A DNA stretch of 37,909 nucleotides from Ignavibacteria bacterium (GTDB lineage Bacteria; Bacteroidota; Ignavibacteria; Tepidaquicellales; OLB5): contig JANWKI010000097.1 in the NCBI GenBank assembly GCA_025451455.1, forward strand, positions 1 through 37,909, given 5' to 3'. Below, one piece after another: positions 1-37,909 of the stretch (within the stretch, counting starts at the first letter, position 1; every line of letters starts with the position of its first letter). The notes beneath the pieces are model-generated. The model saw only the letters and a program-made list of their open reading frames with translations, ran no database searches and was not told the DNA's origin. Position numbers and translations under genes: made by a program.

Positions 1-314
1 GCACCGCCCCCATCACCAAGAAATGTATTTGAGTCTGTGGTTTCATGGTTAACAAACAGCCAGCCGCTGGTACTGGAGCCGTTGTTCGGGATATAGATAA
101 TATAATCATTCACCCCTCTTGCCGGGTAGGAGGGCCCGTTGCCGACGAGTACCGGCTGGTTCTGCTGGAAAAGTATTGAGAACTGAAATCCCGGTGGCAG
201 AAGCAAAAAATTAGTTGTGAAGTTTGTATCAAGCTGCGTGAACGGATATGACTGAGATACCGCACTGCCTGAAACCGCAATAAACAAAAGGCAGGAAATT
301 ATAATTCTTTTCAT
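1..314 (-). CDS. PhoX/DUF839-like secreted protein, N-terminal part only
   Basis: Reading leftward from the ATG at 314 gives about 104 residues that stay open to the window edge, so the C-terminal part is missing. Residues 1-20 (MKRIIISCLLFIAVSGSAVS, then Q) are a clear signal peptide, so the product is exported. The following LPPGFQFSILF, a VNDYIIYIPN stretch, GWLFVNHE and GDGGG resemble the start of DUF839/PhoX-type calcium-dependent phosphatases, where an NHE motif follows the first strands. The start is supported by a purine-rich TTGAGGAA just upstream and by a TATTTTTG sequence (362-369, read on the minus strand) that matches the Bacteroidota -7 box. Family assignment rests on a short fragment; secretion is certain, enzymatic activity is inferred. 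Confidence 0.6.
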   Translation of the reverse strand, partial: MKRIIISCLLFIAVSGSAVSQSYPFTQLDTNFTTNFLLLPPGFQFSILFQQNQPVLVGNGPSYPARGVNDYIIYIPNNGSSTSGWLFVNHETTDSNTFLGDGGG

Positions 315-494
315 GTTGGATTCCTCAATTTTTTGATTAATTAATTTTAATATTTGTAAGACAAAAATAGAAGGTATCTGTTAGGAAATGTTTAAGCCCC
401 CATTCGGCAATGATTGCATAAAGGTTAAAAACTTGTAAGAAGAACATTAGATGATTAACAGTATGTTAATAAAGCAATTTCCCCCAAATGAAGA

Positions 495-1379
495 CTACTG
501 GTAATGGAAGAAAGAGAGGAGAATTAACAATATCCCTGAAAGCATCATCAGTCCGTCGAGATAAAAGTAAAATAGAAGATCAGAGCCATTCCTTCTGCTT
601 ATTTCGAAGCTGAATGACGTAAGTATTGCGGGAATTATCAGTATCACTGTTCTCAAAGCTGAGTATCCCCCGGTAAACAATAGAATTGAAAAACAAACGG
701 CAGCGCATATACTGATGTAAAAGATAGCTGAAATTTTCTGTAGGCTTAGAAGTGTTATTATACTCTTAATTCCCAGAGCTGAATCCGCTTCTTTATCCCT
801 TAGATCGAACAATATACATATTGAAAAAATAAAGAAGAACTTGCTTAGCGTGAAATATGTATAAACTGCACTCCACGCCGTTTGAGAGATCACCAGAGGA
901 ATGATCACCGTTACGAGCACCCACACAATTGCAAGATAAATTGTTTTGGCAAGTATGTATTTCCTTAGAAAAATGAACGGCTTCTTCGGAATTTTTGGCG
1001 CAATATACAAAAAAGTGAAAAAAAACAGCGGAAAGAGATATATAAAGAATTCTTTAAGCTGAATAAATGCGAAAAGAGAAAAGAGTGTCCCCACTGCGAA
1101 AAATATGAACAGGAGGGGCCTATGCCGGATACTCCAGATCTCGCGGCGCGAACACGGCAAATGTGCTGAAGGCAGGAACCAGTGGAAACTGTAACTGGCA
1201 AGCGTTCCGGAAAATACAAATACAAGCAGGGCGGTGTTGAGAGAAAGACTGAAAAACATTAAAGTAAAAAATACCATGGTAAGAGAACAAACGGATATAA
1301 ATATATTACTGAATACAAGGAAATCCAGTATGTTGAAAATGATATTAAACGGTTGATGGATTTTTGAAATGCTGCTCAT
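495..1379 (-). CDS. UbiA-like polytopic membrane protein (divergent prenyltransferase family)
   Basis: A 294-residue, very hydrophobic protein with about eight or nine predicted membrane segments. FDLRDKEAD about two-thirds of the way along matches the second aspartate-rich motif (DxxxD) of UbiA-family prenyltransferases. The usual first NDxxDxxxD motif is not visible: the corresponding place, after the first two membrane segments, reads SYSFHWFLP. It may be a catalytically altered branch of the superfamily. A longer reading from TTG at 1418 is possible, but the ATG at 1379 follows an AAGAAG sequence and starts a normal N-terminus, so I chose it. It lies downstream of the DUF190 and CrcB genes on the same strand with a short gap, so it is probably co-transcribed. 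Substrate unknown. Confidence 0.6.
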   Translation of the reverse strand: MSSISKIHQPFNIIFNILDFLVFSNIFISVCSLTMVFFTLMFFSLSLNTALLVFVFSGTLASYSFHWFLPSAHLPCSRREIWSIRHRPLLFIFFAVGTLFSLFAFIQLKEFFIYLFPLFFFTFLYIAPKIPKKPFIFLRKYILAKTIYLAIVWVLVTVIIPLVISQTAWSAVYTYFTLSKFFFIFSICILFDLRDKEADSALGIKSIITLLSLQKISAIFYISICAAVCFSILLFTGGYSALRTVILIIPAILTSFSFEISRRNGSDLLFYFYLDGLMMLSGILLILLSFFHYQ

Positions 1380-1428
1380 TGATTTATGCCGTGGCTTCTT
1401 TTGCGTAACAGCCGGCAATAATGAAACT

Positions 1429-1770
1429 CTACTCTTTCGTCCCGTACTGGATTATCTTCACTTTTTCCTCAGTAATCAGCGCACTGCCGATCATGTTAGT
1501 TTCTTCGAATACCTTCTTAAGTCCCGTTATTTTTTCTTCGGTATCAACAATTTCGATGACTATGGGCAGGTCGCTGGAGAGTTCAAGAAGATCTGAAGAG
1601 TGAATTTTGCTTGCCCTTCCGAAGCCCGTTATTCCCCTCAGTACAGTTACACCGGCGAAATGATTTTTGCGAAGATATTCGGTCAGGAATTGATAAAGAT
1701 TCTTACCTTCAAACTTATCTGATTCTCCAACAAATATTCTAAGCAGTATTCCGATTGATTCTTTCTGCAT
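1429..1770 (-). CDS. DUF190 family protein (CrcB-associated, PII-like fold)
   Basis: A 113-residue soluble protein beginning MQKESIGILLRIFVGESDK, with the family's VTVLRGITGFGRASKIHSS segment and a C-terminal half of PII-like alternating strands and helices (LPIVIEIVDTEEKI, then KVKIIQYG). DUF190 proteins are commonly encoded next to, or fused with, CrcB fluoride channels; here the crcB-like gene is immediately upstream on the same strand, with 113 bp between them. The role in fluoride export is unproven in the family. Full length; the start ATG at 1770 is the only sensible one. A small regulatory or ligand-binding partner of the channel is the likely role, by context. Confidence 0.85.
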   Translation of the reverse strand: MQKESIGILLRIFVGESDKFEGKNLYQFLTEYLRKNHFAGVTVLRGITGFGRASKIHSSDLLELSSDLPIVIEIVDTEEKITGLKKVFEETNMIGSALITEEKVKIIQYGTKE

Positions 1771-1778
1771 ATTTTTAG

Positions 1779-1880
1779 AAACCGTTAAAACGGTTCAGTC
1801 ATTTTTATCAGCTCTCAGCCCACGACTTAAATCGTGGGCGGGTTTAGTTAGAAACAATGAAAACGATTCAGTGGTTTCAA
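1779..1880. repeat. REP-like cluster of short palindromes
   Basis: The crcB-DUF190 gap holds a perfect hairpin AACCGT-TAAA-ACGGTT at 1780-1795, a second perfect hairpin CCCACGA-CTTAAA-TCGTGGG at 1819-1838, and at the right end AAAACGATTCAGTGGTTTC (1860-1878), which repeats the AAAACGGTTCAGT of the left end with one change. This nested arrangement of palindromes with related ends looks like a dispersed REP/REPIN unit rather than a terminator, because no T-run follows the stems. No RAYT transposase is present in the window. Confidence 0.55.
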
Positions 1881-1883
1881 ATA

Positions 1884-2261
1884 TCATTTTGTAATAAGCA
1901 CTGCAAGTTCTTTGCCTGCATATATTGCCGCTATGCAAAGAACAAAGTTCAATATCATATTCAGAGTAAAAAGCATTATCTGATCTAGTTCAAAGAGCCT
2001 GAAAGATTCATAAGCAAAAGTTGACATGGTCGTGAATCCACCAAGAACACCGATGGTAATAAAATCACGCATATCAGGCGAAATATTTCTGCCAAGAGAT
2101 ACTGAATAAACTATGAAACCGAGTATGAAACTCCCAATTAAGTTAACGCTCAATGTACCCAAAGGAAATGACGGAATAAGGTTATTTAAAAATCTTGATA
2201 CAAGGAAACGCGAAACAGCTCCTATGAATCCCCCAAAACCTATATAAATGATCTGCATCAT
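1884..2261 (-). CDS. crcB: CrcB/FluC fluoride ion channel
   Basis: A 125-residue protein with four membrane helices, the usual size for the family. It carries the standard Fluc signatures: GGFIGAVSRF near the N-terminus, GTLSVNLIGSFILGF (the Asn-containing pore helix) and GVLGGFTTMSTFAYE, where the TTxSTF stretch lines the fluoride path. It exports fluoride as a dual-topology dimer in the cytoplasmic membrane. The ATG at 2261 (MMQIIY) is preferred over a TTG two codons upstream. First gene of a likely operon with the DUF190 gene and the UbiA-like gene. I looked for a fluoride riboswitch in the 150 bp upstream and did not see a convincing one. Confidence 0.93.
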   Translation of the reverse strand: MMQIIYIGFGGFIGAVSRFLVSRFLNNLIPSFPLGTLSVNLIGSFILGFIVYSVSLGRNISPDMRDFITIGVLGGFTTMSTFAYESFRLFELDQIMLFTLNMILNFVLCIAAIYAGKELAVLITK

Positions 2262-2412
2262 TGGCAAAAATAGCTATATTAGTGAATAATTTAAAGGTGC
2301 AATGAATAATGTTCTCTATGAAGCCAGCGATATAAATCCTGTTCCAAGGTGACAAATATCATTTGAAGGGCTGATGCCTTGACATATTTTTGTAATGAAA
2401 GGGGCGCGCGTT

Positions 2413-2847
2413 ATGTACTTTCTTCAAAGAATTAACAGCTGGTCAGATAAGCATTACCCGCTGTGGCTTGATTTTATAAGGATGATACTCGGAATTATTT
2501 TCGTATGGAAGGGTCTTTATTTCCTTTCACATAAACAGGCAGTCGTTGAAATTGTACAAATGTACGGCTACGGGTTTTATACCATGACTCTTGTGCATTT
2601 TGTAATCGGCGTACATCTTGCCGGAGGGCTGTTGATATTCACGGGACTGCTCACAAGGTTTGCCGTGATACTTCAGCTGCCTGTTTTGCTCAGCAGCCTG
2701 ATCTTTGTCGTGATACCGAACGGATTTATGTCTATCGGGCCTGAGGCAGAACTTACTATTATAGTACTTGCACTCCTCGTAGTTTTTCTGTTCGAAGGTT
2801 CAGGACATTTATCGCTGGATGAATATATTAACAGGCATCCGGAGTGA
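2413..2847 (+). CDS. DoxX-like small integral membrane protein
   Basis: A 144-residue protein with four predicted membrane helices in DoxX-type layout: WLDFIRMILGIIFVWKG, then VHFVIGVHLAGGLLIFTGLLTRF, LQLPVLLSSLIFVV and LTIIVLALLVVFLFEGSG. The Arg in the first helix and the GGLLIFTGLLTR segment fit the DoxX/DoxD family, many members of which are of unknown function and some of which associate with redox or detoxification systems. The ATG at 2413 is preferred over the in-frame ATG at 2395 because AAAGGGG (2398-2404) is spaced eight bases before it. Transcribed divergently from crcB and convergently with the next membrane protein gene. Confidence 0.7.
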   Translation: MYFLQRINSWSDKHYPLWLDFIRMILGIIFVWKGLYFLSHKQAVVEIVQMYGYGFYTMTLVHFVIGVHLAGGLLIFTGLLTRFAVILQLPVLLSSLIFVVIPNGFMSIGPEAELTIIVLALLVVFLFEGSGHLSLDEYINRHPE

Positions 2848-2938
2848 AGTGATTTAAAGAAGATGAATCGAAACATCCTAAAAAGGTTCATGAACTGTGA
2901 TTAGCTTACCGTTTACAGGATTTCTTTAAGCATATATT

Positions 2939-4030
2939 CTATGCTCCTGCAGGAATTGCCACGGCGGTCAATGAATTTATATTTGCTCTTCTCTTTGCAA
3001 TCCTTGTCAAAATTATCACTGTAACAAAAAACCCAATGATAGCTATTCCGTTGAGCAGTCCTGCCAGCTGTTTATATTCCGCATTACCGGTGAAGACAAC
3101 AGATATCCTTAAAAGAAGTGTTGCCTGAAGAAATATGAACCAAATATAAAGCACAGGGCTGAAAGGATTGACCTTTAATTTTAAGACTGCAGGGAGGATC
3201 ATTGGGGCGTGTGCGAATATCATTGAGAATACGAAACCAAGGAAGAATGAATGCAGCGCTGCATCATACAATAATCCGTAATATGAACCGTATGCCATGA
3301 AGAGCCCGGTAATACCAAGCCAAACATATGCTGCAAGAAGCAATATGCCGTTGTAAAAGGTCTGCCCTGGTTTTTTAAGGGAGTGTTTTGCCATGTCGTA
3401 TTTCAAAAGCCACAGAGAAGAACCCGTCATTGAGAGCCCAAGTATGTAACCGCCGGCTGAATGGAACGGTGAAAATATCCCTGCAATAAAAAGTATCAGC
3501 AATGAAACTAATATTGCCTGCCTGAGGCCGGAAACATTCAGGTAACGCGAAAATTCCAAACGCTCACCTGTAATTGTGAAAAACAAAAATGCTATCCACC
3601 ACATAACTGCCGATGGATAGAAAGATGTTTTGATGAGCATCAGGTTCCCTATCACATAGCAGAGAGCGCCGCACATCAGTACAAGGATGAAGATTTTTTT
3701 GTGGTCTGCATAAAGTTTGAGATATACAAAGGTAAGACCAAGCCCTCCGAGCACCATGCAAATGTATGCCGCCTTTGAAATTCCTGCAAGCAGAAACACA
3801 ATGCTGAGCGAGTTTACGGCTGGAACCAAAAGAGCAAGCTTGTTTGGATTATTAACTGTTCTCTCAAGGCATATAAGCGTTCCCAAAAACCCGCCGACCA
3901 TGAAAGCGCCGTGATCGCCAATAGTACCAGCTGCCGGGAAATTCCAGCCGATGCGTATCCATCCATTCAAAATCCCGGTCAAAAGACTAATTAAAACAAG
4001 CGGTAAAATTAATATATGTTTATTCTTCAT
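2939..4030 (-). CDS. Polytopic membrane protein, NnrS-like (function unassigned)
   Basis: A 363-residue protein of about ten to twelve hydrophobic helices. Potential ligand residues fall in helices: GDHGAFMVGGFLGTLICLERTV near residues 38-60, TGERLEFSR in the middle, and LHSFFLGFVFSMIFAHAPMILPAVL around 260-285, with paired His residues. This pattern recalls NnrS and related haem-copper-oxidase-like membrane proteins linked to nitric oxide and denitrification responses, but the similarity is distant and I cannot name the family with certainty. An Fnr/Dnr-type box lies 67 bp upstream, which supports regulation by oxygen or nitrogen oxides. The start ATG at 4030 opens with a hydrophobic first helix. 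Confidence 0.55.
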   Translation of the reverse strand: MKNKHILILPLVLISLLTGILNGWIRIGWNFPAAGTIGDHGAFMVGGFLGTLICLERTVNNPNKLALLVPAVNSLSIVFLLAGISKAAYICMVLGGLGLTFVYLKLYADHKKIFILVLMCGALCYVIGNLMLIKTSFYPSAVMWWIAFLFFTITGERLEFSRYLNVSGLRQAILVSLLILFIAGIFSPFHSAGGYILGLSMTGSSLWLLKYDMAKHSLKKPGQTFYNGILLLAAYVWLGITGLFMAYGSYYGLLYDAALHSFFLGFVFSMIFAHAPMILPAVLKLKVNPFSPVLYIWFIFLQATLLLRISVVFTGNAEYKQLAGLLNGIAIIGFFVTVIILTRIAKRRANINSLTAVAIPAGA

Positions 4031-4353
4031 TTTTTTTAATTGTCAGTAGGTACTTTATTCATTACTCAAAATTAGCTTAAAGAGGTCGTATTTCATTTGA
4101 TTTAAGTCAAAATTAGCAAATTTCTAAAGGAATAATCATTTTTCAGCCACATTTGGGGAACATCAAACTCAAACCCCGCATTGCACATTACCCGGACTGT
4201 AATGCAAAGGATTAGCGGTAATCGGGAAGCGAATCAGGTACGAAAAAAAGAAACCTTACAGCTTATATATCTCAAGTTACTATTTATGATTCTTATTATT
4301 CCGTTGTAATAAGCGAAATGAATTGCTAAAATTGCAGTACAGAATAAATTACT
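4031..4353. other. 323-bp divergent intergenic region
   Basis: This stretch separates the NnrS-like gene (minus) from the barrel protein gene (plus). The Fnr-type palindrome at 4097-4110 is its one clear element. No open frame of note, no RNA gene and no strong hairpin-plus-T-run was found in the rest, which is AT-rich and presumably holds promoters for both flanking genes. Confidence 0.5.
4097..4110 (-). promoter_or_regulatory. Crp/Fnr-family operator (TTGAT-N4-GTCAA)
   Basis: TTGATTTAAGTCAA is a near-perfect palindrome matching the Fnr/Dnr/Nnr half-site pattern TTGAY-N4-RTCAA. Its centre is about 74 bp upstream of the ATG at 4030, which allows an activator position near -41 if transcription starts around 4062. 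The divergent plus-strand gene is 244 bp away and is a less likely target. Confidence 0.55.
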
Positions 4354-5241
4354 ATGAAGAGTTTCCCTCTATTGGTCTTGTGTATTACTATATTTACAGG
4401 AGAAGTATTTTCACAGTGCTCTGATGCAGGTGTGTGTATTATTGGTAAGTATCACAGACGGGAGCTGAAGCAAAATGAAAGCAGTATTTCGTTTGGTTAT
4501 ATTTTCGGAACCAGCGGAAAGGATCCGGATATTAATGGTACGCTCAATAACCTGAGTTTTGGCACGGTGTTCCTTGAAGCCGATATCAATATTGCAAAAA
4601 ACTTCTGGCTCGATGGCGGGATCCCGTATTCTTTTATTTCAGGGCCGCTGGGAGAAAATAACGGTATTGGAGATCTTATTCTGGTTTTCTCCAGAAGTTT
4701 TATGATAAAAAAGACCCACCGGCTGACATTTTCGCTCGGAGGAAAATTCGCAACAGGAAAAGTTAATTCAGACGACACTCTTCCGCAGCGTTATATGCCC
4801 GGGCTCGGAACAAACGATCTGCTTGCAGGCGCAACGTATACTTACCAGAATTACTACTTCGGCGCGGGCTATCAAAAACCATTTGGCAGAAGCAGTAATT
4901 ATGAAACAAGGCTTAAACGCGGCGATGATCTGCTTTTTAGAGCGGGATTTTTTGAGCAGCTCGACAAAATTGGTATTAAAGCGGAAGTACTGACAATTCT
5001 CAGGATACAGACCTCCAGCGTACGCGACCCCAATGGACCCGAAGACAGTTTCGTGGAAATTGATGGAACGAACGAAACGCAGGTGAACCTGCTTACGACA
5101 GTAAGTTACAGAGCCTCAAAAGAGATAGGGCTTACCGGACAGGCTGCGATTCCGTTTTTACCGCGGAACTATAATTACGACGGATTGAAAAGAACTTTGG
5201 CGATCTCAGGCTCGGTCAGTTACTTTTTTGGATCGAAATGA
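4354..5241 (+). CDS. Outer-membrane beta-barrel protein
   Basis: A 295-residue exported protein. Residues 1-21 form a signal peptide ending SQ, followed by CSDAGVC, whose two cysteines could form a disulfide. The rest alternates polar and aromatic/hydrophobic residues in strand-length blocks (for example ISFGYIFGTSGK, LADTYTY-like and FGAGYQKPFG segments) and ends in SGSVSYFFGSK, close to the aromatic C-terminal strand of outer-membrane barrels. It resembles the porin-like transporter proteins seen in Bacteroidota but I recognise no specific substrate. Its stop is 62 bp before the cysteine-synthase-like gene on the same strand, so the two may be co-transcribed. Confidence 0.6.
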   Translation: MKSFPLLVLCITIFTGEVFSQCSDAGVCIIGKYHRRELKQNESSISFGYIFGTSGKDPDINGTLNNLSFGTVFLEADINIAKNFWLDGGIPYSFISGPLGENNGIGDLILVFSRSFMIKKTHRLTFSLGGKFATGKVNSDDTLPQRYMPGLGTNDLLAGATYTYQNYYFGAGYQKPFGRSSNYETRLKRGDDLLFRAGFFEQLDKIGIKAEVLTILRIQTSSVRDPNGPEDSFVEIDGTNETQVNLLTTVSYRASKEIGLTGQAAIPFLPRNYNYDGLKRTLAISGSVSYFFGSK

Positions 5242-5303
5242 ATTTAAAGCGGGATTGATTTAAGCACACATGAAAAAATTGAATTTACTATAATCCTAAT
5301 ATT

Positions 5304-6410
5304 ATGAAAACAGAAATAAGCCCCGAAATTTCGGAAATAATCAGACAAAAATTCAACGGCATTCATCACATGGTAGGCAACACACCGTTGCTTTCAATAA
5401 ACTTTACCTATCAGGGTAAGAACAGGAAGTTATTTGCCAAGAGCGAAAACCTGAACATGACCGGCAGCATAAAAGACCGAATGGCACTGCATATTCTGCG
5501 TAAAGCCTATTTAAGCGGAGCAATAAAGCCCGGCGACCTGATAGTGGAAGCAACAAGCGGTAATACGGGAATTTCATTTGCAGCGATCGGAAGAGCCATG
5601 GGGCATCCTGTTACTATATTTATGCCGGACTGGATGAGCCGCGAAAGAGTTGATCTTATTACCAGTATGGGAGCGAAGATTAATCCGGTAACCAGGGAGC
5701 AGGGCGGCTTTGTAGGCAGCATTAAACTGACAGAAGAGCTTGCAGAGCAGAACGAGAATGTTTTTTTGCCTCGCCAGTTTTCAAATGAATCGAACATTGA
5801 TGCCCATTATGAAAACACCGGACCCGAAATATGGTGGCAGCTTATGTTCAGCAATTTAAAGCCCGATTCGTTTGCTGCAGGCGTGGGGACAGGAGGAACA
5901 ATTATGGGAGTCGGTAAACGGCTGAAAGAGCTGAATCCAAATGTAAAGATACACCCTATAGAACCGGCTGAATCGCCAACATTAACTACTGGGCATAAAA
6001 TAGGGCACCACAGGATACAGGGGATCTCTGATGAATTCATACCTGCAATTGTGAATCTTGAACAGACGGATAACGTAATTGCTGTTCATGACGGCGATGC
6101 GATTATAATGGCTCAAATGCTGGCCTCTCAGCTTGGGCTTGCAGTCGGGATATCTTCCGGCGCGAATTTTATCGGAGCACTGATGGCGCAAAATGAATTA
6201 GGCGAAGATTCTGTTGTTGCAACAGTGTTTCCTGACTCAAACAAGAAATACTTAAGCACTGACTTACTAAGAAAAGAGCCCGTCAGAAACGGGTATTTAT
6301 CACCGGATATAGAGCTGATAGATTTCCGCGCATATAAAAGGGTTTGCCATACCTGCTGTGATTATACGGACTGCGAACAGAAAATTTCAATTACAGGCAT
6401 AAATCCATGA
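5304..6410 (+). CDS. Cysteine-synthase-like PLP enzyme with Cys-rich C-terminal tail
   Basis: A 368-residue fold-type II PLP enzyme of the cysteine synthase / cystathionine beta-synthase family. VGNTPLL is at residues 24-30; the PLP-binding lysine is K57 in TGSIKDR; the cofactor loop TSGNTG is at 84-89; the phosphate-binding GVGTGGT is at 193-199; and SSGAN lies near 285. It is expected to make cysteine from O-acetylserine (or O-phosphoserine) and sulfide in the cytoplasm. Beyond the normal end near residue 335 is an extension with C348, C351, C352 and C357 (pattern CxxCCxxxxC), which could bind a metal or be redox-active. The gene is tail-to-tail with the next minus-strand gene, one base apart. 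Confidence 0.88.
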
Positions 6411-6411
6411 G

Positions 6412-7656
6412 TTACTTCACAAGTATCATCTTCAGTGTTTTGGAGAATTTCTGATCGTCGCCTTCAATAATAATTCGGTAAAAATACACACCGGTTGCAA
6501 AGTTTGAACCGTCGAACTCAACAGTATGGTAGCCGGCACTTAAAGTTTCATTAATAAGTTCGGCGATTTCTCTTCCTGTAATATCCAGAAGGGTAAGCTT
6601 TACAAAAGATTTACCGGGCAAATCAAATTTAATTACAGTTGCAGGATTAAAGGGGTTTGGATAATTTTGGTAAAGATTATAGGTAACAGGTATCATATTA
6701 CTGTTTGAAATCAATGAAGTAAATATCCCTCCGCCATTAGTTGTTTTAAATATTTTGCCCCCAAACCCGCAGGTAAAACCAGTATTCTGGTTTACAAAAC
6801 AGACCGACTTTGGTGTAAAAGACGGGATGTCCTGCGCTGTCCAGTTCAAGCCTCCGTTAGAAGTAGCAAATATCCCGTTATTTTGTGAAGCAACATACGC
6901 TACAGCTGAGTTCACAGAGTGAATTGACAAATAAACTGTAATCGGAAGAAATCCAAAATTGGTTATCCAGTTTTGACCACCGTCAGTTGTTTTTTGCAAA
7001 GTTCCTAATTGAGATATTGCATAACCTGAGTTATCATCTGAAAAACTCATCGAAATAAGTTCTGATGAATTATTAGTGGGAGGTGTGATAATCCAGTTTA
7101 ACCCCCCATCTGTTGATTTCCATATCCTTTGCGCCGAGGATATATAACCTGTATCAGGAGAAGTAAATTGAATATTTCTTATATTAAGGAATCCGCTGGT
7201 TATTTGTTCTATCCAGTTCTGGCCGCCGTTTGTGGTTTTATAAAGTTTTCCGCTGGCTCCTCCTGTAAAACCCGTCACGTTATTTATAAACCAAATATCA
7301 AACTGGTTAAAAGGCGCATCATCCGGCAAGGTGAGCCAGTTTAACCCCCCGTTAGATGTTTTGAATCTTTTGCCGGCACTTCCAATTGCATAGCCGGTAT
7401 TTACCGAAGGGAAGTGAATAGATACAATTTCGGTATTAACGGGCACGGAAGACTGGAGCCAGTTGCTGCCGGAGTTTGTAGTACTAAGAAACGTATTCCT
7501 TCCTCCGATATGACCGTTGTTTGAGTCTAAAAAATAAATACAATTCAGAATACTATCAGTTGGTGAAGATTGTTGTACCCACTGCGAATGAGCAGTATCC
7601 GAAAAAATAACTGATAATAAAATTAAACCCGCGAAAAGCTTATAATAATTTTGCAT
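6412..7656 (-). CDS. T9SS cargo: YCF48-like beta-propeller protein
   Basis: A 414-residue secreted protein. Residues 1-24 are a signal peptide (ending HSQ), followed by about six repeats of the YCF48/Hcf136-like type, each with a TTNGGxNW Asp-box-like turn and an FxxxxxGYxxG strand, predicting a beta-propeller. From about residue 325 comes the type IX sorting domain (NLYQNYPNPFNPATVIKF, then LLDITGREIAEL and TGVYFYRI, ending KTLKMILVK), which directs export across the outer membrane and surface attachment or release. It is the last gene of the module 1 operon, 19 bp after the gene before it. The binding target is unknown. Confidence 0.85.
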   Translation of the reverse strand: MQNYYKLFAGLILLSVIFSDTAHSQWVQQSSPTDSILNCIYFLDSNNGHIGGRNTFLSTTNSGSNWLQSSVPVNTEIVSIHFPSVNTGYAIGSAGKRFKTSNGGLNWLTLPDDAPFNQFDIWFINNVTGFTGGASGKLYKTTNGGQNWIEQITSGFLNIRNIQFTSPDTGYISSAQRIWKSTDGGLNWIITPPTNNSSELISMSFSDDNSGYAISQLGTLQKTTDGGQNWITNFGFLPITVYLSIHSVNSAVAYVASQNNGIFATSNGGLNWTAQDIPSFTPKSVCFVNQNTGFTCGFGGKIFKTTNGGGIFTSLISNSNMIPVTYNLYQNYPNPFNPATVIKFDLPGKSFVKLTLLDITGREIAELINETLSAGYHTVEFDGSNFATGVYFYRIIIEGDDQKFSKTLKMILVK

Positions 7657-7675
7657 AATTTTATGAAATTACTTA

Positions 7676-8434
7676 TTATTTTATTAAAATAATTTTCTTT
7701 ATGTCTGAAAAATTCCCTGCATTCATTCTATAGAAATATACTCCGCTTGCCAGATTTGAGCCGTCAAACTCAACCGTATAGTATCCTGCATCCTGCATCT
7801 TATCCACAAGCGCAGCAACTTCCCTGCCAGTTACATCATATACTTTTATGGATATTTTCATTTGGACCGGAAGCTCATAACCTATCTTTGATTTTGGATT
7901 CGAAGGATTCGGATAGTTCTGGCCTAAAGAAAAGATGTTTGGGGGCACAATTACGACATCACTTTCCAGTTCAAAATATTCAAAAATACCGTTGTAATCT
8001 AATTGTTTAAGGCGGTATTTATATGACCCCGTTTGAAGTTTTTTATCTTCATATACGTAACTTTTGGGAGTACTAGATGTACCGTTGCCGTGTACAAAAG
8101 CAATTTTCTGCCACCCTTCGACTCCGCTCAGGGTGACACGGCGTTCAACATCAAACCCTGAATTATTCAGTTCGGCTTCCGTTATCCAGCTTAAAGCTGC
8201 ATTGTTCTTATTGACCGAAAAACTGAAAGAGGAAAGCAGAACAGGAAGCGGACCCTGGCATATTGTCCCCCCGCCCGAGTATGTTCCGTTGATTATGATA
8301 GCATCGGCACAAACATCGGCTCCCGAGCTTATATCGATCAGCGAGCCCGGATCGTATGTAATGTTGCTCTGAGAAAATTGAAAATCGCAGATTAGCAGAT
8401 TAAAGATTAAAAGAATAAATATCTTAGTTTTCAT
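7676..8434 (-). CDS. T9SS cargo, short protein with sorting domain (module 1 copy)
   Basis: A 252-residue secreted protein starting MKTKIFILLIFN; this ATG at 8434 is preferred over one 33 bp upstream because the shorter form begins directly with the signal peptide. After SNITYDPGSLIDIS and a CQGPLP stretch comes a fibronectin-like strand region (LPVLLSSFSFSVNKNNAALSW) common before T9SS sorting domains, then the sorting domain from about residue 175 (SLGQNYPNPSNP, SGVYFYRM). Between FDVERR and WQKIAF is an in-frame VTLSGVEG encoded by a palindromic repeat (8110-8140). It is a paralogue of the 11522-12349 gene and follows a paralogous S74 fibre gene in both places. Confidence 0.82.
   Translation of the reverse strand: MKTKIFILLIFNLLICDFQFSQSNITYDPGSLIDISSGADVCADAIIINGTYSGGGTICQGPLPVLLSSFSFSVNKNNAALSWITEAELNNSGFDVERRVTLSGVEGWQKIAFVHGNGTSSTPKSYVYEDKKLQTGSYKYRLKQLDYNGIFEYFELESDVVIVPPNIFSLGQNYPNPSNPKSKIGYELPVQMKISIKVYDVTGREVAALVDKMQDAGYYTVEFDGSNLASGVYFYRMNAGNFSDIKKIILIK
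8110..8140. repeat. Coding palindromic repeat encoding VTLSGVEG
   Basis: CACCCT at 8112-8117 and AGGGTG at 8130-8135 form the arms of a GC-rich inverted repeat lying wholly inside the T9SS cargo gene and kept in frame. Read on the coding strand it contains the CCTGAGCGGAGTCGAAGG core, which I know as a common dispersed repeat of Bacteroidota-type genomes. The paralogue at 11522-12349 has a different repeat at the same codon position. Confidence 0.65.
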
Positions 8435-8470
8435 AATTATTTTGCCACGAATTACACCAATTTTCACGAT

Positions 8471-9826
8471 TTATTTTGAGTGTACTGTTAAATCTGTTGA
8501 ATTCCCGGTTTCATTCGGTCTCAATTTCTCAATTTCGAGCGCAAGCATATTCTGCATTTGTTCAAACTTCGCAAGCTTGTCCTTCAGTTCATCATTTTCA
8601 GTTTCTAAGTCTTCGCATTTTGAATTCAGTTCCTGAATAGCTTTCACCATTATTGGGAGTAAGTTCCCGGGTGTAGCCTCCCACTTCTCTGGATTGTCCT
8701 TCAGAACCAGGTTAAGCCATTCGGTATTTGCTGTTGTCTGCGCTTCGTCAAGCTCCTGTGCAATAAATCCTGCCGTCGGTGATTCCTGAACCTTGCTGCC
8801 GTCTGAAATATTATCATCATACCACTCACGTTTATCCCAGTTAAACTGGCGGGGTTTGAGCTTTGCGATGAAATCCAGCCCAAGTGAAAGGTCTTTTATG
8901 TTTTTCTTATCTCGTGCATCTGAAAGGCTTGTTATTGTAGTTACATTACACCGAAGGGAAGTAATCTGGTTATTGCCAAGGGTAATCTGATTAGAAACCG
9001 TTGCAATGCTTGAGAATGCATTATAGCCGATTAGCGTATTATTGCTTCCGGTTGTAATATTATAGCCGGCTGAATCACCAACTGCAGTATTATGTATCCC
9101 CGAAGAATTAGAAAATAATGAATATGTGCCCATACCGCTGTTACTGTAACCCGTTGTATTACTAAAAAGAGATTCATATCCTATTGTCGAATTATTTGAG
9201 CCTGTGGTGTTGGTAAATAGAGAAAGTCTTCCGAATGCTGAATTATAATTACCAGTGTTGTTTTCACCTAACGAATAATCTCCGAAGGCTGAATTCTCGT
9301 CACCAGTGATGTTGTTTAACAGCGCGGCAAATCCAAATGCTGAATTATGTTTCCCTGTGGTGTTGGAAGAAAGCGAACTCAATCCGAATGCCGAATTATT
9401 ATTGCCTGTTGTGTTGGAAGATAGCGAGGAGTAACCAAATGCGCAATTACTGTATCCTGATGTTAGGCTCTGCAAAGAAAAGCAGCCCACAGCCGTATTA
9501 TAGCTTGTCGCCGCACCTACGCCGCTCATTGTAAAGTTGCCCGAATTAATCCCTATAAATGTGTTATTACCAACTGCGCCCGGGGACTGGTAATTGTGTA
9601 TAAATCTGCTTGTTCCCTTATAAATTACCCCCAGGGTTGAGTCAGAAGTGACAGGCAGCAATATATTCCTGTTCAGCGTTAAATTCCCGGTTGACTGGCT
9701 TAAAGAAAGGTATGTACTTGAGCTGTTTTTAATTGAAAATAAACCGTTTGTGCCAAGAGTGTTCGTAATGTTTTGAGAGGAAGTATGAACAATTAAGCAC
9801 ATTAGTAAAACTATTGAGAACTTCAT
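8471..9826 (-). CDS. Fibre protein with 17-residue head repeats and S74 chaperone domain
   Basis: A 451-residue exported protein (signal peptide 1-17). About nine or ten tandem 17-residue repeats of the type NxAFGxxSLxxNTTGxx (9020-9505) resemble the head repeats of trimeric adhesins and should form a trimeric beta-roll stalk. From about residue 300 is the peptidase S74 intramolecular chaperone domain (SDARDKKNI, LKPRQFNWD, GFIAQELDE), expected to assemble the trimer and cleave itself between S302 and D303. Residues 395-440 form a coiled coil. There is no T9SS sorting domain, so the surface route is unclear. AAGGGGTG precedes the ATG. First gene of the module 1 operon; paralogue at 12351-14030. 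Confidence 0.83.
   Translation of the reverse strand: MKFSIVLLMCLIVHTSSQNITNTLGTNGLFSIKNSSSTYLSLSQSTGNLTLNRNILLPVTSDSTLGVIYKGTSRFIHNYQSPGAVGNNTFIGINSGNFTMSGVGAATSYNTAVGCFSLQSLTSGYSNCAFGYSSLSSNTTGNNNSAFGLSSLSSNTTGKHNSAFGFAALLNNITGDENSAFGDYSLGENNTGNYNSAFGRLSLFTNTTGSNNSTIGYESLFSNTTGYSNSGMGTYSLFSNSSGIHNTAVGDSAGYNITTGSNNTLIGYNAFSSIATVSNQITLGNNQITSLRCNVTTITSLSDARDKKNIKDLSLGLDFIAKLKPRQFNWDKREWYDDNISDGSKVQESPTAGFIAQELDEAQTTANTEWLNLVLKDNPEKWEATPGNLLPIMVKAIQELNSKCEDLETENDELKDKLAKFEQMQNMLALEIEKLRPNETGNSTDLTVHSK
8670..8758. repeat. 89-bp block identical to 12589-12677
   Basis: The 89 bases here, coding for part of the S74 domain, are base-for-base identical to 12589-12677 in the paralogous fibre gene, whereas both flanks carry synonymous and other differences. 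This suggests recent gene conversion between the two copies or a recent duplication with local divergence. Confidence 0.8.
9020..9505 (-). repeat. 51-bp tandem coding repeats, about 9-10 units
   Basis: Degenerate 51-bp units each encode one 17-residue head repeat (NxAFGxxSLxxNTTGxx). Two adjacent units end in the identical SSLSSNTTG, showing that recent unit duplication has occurred. Confidence 0.75.
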
Positions 9827-9902
9827 TTTTACACCCCTTTTTAAATTTATCCAATTAGTGAAATCCCGGTTTCAGATACTCTCAACTTATTAATTCAGTG
9901 TC

Positions 9903-9916
9903 GGGTAAGCAAAGAA
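9903..9916 (+). promoter_or_regulatory. Conserved upstream element, module 1 copy
   Basis: GGGTAAGCAAAGAA lies 103 bp before the ATG at 10006. The identical 14-mer is at 16520-16533 before the second helical-protein gene, and GGTAACACAAAGAG, a close relative, is at 23909-23922 before the third. A transcription factor site or UP-like element is the likely meaning. Module 1 lacks the GTGCAC palindrome seen in the other two. Confidence 0.55.
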
Positions 9917-9954
9917 TATTTGGGGGTTTTAATACAGAAAAATCTCGATATTTA

Positions 9955-9988
9955 TTGTTTTATTAATAATAATTAAGCATTTTATACC
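9955..9988 (+). promoter_or_regulatory. Core promoter of helical-protein gene 1
   Basis: TTG at 9955-9957 and GCATTTTATACC at 9977-9988 are separated exactly as in the second copy (TTG 16584, GGATTTTGTACC 16606) and the third (TTG 23974, GGAATTTTAACA 23996): 22 bases from TTG to the second block each time. The layout resembles the Bacteroidota -33 TTG / -7 TAnnTTTG promoter. Confidence 0.5.
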
Positions 9989-10005
9989 ATAATTTAATAC
10001 AGTAA

Positions 10006-11436
10006 ATGAAATCAAGCAGACTCATTCATTTTTTGAATGCTTTTACGGAAAAAGATTCAAAGGATTTTGGCAAATTCCTTCGTTCGCCATATTTCAGTGA
10101 CGGCAGAAAATATTCGTCCCTTTATGCGGAAATTGTGAAATATGGACCCGATTACCAGGATGTATCCTTATCAAAAGAAACCTTATATAAAGCAATTTTC
10201 CCCTCAAAAAGATACAATGTTCATACTATAAATACTCTGATTACCGGACTAACCGGGATGGCAAAAAAATTTACAGCTATTTCAAGTCTTACAGATGATA
10301 AAAACAGGATCAGCATTGAACACCTGAAATGGTCAAGAGAGAGGAATTTAATTAAGTACAGTAATCAGAAGGTGCAGCAGATGATAAATAAATTCAGCAA
10401 TACCGCTTTAAACGATGATGACTATTTAAGTTTGTTTGAACTGCATGATTTGCTGGCGCTCGGGCTTGGAGATGATAAGGAAAAAAACAAACGCATGTTA
10501 ATTAATTATTCAAAAACTGCATCGGCAGTGGAGAGCTTCTGCACGATCAAGATAATGAAAGCTATGACTGAAGCCAGAATGATGAATTCTTCAATGGGAG
10601 AAGATCTGAGCTGGCTTGAGGAACGATATAAATTTTTAGCGAATGAAGACCTGCTTCCGGAAGACCCGAAAATAAAACTATTGTATTATCTTTACAGCCT
10701 TTTCGCCGGCTATGATCAAAGATCAGAAGGATACTATGCCAAAATCATTAAACTGGAAAATGAATTTGATAAATACCTGTCATTTGATGATAAAGTTTTC
10801 GTTTACTGGCAAATGGAACAGTATTGCCTGAATTATGATGTCTTCAATTTGACCGCAAAATATTCAAATGAAAAATGGAGATGTACAAAAGAAATGCTTG
10901 GTGCAATGGTTAATACCAAAGACGTAATTTCCGATATCGGATACAGAAATTGTATCAGGAGGGCAGTTGCAAGAAAAGAATTTGATTTCGCGCTGTATAT
11001 TATGGATTCCCTATATGACAGAATAGATGCACACAAAGAAGATACTTATAACTACTGCAGAGCTTACTACCATCTTTATGTAAAAGAATTTGAGCTTTCC
11101 TTTCAGTATTTAAATAAATTACACCACAGCTTTTTCAGATCTCAGTTTATTGTAAAAGAATTACTGGCAATGCTGTATTTTGAAACCGGCAAATTTGAAG
11201 AGATATATTATATTATTGACAGTTACAAGCATCTGTACAAACAGAACAGGAAACTGAAATATGCCGATGTGGAGACAAAGCTTTTTATAGATTGCATTAA
11301 GTCTCTAACAATTTTCAGAACAGAAAAAAGCCCAAAAGCACTCGAAGAGATTCAGTTTTTGCTTGGAAAGGAATTCACTCCTTATAAAAACTGGTTCGAA
11401 GACAGGCTGGCAGAAATGCAAAGAAACAAATATTGA
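10006..11436 (+). CDS. Helical protein of unrecognised family (SPYF family, copy 1)
   Basis: A 476-residue, almost entirely helical soluble protein with no signal peptide or membrane segment. Its N-terminus, MKSSRLIHFLNAFTEKDSKDFGKFLRSPYFS, aligns with those of the genes at 16634 and 24025 (MKxxRLI, F-x-KF, SPYFN/SPFFN). The C-terminal half contains repeated paired helices such as CRAYYHLYVKEFELSFQYL and LLAMLYFETGKFEEIYYII, which look TPR-like. I do not recognise a function. It is the most divergent of the three copies: it lacks the PGKxFNKQVMWN motif shared by the other two. It diverges from the module 1 fibre operon and its 3' end converges on the module 2 operon. Confidence 0.75.
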   Translation: MKSSRLIHFLNAFTEKDSKDFGKFLRSPYFSDGRKYSSLYAEIVKYGPDYQDVSLSKETLYKAIFPSKRYNVHTINTLITGLTGMAKKFTAISSLTDDKNRISIEHLKWSRERNLIKYSNQKVQQMINKFSNTALNDDDYLSLFELHDLLALGLGDDKEKNKRMLINYSKTASAVESFCTIKIMKAMTEARMMNSSMGEDLSWLEERYKFLANEDLLPEDPKIKLLYYLYSLFAGYDQRSEGYYAKIIKLENEFDKYLSFDDKVFVYWQMEQYCLNYDVFNLTAKYSNEKWRCTKEMLGAMVNTKDVISDIGYRNCIRRAVARKEFDFALYIMDSLYDRIDAHKEDTYNYCRAYYHLYVKEFELSFQYLNKLHHSFFRSQFIVKELLAMLYFETGKFEEIYYIIDSYKHLYKQNRKLKYADVETKLFIDCIKSLTIFRTEKSPKALEEIQFLLGKEFTPYKNWFEDRLAEMQRNKY

Positions 11437-11482
11437 GTGTTGACTGTATTTTAAACTATCAATTGAAATAAGGCAATTTACT

Positions 11483-11530
11483 TTACCAATCCGTCAAAGC
11501 CGGATTTCAAAAATAACTTCGTTATTTTAT
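11483..11530. repeat. Two-hairpin repeat at convergent gene ends, copy 1
   Basis: AATCCG (11488-11493) pairs with CGGATT (11501-11506), and AAAATAAC (11510-11517) pairs with GTTATTTT (11521-11528). The second hairpin includes the stop codon of the minus-strand gene ending at 11522. The same unit is at 18121-18170 in an equivalent convergent position. It may act as a bidirectional terminator. Confidence 0.6.
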
Positions 11531-12349
11531 CAATATCATCTTTAATGTTTTGGAGAATTTCTGAGCGCCCCCTTCAACAATGATACGGTAAAAATACACC
11601 CCCGATGCAAGATTCGTGCCGTCAAACTCAGCGGAGTAATACCCCGCTAGCTTTGTTTCATTGACGATTGATACAGTCTCTTTTCCCAGAATATCATAAA
11701 GCCTGATTGTGACTTTTCCGTCCACGGGTATTTCATAATCTATCTTACTCTTCGGATTTGAGGGATTCGGGTAATTCTGACCTAAAGAAAAAACATTTGG
11801 CGGGACAATTACAACATCACTTTCCAGCTCAAAGTATTCAAAATTACCGTTGTAATCTAATTGCTTAAGGCGGTATTTGTATGAACCGGTTTGAAGTTTT
11901 TTATCTTCAAAAAAGTAACTTTTTGGGGTATTAGAAGTGCCTTCTCCTGGAATAAAAGCGATTTTCTGCCACCCAGAAGTCCCTCCTTCGGGGGGATATC
12001 GGGGGGTTTTTCTTTCAATATCAAACCCTGAATTATTCATCTCGGCCTCTGTTATCCAACTTAAAGCGGCATTGTTCTTATTTACCGAAAAAGTGAAAGA
12101 GGAAAGCAGGACAGGAAGCGGTCCCTGGCAAATTGTTCCACCGCCTGAATATGTGCCGTTGATAATAATTGCATCGGCGCAAACATCGGCTCCAGTGCTT
12201 ATATCAATCATCGAGCCGGGATCGTAAGTTATGTTGCTTTGCGCATATTGCAGATTACAGACTAGTAAATTGCATATTAAAATGATAAATATCTTAGTTT
12301 TTCCACCCAAGGCGGATTGACCCAGAGGGTGCCCCACTTCGTTCAACAT
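11522..12349 (-). CDS. T9SS cargo, short protein with sorting domain (module 2 copy)
   Basis: A 275-residue paralogue of the 7676-8434 product: the same SNITYDPGSMIDIS start of the mature protein, CQGPLP region, strand domain and sorting domain from about residue 195 (SLGQNYPNPSNP, SGVYFYRI, KTLKMILIK). Two features set it apart. The N-terminus is MLNEVGHPLGQSALGG joined to KTKIFIILICN, where the paralogue simply has M-KTKIFILLIFN, so a repeat has replaced the original start codon and lengthened the signal peptide's n-region. And KTPRYPPEGGTSG stands between FDIER and WQKIAF, where the paralogue has VTLSGVEG. The start ATG is one base after the TAA of the upstream fibre gene, implying translational coupling. 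Confidence 0.8.
   Translation of the reverse strand: MLNEVGHPLGQSALGGKTKIFIILICNLLVCNLQYAQSNITYDPGSMIDISTGADVCADAIIINGTYSGGGTICQGPLPVLLSSFTFSVNKNNAALSWITEAEMNNSGFDIERKTPRYPPEGGTSGWQKIAFIPGEGTSNTPKSYFFEDKKLQTGSYKYRLKQLDYNGNFEYFELESDVVIVPPNVFSLGQNYPNPSNPKSKIDYEIPVDGKVTIRLYDILGKETVSIVNETKLAGYYSAEFDGTNLASGVYFYRIIVEGGAQKFSKTLKMILIK
11974..12010. repeat. Coding palindromic repeat encoding TPRYPPEGGTSG
   Basis: CCCTCC (11981-11986) and GGGGGG (11990-11995) form a GC-rich stem around TTC, followed by a second G-run after GATATC. The unit is in frame inside the 11522-12349 gene at the same codon position that carries a different repeat in the paralogue. Confidence 0.6.
12303..12349. repeat. Repeat-derived new N-terminus (MLNEVGHPLGQSALGG)
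   Basis: CACCC (12304-12308) and GGGTG (12327-12331) are arms of an inverted repeat. Just downstream on the coding strand, the sequence AAAACTAAGATATTTAT matches the paralogue's second codon onward, but the paralogue's ATG is replaced here by GGA. The gene therefore now starts inside or beyond the inserted repeat. Confidence 0.55.
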
Positions 12350-12350
12350 A

Positions 12351-14030
12351 TTATTTCTCGCCTAGTTTGACCTCTTTTATGTCGCTGTCTTTTTCTTTGA
12401 GTTTTTCAATCTCACTCACAAGTATATTTTGTGTTAGTTCCAATTTTAAAAGCAATTGTTTAATCTCTTCGTTTTCACTCTTAAGTTTAACGCTTTCAAC
12501 TTTTAACTTCTCACTTTCAACCCTTATTTCATCATTCTCAGCCTTTAATTCCTGCATAGCCTTTACCATTATAGGTAGCAAGTTCCCAGGTGTAGCCTCC
12601 CACTTCTCTGGATTGTCCTTCAGAACCAGGTTAAGCCATTCGGTATTTGCTGTTGTCTGCGCTTCGTCAAGCTCCTGAGCAATAAATCCTGCAGTGGGTG
12701 TTTCCTGCATTTTGCTGCCGTCTGAAATATTATCGTCATACCACTCACGCTTATCCCAGTTGAACTGGCGGGGTTTTAGTTTGGAGATAAAATCAAGCCC
12801 AAGACTTAAATCTGCAATATTTTTCTTATCACGCATATCTGATAAAGAGGTTATTGTTGTAACATTGCAGCGGAGAGATGAAACAAATCCATTTCCAAGC
12901 GTTACCTGATCCGTTGCAGTAGGTGATGTTGGCGCTGCATCAATGCCTATGCAGGTTAAATTGGCGCCTGTGGTAATTGTAGAGCCGGCGTTAAACCCCA
13001 AGGCAGTATTATAGTTGCCGTTGTTATTGTAAAGAGAAGAATCTCCAACTGCAGTATTCTGAAAACCCACGGTATTCCAGACTAAAGTAAGGCGACCTAA
13101 AGTCGTATTACGGGTGCCCGAAGTATTATTGTACATTGAATTGTTTCCAATAACTGTATTTCGGGAACCAGTACTATTATTTACTAAAGTATTCTGTCCC
13201 ACGGCTATGTTTTCAGATCCTGTGGTATTGTACAACATGGCATAATTCCCCACGGCTATGTTAGAATTTCCCGAGCTGTTTGTATACAAAGTAGAATGGC
13301 CCAAAGCAATGTTTGAAAAACCGGAGGTGTTGGAATATAAGGTCTGAGACCCTATTGCAGTATTATAACCACCAACGGAATTGGAGAATAATGACTGATA
13401 TCCCAAAGCTGTATTTAAATTACCCGTAGAGTTAGTATTTAAAGAAAAAGAGCCCACAGCCGTGTTATTTTGGCCGATGCTGTTGGCCATTAAGGATCCT
13501 GATCCCAGAGAGGTGTTATTATTTCCGGTGGTGTTTGCAAGTAAAGAATAACGTCCCAAAGCGGTGTTGTTATTTCCGGTGGAGTTGGTGTATAAAGAAT
13601 ACCTACCCATAGCAGTGTTATAATTTCCGGTCGAGTTGGTATATAAAGAATAACTTCCCACCGCTGTGTTTTCATATCCCGTAGAATTACTGAATAAAGT
13701 ACTCTCTCCAATCGCCGTGTTAAGTACTCCTGTCATTGTAAAATTTCCGGAGTTTACACCCAGGAATGTATTTTGAGTTCCGTAGTTGTGTATGAACCTG
13801 TCCAGCCCTTTAAAAACTACTCCCGTTGTTGGGCTTGTTGTATAGGGTATACTCATGCTCCTGTTGAGCGACAAATAACCCAATGACTGACTAAGTGTCA
13901 AGTAACTTGTTGAGCCGTCTTTGATAGTGAACACGCCGCTTGTGCCAAGAGTGTTGGTAATGTTCTGCGCAATTGACAGATTCCAGATCAACAGATTGCA
14001 CATAAAAATGACGAGTATTTTGATTTTCAT
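12351..14030 (-). CDS. Fibre protein with 17-residue head repeats and S74 chaperone domain (long copy)
   Basis: A 559-residue paralogue of the 8471-9826 product. Signal peptide 1-21 (ending IAQ), short leader (ITNTLGTSGVFTIKDGSTSYLTLSQS), then about fifteen 17-residue head repeats (NTAxGxxSLYTNSTGN type, 12960-13725) against nine or ten in the other copy. The S74 chaperone domain follows (SDMRDKKNI, LKPRQFNWD, GFIAQELDE), with the predicted self-cleavage between S397 and D398, then a Lys/Glu-rich coiled coil (490-550). It should form a long trimeric surface fibre. No sorting domain is present. It lies 75 bp after the FecR-like gene in the module 2 operon. Confidence 0.83.
   Translation of the reverse strand: MKIKILVIFMCNLLIWNLSIAQNITNTLGTSGVFTIKDGSTSYLTLSQSLGYLSLNRSMSIPYTTSPTTGVVFKGLDRFIHNYGTQNTFLGVNSGNFTMTGVLNTAIGESTLFSNSTGYENTAVGSYSLYTNSTGNYNTAMGRYSLYTNSTGNNNTALGRYSLLANTTGNNNTSLGSGSLMANSIGQNNTAVGSFSLNTNSTGNLNTALGYQSLFSNSVGGYNTAIGSQTLYSNTSGFSNIALGHSTLYTNSSGNSNIAVGNYAMLYNTTGSENIAVGQNTLVNNSTGSRNTVIGNNSMYNNTSGTRNTTLGRLTLVWNTVGFQNTAVGDSSLYNNNGNYNTALGFNAGSTITTGANLTCIGIDAAPTSPTATDQVTLGNGFVSSLRCNVTTITSLSDMRDKKNIADLSLGLDFISKLKPRQFNWDKREWYDDNISDGSKMQETPTAGFIAQELDEAQTTANTEWLNLVLKDNPEKWEATPGNLLPIMVKAMQELKAENDEIRVESEKLKVESVKLKSENEEIKQLLLKLELTQNILVSEIEKLKEKDSDIKEVKLGEK
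12589..12677. repeat. 89-bp block identical to 8670-8758
   Basis: This is the second copy of the identical S74-domain segment; the flanking bases differ at both ends. Confidence 0.8.
12960..13725 (-). repeat. 51-bp tandem coding repeats, about 15 units
   Basis: The 17-residue head repeats of the long fibre protein are encoded by 51-bp units. Units in 13500-13700 are most alike (SYSLYTNSTGN, RYSLYTNSTGN), suggesting recent expansion there. Confidence 0.75.
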
Positions 14031-14105
14031 AACAATTCTATTATTAATTTTTATTTTCCACTCTATCGGGTATTTCTTTAGCGAACGCAGATTTTTTATG
14101 GTAGC

Positions 14106-14975
14106 CTATTTTTCCAGATCGGTCCACCAGAGGTCATCAATTTTAATAAGCGGAACTACATCTCCTATTTTTTCTCCTATCGTGCATTGATATCCTGCCT
14201 CGATGTTCTCACTCATTTTCAATTTTGATACTTCGTTTTTTATTGTATTAATATATTTGGCTGATTTCTCGTTAAATTCGTCAATTGTAATTTTCCCGTT
14301 TTGGAAATCCTCTCCCAGTTTTCTCATTTCTTCATTTGAATTAACAAGGTTGCCCTCATCGTATTTCTTCAGTTCCACTTTAACTGTACCTTCGTATACT
14401 TTGATAGTATTTTCTCCATCCTTGTGAATTACGGTAAATTCTGTTCCGCTCCATCCTATTGACATATAAGGTAGGCTGATTTCATAGCTTCTTTTCCCTT
14501 CAACAAAAGTATGAGTCATGAAATGAATTAATCCACCGTCAAGTATAAGCAGCTTCGTATTCATATTGAGTATGTCACAAGCACTTTTGGGGATATTTAT
14601 CTTGCTGTCTGCGCCTACCCAAAACTTGAAATCATTGCCTCTATTAGGCATTTTGATATATGCCTTGCTGTCAGGGCCAGTTTCGATATCTTCACCGGGT
14701 TTCAATTGGTCACCAGGCTTCAACTGCCTCTTTTCGTATGTTTCCATGCTGTCTTTCTCGCCACAAATATCAACGATTTCCCATTTTATAACCGTTCCTA
14801 TTACTTTTCCTTCTACATCTTCCACTTTTAGAGAACAGGGCTCATCGGATTTAAAAGTGTTTACACCAGCTCCGTCATAAAGAAGCGAATCAATTGTGCC
14901 AAAACCGAGAAAATTAATTCTTTGAGCAAACAAACTGCTTGCTGCAACCAAAAACAAAAAAATTAAGTTTTTCAT
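14106..14975 (-). CDS. FecR-domain secreted protein
   Basis: A 289-residue protein with a signal peptide (residues 1-18, ending FAQ) and a FecR-like beta domain around 85-210: LKPGEDIETGPDSKAYIKMP, then a LILDGGLIHF strand, then GTEFTVIHKDG followed by NTIKVYEGTVKVELKK. That order is typical of FecR domains. It lacks the N-terminal cytoplasmic and membrane parts of a FecR anti-sigma regulator, so it is probably an exported or surface FecR-type domain rather than a sigma regulator. Residues 225-260 are charged and helical. It sits 9 bp after the T9SS propeller gene and before the fibre gene in the module 2 operon. Confidence 0.75.
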   Translation of the reverse strand: MKNLIFLFLVAASSLFAQRINFLGFGTIDSLLYDGAGVNTFKSDEPCSLKVEDVEGKVIGTVIKWEIVDICGEKDSMETYEKRQLKPGDQLKPGEDIETGPDSKAYIKMPNRGNDFKFWVGADSKINIPKSACDILNMNTKLLILDGGLIHFMTHTFVEGKRSYEISLPYMSIGWSGTEFTVIHKDGENTIKVYEGTVKVELKKYDEGNLVNSNEEMRKLGEDFQNGKITIDEFNEKSAKYINTIKNEVSKLKMSENIEAGYQCTIGEKIGDVVPLIKIDDLWWTDLEK

Positions 14976-14984
14976 GATATTATA

Positions 14985-16205
14985 TTATTTAACCAGTATC
15001 ATTTTCCGTGTTTGAGTGAACCCTCCAGCAACCAGCTTATAATAATATACTCCGCTTGGATATCCAGATGCGTTCCAGTCAACCTCATATATACCCGGCT
15101 TTAGCTGCCAGTTTACCAGAATTTCAACTTGACTTCCCAATACATTATAAACTGTGATTAATATATCGGATGATTTCGAAATTTGAATTGTGAATTTCGT
15201 TGACGGATTGAAAGGATTGGGATAGTTTTGCCCTAAAGAATACTGTGCCGGGACAAGTTCTGAAATCGTTTTAATACCTATAACCTCAGCAAGCGGCCTT
15301 CTGTAAACGCTGTTATTGGTGCCGGCAAAAATGTAATTATTTATTATACATAAAGAATTTATTTGAAAACTGGTTAAACCCTCATTTCTTTGTATCCAGT
15401 TTATTCCATTATCATTGGATACAAACACACCGTTATTATCAGTACCTGCAAAGATGTTATTTCCGGTAACCGTTAATGATTTAATATTTTGATTATTTAA
15501 ATTAGTATAATACCAGGTTATGGCGTTATCAGGAGAGTAAAATACACCATAAGCATATGCTCCTGCATAGACTTCATCTCCATTTACTGTTAACGCATCA
15601 ACCTCTCTATTTTGTAAAGTAGTTTGGGACCAGCTTGCACCGTTATCTGTAGATAAAAATACACCATTACCGGTTCCGGCAAAGACATTATTTCCGTTTA
15701 CTGCTAATGAATATACATATTGTCCGAATAAAGTTTGAGTCCAGCTTGTGCCGTTATTTGAAGATAAAAATAAACCAAAAGTGCCTGCAAAGGCATAATT
15801 CCCGCTTACTGCCATTGACCAGACATTTTGACTATTTAAAGGAGTTTGAAACCAGGAAGCGCCATTATTTGCAGAATAATATACACCATTAGAAAAAGTT
15901 CCAGCATAGACATTATTTCCCTGTGCTGCTATTGAATATACAATTTGATTGTTTAAGGAAGTTTGAGTCCAGCTTGAACCGGCATTGACTGATAAATAAA
16001 CACCATAACCGCCGCCGGTACCGGCAAAGATATTATTTCCGCCGGTTGCTGATGATAATACAGGTAAATTGCCCATACCGTTTGACACTTGCACCCATTG
16101 TGCCATTGAGTAGTTTGAAAAACCATAAAGTAATAAAATAGATAATACAATTGTTAATTTGATTGAGTTCCCCGATGAAAATCGGGATTTCATTAAGTTT
16201 GACAT
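14985..16205 (-). CDS. T9SS cargo: beta-propeller protein
   Basis: A 406-residue secreted protein with about seven repeats of roughly 39 residues (GNNVFAGTxxGVFLSTDNGASW type, each with an Asp-box-like NGASW turn), predicting a propeller, then a T9SS sorting domain from about residue 325 (SLGQNYPNPFNPSTKF, VYNVLGSQVEIL, SGVYYYKL, RKMILVK). A strong AGGAGGGG precedes the ATG at 16205. The signal peptide's n-region (MSNLMKSRFSSGNSIK) contains a perfect CCCGAT-GAAA-ATCGGG hairpin at 16171-16186. It is the second gene of the module 2 operon, directly after the small RHH-like gene. Confidence 0.82.
   Translation of the reverse strand: MSNLMKSRFSSGNSIKLTIVLSILLLYGFSNYSMAQWVQVSNGMGNLPVLSSATGGNNIFAGTGGGYGVYLSVNAGSSWTQTSLNNQIVYSIAAQGNNVYAGTFSNGVYYSANNGASWFQTPLNSQNVWSMAVSGNYAFAGTFGLFLSSNNGTSWTQTLFGQYVYSLAVNGNNVFAGTGNGVFLSTDNGASWSQTTLQNREVDALTVNGDEVYAGAYAYGVFYSPDNAITWYYTNLNNQNIKSLTVTGNNIFAGTDNNGVFVSNDNGINWIQRNEGLTSFQINSLCIINNYIFAGTNNSVYRRPLAEVIGIKTISELVPAQYSLGQNYPNPFNPSTKFTIQISKSSDILITVYNVLGSQVEILVNWQLKPGIYEVDWNASGYPSGVYYYKLVAGGFTQTRKMILVK
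16171..16186. repeat. Hairpin within a signal-peptide coding region
   Basis: CCCGAT-GAAA-ATCGGG is a perfect stem with a four-base loop, inside the n-region of the propeller gene's signal peptide. The arm plus flank (ATCGGGATTTC) recurs in inverted form at 26308-26318, so it is likely a dispersed short repeat. Confidence 0.45.
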
Positions 16206-16217
16206 TATATTCCCCTC

Positions 16218-16454
16218 CTAAATTTGTGAAAGAATAACAGAACTTATTAATATTGAAATTATTAACGTTTTCAAAACTTTATTGTTAAAATCGTTCCCGT
16301 TCTCACTTTTAATTGTTCCGTAAAAGAGCCTCATTGCACGGGCTATGTCTTTATCCTGGCTCGAATTTAATTCTTCCTGAACTTTTTTTATCAGCTTGTG
16401 TGTCGATTCTTTTAAGCGGTAACCCCTGGGAATTGTTTTTTTACCCGTATTCAT
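16218..16454 (-). CDS. Small RHH-like protein with hydrophobic tail (module 2)
   Basis: A 78-residue protein. Residues 9-48 (PRGYRLKESTHKLIKKVQEEL, then DKDIARAMRLFY) have the strand-helix-helix layout of ribbon-helix-helix repressors. The same pattern recurs in the small gene at 23675-23848: [RK]GYRLKxSTHxxIKKxQ, then DKxIxxAMxL. Residues 60-78 (VLKTLIISILISSVILSQI) are a probable membrane helix, absent from the other copy. The ATG at 16454 is preferred over the in-frame ATG at 16490 because the latter would lie on the GTGCAC palindrome. It is the first gene of the module 2 operon, 12 bp before the propeller gene. An autorepressor is inferred from position; RHH assignment is by pattern only. 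Confidence 0.55.
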   Translation of the reverse strand: MNTGKKTIPRGYRLKESTHKLIKKVQEELNSSQDKDIARAMRLFYGTIKSENGNDFNNKVLKTLIISILISSVILSQI

Positions 16455-16472
16455 TGTTATTGATATTTTAGA

Positions 16473-16490
16473 GTGCACCTTAGGGTGCAC
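16473..16490. promoter_or_regulatory. GTGCAC-N6-GTGCAC operator, module 2
   Basis: GTGCACC-TTAG-GGTGCAC is a perfect inverted repeat 18 bp upstream of the small RHH-like gene, followed five bases later by TACAAA. The same GTGCAC-N6-GTGCAC plus TACAAA lies at the equivalent place in module 3 (23865-23891). A dimer-binding site for the RHH-like protein is the natural reading. Confidence 0.6.
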
Positions 16491-16519
16491 ATGGTTACAA
16501 AGTTATGCAATTGAAGCAG

Positions 16520-16533
16520 GGGTAAGCAAAGAA
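16520..16533 (+). promoter_or_regulatory. Conserved upstream element, module 2 copy
   Basis: GGGTAAGCAAAGAA, identical to 9903-9916, stands 114 bp before the helical gene's ATG at 16634, between the operator and the core promoter. Confidence 0.55.
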
Positions 16534-16583
16534 ATTTTAGAACTGACTTAACGAGAATTCGGGCACAGTAATGTATTATTTTG

Positions 16584-16617
16584 TTGATTTTTACATTATT
16601 TTTATGGATTTTGTACC
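16584..16617 (+). promoter_or_regulatory. Core promoter of helical-protein gene 2
   Basis: TTG at 16584 (within GTTGATTTTT, shared with 23973-23982) and GGATTTTGTACC at 16606-16617. The TTG lies 50 bp before the ATG at 16634, against 51 bp in the other two copies. Confidence 0.5.
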
Positions 16618-16633
16618 TATTAAGCTAACAAAA

Positions 16634-18091
16634 ATGAAGGCCATAAAACTCATAAACCTGCTCAGGACTTTCTCAGCCGAAGAGATAAGATCTTTTGAAA
16701 AGTTTATTGCCTCCCCGTATTTTAACTCCGTTAAAAATCACATAAAGCTCCTTAAAGCGCTCGAAAAATTTTATCCGCAGTTTGAAAGCGATAAACTTAC
16801 ATACGAACATCTTCATAAAAAAATATACCCCGGCAAAAAATTCAATAAACAGGTAATGTGGAACCAGATCTCTGCGCTTGAAACACTGGCAAAAGAATTC
16901 CTGGAGCAGGTTGCTCTGAAAAAGAATAAGTTAGAAAGAATGGAGTTGTTGTTTTCGGAGTTTGGCAATAGAAAATTGTTAAAAAATTATCTTCAAACTC
17001 TGAATGAAATGGAAAAACTGCTCGAATCGAGCGGTATCGATTATGATTATTTTGAAAATAAGGGGCATCTTGAAAATTTCCGGCAGGAATATTTCCATTT
17101 ACTCGATAAGATACAGCCAATGTCTGACTCCAAATTAAAAGCTACTGAATACCAGATACTGTTATTCTTAAGAATGACCGTGGGGGGAATACATGATATG
17201 AATGTTCTGAGCAGAGATTATAACGCAAGATTTGATGTGAACATACCGCTGGAATTTGCAAAACATCTTGACCTGAAAAGTATTGTCGATTATGCCAGGA
17301 ACAAGAAATTTAAGTATGCTTTTTTGATCGAAATTTATTATCATTCTCTTATGATGATGTTAGAACCGGAGGAGACCGGGCATCTGAATGATGTCCGGGA
17401 GTTATACAAACTGAATTTTAACAGATTTACCATGAGCGAAAAGAGAACGATTATGCACTGGGTAGTAGCGTATTGCGTTTATCGTTCAGATGACAAGGAT
17501 TTTAAATATAAAAGAATAATTTTTGAACTAAACAAATTCCGATTAAAGGAAGGTTTGGTGTTTTATCCTGAAGGGCAAATTCCAAATGTGATCTACCTTC
17601 AAATTCTGAAGACCGCATTATCTCTTGATGAAATGAATTGGGCGGAAAATTTCATAAAAAATTATACATCAAAGCTTCATCCGGATCTTCAGCAATCGAC
17701 AAGAGCGATGGCATATGCGTTTGTGCACTTTCAGACAAAAGAATACGAAAAAGTGCTTAAAGACCTGACTGAAGTTGAGTTTATCGACCCAAGAGATAAA
17801 CGGTTTGCAAGGACTTTAGTGGCAAGAACTTATTATGAAATGAATGAAATGGAATCTTTACTGAACCATATAGATGCATCATTGCATTTTCTGGTTAACA
17901 ATCCTGCAATTTCAGAAATGACCCGTATTTCTCACAGGAATTTCTTTAATGCTTTAAAGAAAACTATATTTATTAAGGAAAATTCCGATCTGGACTCAAT
18001 TCCAATGCTGAGAAATGAGATTGACCAGTCAAAGAGCACAGAAAGCAAAAACTGGCTTCTGGAGAAATTAAATGAGCTGGAAAATAAATAA
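16634..18091 (+). CDS. Helical protein of unrecognised family (SPYF family, copy 2)
   Basis: A 485-residue soluble helical protein. The N-terminus MKAIKLINLLRTFSAEEIRSFEKFIASPYFN aligns with copies 1 and 3. Longer frames start at 16571 or 16604, but those starts lie before or inside the conserved promoter blocks, so 16634 is preferred. It shares with copy 3 long matching stretches such as SDKLTYEHLHKKIYPGKK, FNKQVMWN and the C-terminal VEFIDPRDKR region and NWLLEKLNELEN end. Helical pairs in the C-terminal half look TPR-like. Function unknown. It diverges from the module 2 operon and converges on module 3. Confidence 0.75.
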   Translation: MKAIKLINLLRTFSAEEIRSFEKFIASPYFNSVKNHIKLLKALEKFYPQFESDKLTYEHLHKKIYPGKKFNKQVMWNQISALETLAKEFLEQVALKKNKLERMELLFSEFGNRKLLKNYLQTLNEMEKLLESSGIDYDYFENKGHLENFRQEYFHLLDKIQPMSDSKLKATEYQILLFLRMTVGGIHDMNVLSRDYNARFDVNIPLEFAKHLDLKSIVDYARNKKFKYAFLIEIYYHSLMMMLEPEETGHLNDVRELYKLNFNRFTMSEKRTIMHWVVAYCVYRSDDKDFKYKRIIFELNKFRLKEGLVFYPEGQIPNVIYLQILKTALSLDEMNWAENFIKNYTSKLHPDLQQSTRAMAYAFVHFQTKEYEKVLKDLTEVEFIDPRDKRFARTLVARTYYEMNEMESLLNHIDASLHFLVNNPAISEMTRISHRNFFNALKKTIFIKENSDLDSIPMLRNEIDQSKSTESKNWLLEKLNELENK

Positions 18092-18120
18092 ATAAATGCT
18101 GTTAAAAATGCAACGCTATT

Positions 18121-18170
18121 TTACCAATCCGTCAAAGCCGGATTTCAAAAATAGCTTCCCTATTTTATTA
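18121..18170. repeat. Two-hairpin repeat at convergent gene ends, copy 2
   Basis: AATCCG (18126-18131) pairs with CGGATT (18139-18144), and AAAATAG (18148-18154) pairs with CTATTTT (18160-18166). Compared with copy 1 the second stem changes A-T to G-C, a compensatory change that argues for conserved structure. It again contains the stop codon of the minus-strand gene. Confidence 0.6.
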
Positions 18171-20316
18171 ATACCATCTTCTTAGTTTCGGTATAGCTGC
18201 CGGCAGCCAGCCTGTAAAAATAAAGCCCCGAGGGCATTTGTGATGCATTCCAGTTAATTTCATATGTGCCCGGCGAAAGTTCTTCATCAACAAGTATTGC
18301 AACTTCGCGGCCAAGGATATCGTAAACAGTCAACCTCACCCCCAGCCCCTCTCCGAAGGAGAGGGGAGTGGCTGGGATTGAAAATTTTATTTTTGTTGAA
18401 GGATTGAAAGGGTTGGGGTAATTCTGCTGAAGTGAAAAATATTCCGGAATATTATTGTTGAGTGTCTGCACATTTGTAATTGCGCCTCCATTAGTGGTCT
18501 TTAATATCATTGCGCCTGAACCTATAATAAATCCTGTTACTGAATCAGTAAAAGTCATACTATAAGCCGCATTGTTTGTTCCGGTATTCAAATTGGTCCA
18601 GTTCAGGCCTCCATCGGTTGTCCTTTTACACATCGCCTCTCCGTCCCAAAGTCCAGCTCCGTAACCTGTATTTGCATTCCTGAAATATATTGTCCTGAAA
18701 CTTCCTGCAACAGCATTCACAAGGCTCCAGTTTGCTCCGGCATTGGTGGTTTTCAAAAAATTTCCCTGGAGACATGATGCAAATCCCGTATTTTGATCGA
18801 TGAAGAAAATATCACCTATTGACTGGGTTACACCTGAAACCTGCTGAACCCAGTTCACTCCCGAATTCGTTGTTGCAAGAATGTTTAATGAATTTGTGAG
18901 TATATAACCATTATTAACACTTGAAAAATATATCCTGCCGAAAGTCTGAGATGCAAATCCAGTATTAATTGTTACCCAGTTTGTACCGGCATTTGTTGTT
19001 TTAATAATCAGTCCGTTAAAAGCACAAGCAGCAAACCCTGTGTTTTGGTTTACAAAAACAAGATTTACTAATTGTTCTGAAACACCTGTTGTCAGAGTAT
19101 TCCAGTTTTCGCCGCCATCGGTTGTTTTGTAGATAATGTTGCTGAAAGTTGTAAAATAACCGGTGTTGTTATCCGTAAACTGAACGGATGATATATTTGA
19201 GTTAGTCGCAGGGGTTACGGTAATCCAGGTATTCCCCCCGTTTGTAGTTTTTAGCATAATGCCCGCAGATAGCCCTGCGTAACCCGTATTAGAAGAAGGA
19301 AAGCTGAGAGAAAAACCGTTTGAGTTTGTTCCCCCGAATAGAGGAGTCCAGTTAGTACCGCCGTTAATTGTAATTAACTGAGTGCCGTAATTCCCTGTAA
19401 TGATACCTTTGTTTACATCAAGGAAACAAATGCTCTTTAAGCTGTTTGAATTCGCCTCCGCAAGTATGCTAAAGCTCCAGTTGACCCCGCCGTTAGTGGT
19501 TGAGAGAAATCTTGCATTGTCTGAAACAGCATAAACATTCTGCATGTCCAGCGCAAAGATCTTATTTATTGATTGTGTAATGCCTGAAGCAAGTATGCTC
19601 CAGTTTACTCCTGCATTAGTTGTCTTCACTATTTTTCCCTGGAATCCGGCAGCAAATCCGTTATTGTCATCAACAAAGTAAATGGAATTTAAAGGAGTGG
19701 CAAGCCCTGTTGGTTGTGCTGACCAGTTCGCACCCCCGTTAGTTGTTTTGTACACATCACCTGAGGAACCGGCAATGTAACCGGTTAATGCAGAAGAGAA
19801 ACAAATTCCATATAAATTTACAATTCCTCCAACACTCAGCATATCCCAGTTTGCCCCGCCATTGGTCGTTTGCATCAATACTCCCACAGAACCGCAGACA
19901 AAACCTGTATTAACATCAATGAAGTGTATACCATAAGGACTCCCGCCGGAATTTATTATTGTCTCTGTCCAGTTTATCCCGCCATTGGTGGTTTTTAATA
20001 CTAACCATGTATTAAACCCTCCTGTTATAAATCCCGTATTTGCATTCAGAAATGAAATTGATTTCAGGTCTTCAGTTGTCGGGGAGGACTGGCTTATCCA
20101 GTTCAAACCGCCGTTTGTAGTTTTCAGAATTGTGCCGTAATTCCCAGCTGAATAACCTGTACTTGTTCCAATGAACTCAATATCATTTAAGCTGTTGCAC
20201 TGCGGAACCGGGTTTTGAGTTACCCAGACGGGCTGAGAGAATGAAACCGAAATTAAAAAAGCTGTTAATAGAACTGTGAGAAAAAGTCGTTTTATGGATG
20301 TTATTTTATTATTCAT
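18160..20316 (-). CDS. T9SS cargo: large YCF48-like propeller protein
   Basis: A 718-residue secreted protein (signal peptide about 1-27). It has roughly thirteen repeats of about 45 residues with KTTNGGxNW or KTTNAGxNW turns and DxNTGFxxG / SxNTGYxxG strands, as in YCF48/Hcf136-like propellers; two propellers are possible. The T9SS sorting domain starts near residue 630 (SLQQNYPNPFNPSTKIKF) and ends KKMVLIK. It is interrupted between KFSIP and VRLTVYDILGREV by ATPLSFGEGLG, encoded by a palindromic repeat (18334-18376), without loss of frame. Last gene of the module 3 operon. Confidence 0.85.
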   Translation of the reverse strand: MNNKITSIKRLFLTVLLTAFLISVSFSQPVWVTQNPVPQCNSLNDIEFIGTSTGYSAGNYGTILKTTNGGLNWISQSSPTTEDLKSISFLNANTGFITGGFNTWLVLKTTNGGINWTETIINSGGSPYGIHFIDVNTGFVCGSVGVLMQTTNGGANWDMLSVGGIVNLYGICFSSALTGYIAGSSGDVYKTTNGGANWSAQPTGLATPLNSIYFVDDNNGFAAGFQGKIVKTTNAGVNWSILASGITQSINKIFALDMQNVYAVSDNARFLSTTNGGVNWSFSILAEANSNSLKSICFLDVNKGIITGNYGTQLITINGGTNWTPLFGGTNSNGFSLSFPSSNTGYAGLSAGIMLKTTNGGNTWITVTPATNSNISSVQFTDNNTGYFTTFSNIIYKTTDGGENWNTLTTGVSEQLVNLVFVNQNTGFAACAFNGLIIKTTNAGTNWVTINTGFASQTFGRIYFSSVNNGYILTNSLNILATTNSGVNWVQQVSGVTQSIGDIFFIDQNTGFASCLQGNFLKTTNAGANWSLVNAVAGSFRTIYFRNANTGYGAGLWDGEAMCKRTTDGGLNWTNLNTGTNNAAYSMTFTDSVTGFIIGSGAMILKTTNGGAITNVQTLNNNIPEYFSLQQNYPNPFNPSTKIKFSIPATPLSFGEGLGVRLTVYDILGREVAILVDEELSPGTYEINWNASQMPSGLYFYRLAAGSYTETKKMVLIK
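18334..18376. repeat. Coding palindromic repeat encoding PLSFGEGLG
   Basis: CCCCTCTCC (18346-18354) and GGAGAGGGG (18358-18366) form a perfect nine-base stem around GAA, with outer arms CCCAGCC (18341-18347) and GGCTGGG (18370-18376). The unit lies in frame inside a T9SS sorting domain. This CCCCTCTCC-GAAGGAG type is, from general experience, a widespread dispersed repeat in Bacteroidota-like genomes. Confidence 0.7.
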
Positions 20317-20360
20317 AATAATTTAAGTTAAATATTTGGTTAACTGAATATATCGATCCA

Positions 20361-21797
20361 TTATTTTACCAGAACCATCTTTCTGGTTTCTGAATATTCA
20401 CCAGCAGATAGCTTATAATAGTATACACCGCTTGGAAAGTTTGATGCGTTCCAGTCGATCTCGTAAGTGCCCGCATTCATTTTCAGGTTTATTAATTCAG
20501 TTATTTGTCTTCCCTGTATATCATAAACAACAAGTTTAACATTTGATAATTTGTTAATCTGAAATCTGATAATTGTTCCCGGATTGAAAGGATTCGGATA
20601 ATTCTGCGATAAAGAAAATCCACCGGGTATTTCCGAGCTGATACTGATTATTCCAAGCGGATTCCCGGTCGGATCACGCTTATAATATATTTCCCGGTTC
20701 CCGTCACGTTCATCAGTCCAAATAACATGAACTGCCTGGCCTGATACCGTTACCGAAGGGATCTCTGAGACCGAAGGGTTATTTGTCAGCCGGGTATCAA
20801 TGCTCCAGGTTATTCCGCCGTCAACGGAACGTTTGTAATATATCTCCTGGTTTCCGTCGCGGTAATCCTGCCATACAATGTGAATCGCCAGGCCTGATAC
20901 CGAGACAGAAGGAGATGCGGGATCAGAAGGCCCAAATGTAAGCCTTGTATCAACTCCCCAGCTTGCACCTCCATCGGTTGATCGTTTATAAAATATCATC
21001 CAGTTGCCTTCGCGGATATCCATCCATGCGGCAACCGACAATTGACCTGATGCTGATAGCGAGGGATCACCGGAATCAAAAATGTTGTTTGTAAGCCTTA
21101 TATCAGCCCCCCAGCTTGCGCCTGCATCTGTTGAAAGTTTATAGTAGATCTCATAATTTCCGTCCCTGAAATCTCTCCAGACTACATGAACAGACGTACC
21201 GGATACCGATACAGATGGAGTCAGTGAGAATTGGGCATTGCTGGTTAAACGTGTCTCAGCACCCCAGATTACACCGCCATCTGTCGAGCGTTTATAGTAT
21301 ATTTCATAGTTACCATCTCGATTGTCGGTCCATACAACATGCACAACCGAACCGGAAGCCGCTACAGAAGGAAATTCCGAATAAGAAGCATCACTTGACA
21401 GCCTGGTATCAGTACCCCAGCTTATACCGCTGTCAAATGAACGTTTGTAATATATCTCCCAGTTACCATTTCGATTGTCGATCCACACAACATGCACAGC
21501 CGAACCCGAAACCGCTACGGAAGTATTCCATGATTGAGCAGTGTCAATTGTCAACCGCGTGTCAGCTCCCCAGCTTGTACCTTCATCTGTCGAGCGTTTA
21601 TAGTAGATCTCATTATTGCCGTTGCGAAGGTCAGTCCATACAACATGAACAGTATTCCCGCTTGCCCCAATAGACCATGCATTATTATAATATGTAGAAG
21701 AATAGGCAGGATTATTTGTCAGCCGCACATCTGTCTGCCACTGGGCGGTTATGTTTACTGAGATTATTAATATTATTGAGAGAAGTAAATTTTTCAT
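20361..21797 (-). CDS. T9SS cargo: sialidase-type BNR-repeat protein
   Basis: A 478-residue secreted protein (signal peptide 1-18). Seven repeats of about 52 residues follow, with the core VSGxxVHVVWxDxRDGNxEIYYKRSTDGGxSWGxDTRLT. Each has a STDGGxSW Asp-box, so the fold is likely a sialidase-type propeller. No sialidase catalytic residues (arginine triad, nucleophile Tyr) could be placed, so enzyme activity should not be assumed. The T9SS sorting domain begins near residue 398 (SLSQNYPNPFNPGTIIRF, SGVYYYKL, RKMVLVK). Third cargo gene of the module 3 operon. Confidence 0.83.
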   Translation of the reverse strand: MKNLLLSIILIISVNITAQWQTDVRLTNNPAYSSTYYNNAWSIGASGNTVHVVWTDLRNGNNEIYYKRSTDEGTSWGADTRLTIDTAQSWNTSVAVSGSAVHVVWIDNRNGNWEIYYKRSFDSGISWGTDTRLSSDASYSEFPSVAASGSVVHVVWTDNRDGNYEIYYKRSTDGGVIWGAETRLTSNAQFSLTPSVSVSGTSVHVVWRDFRDGNYEIYYKLSTDAGASWGADIRLTNNIFDSGDPSLSASGQLSVAAWMDIREGNWMIFYKRSTDGGASWGVDTRLTFGPSDPASPSVSVSGLAIHIVWQDYRDGNQEIYYKRSVDGGITWSIDTRLTNNPSVSEIPSVTVSGQAVHVIWTDERDGNREIYYKRDPTGNPLGIISISSEIPGGFSLSQNYPNPFNPGTIIRFQINKLSNVKLVVYDIQGRQITELINLKMNAGTYEIDWNASNFPSGVYYYKLSAGEYSETRKMVLVK

Positions 21798-21815
21798 TTT
21801 TTGACCTTAATTTTG

Positions 21816-22853
21816 TTATTTTATCAGGATCATCTTCTTTGTTTCTGAATAGTCACCAGCAGATAGTTTATAATAGTATACACCGCTTGGGATGCCGGAA
21901 GCATTCCAGTCAACTTCGTATGTTCCTGCGTTTTTATTCTGATTCACTAACTCAGTTATTTGCTTTCCCAGAATATCATACACAACAAGCCTTACATCCG
22001 AGGATCTTCTTATCTGAAATCGGATAACTGTATTTGGATTGAAAGGATTCGGGTAATTCTGCGAAAGATCATAATCATCAGGAACTTCAGTTGAAATTTG
22101 CTGTATTCCGATAGGCGTACTGCTCGCATTATAGTTAACGGTTTTTGAGCTTGCAAAGAGAGTTCCGTTGAAAAGCAGGGTCGAATATACTATTTCAAAC
22201 ACCGGGTATTTTTTCCCCGGTACGAACCATACATATGATGTTGTATTAGTTACAAAAACAATGGGTGCCCCCGGGTTCGATGAATCCTTTGTGGAAATTA
22301 TATACTTTACTCTCAGTGCATTCGGAAAGGAACCGATAGGCAGGTTTATGGTACCCCATGCGTCTCCTGTGACGTTAATTGTTCCGCTCCTAACAGTCGG
22401 TGTGCCGTTTGAAATATAATTGCTACCGAAGTTATCACTGAAGCTGGTGTTATAAGTGAACGGGTACTGCATATATAGCTGCGGGTTGGAGTAAGGAATA
22501 ACAACAGCTGGATTCCCGTTCCCATTGAAAAGTATATTTGTAGCCGATGTAGTAAAATAATTGAATGATGAATTATCGTTTGATGATGCAACATTAGAAG
22601 TTGCGAACTGGCCCGAATAAGGTGTTGAGGCTGAACTTACAAAAGTTACATCAGTAGAATCAACTCTTGTAAGGTTCAGGTAACTCCATGTTTGATTTGC
22701 TCCTGCATTGCCCTGGAGAATATTTACAGTATCACAAATGGCGTATGAGTCAACATCACCCGGTACAGGGTTGTACTGATTTGTAAGCGTAAGCTGTGAG
22801 TATGCGCTGCCTGCCGAAAGTATAAATAGGATGAATGTAATTATTATTTTCAT
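21816..22853 (-). CDS. T9SS cargo of unrecognised N-terminal fold
   Basis: A 345-residue secreted protein (signal peptide 1-19, ending YSQ). Residues 20-255 are beta-rich and Asn/Ser/Thr-rich, with no family I recognise (QYNPVPGDVDSYAICDT, NQTWSYLNLTRVD, TTSYVWFVPGKKYPVFEIVYS). From about 262 the T9SS sorting domain follows (DLSQNYPNPFNPNTVIRF, VYDILGKQITELV, SGVYYYKL, KKMILIK). Its sorting domain is almost identical in style to that of the 20361-21797 product, suggesting recent shuffling. It lies between the barrel gene and the BNR gene of module 3, with gaps of 40 and 18 bp. Confidence 0.8.
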   Translation of the reverse strand: MKIIITFILFILSAGSAYSQLTLTNQYNPVPGDVDSYAICDTVNILQGNAGANQTWSYLNLTRVDSTDVTFVSSASTPYSGQFATSNVASSNDNSSFNYFTTSATNILFNGNGNPAVVIPYSNPQLYMQYPFTYNTSFSDNFGSNYISNGTPTVRSGTINVTGDAWGTINLPIGSFPNALRVKYIISTKDSSNPGAPIVFVTNTTSYVWFVPGKKYPVFEIVYSTLLFNGTLFASSKTVNYNASSTPIGIQQISTEVPDDYDLSQNYPNPFNPNTVIRFQIRRSSDVRLVVYDILGKQITELVNQNKNAGTYEVDWNASGIPSGVYYYKLSAGDYSETKKMILIK

Positions 22854-22893
22854 GTTCTGAGCCCTGTTTCTATTAATTTATTAATTGATGTTC

Positions 22894-23652
22894 TTACAGA
22901 ACGAATTTCATGCCGGTGTAAATAAACCAGTTCTGGGTTTTGATAGAAGTGATATTATTTCCCTCCCCGCCCGGTTCCAGCAGGTTGTTCAAGCCGCCCA
23001 TTTCGTACTTAAACCCAAGGACTGTGCCAATGAAACGATTGAAGAAATAACTTCCCTGTAAAGTACCCACTACACCAAGATCGATGTTTTTCATACTGTA
23101 ATACTGGGAAGTATCATTTGAAAGGAGTATTCCAACATAAGGCCCGGCCGCAAGATCTATCTGCACTTTGCTCACATCAAAATTAAAAGCAAACATCACT
23201 GGTATATTTATATAATTAGCGCTGTATACATCGGAATTAGAAGTTGTAAATCCTTTGGATGAAATATTAAAACCGGTGCTCAGTGAAAACCCGATCAGAT
23301 TGAAATTCACATTGACCCCAAGCATTGGCCCTGTTTTTGAGGTTGTATTGTTTAAACCCGAAGTATCCTGGTTAACATCAAAATCTGTATTGGAAAAACC
23401 GATTCCAAAAATAACATCAAGGTTTAACCCGAAGAAACTGCTTCCCAGCCCCCGCTTCTTGCTTTCCTGTTTTTCCATCATCTTCTGGTAATCCTTGTTT
23501 TGCTGAGTGTAAACTTTCATTAAACTATCACGCATCTTGGCATAATTAGTGGTGTCACTGTAATTTTTATGCAGCGTGTCAGTTTGTGACCGTACTGAAT
23601 AGGTACAGACTGCCATGAAGATAAACAGGGTTATTAAGTTTTTTGTTGACAT
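22894..23652 (-). CDS. PorT-like outer-membrane beta-barrel protein
   Basis: A 252-residue exported protein (signal peptide 1-22, ending VRSQ). A charged helical stretch, MRDSLMKVYTQQNKDYQKMMEKQE, is followed by strand-length blocks (FFGLNLDVIFGIGFS, MLGVNVNFNLIGFSLSTGFN, NYINIPVMFAFNF, IDLAAGPYVGIL) ending in WFIYTGMKFVL. This fits the outer-membrane barrel family that includes PorT. AAGGAGAA precedes the ATG at 23652. It directly follows the small RHH-like gene at the head of the module 3 operon, whereas the same position in module 2 is occupied by a T9SS propeller. Confidence 0.72.
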   Translation of the reverse strand: MSTKNLITLFIFMAVCTYSVRSQTDTLHKNYSDTTNYAKMRDSLMKVYTQQNKDYQKMMEKQESKKRGLGSSFFGLNLDVIFGIGFSNTDFDVNQDTSGLNNTTSKTGPMLGVNVNFNLIGFSLSTGFNISSKGFTTSNSDVYSANYINIPVMFAFNFDVSKVQIDLAAGPYVGILLSNDTSQYYSMKNIDLGVVGTLQGSYFFNRFIGTVLGFKYEMGGLNNLLEPGGEGNNITSIKTQNWFIYTGMKFVL

Positions 23653-23674
23653 TCTATTTCTCCTTTTTGAATAT

Positions 23675-23848
23675 TTATGAATTATTATTTTTTATTTGCG
23701 CTGTATACAATTTCATAGCAGATCTTATCACTTTATCCTGCGTACCACTTATCAGGGCCTGTAACTTCTTTATCATATTGTGAGTCGATGGCTTTAAACG
23801 GTAACCTTTGGAAACAGTGGAATTTTTACCCGGTTTCATATTTCTCAT
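23675..23848 (-). CDS. Small RHH-like protein (module 3)
   Basis: A 57-residue protein, easily missed because of its size: KGYRLKPSTHNMIKKLQAL, then GTQDKVIRSAMKLYTAQIK. It matches the small gene at 16218-16454 over [RK]GYRLKxSTHxxIKKxQ and DKxIxxAMxL. The predicted strand-helix-helix layout fits ribbon-helix-helix DNA-binding proteins. It lacks the hydrophobic tail of its counterpart. Start is ATG 23848, or ATG 23839 three codons inside. It is 22 bp upstream of the barrel gene and 16 bp from the GTGCAC palindrome, so autoregulation is likely. Two-copy conservation of sequence and place argues that it is a real gene. Confidence 0.6.
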   Translation of the reverse strand: MRNMKPGKNSTVSKGYRLKPSTHNMIKKLQALISGTQDKVIRSAMKLYTAQIKNNNS

Positions 23849-23864
23849 TTTTTTGGGGAAATTT

Positions 23865-23882
23865 GTGCACTTAATTGTGCAC
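23865..23882. promoter_or_regulatory. GTGCAC-N6-GTGCAC operator, module 3
   Basis: GTGCAC-TTAATT-GTGCAC, followed three bases later by TACAAA, matches the module 2 operator in arms, spacing and place. The N6 differs, which points to selection on the arms. Confidence 0.6.
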
Positions 23883-23908
23883 CGCTACAAACATATCCCG
23901 CACGGATA

Positions 23909-23922
23909 GGTAACACAAAGAG
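23909..23922 (+). promoter_or_regulatory. Conserved upstream element, module 3 copy
   Basis: GGTAACACAAAGAG, followed by AAATTTT as in module 2, stands 116 bp before the TTG start at 24025. Confidence 0.5.
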
Positions 23923-23973
23923 AAATTTTGCTTTGACTAACCGAAAAGTTCACTGCTTGCGATACTATTTAGG

Positions 23974-24007
23974 TTGATTTTTGCGTATTTTATGCGGAAT
24001 TTTAACA
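23974..24007 (+). promoter_or_regulatory. Core promoter of helical-protein gene 3
   Basis: TTG at 23974 (in GTTGATTTTT) and GGAATTTTAACA from 23996. Same 22-base offset as in the other copies; the ATG at 23992 lies between these blocks and is therefore unlikely to be the start. Confidence 0.5.
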
Positions 24008-24024
24008 AAGGAACTAAGCAGGAT

Positions 24025-25506
24025 TTGAAAGAAACCAGGCTCATAGAAACCCTGAAAACATTCTCAAAGGGGGAATGGAAGGAATTTGAAAAATTTGCAG
24101 CTTCTCCTTTTTTCAACAAGGGGCGGAACTACCTGCCCTTGCTTAAGCAACTCCAGCCCTTCTATACTGAATTTACAAGCGAAAAGCTCACCTATGAGTA
24201 TCTCCATAAAAAACTATATCCGGGGAAGCCTTTTAATAAACAGGTGATGTGGAACCTTGCCTCAGAACTTGAAAAACTGACAAAGGAATTCATGCTTCAA
24301 ACTGCTTTTAAAAACGAAAAACTTGCAAGATTTACTATTCTGTTTGACGAGCTTGACCGAAGAAAATTAGATAAGCTTTGTCTGAAAGAAATCCAGGAAG
24401 TTGAAAAAATATTTAATTCAATAAATTTAGGGGCAGAATATTTTAATTCCAAACGTATTATAGAGGATCATAAAGTTAAATACCTGAATGCTGTAAAAGG
24501 AAGGCCTGATAAAGGCTTCGAAAGTATTATTAAGGAAACTGAGTATTTGATCTTAGATTTTTTAGCGGGCCTTTCAGCGCAGGTTTGGGACCTGCATGTT
24601 ATGAAAATGATGTATAATGCGAGCGACAAAACAAATGTAGTTTTTGAGTTCGTTAAAAATCTTGATCTTAAGAAAATTGTAGACTATGCGGAGAAAAGCA
24701 ATTATAAATATGCCCCGGTCATGATGTTTTATTACAATAAAATAATGTGCGCCTTGTTTGATGAAGAGGAAAGCTACTTTTCGGATATGAAATTATTTTT
24801 TGATGAAAATTATAATATATTTGATATCAAAGAACAAAAGAACATAATAATTACTTTGGCAAACTACTGTGCATTTAAAATGAGGCTTGGTCAGGAATAT
24901 TACGTAAGGATTCTATTTGAAATAAATAAGTTCAGACTGGAAAAAGGAATAGTTGCCTATGGAAACGGCAGAATTACCAAAGCCCTGTACCACCAGGTTT
25001 TAAGGAATGCTCTTTCTTTAAACGAAGTGGAGTGGGCAGAAAGGTTTATAAAAGAGTACACTCCGATACTCAATACAGAACATCAGAAGACAATGGAAGC
25101 ACTGGCTTACGGCTATGTATACTATGTTAAGAAAGATTACAGGAAAGTTTTGATGTATCTCAATAAAGTAGAATTTATCGATATTCGTGATAAACTGCAT
25201 GTAAGAATATTATCTGCAAAATCTTATTATGAACTTGAAGAAACGGAACTGCTTATCCACTATATTGATTCATCCAAACATTTTATCGTCAGCAACGATG
25301 CAATAGAAACCGAAGCACGTGAAGCTTATCTTAAGTTTTTCAAATACCTTGAAAAACTTGTTTTGTTCAAAAACGGAAGTGATGAATTTGCGATCCGGAA
25401 ATTTAAAGAAGCCATTGATAACGACAAAACGCTCAGGCTGAGGCACGGAAGCTGGTTCAATGAAAAGATAAATGAACTGGAAAAACGAACCGCCGGATCG
25501 GCATGA
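24025..25506 (+). CDS. Helical protein of unrecognised family (SPYF family, copy 3)
   Basis: A 493-residue helical protein, closest to copy 2: LKTFSKGEWKEFEKFAASPFFN, KLTYEYLHKKLYPGKP, FNKQVMWN, and VEFIDIRDK near the C-terminus. In-frame ATGs at 23974 and 23992 exist, but they fall in the conserved promoter. TTG at 24025 gives MKETRLIETLKTF, which matches the MKxx[RK]LI start of copies 1 and 2 and keeps the promoter-to-start distance at 51 bp; AAAGGA lies upstream. I therefore prefer TTG, with the ATG at 23992 as the alternative. No signal peptide or membrane segment. It is followed 16 bp later by a DUF1287 lipoprotein gene. Function unknown. Confidence 0.7.
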   Translation: MKETRLIETLKTFSKGEWKEFEKFAASPFFNKGRNYLPLLKQLQPFYTEFTSEKLTYEYLHKKLYPGKPFNKQVMWNLASELEKLTKEFMLQTAFKNEKLARFTILFDELDRRKLDKLCLKEIQEVEKIFNSINLGAEYFNSKRIIEDHKVKYLNAVKGRPDKGFESIIKETEYLILDFLAGLSAQVWDLHVMKMMYNASDKTNVVFEFVKNLDLKKIVDYAEKSNYKYAPVMMFYYNKIMCALFDEEESYFSDMKLFFDENYNIFDIKEQKNIIITLANYCAFKMRLGQEYYVRILFEINKFRLEKGIVAYGNGRITKALYHQVLRNALSLNEVEWAERFIKEYTPILNTEHQKTMEALAYGYVYYVKKDYRKVLMYLNKVEFIDIRDKLHVRILSAKSYYELEETELLIHYIDSSKHFIVSNDAIETEAREAYLKFFKYLEKLVLFKNGSDEFAIRKFKEAIDNDKTLRLRHGSWFNEKINELEKRTAGSA

Positions 25507-25522
25507 TTGGAAGAAGATTTAA

Positions 25523-26263
25523 TTGAGAGAATTTCACAAAATAATTTTTATACCTGTATTACTGCTCATCGTTTCCTGTTCCAAAAACGAGCCGGGTACA
25601 AACACAAAAAACAGTACGGATTCAACCGGAAATACCCCGGAAACACGGAAATTTGACCTGACAGCTGGTCAGCAAAAGATACTCGCCGGTGCAAAAAAAT
25701 GCCTTGAGGTAAAATTCAATTATGATGTAACCATGGGTTACTATATTCTTACTTATAAAGACGGAGTGAATACAGGAAGTAAGGTTTTTCCGGGTGGAGA
25801 TATGGACCCGGGGTTTGGAGTCTGCACAGAAGTCATAATACGCGCTCTAAGGTGGGGTGGCGTGTGCGACCTGCAGGAAGAAATATATAATGACATTAAG
25901 GCAAACTGGAGCGATTATCCAATGAGCCGCTGGGGTGCAAAAAAACCTGATCCCAATATCGATCAGCGCCGCGTGCCATGCCAAATGGTGTGGTTTCAAA
26001 GGCACTGGAAAACCATTACCTTAAGCTACTATGAACCGGGTGATATTATTGCATGGGATATGGATGGCGACTTGTGGGGCGACCATATTGGTATCGTCTC
26101 AGATAAATTTATCGAAGACCTCACCTTAACCCTTCCTGAAGATGAGGGAACAAACAAGCTTAAGCCTTTGCTAATACACAATTTCCCCAGTCCGGGCTAT
26201 GTAGCCGAAGAAAATGTCCTTAACAGGTGGAAAATTATCGGACATTACAGAATAACAGATTAA
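25523..26263 (+). CDS. DUF1287 family lipoprotein
   Basis: A 246-residue protein with a lipoprotein signal (LLLIVSC, lipidated Cys at 19) and the DUF1287 signature: GVCTEVIIRALRWGGVCDLQEEI, a WGAKKPDPNIDQRRVP segment, and YEPGDIIAWDMDGDLWGDHIGIVSDK. The Cys, His and Asp of GVCT, HIG and SD are arranged like an NlpC/P60-type thiol peptidase site, so a cell-wall-related hydrolase role is possible but unproven. The start is TTG 25523, preceded by GGAAGAAG. It is probably co-transcribed with helical-protein gene 3 and has no counterpart in modules 1 and 2. Confidence 0.82.
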   Translation: MREFHKIIFIPVLLLIVSCSKNEPGTNTKNSTDSTGNTPETRKFDLTAGQQKILAGAKKCLEVKFNYDVTMGYYILTYKDGVNTGSKVFPGGDMDPGFGVCTEVIIRALRWGGVCDLQEEIYNDIKANWSDYPMSRWGAKKPDPNIDQRRVPCQMVWFQRHWKTITLSYYEPGDIIAWDMDGDLWGDHIGIVSDKFIEDLTLTLPEDEGTNKLKPLLIHNFPSPGYVAEENVLNRWKIIGHYRITD

Positions 26264-26384
26264 TTTAAGTGATTACATATCTTTATGAAAGTAGTTACGA
26301 TTGTATAGAAATCCCGATACAACTTCTCCGGCAGACCCTTTATTAAATAATACATACAGTGAAATACTTCCACTGATTTTTCAT

Positions 26385-26392
26385 TATATTTG
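26385..26392 (+). promoter_or_regulatory. Candidate -7 box of the metalloprotease gene
   Basis: TATATTTG matches the Bacteroidota TAnnTTTG element 31 bp before the ATG at 26423. A matching TTG 19-20 bp upstream is not present, so this is tentative. Confidence 0.35.
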
Positions 26393-26422
26393 AAGATTCA
26401 AAAAAGTTATATCGGCAAAAAC

Positions 26423-29086
26423 ATGAGAAAGTCAGTAATTTTCTTCATTTTACTCTTCTTTTTTTCAGGCAGAGTTTTTTCACAGCTTGATGATATCCTC
26501 AAAAAAGTACCCGGTGTCGGCGATGTTCTTGAGGATGCTGTTACTACCAGTATAAAAGATGCATACCCAAGCGCTTACTGGCTCAGCGGACTTGATAAGA
26601 AAATGAGCTATGCCGAAGATAAAAAATTCAGCATGAACCTTGATGAAGGTTTATACAAATTCAGGTTCAATACATTCTGCCTGCATGCAGGAACGTATGC
26701 CCCGACAGAAGGAGCCGGGTATTTGGTCGCACCGCTCAAAGGCGCGAAGGCAGAACTTATCAAAAGCATACTCGGCAGGTATATGGACCATCCTGAAATT
26801 GACCAGAAAGATGTCCAGATGCTGATCTGGGGAATCGAAGCAGGGCAGAAGTTCAGCAGTTACGATCCCGCATTTCAATACAGGGTAACGCCGTTATTAA
26901 AGCCGGAAGAAATTGCAATGATGGAAGTTGGTGTTAAAGACATTGCTTATGATCTTCTTCCCCAGGAGGCAAAAGAAGTACTGAATCTTTACAGTGAAAT
27001 CAGGGGAAAATTAAGTGATGCAAATTCAACTTATGAAGATGTTGAGCGGCTTGCTGTAAAAACAGGAATTCCACCAATTGGAAAAGGAAGCAGGAATATT
27101 GAAGCTGGCCTGTGGACATCAATTGGAGACGGGGTATATATGCGGAGTTTTCCTGAGAACTATTCAAAATCAAAAGTTGAGATATATATACCTGATGACG
27201 TTAAGATAGAGAAAGACGCAGCAGGGAATATCATTTCCCTTGACGACGGACTGAACAGAATTGAAATACAGTTTGAACCGGGGGCAAAGGTCTTTACGAA
27301 AGCCGTAATAAAGAATCTGACAACATCAGATGAAACCACAATTGATAATAATATAACGGATTATACCGGCGAAAAAAAGGAATCAACAGACTTTTTGGCC
27401 CTGGTAAAAAAATCATTCGGCAAGAAGAAATCAAAACGGCTTAAAGGTGAATCATTAAAGACATTAACAGAGCTCAAAAGAATTGAATGGTTTTTGAACC
27501 AGAGCAGTGAAAGCAGCACATCTATTGAAAAAGGAAAAACAATATCCCTAAATGCTCTTAACAGTTTTATCAGCGGCATAGAATCAGGTAATAAAAAAGG
27601 GGGAGGAACAAGCCATAAGACAGGGCTGGGTAATATTAACGGATTGGTATTTGCTCCGGCCAATACCAGAAGCCAGAGGCTCGGCATCGGCGGCAATGAA
27701 GGTGACCCGCCGCCGGAGAAAGACAAAGACTGCAAAGTGAAAATGTATTTAAGTCAGGTAAATGAAACTGAAATCCCCAAGCCGGATTGGGTTTATACTG
27801 TAACTGCTGATATAAGCATTGAAGGAACTGATGAAAAATGCCAGGCAGAGGAAATTATTTTCACTCTTTATGATGTAAGTAAAGAAAGAGGAAGGTATAT
27901 GAATGATAAAGAAAAGTATGATGATGTTGAAGAAGACCTTCAGATGTCTGTCTTAAATTCTGGTTACCAGATCACAAAAACAACTGCAAAGAAAACTCTC
28001 AGCGGAAAAGCGCAGTCTCTCCAGATACAGATATTATGCAGGGATTACGGCGCTTTCGGAAAGCTAAAAGCCTCGGTTAAAGTAAAGGGCACCTGGTATG
28101 ATGCTGAAGCTGAATCAACATCCGATAAGTTCGTAACCATTCCGTTGGATCTTAATAACAACAAAATTGCCGATGGGTGGGAGAAAGCGAACGATGTTCT
28201 TGGAAAACCCGCAGAGTGGGATGAGGAAACAGATCCGCCGGGACAGTCAACCAATGGTGACGGGATGACAAATTACGAAGAATACCGCGGATTCATGACC
28301 TCTACAACAAGCAGCGGAACGCCGGAGCATATCAGAATGAATCCGAAACGAAAAGAGATCTTTGCTATTGATAATGGCACCCTGCTGCCGAAAAACCCGT
28401 GGCAGCAAGCCTCGGGAATAAGACTGTATTATCTGAAAGACAATGATGTGTTCTCAAATCTTGCAGGCGGAGATATAACCGTAAAATACAGATGGGTGGA
28501 TTTCTGCTCCGGGTTTGCCAAAGGTAATAAGTATGCGCTCAACATAATCAAAGTCAGCGGGCTTGCAGATCCGTATAATGTCTATCCATGGCCAAGCACG
28601 GCACTTGCATACGCTCTGAATCAGATTGGTTGTAAATCACCCAAGCAGTGTTTAAGGGTAGTTGTTTTCCCTGACCGAGTAAAATACGGACTTGAAAAGC
28701 TTAGGGATACACTTAGTTACCTTGTAAGTCTGGACCCGCCTGCCGGAACTATAAGCTTCAACGGTAATACATTAAACAAGCCTGATGTAAACGCACTTAT
28801 CAGTTTTCTAAGCAATTCTGGAACCTTTGACCTGTTCCTTAAATACCAGATGACGCTCTCAATGATCCATGAGATAGGGCACGGGCTTGGGCTGGATCAC
28901 CACACGGGATCAAGTGAGGAATGGTCGGGCGATGAATTTTGCCCGATGAGGTACATAGATATAAATGACCAGATAAAGTGGGTGAGTTTTTTGAAAACCG
29001 TAAGTGATCCGGATAGCTTTACACAGTGGCAATTCTGCTCAACGCCCGATAACTGCTGGAGCAAAATGAGCGTTAATGACAGATAG
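26423..29086 (+). CDS. Large secreted metzincin-like metalloprotease
   Basis: An 887-residue exported protein (signal peptide 1-22, ending FSQ). Near the C-terminus is HEIGHGLGLDHH (residues 816-827), the full HExxHxxGxxH zinc-binding motif of metzincins, followed by CPMRY (M842), a plausible Met-turn. A Pro/Gly/Lys-rich central region (about 330-450) separates an N-terminal domain of unrecognised type (VPGVGDVLEDAV; REPeats not seen) from the catalytic end. DLNNNKIADGWE near 580 looks like a calcium-binding thrombospondin-3-like stretch. No T9SS sorting domain is present. Start ATG 26423 is chosen because TATATTTG (26385-26392), a -7 box, overlaps the alternative TTG at 26390. Confidence 0.75.
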   Translation: MRKSVIFFILLFFFSGRVFSQLDDILKKVPGVGDVLEDAVTTSIKDAYPSAYWLSGLDKKMSYAEDKKFSMNLDEGLYKFRFNTFCLHAGTYAPTEGAGYLVAPLKGAKAELIKSILGRYMDHPEIDQKDVQMLIWGIEAGQKFSSYDPAFQYRVTPLLKPEEIAMMEVGVKDIAYDLLPQEAKEVLNLYSEIRGKLSDANSTYEDVERLAVKTGIPPIGKGSRNIEAGLWTSIGDGVYMRSFPENYSKSKVEIYIPDDVKIEKDAAGNIISLDDGLNRIEIQFEPGAKVFTKAVIKNLTTSDETTIDNNITDYTGEKKESTDFLALVKKSFGKKKSKRLKGESLKTLTELKRIEWFLNQSSESSTSIEKGKTISLNALNSFISGIESGNKKGGGTSHKTGLGNINGLVFAPANTRSQRLGIGGNEGDPPPEKDKDCKVKMYLSQVNETEIPKPDWVYTVTADISIEGTDEKCQAEEIIFTLYDVSKERGRYMNDKEKYDDVEEDLQMSVLNSGYQITKTTAKKTLSGKAQSLQIQILCRDYGAFGKLKASVKVKGTWYDAEAESTSDKFVTIPLDLNNNKIADGWEKANDVLGKPAEWDEETDPPGQSTNGDGMTNYEEYRGFMTSTTSSGTPEHIRMNPKRKEIFAIDNGTLLPKNPWQQASGIRLYYLKDNDVFSNLAGGDITVKYRWVDFCSGFAKGNKYALNIIKVSGLADPYNVYPWPSTALAYALNQIGCKSPKQCLRVVVFPDRVKYGLEKLRDTLSYLVSLDPPAGTISFNGNTLNKPDVNALISFLSNSGTFDLFLKYQMTLSMIHEIGHGLGLDHHTGSSEEWSGDEFCPMRYIDINDQIKWVSFLKTVSDPDSFTQWQFCSTPDNCWSKMSVNDR

Positions 29087-29217
29087 AGCAGTGTAATAAA
29101 CTGGCAAATCCATAAAAACCTTCGAAATTACCATGAAAATTGGCTTGAATCCTCCATTCATAGTCCAGTTTCCGGAAATGAGGTGCTAAAAACCGTCAGG
29201 AAAAGCACCCACATACC

Positions 29218-29248
29218 TTGCAAAAGGTTATAATAATCTATATATTTG
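29218..29248 (+). promoter_or_regulatory. Bacteroidota-type promoter upstream of nusA
   Basis: TTG at 29218-29220 and TATATTTG at 29241-29248, 20 bp apart, match the -33 TTG / -7 TAnnTTTG consensus. Transcription would start near 29255, just before the hairpin terminator. Confidence 0.5.
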
Positions 29249-29277
29249 TAAGATTTCATTATGTACTTGAGATTGAT

Positions 29278-29305
29278 ATGACGCTTTAGGAGCGTCATTT
29301 TTTTT
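29278..29305 (+). terminator. Intrinsic terminator or attenuator
   Basis: ATGACGCT (29278-29285) pairs with AGCGTCAT (29291-29298) around TTAGG, followed by a run of about eight T. It could end the protease transcript, but a promoter directly upstream makes attenuation of nusA possible. Confidence 0.65.
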
Positions 29306-29439
29306 CTACAAAGTTGAGGTTTTAACCTCTGTTCTGTTTCTATATCTACTATATAGGGCTTTGTTAAATAAATAATGAATTCCTGCAGAAAAATTTTTGA
29401 ACAATAATTTAATTTATATATACATATGAGGCTTAGAAA

Positions 29440-30771
29440 ATGAAATCCGAGATAGTTGACTCCTTTTCACAGATGGTGAAAGATAAAAAGATTGACCGTG
29501 ACCTGCTTGAGAGCATTATTAAGGAAGTATTCGGCATGATGATCAAGAAAAAGTACGGACAGAATGCAAATTATGATGTTATAGTGAACATGGATAAGGG
29601 CGATATTGAAATGTACCTCTCAAAAACGGTCGCCGAAACTGTTACAGACCCTGAAACCGAGATAACACTTGAAGAGGCAAATGAACGCTCAGGTGAAGAG
29701 CTTGAAGTAGGTGATGATTATACCGAAGTGCTTGATTATGTTTCTTTCGGCAGAAGGCATATTGTCAACCTGAAACAGAACCTGAACCAGAAGATACGGG
29801 AAGTTGAAAAGGAAATAATATACAATGACTACAAAGATCTTGTCGGCGAAATTATCGTAGGGGAAATATACCAGATAAAACCGCAGAGCATTCTGCTGAT
29901 TCATAACGGGCATGAGATACATTTTCCAAAGTCAGAGCAAATTCCCAAAGAAAGATATAAAAAGGGCGAATCTCTCAGAGTTTACGTTAAGGAAGTTTCC
30001 AAGAAATCATCAGGACCGCCTGCTATAATAGTATCAAGGGCAGCAGATGAATTCCTCAAGAAATTATTTGAGCTGGAAATTCCGGAAATATATGACGGTG
30101 TGATAGAGATCAAAGGTATTGCACGCGAGCCCGGAGAAAGAGCCAAAGTTGCTGTTTATTCATACGATGACAGGATCGATGCAGTTGGCGCATGCGTTGG
30201 AATGAAAGGAATCAGGATACACTCAATAGTACGCGAGCTTGCAAATGAAAACATCGATGTAATAAATTACAGTGATGATATCGGGCTTTATATAGCACGG
30301 GCACTGGCTCCCGCCAAGCTGAAGGATATCTACCTTGATAAAGAAAATAAGGTAGCAAAGATCGTTGCTGATGAAGACCAGATTTCCCTGGTAATAGGTA
30401 AGAACGGGCAGAACATAAAACTTGCAAGCAAATTAACGTCTTACGAAATTGACGTGGAGCGCAATACCGATAGAGCAAAGGATATTGAAGAAGCTCTTGA
30501 GCGCGAGCTTGAGCTACAGGCTGAGGAAGCTGAAGCTAAAGAAGCTGCCGAAACTGAGAGTAAAAAAGAAGGCGATAAATCCACCGGAAAGAAAAAGAAA
30601 AAAGCGGCAGAAAAAACTATAGCAAAAGAAGATAAGGACGAAGAAGATGACGAGGATGATGAAGATGATGAAGACGAAGAGGACGATGAAGAAGAAGAAA
30701 ATGATGAAGATGATAAGGATGAAGAAGAAGAAGGCGAAGAAGTAACTGAAGAGGATAAGAAAAAAGATTAA
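29440..30771 (+). CDS. nusA: Transcription termination/antitermination factor NusA
   Basis: A 443-residue cytoplasmic RNA-polymerase-binding factor controlling pausing and termination. The N-terminal polymerase-binding domain (1-125) is followed by an S1 domain (about 135-200, GEIIVGEIYQIKPQ), KH1 (about 230-285; RIDAVGACVGMKGIRI with the GxxG loop) and KH2 (about 300-350; ISLVIGKNGQNIKLA). The tail from 385 is a Lys-rich then extremely acidic (Asp/Glu) segment replacing the helical C-terminal repeats of enterobacterial NusA. It heads the nusA-infB-rbfA-truB-ribF-rpsO-pnp cluster. rimP, the usual upstream neighbour, is missing here. Confidence 0.97.
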   Translation: MKSEIVDSFSQMVKDKKIDRDLLESIIKEVFGMMIKKKYGQNANYDVIVNMDKGDIEMYLSKTVAETVTDPETEITLEEANERSGEELEVGDDYTEVLDYVSFGRRHIVNLKQNLNQKIREVEKEIIYNDYKDLVGEIIVGEIYQIKPQSILLIHNGHEIHFPKSEQIPKERYKKGESLRVYVKEVSKKSSGPPAIIVSRAADEFLKKLFELEIPEIYDGVIEIKGIAREPGERAKVAVYSYDDRIDAVGACVGMKGIRIHSIVRELANENIDVINYSDDIGLYIARALAPAKLKDIYLDKENKVAKIVADEDQISLVIGKNGQNIKLASKLTSYEIDVERNTDRAKDIEEALERELELQAEEAEAKEAAETESKKEGDKSTGKKKKKAAEKTIAKEDKDEEDDEDDEDDEDEEDDEEEENDEDDKDEEEEGEEVTEEDKKKD

Positions 30772-30841
30772 ACCTGGAACAGACATCATATTGATCCGGG
30801 TAACAGAAGCATAAAAAGTAAAACGAAGGTAAAAATATTTA

Positions 30842-33826
30842 ATGCCCGAAACAAATAAAGCATCAAAAGGAATACAGATATCGAAGATTGCCAAAGAAGT
30901 AAACAGGCAGTCCGGCGAAGTGCTTGAATACCTGAAACGCATAGGCGTTGAGGTAGGCAGCGTTATGTCTAAAGTTGATGATGCAGCTTACCATAAGGTT
31001 TTGGGGCACTTTAAAAGCGATGTTGAAGAAGCCGAAAAGCATAAACAAAAGCTGATTGAGTTCAAAAAGAAACACATAGGAATTGAAATTACCGAAATTG
31101 AGGACGATCTAAAGAAAGAAAAAGAGAAGCGGGTAAAGGAAGAAGAAGAAAAAAAATTACGTCATGATGAAGAGGAAAAGCATAAAGTAAACAGAGAAAC
31201 CCAGCTGCAGAGAGATCTTGAGGAAAAACGGAAAAAGATTAAGGAAAAAGAAGAAGAGCTTGAAAAACAAAGGATAAAAGAAGAAGAAGATAAGAAGAAA
31301 GCAGCCGAAGAAGCCCTTAAGCCTAAGCCGGTAAAGAAAGCAGAACCGCCGGAATTAAAAACTAAGGCTAAAACTAAAGCTGAACCTGAACCTGTAAATA
31401 CAGCTCCGCAGAAGAAAACAGAAACGAGCGCTTTTAAGCCAAAGACACACGAAGACCGGCCTCCGAGAAAAGAAGGATTTAAGCCAAAGACCGGATACCA
31501 GGGTAAAAAACCGGACGGAACAGGTTACCAGGGCAAGAAGCCGGATGGAACAACCGGATATCAGGGCAAAAAGCCGGATGGCACAACAGGCTACCAGGGC
31601 AAGAAGCCCGATGGAGGAGGTTACCAGGGCAGGAAAACAGGCGGCACTTTTGAAAGGGTAACGATCAAGGATGATTTCCGGAAATCAAAAAAACCCGTTC
31701 CCGGGCAGAAACCGTTCTTTAAGAAACCGTTTGTATCGCGCGAAGATGAAAAGAAGAAAGATGATAAAGTGCGCGATCCTAAAACACCTGTAACCAGCGC
31801 TGAATTACAGGAAAAGAAACGTGATACCGAGAAGAAAGATAAAGCAAAGAAAAAGAATTATTCCGACGGTGCAGAAGCAAAGAGAAAGAAAAAATTTGCC
31901 GCAGAGGAGCTTACCCAGGAAATAGAAGAAGCTATCCGCGAAACGATGGCAAAGATGGATGAAACAGGCGCGACTACTGCAAGGCAGCAGCTAAGGAAAA
32001 GAAAAAGAAAAGAGCGCCTGGAACTTGAACTAAAAGAACACGAAGAGACGCTTGCACGGCTGAATATTATACAGGTAACCGAGTTTGTTTCTACTTCGGA
32101 GCTTGCAACACTGATGGATCTTGAAGTAAGCGAGCTTATTCAGAAGTGTTTTGAGCTTGGAATGATGGTAACTATTAACCAGCGGCTGGATAAGGATCTT
32201 ATCACACTGCTGACAGATGAATTCGGATTTAAGGTTGAGTTCCAGAAAGAATATGCAGTTGATACGCTTGCTGATATTGAAGAAGATACCGATAAGCTTA
32301 TTCACAGGCCGCCGGTAGTTACGATCATGGGCCATGTTGATCATGGTAAAACATCATTGCTGGATTATATAAGGAAAGCCGCAGTTGTAGCAGGCGAAGC
32401 CGGTGGAATAACACAGCATATCGGGGCATACCAGGTTAAGCTTGAAGACGGAAGGTATATATCCTTCCTGGATACTCCCGGCCACGAAGCATTTACCGCT
32501 ATGCGTGCAAGGGGTGCTCAGATAACCGATATCGTCGTATTGGTTGTGGCTGCTGATGACAGTGTAATGCCGCAAACCATCGAAGCTATCAATCACGCGC
32601 TGGCAGCAAATGTTCCGATAGTGGTTGCAATAAATAAGATTGATAAACCCGCATCAGACCCGCTTAAGATAAAGACACAGCTATCTGAAAAAGGAGTTCT
32701 TGTAGAAGAGTGGGGCGGTAAATACCAGTCAGTTGAAATATCCGCAAAGACCGGCGCAAACGTTGATAAGCTCCTTGAAAAAATACTGGTCGAAGCAGAA
32801 GTGCTCGATCTTAAAGCTAATCCCGAGAGGAATGCGCGGGGTGCAGTAGTTGAAGCCAAGCTTGATAAAGGAAAAGGCGTTACGGCAACAGTGCTTGTAC
32901 AAAAAGGCACGCTAAAACCGGGTGACCCATTTGTAGCCGGCAATTACAGCGGAAGAGTGAAGGCTATGTATGATGAGCGCGGCAAAAGAGTTGAGCTTGC
33001 AAGGCCGGCGACACCGGTACAGGTACTTGGATTTGACGGAATGCCGCAGGCAGGCGATGTGCTTGTTGTAATGGATACCGAAAGGGAAGCAAAAGAAATT
33101 GCTCTCAAGCGCCAGCAGCTAAAGCGTGAGCAGGATTTCCGCCAGGTGAGGTTCATAACACTTGATGATATTTCCAAGCAGATCAAAGAAGGCCGCCAGG
33201 TTGATCTTAACGTTATCATCAAAGGTGATGTTGACGGTTCGGTTGAAGCGCTTTCGGATTCACTCTTGAAACTTGGCACAAGCGAAGTAAAGGTAAGTAT
33301 TATTCACAAAGCAATCGGAGAAATTACCGAATACGATGTACTGCTTGCGGCAGCATCGAGCGCAATTATTGTCGGCTTCAGTGTAAGGCCGAACCTTAAG
33401 GCAAGAAAACTTGCAGAGGCCGAAAATGTTGATATAAGGCTTCACAATATAATTTACGATGTAATTAACGAGATCAAACTTGCCCTCGAAGGCCTGCTTG
33501 AGCCCGATAAATCAGAAGAAGTACTCGCAACAGTTGAAGTAAGGGATACATTCAAGGTCCCTAAAATAGGAACAGTTGCCGGATGTTACGTTCTTGACGG
33601 TAAGATAGTCCGCAATAATAAAGTCAGGCTGCTAAGAGACGGTCTGGTTATATTTGACGGCTCAATAAATGCTCTTAAGAGATTTAAAGATGATGTCAGG
33701 GAAGTTGAGCAGGGATTTGAATGCGGTATCAGCCTTGAAAATTATAATGATATAAAGGTCAGTGATATAATTGAATCATACACAATTGTTGAAACCAAAA
33801 GGAAGCTGGAACAGAAGAAAGATTAG
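30842..33826 (+). CDS. infB: Translation initiation factor IF-2
   Basis: A 994-residue GTPase that delivers initiator tRNA to the 30S subunit. The N-terminus has the IF2_N fold ([13 protein letters not shown]) followed by a long Lys/Glu-rich, low-complexity region to about 400. Five GYQGKKPDG repeats lie around 218-264. A second IF2_N-type segment ([14 protein letters not shown]) precedes the GTPase: P-loop GHVDHGKT at 497-504, then DTPGHEAF and NKID. Domains II-IV follow to the end ([25 protein letters not shown]). It starts 70 bp after nusA. Confidence 0.97.
31493..31640 (+). repeat. Tandem 30/33-bp coding repeat in infB
   Basis: Five copies of GYQGKKPDG (with T, TT or GG linkers) are encoded in tandem, in the variable N-terminal part of IF-2. 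Units differ in third bases, so the array is not brand new. Confidence 0.8.
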
Positions 33827-33910
33827 GGTAGAGTGTGTAGAGTGAATTGAGTAGTTGAGTAAAGTTGGGAATAGCGGTAACGAATATTCAATATTATTTT
33901 TAGGAAAATT

Positions 33911-34291
33911 ATGTCAATAAGAACAGAAAAAGTTGCAGAGGAAATAAAGCACCAGATATCGGCTGTGTTATCAAAGGATCTTTCAGAGTTAAGTTCAGTA
34001 ATTGGCCTGGTGACAGTAACCAGGGTGAAGATAAGCAAAGACCTGAAAAATGCCAGGATATATGTGAGTTTTCTTGCGAATAAGGAACCTGCTGATGTTT
34101 GCCTTGAAAAAATTAAAGGCAGGGCTAAACAGATCAGGATGCATCTCGGTTCAAAAATTCATTTGCGCGTTGTGCCGGAGCTAGATTTCTATTTTGACGA
34201 TACTATTGAGTATGCAAGCAGGATCGATGAACTCATAAAAGAGATCCATAAAGACGATAATAAAAGCAGTGACAGCACATCTGACCAATAA
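33911..34291 (+). CDS. rbfA: Ribosome-binding factor A
   Basis: A 126-residue KH-like protein needed for 16S rRNA 5'-end maturation and cold adaptation. The typical MSIRTEKVAEEIKHQISAVL start, VTVTRVKISKDLKNARIYVSFL core and ending LRVVPELDFYFDDTIEYASRIDELI identify it. Normal length. The 84-bp gap after infB holds only GAGT-rich sequence. The next gene, truB, begins inside its end. Confidence 0.96.
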   Translation: MSIRTEKVAEEIKHQISAVLSKDLSELSSVIGLVTVTRVKISKDLKNARIYVSFLANKEPADVCLEKIKGRAKQIRMHLGSKIHLRVVPELDFYFDDTIEYASRIDELIKEIHKDDNKSSDSTSDQ

Positions 34292-34982
34292 TTCCGTTTA
34301 TTTTGCCGATGAAGAAGCGAAGAAGCAGGGCATAATGCTTCTGCTTGATAAGCCGAAGGAATATACAAGCGCAAGGGTTGTAAACATTGTAAAGAAATTC
34401 CTGAACGTAAACAAAGCGGGGCATTCAGGCACACTTGATCCCAAGGCAACCGGACTAATGATAATATGCACAGGAAAAATGACTAAGAAGCTGAACGATC
34501 TTCTTGGAAGTGAAAAAGAATATGAAGGCACAATGATATTGGGAGAGAAAACTATGAGCTTTGATTCTGAAACAGAAGTTTATGAGCGGACTGAAATTTC
34601 GCATATTACCGAAGAAAGAATAAAAGATAATGTAAAGGGGTTTTTGGGCGATTTACAGCAAATACCTCCGATGTTTTCTGCAGTTAAGCATAAAGGCAAG
34701 CCGCTTTATAAAATGGCAAGAAAAGGCATCGTAATGGAGCGTGCTCCAAGGAATATCAACATTAAAGAATTTGAAATAACAGCAGTAGATATGCCCCGGG
34801 TGGATTTCAGGGTTAACTGCTCAAAGGGAACATATATCAGGACATTAGTAAGCGATTTCGGTGAAAAGCTTGGAACAGGTGCATACTTAAAGGAGCTTCG
34901 CAGAACCCGCATCGGCGATTATGATATTAAAGATTCTATAACGGTTGATGATTTTATAATCAGAAACAGCAGCAGGAACTAG
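34269..34982 (+). CDS. truB: tRNA pseudouridine(55) synthase TruB
   Basis: A 237-residue enzyme making pseudouridine 55 in the T-loop of tRNAs. The catalytic Asp is D57 in GHSGTLDPKATGLM, with LLLDKPKEYTSA before it and SKGTYIRTLVSDFGEKLGTGAYLKELRRTRIG near the end. It is short for the family, lacking the C-terminal PUA extension seen in some. The start is GTG 34269, overlapping rbfA by 23 bases; an ATG at 34335 (MLLLDKP) with a purine-rich region upstream is the alternative. The gene ends directly against ribF. Confidence 0.95.
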   Translation: MTAHLTNNSVYFADEEAKKQGIMLLLDKPKEYTSARVVNIVKKFLNVNKAGHSGTLDPKATGLMIICTGKMTKKLNDLLGSEKEYEGTMILGEKTMSFDSETEVYERTEISHITEERIKDNVKGFLGDLQQIPPMFSAVKHKGKPLYKMARKGIVMERAPRNINIKEFEITAVDMPRVDFRVNCSKGTYIRTLVSDFGEKLGTGAYLKELRRTRIGDYDIKDSITVDDFIIRNSSRN

Positions 34983-35948
34983 ATGAAGGTTTATAAAGAT
35001 CTCTCGGAAATAAGTCGAAACGAAAACTCTGTTGTCACAATAGGTACATTTGACGGCTTTCATCTTGCACACAGAGAGATAATCAACCGGGTTGTGGCAA
35101 TTAAAGATCAGTCAAAACAAAAAGGTATTAATTCGCGTTCTTTCATAGTAACATTTGAGCCTCATCCGCAGGAAGTCCTTAAAAGCAAGACCCCCGATAT
35201 TAAGCTGCTGACAGCTATTGACGAAAAACTGCGGCTCTTTGAAGATGCCGGGATCGAAAATGTTCTTGTGATCAGGTTTACAGAAGAGTTTTCAAAAACA
35301 AATGCCAAAGAATTTTATGAAAAGTATGTTTACGGCGGCATTGGGATAAGCGACCTGGTTGTCGGATATGATCATTTGTTCGGGCACGACCGTGAAGGTA
35401 GTTTCCAGACACTTATTGAGCTTGGCAAGACATACAATTTTAATGTGCACAGGGTAGAAGAAATTGATATTGACGGGAAGCCTGTCAGTTCAACCCGAAT
35501 CAGGGCTGCACTGGCCGGCGGAAAGATAGAAGAAGCAAACAGGCTTCTTGGCCATGAATTTGGCTTTGACGGAATAGTGGTCGAGGGCGATAAGGTAGGC
35601 AGAACAATAGGCTACCCGACAGTAAATCTGAAGCCAGTAAAGGAAAACAAGGTAATGCCCAATGAAGGTATTTACTGTGTCAGGGTGATTCATTCAGGCA
35701 AAGAGTATTTCGGAATGATGTACCACGGCTTCAGACCTACTCTAAGCGAGGGCATAAAACGCGCGCTTGAAGTGCATATTTTTGATTTTGATAAAACAAT
35801 ATATGGCGAAAAGCTCAATATACATTTTTTAACCAGGATTAGAGACGACAAGAAGTTTGATTCAAAAGAAGAGCTGATAAAACAGATAGATAATGATAAG
35901 GAATTTTCGCTGAACTATATTAACGTGAAACGTCATCCCGCTAAGTAA
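34983..35948 (+). CDS. ribF: Bifunctional riboflavin kinase / FAD synthetase
   Basis: A 321-residue enzyme that phosphorylates riboflavin to FMN and adenylylates FMN to FAD. The N-terminal FAD-synthetase domain has GTFDGFHLAHREII (HxGH-like) and VSSTRIRAAL; the C-terminal riboflavin kinase domain has GRTIGYPTVNL and IYCVRVIHSGKEYFGMMYHG. The ATG immediately follows the truB stop, so translation is coupled. Confidence 0.96.
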   Translation: MKVYKDLSEISRNENSVVTIGTFDGFHLAHREIINRVVAIKDQSKQKGINSRSFIVTFEPHPQEVLKSKTPDIKLLTAIDEKLRLFEDAGIENVLVIRFTEEFSKTNAKEFYEKYVYGGIGISDLVVGYDHLFGHDREGSFQTLIELGKTYNFNVHRVEEIDIDGKPVSSTRIRAALAGGKIEEANRLLGHEFGFDGIVVEGDKVGRTIGYPTVNLKPVKENKVMPNEGIYCVRVIHSGKEYFGMMYHGFRPTLSEGIKRALEVHIFDFDKTIYGEKLNIHFLTRIRDDKKFDSKEELIKQIDNDKEFSLNYINVKRHPAK

Positions 35949-36122
35949 AAACGCGGGACCAGCAAAAAGCGCTGGAACGTGAGACGTCAAACGTCAAACG
36001 TCAAAAGGAAAAAGTAAAAAAGCAAAAATCAAAACCAAATTTTGGAACCATGGTTCAGGGTTTAGTCAACAAAAGACTGAAATAAAATAAATACAATATA
36101 AATTCAAGGAGACAAAATAAAG
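35949..36122. other. ribF-rpsO intergenic region with short repeats
   Basis: Contains three tandem ACGTCAA units (35984-36004), a CCAGC/GCTGG hairpin (35959-35975) and the perfect palindrome GAACCATGGTTC (36045-36056). The AAGGAGACAAAA before rpsO is a strong ribosome-binding site. The tandem unit looks like a dispersed low-complexity repeat; the palindrome could be regulatory. Confidence 0.45.
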
Positions 36123-36392
36123 ATGTTAACCAAAGAAGCAAAGCAGGAGATCATCACCAAATTCGGCACAAGCGCAAAGGATTCCGGCAAGGCAGAAGTG
36201 CAGATCGCAATTCTGACACAAAGAATAAACGGCCTGACCGAAACCCATTTTAACACTAAGAAAAAGGATAATCATTCCCGCCTTGGACTGCTCAAAATGG
36301 TAGGAAAAAGAAGAAGGCTCTTAAGGTATCTTGAGAACAAAGATATAGCAAGATACAGATCAATCATTAAAGAGTTAAACATAAGAAAATAA
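36123..36392 (+). CDS. rpsO: 30S ribosomal protein S15
   Basis: An 89-residue primary 16S rRNA-binding protein of the small-subunit platform. The family signature ([14 protein letters not shown]-like start, [38 protein letters not shown]) is complete and the length is normal. AAGGAGACAAAATAAAG precedes the ATG. S15 often represses its own translation through a leader structure; here the short upstream palindrome is the only candidate. It is followed by the structured pnp leader. Confidence 0.97.
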
Positions 36393-36398
36393 ATTCAA

Positions 36399-36614
36399 AA
36401 GGGCTGTTATCTTTTCAATTTGAAAAGAAGTTTTTCTGAAGAAACAGGGCGACGAAAGTTATTTTTTAGAGGAAGAAATTCCCGAAGAATATCTTTCGCC
36501 ATCCTGTCCACTGCTCCTGCGGTTTAAATACCACCGGAGCCGCAGATCTGCCTGAAGATAATAGGCAGGTCTTCCCTCAGCGAAACTTCGAGAAATATTG
36601 AACGGATAGCCCTT
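36399..36614 (+). ncRNA. Structured leader of pnp (candidate RNA)
   Basis: AAGGGCT (36399-36405) pairs with AGCCCTT (36608-36614), enclosing several hairpins: CTTTTCA-ATT-TGAAAAG (36411-36427); a long stem with CGAAAG (36453-36458) and CTTTCG (36493-36498), extended by ACAGG/CCTGT, and holding GGAA-GAAA-TTCC (36471-36482); CTGC/GCAG around 36511-36545; and a ten-base stem from 36544 to 36572. The AAGGAG of the pnp ribosome-binding site lies about 11 bases after the closing stem. In Escherichia coli the rpsO-pnp gap also carries a structured leader processed by RNase III for pnp autocontrol. Confidence 0.5.
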
Positions 36615-36644
36615 AATTATTAATTAAGGAGACAAAAAACAAAG

Positions 36645-37909
36645 ATGGTAACAGTAAAAGAAATTGAGCTTGGCGGAAAAACGCTTAAGCTCGAAACAGG
36701 TAAACTTGCAAAACAGGCCAACGGGTCAGTGCTTGCAACATACGGCGATACAGTAGTACTCTGCACGGTTGTAGCTGCAGACCAGCCCAAAGAAGGACAG
36801 GATTTTTTCCCGCTCCAGGTTGAGTACCGCGAAAAAACAGCTGCAGTCGGCAAAATTCCCGGAGGATTTTTCAAACGTGAAGCAAGGCCGAGCGAAAAAG
36901 AAATACTTTCCTCAAGGCTTATAGATAGGCCCATTCGCCCTCTTTTCCCCGAAGAATTCATGGTGGAAACACAGGTTATATGCGGTGTATATTCATCAGA
37001 CCAGGAAAATGATGCTGATGTTATTGCAGCAGTGGCAGCTTCGGCAGCGCTCATGGTATCAAATATTCCCTTTGACGGCCCGATCGGACAGGTAAGAGTC
37101 GGCAGGGTTAACGGTGAATTCATCGTAAATCCAACCCATACCCAGCTTAAGGAAAGTGATATGGATATGATAGTCGGCGGTACCGAAGATTCAATAGTAA
37201 TGGTTGAAGGCGACAGTAAAGAAGCATCTGAAGCGGATTTACTTAATGCTATAAAATTCGCTCATGAAAATATAAAGGTGTTATGCAAAGCACAGAAGGA
37301 ATTTGTAGCCGGGCTTAATATTACAAAGAGAGTCGTAAACCCTGCAGAAGTTAACAGCGAACTTGTTAACGAAGTAAAAGCACTTGCGGCAAATGCAATT
37401 AAGGAAATTCACAGGGCAGATGTTACCAAAGATGAAAGAAGCCAGAAGTATAAAGAGCTGTATGAATCGATTACTGCCGGGTTAAAGGAAAAATATCCTG
37501 ATAGCGAAAAGGCAATTGCAAAAGCTTTCGATGATATTCAATATTACGATATGCGCGAAATGATCCTGGGCGAAGGCAGAAGGCTTGACGGCAGGAAGAC
37601 AACCGATATCCGCCCGATAACCTGTGAAGTTGGTTTCCTTCCAAGGAACCACGGTTCAGCTCTGTTTACAAGAGGCGAAACGCAGAGCTTGACCTCTATG
37701 ACTCTTGGTACCAAATCAGATCAACAGATAATAGACGGTTTGCTGCCTGAGGAAAAAAAGAAATTCATGCTTCATTATAATTTCCCGCCGTTTTCAACAG
37801 GTGAAACCGGAAGATACGGCTCAACCGGAAGGCGCGAAATAGGACACGGGCATCTTGCAGAAAGATCGCTTGAAGGAATGCTTCCAAGCGCAGAGGATTT
37901 TCCATACAC
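36645..37909 (+). CDS. pnp: Polyribonucleotide nucleotidyltransferase, N-terminal part
   Basis: The first about 421 residues of PNPase, cut by the window edge. The enzyme degrades RNA by phosphorolysis and is part of the RNA degradosome. MVTVKEIELGGKTLKLETGKLAKQANGSVL, then GGFFKREARPSEKEILSSRLIDRPIRPLF (first RNase PH domain), an all-helical linker and LGEGRRLDGRKTTDIRPI with FTRGETQ and GETGRYGSTGRREIGHG (second RNase PH domain) are present. The ATG at 36645 follows AAGGAGACAAAAAACAAAG, nearly the same ribosome-binding sequence as rpsO. Confidence 0.96.
   Translation, partial: MVTVKEIELGGKTLKLETGKLAKQANGSVLATYGDTVVLCTVVAADQPKEGQDFFPLQVEYREKTAAVGKIPGGFFKREARPSEKEILSSRLIDRPIRPLFPEEFMVETQVICGVYSSDQENDADVIAAVAASAALMVSNIPFDGPIGQVRVGRVNGEFIVNPTHTQLKESDMDMIVGGTEDSIVMVEGDSKEASEADLLNAIKFAHENIKVLCKAQKEFVAGLNITKRVVNPAEVNSELVNEVKALAANAIKEIHRADVTKDERSQKYKELYESITAGLKEKYPDSEKAIAKAFDDIQYYDMREMILGEGRRLDGRKTTDIRPITCEVGFLPRNHGSALFTRGETQSLTSMTLGTKSDQQIIDGLLPEEKKKFMLHYNFPPFSTGETGRYGSTGRREIGHGHLAERSLEGMLPSAEDFPY

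Follow-up and report, generated by a model that had tools for sequence, protein, structure and literature searches.

Dispersed hairpin-forming repeats lie in frame at recurrent turns of T9SS-exported proteins in Ignavibacteria

Palindromic repeats known from coding sequence

The Rickettsia palindromic elements (RPEs; Ogata et al. 2000, 2002) are palindromes of 105 to 146 bp (PMC2229807) that lie between genes and in frame within protein genes, where the product tolerates them, and their insertions are reported in many different genes (PMC2229807, PMC3733652). The GTAG and CGTC REPs are shorter hairpins of 20–40 nt with TGTC/CGTC or GTAG ends, which form head-to-head pairs and are also found as in-frame copies in ORFs (Di Nocera et al. 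2013, PMC3733652). In the GTAG type, the tag stands at one end of a GC-rich hairpin. CGTC-1 to 4 follow a set of rules, with a CGTC, TGTC or CCTC end, a stem of 8–9 bp with A-T pairs at the first and second positions, a loop of 4–5 nt and a CCA tail, and CGTC-type repeats are reported to have, as a rule, no transposase of their own (PMC3733652). In recB of two Xanthomonas species, different REPs are located at about the same site (PMC3733652).

We analyzed a stretch of 37,909 nt (the window), which is contig 97 of genome G000, a 2.3-Mb MAG from an Ignavibacteria bacterium that consists of 164 contigs and is 64% complete. An initial sequence-only reading of the window claimed that two paralogous genes carry two different palindromes, in frame, at the same codon position. 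Both inserts are present between FD[VI]ER and WQKIAF, where the 7676 gene reads FDVER-RVTLSGVEG-WQKIAF (repeat A) and the 11522 gene reads FDIER-KTPRYPPEGGTSG-WQKIAF (repeat B). A third paralogue, C10, has repeat A at the codon position identical to that in the 7676 gene. The features of the window are collected in Table 1.

Table 1. Repeats and the genes that carry them in the window
Feature	Position	Strand	Remarks
T9SS-exported protein gene (7676 gene)	7676..8434	-	252 aa from ATG; signal peptide, FnIII-like domain and type A sorting domain; repeat A inside
Repeat A, 27 nt, TGTCACCCTGAGCGGAGTCGAAGGGTG	8112..8138	-	in frame; VTLSGVEG codons at 8114-8137
In-paralogue of the 7676 gene (11522 gene)	11522..12349	-	275 aa; repeat B at the same codon position as A
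Repeat B region, CCCCCCGATATCCCCCCGAAGGAGGGACTT plus edges	11972..12007	-	in frame; encodes TPRYPPEGGTSG
Dispersed repeat GGGNACCCTCTGGGTCA	12318..12334	-	5 genome copies; forms part of MLNEVGHPLGQSALGG, the new N-terminus encoded by the 11522 gene
T9SS protein gene (18160 gene)	18160..20316	-	718 aa; YCF48-like repeats; tail with third palindrome
Perfect C-like hairpin, CCCCTCTCCTTCGGAGAGGGG	18346..18366	-	turn 1 of the T9SS tail of the 18160 gene (PATPLSFGEGLGV)

The sequence-only reading had likened the inserts to the RPEs, and the general resemblance stands, with in-frame coding palindromes in both cases. As described for RPEs, repeat A and the family of a further repeat, element C, occur both between genes and in frame inside genes, and B does so weakly. 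The likeness does not extend to length, which is 27 nt for A, about 33 nt for B and 36–63 nt for the C family (20–63 nt overall), as opposed to the 105–146 bp given for RPEs (PMC2229807). Further, whereas RPE insertions are described from many different genes, the inserts here return to the same small number of turns in a single protein family, with native residues replaced. Our best reading is that these repeats would work like RPEs but are probably not members, a separation drawn from length.

Compared with the REPs, repeat A shares the TGTC end of the CGTC type but lacks the stem rules given for CGTC-1 to 4 in the text of PMC3733652; most A copies begin with TGTC, and in A this is followed by ACCC. 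Unlike GTAG REPs, A begins TGTC and C begins ATT, although three other inserts in sorting-domain tails do start with GTAG (GTAGGGAACGATCGCGATCGTTCC, GTAGAGACGTCCCGGCGGGACG and GTAGGGGTTGCATACATGCGACCC). Element C also differs from REPs in that it is made of two hairpins with a variable middle. Finally, while the recB example involves two species, here different repeats occupy one site in paralogues of a single genome.

The STRR heptanucleotide repeats of cyanobacteria are 7-nt tandem units scattered in noncoding DNA. The TAACTGA repeats of Beggiatoaceae are built and distributed in the same way (PMC4679880). In contrast to both, Ignavibacteria heptads also occupy coding sequence, being in frame at tail turn 1 and within the FnIII-like loop of T9SS proteins. 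In-frame REPs are already known, and what is new is that the same turns serve as hot spots time and again; the open-licence literature yielded nothing on T9SS together with palindromes or REPs, and we found no account, for single genomes or across several, of a protein family whose same turns have repeatedly captured many unrelated repeats.

Repeats A and B in the FnIII-like loop

A T9SS type A sorting domain (Por_Secre_tail / TIGR04183, above cut-off) forms the C-terminal end of both the 7676 and the 11522 protein, and an Rfam scan of the window matched no family. The gene upstream of each paralogue, encoding a repeat-rich surface protein (8471-9826 and 12351-14030), is duplicated as well, so the tandemly duplicated unit has two genes. 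The start of the 11522 gene has a history of its own: its N-terminus (12301-12349) derives from the dispersed repeat GGGNACCCTCTGGGTCA, which took the place of the start codon region seen in the in-paralogue (ATTATGAAAACTAAG), and the new ATG is just upstream.

Copies were counted by pattern searches and in a 344-kb genome sample enriched in T9SS genes. With up to 2 mismatches allowed, the 20-nt core of repeat A has 10 matches in the 2.3-Mb genome and its reversed control has 0. Two of these copies are in the FnIII-like loop (the window and C10), two occupy the last turn of T9SS tails in frame (C25 and C106), and the other six are in neither place and not in a long frame. Four A copies in both orientations lie within ~520 bp near a contig end (G000:C162:695-1216). 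Across the class Ignavibacteria, A was found in 31 of 149 genomes, with up to 50 copies. The 20-mer of repeat B has a single match in G000 at up to 3 mismatches and three matches at 1 mismatch across the 149 genomes, all of them in this FnIII-like loop. Elsewhere in the genome (L220:6688) lies an intergenic palindrome, CCCCCTAAATCCCCC...AAGGGGGACTTTT (CCCCCTAAATCCCCCTTCTCAAGGGGGACTTTT), of which B is a variant. The copy number of A exceeds what chance would give; B in its present form is single copy in this genome.

The AlphaFold2 model of the 7676 protein has a mean pLDDT of 81.6, with most of the folded part above 90, and Foldseek searches with it returned FnIII pairs and PorU. In this model the repeat A insert forms residues 101-108, between strands 78-100 and 109-120. 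The tolerant surface loop presumed at the outset is here a turn that connects two strands of a domain predicted to be fibronectin-like. For a T9SS tail that bears both C and A, the model (mean pLDDT 90.1) positions the inserts in gaps 25-35 and 85-90, again between strands, such that all three insert sites are predicted to fall between strands.

To compare the loop across relatives we used 103 distinct loops, collected with a pattern favouring recognisable homologues. Nearly half are 5–8 residues long. B-type sequences occupy the site in four relatives (L045/G026, L048, L133/G137 and L187/G046), a decayed A occupies it in L042 (20/27 identical, z 7), and other palindromes fill longer loops in L117 and L146. 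The RTTQSGTAD loop of G142 (L126) may be another decayed A (17/27, z 4.6). The remaining longer loops hold either 7-nt tandem arrays or no recognisable repeat. Measured against codon shuffles, the DNA of loops of at least 9 residues has a period of 7 (z 13.4) and of 14 (z 8.9), and shorter loops show nothing of the kind. Period-7 arrays number 46 in the 1.38 Mb of DNA sampled, as compared with 0–11 for periods 5, 6 and 8–11, and 30 of the 42 distinct arrays fall outside long frames. Ignavibacteria DNA has such arrays at many scattered places, and T9SS proteins contain them in frame; an intergenic array of ACGTCAA units is present in the window at 35976-36007.

The inserted residues are not ancestral, as the syntenic orthologue pair of G142 has KALKNKAA and RTTQSGTAD and the orthologue of C10 has RLSKDGDN. 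Loops that bear A have 9 residues versus 8 in orthologues, and the repeat replaces native loop residues. When the loop was compared with paralogues and orthologues for an empty site and a target duplication, as the sequence-only reading had suggested, neither a clean empty site nor a target-site duplication was found; native residues are lost at the site.

In trees of the FnIII-like genes for which the loop was removed before alignment columns were used, the 7676 and 11522 genes are in-paralogues (support 93/92) that adjoin the syntenic pair of G142, and C10 pairs with the G142 gene having RLSKDGDN. At least one of the two in-paralogues changed its loop after the duplication. A single clade for the five B carriers is rejected (p-AU 0.00101), which means that this site gained B on more than one occasion. 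A single clade for the two A carriers, 7676 and C10, is not clearly rejected (p-AU 0.065), and we therefore make no claim of two A insertions in these genes. Sequence identity between them continues ~17 nt beyond repeat A, and the A that they have in common could be old or could have moved by gene conversion. In the B gene, the GGG ahead of the TGG codon could be left over from A. Of the original proposal of independent insertion or replacement at one site, repeated acquisition and the exchange of repeats between in-paralogues hold up, and the mark of a target duplication was not seen.

Element C and the turns of the sorting domain

The genome gave at least 150 scored matches to the T9SS tail, and 93 tails were sampled. 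Sixty of the 93 have the plain 83-residue length, and the longer ones hold inserts at two turns. The occupants of turn 1 are element C, the C-like hairpin of the 18160 gene and the three GTAG-tagged palindromes, and those of turn 2 are A in opposite orientation and related strings. A family of tails with KDSRLT at turn 1 (L225:2198-2225 and others) owes that turn to heptads, which thus enter tail turns in this genome too.

Element C, with the full structure ATT-CCCCTCTYGAGAGGGG-TG-variable hairpin-CGGGGTGTG, sits in nine tails of this genome. Among 15 genomes of the family, a pattern for C recovered 30 copies, which are spread over 8 species and all lie at tail turn 1 in the same frame and on the same strand. 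On a tree of 96 tails, the 8 C carriers require 7 changes, tail trees being poorly resolved; by the tree tests, C as well as B was acquired on separate occasions. Stem position 19/27 of C is T-A, C-G, A-T or G-C with no broken pair, and the hairpin has three compensatory pair changes, in which one side is synonymous for Gly and the other replaces Ser with Pro, Thr or Ala. Since pairing persists even where an amino acid is altered, what is preserved is the nucleic-acid hairpin itself, through selection or template switching.

Copies of the first palindrome of C are scattered over 15 sites in the genome, 9 of them in tails and 6 noncoding. Within the C family, every coding copy measures 36 or 42 nt and, bar one in a different 871-aa frame (L303), lies in a T9SS tail. 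The noncoding copies, 22 in a sample from three genomes that is not exhaustive, are 37–63 nt. The difference in length is strong (Fisher 2.7e-9), but the test is partly built into the definition of coding, since a frameshifted tail would not be recognisable by its frame. Divided by 3, the noncoding lengths leave remainder 0 in 5 copies, 1 in 9 and 2 in 8, and a search for tail motifs in the flanks of the 22 copies found no frameshifted tails. C-family copies also form inverted pairs ~16 bp apart, reminiscent of REP dimers (L325, L329, L335 and L336).

Entry and persistence of the repeats

The genome has four Y1_Tnp genes (PF01797, RAYT-type). Like REPtrons and their RAYTs, each has its own palindromes nearby, and two of the four carry these in frame inside the transposase gene. 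RAYT-type genes with their own flanking REP in coding sequence are found at L123 and L124 (G000:C104 and C122; NESAVGDDLRVVLQDID; KKETGLRPVSTEVSK), and a RAYT's GAGACAGGTC..GACCTGTCTC REP lies in frame in an unrelated ORF (ISGETGPRPVSTESLDVF) at L230:11030-11052 (10923-10945 in the sampled piece). None of the four genes is flanked by A, B or the 36-mer of C in this 64% complete assembly.

We consider it probable, though well short of certain, that REP-like elements were acquired separately many times and kept only in frame at tolerant turns. We hypothesize that several small, dispersed, hairpin-forming elements of this kind entered genes of the T9SS family on many separate occasions, by insertion or by hairpin-templated copying. 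The GTAG-tagged REPs would have been moved by the genome's RAYT-type transposases, and A, B and C by some other enzyme or by template switching at short matches. The inserts would be nearly neutral at first and would survive only where the reading frame was kept and an exposed beta-hairpin turn was hit, which would cause unrelated elements to gather at few turns, namely one FnIII-like loop and two sorting-domain turns. A newer element could displace an older one in a turn, which would explain A and B in the two in-paralogues. Later, the DNA palindrome would decay while the peptide may stay, as in L187, where the B-type peptide LNQPEGGSSE is kept though the palindrome has decayed.

The pattern is wider than two palindromes at one site, involving at least three T9SS turns and several repeat families, including non-palindromic heptad arrays, and the spread of repeat DNA seems to be altering, over and over, the loops of this bacterium's secreted proteins. 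The T9SS tails, which tolerate inserts at two defined turns, provide a natural experiment on how spreading hairpin DNA becomes protein sequence, carried out many times over in one genome. With ~150 paralogous sorting domains per genome, mostly empty, the rate of coding REPs, the frame sieve, decay and possible domestication are measurable. For annotation, VTLSGVEG, DPSTSLRV and PLSRGVSEGRGV in Ignavibacteria proteins should be read as translated repeats.

An alternative that we view as possible but doubtful is recombination between paralogues, in which one entry was followed by short gene-conversion tracts that copied the insert to the same position in other T9SS genes. The 36-nt form of C is known only from tails, in constant frame and strand, which suggests tail-to-tail transfer and is poorly predicted by random insertion followed by a sieve. 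About 150 tails per genome have a common conserved upstream block, which, like the identity of 7676 and C10 beyond repeat A, is in keeping with this alternative. The edges of C argue the other way: the 8 copies of the 36-nt form in G000 are 96% identical inside, yet identity in the adjoining 10 nt falls to 68% and 48%, the latter downstream, and carriers differ at the 3′ junction (VSLIIYD vs VLTKIIIYD). In addition, C, C-like, GTAG-tagged and heptad inserts are found in the same turn, which one insertion plus conversion cannot yield. We also considered homing of C to tails, given that the 36-mer is found nowhere else; this idea is weakened by the dispersed first palindrome and by noncoding copies with other, longer middle hairpins.

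We hold just as tentatively that T9SS beta-turns could be a standing entry port for hairpin DNA, with edge-matching elements replacing the turn by copying between short matches. Element C starts ATTCCC, encoding Ile-Pro, and ends in a Val codon; the native turn is I-P-xxxx-V, and the residues between are gone. This match of the ends to the turn edges, together with the loss of native residues, suggests that replacement may have taken place between short matches. If the turns do act as entry ports, turn-swapping would diversify the whole set of secreted proteins and one element could displace another.

Selection for the hairpin or the peptide, for example as an RNA structure that tunes the translation or decay of the mRNA, or as a loop that aids export, seems to us distinctly improbable as compared with separate acquisition and a frame sieve. 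Compensatory changes that alter the amino acid and the retained peptide of L187 are what it would predict, but template switching alone can correct hairpin pairs, most tails have no insert (60 of the 93 being plain), and the same turn holds unrelated repeats with unrelated peptides. Ordinary loop variation, with A and B as ancestral or convergent residues instead of repeats, is very hard to credit: natural loops do range from 5 to 21 residues and some 12-residue loops are conserved within clades without repeats, but this account is already contradicted by copy number and phylogeny, with A multicopy outside genes and both A and B absent from orthologues, and protein selection would not be expected to produce the 7-nt period of long loops. 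Least credible of all is an artefact of assembly or binning, to which a fragmented MAG like G000 is open, given that the same inserts are found in matching frames in the genomes of other species, including G016 (2 contigs) and G046 (few contigs).
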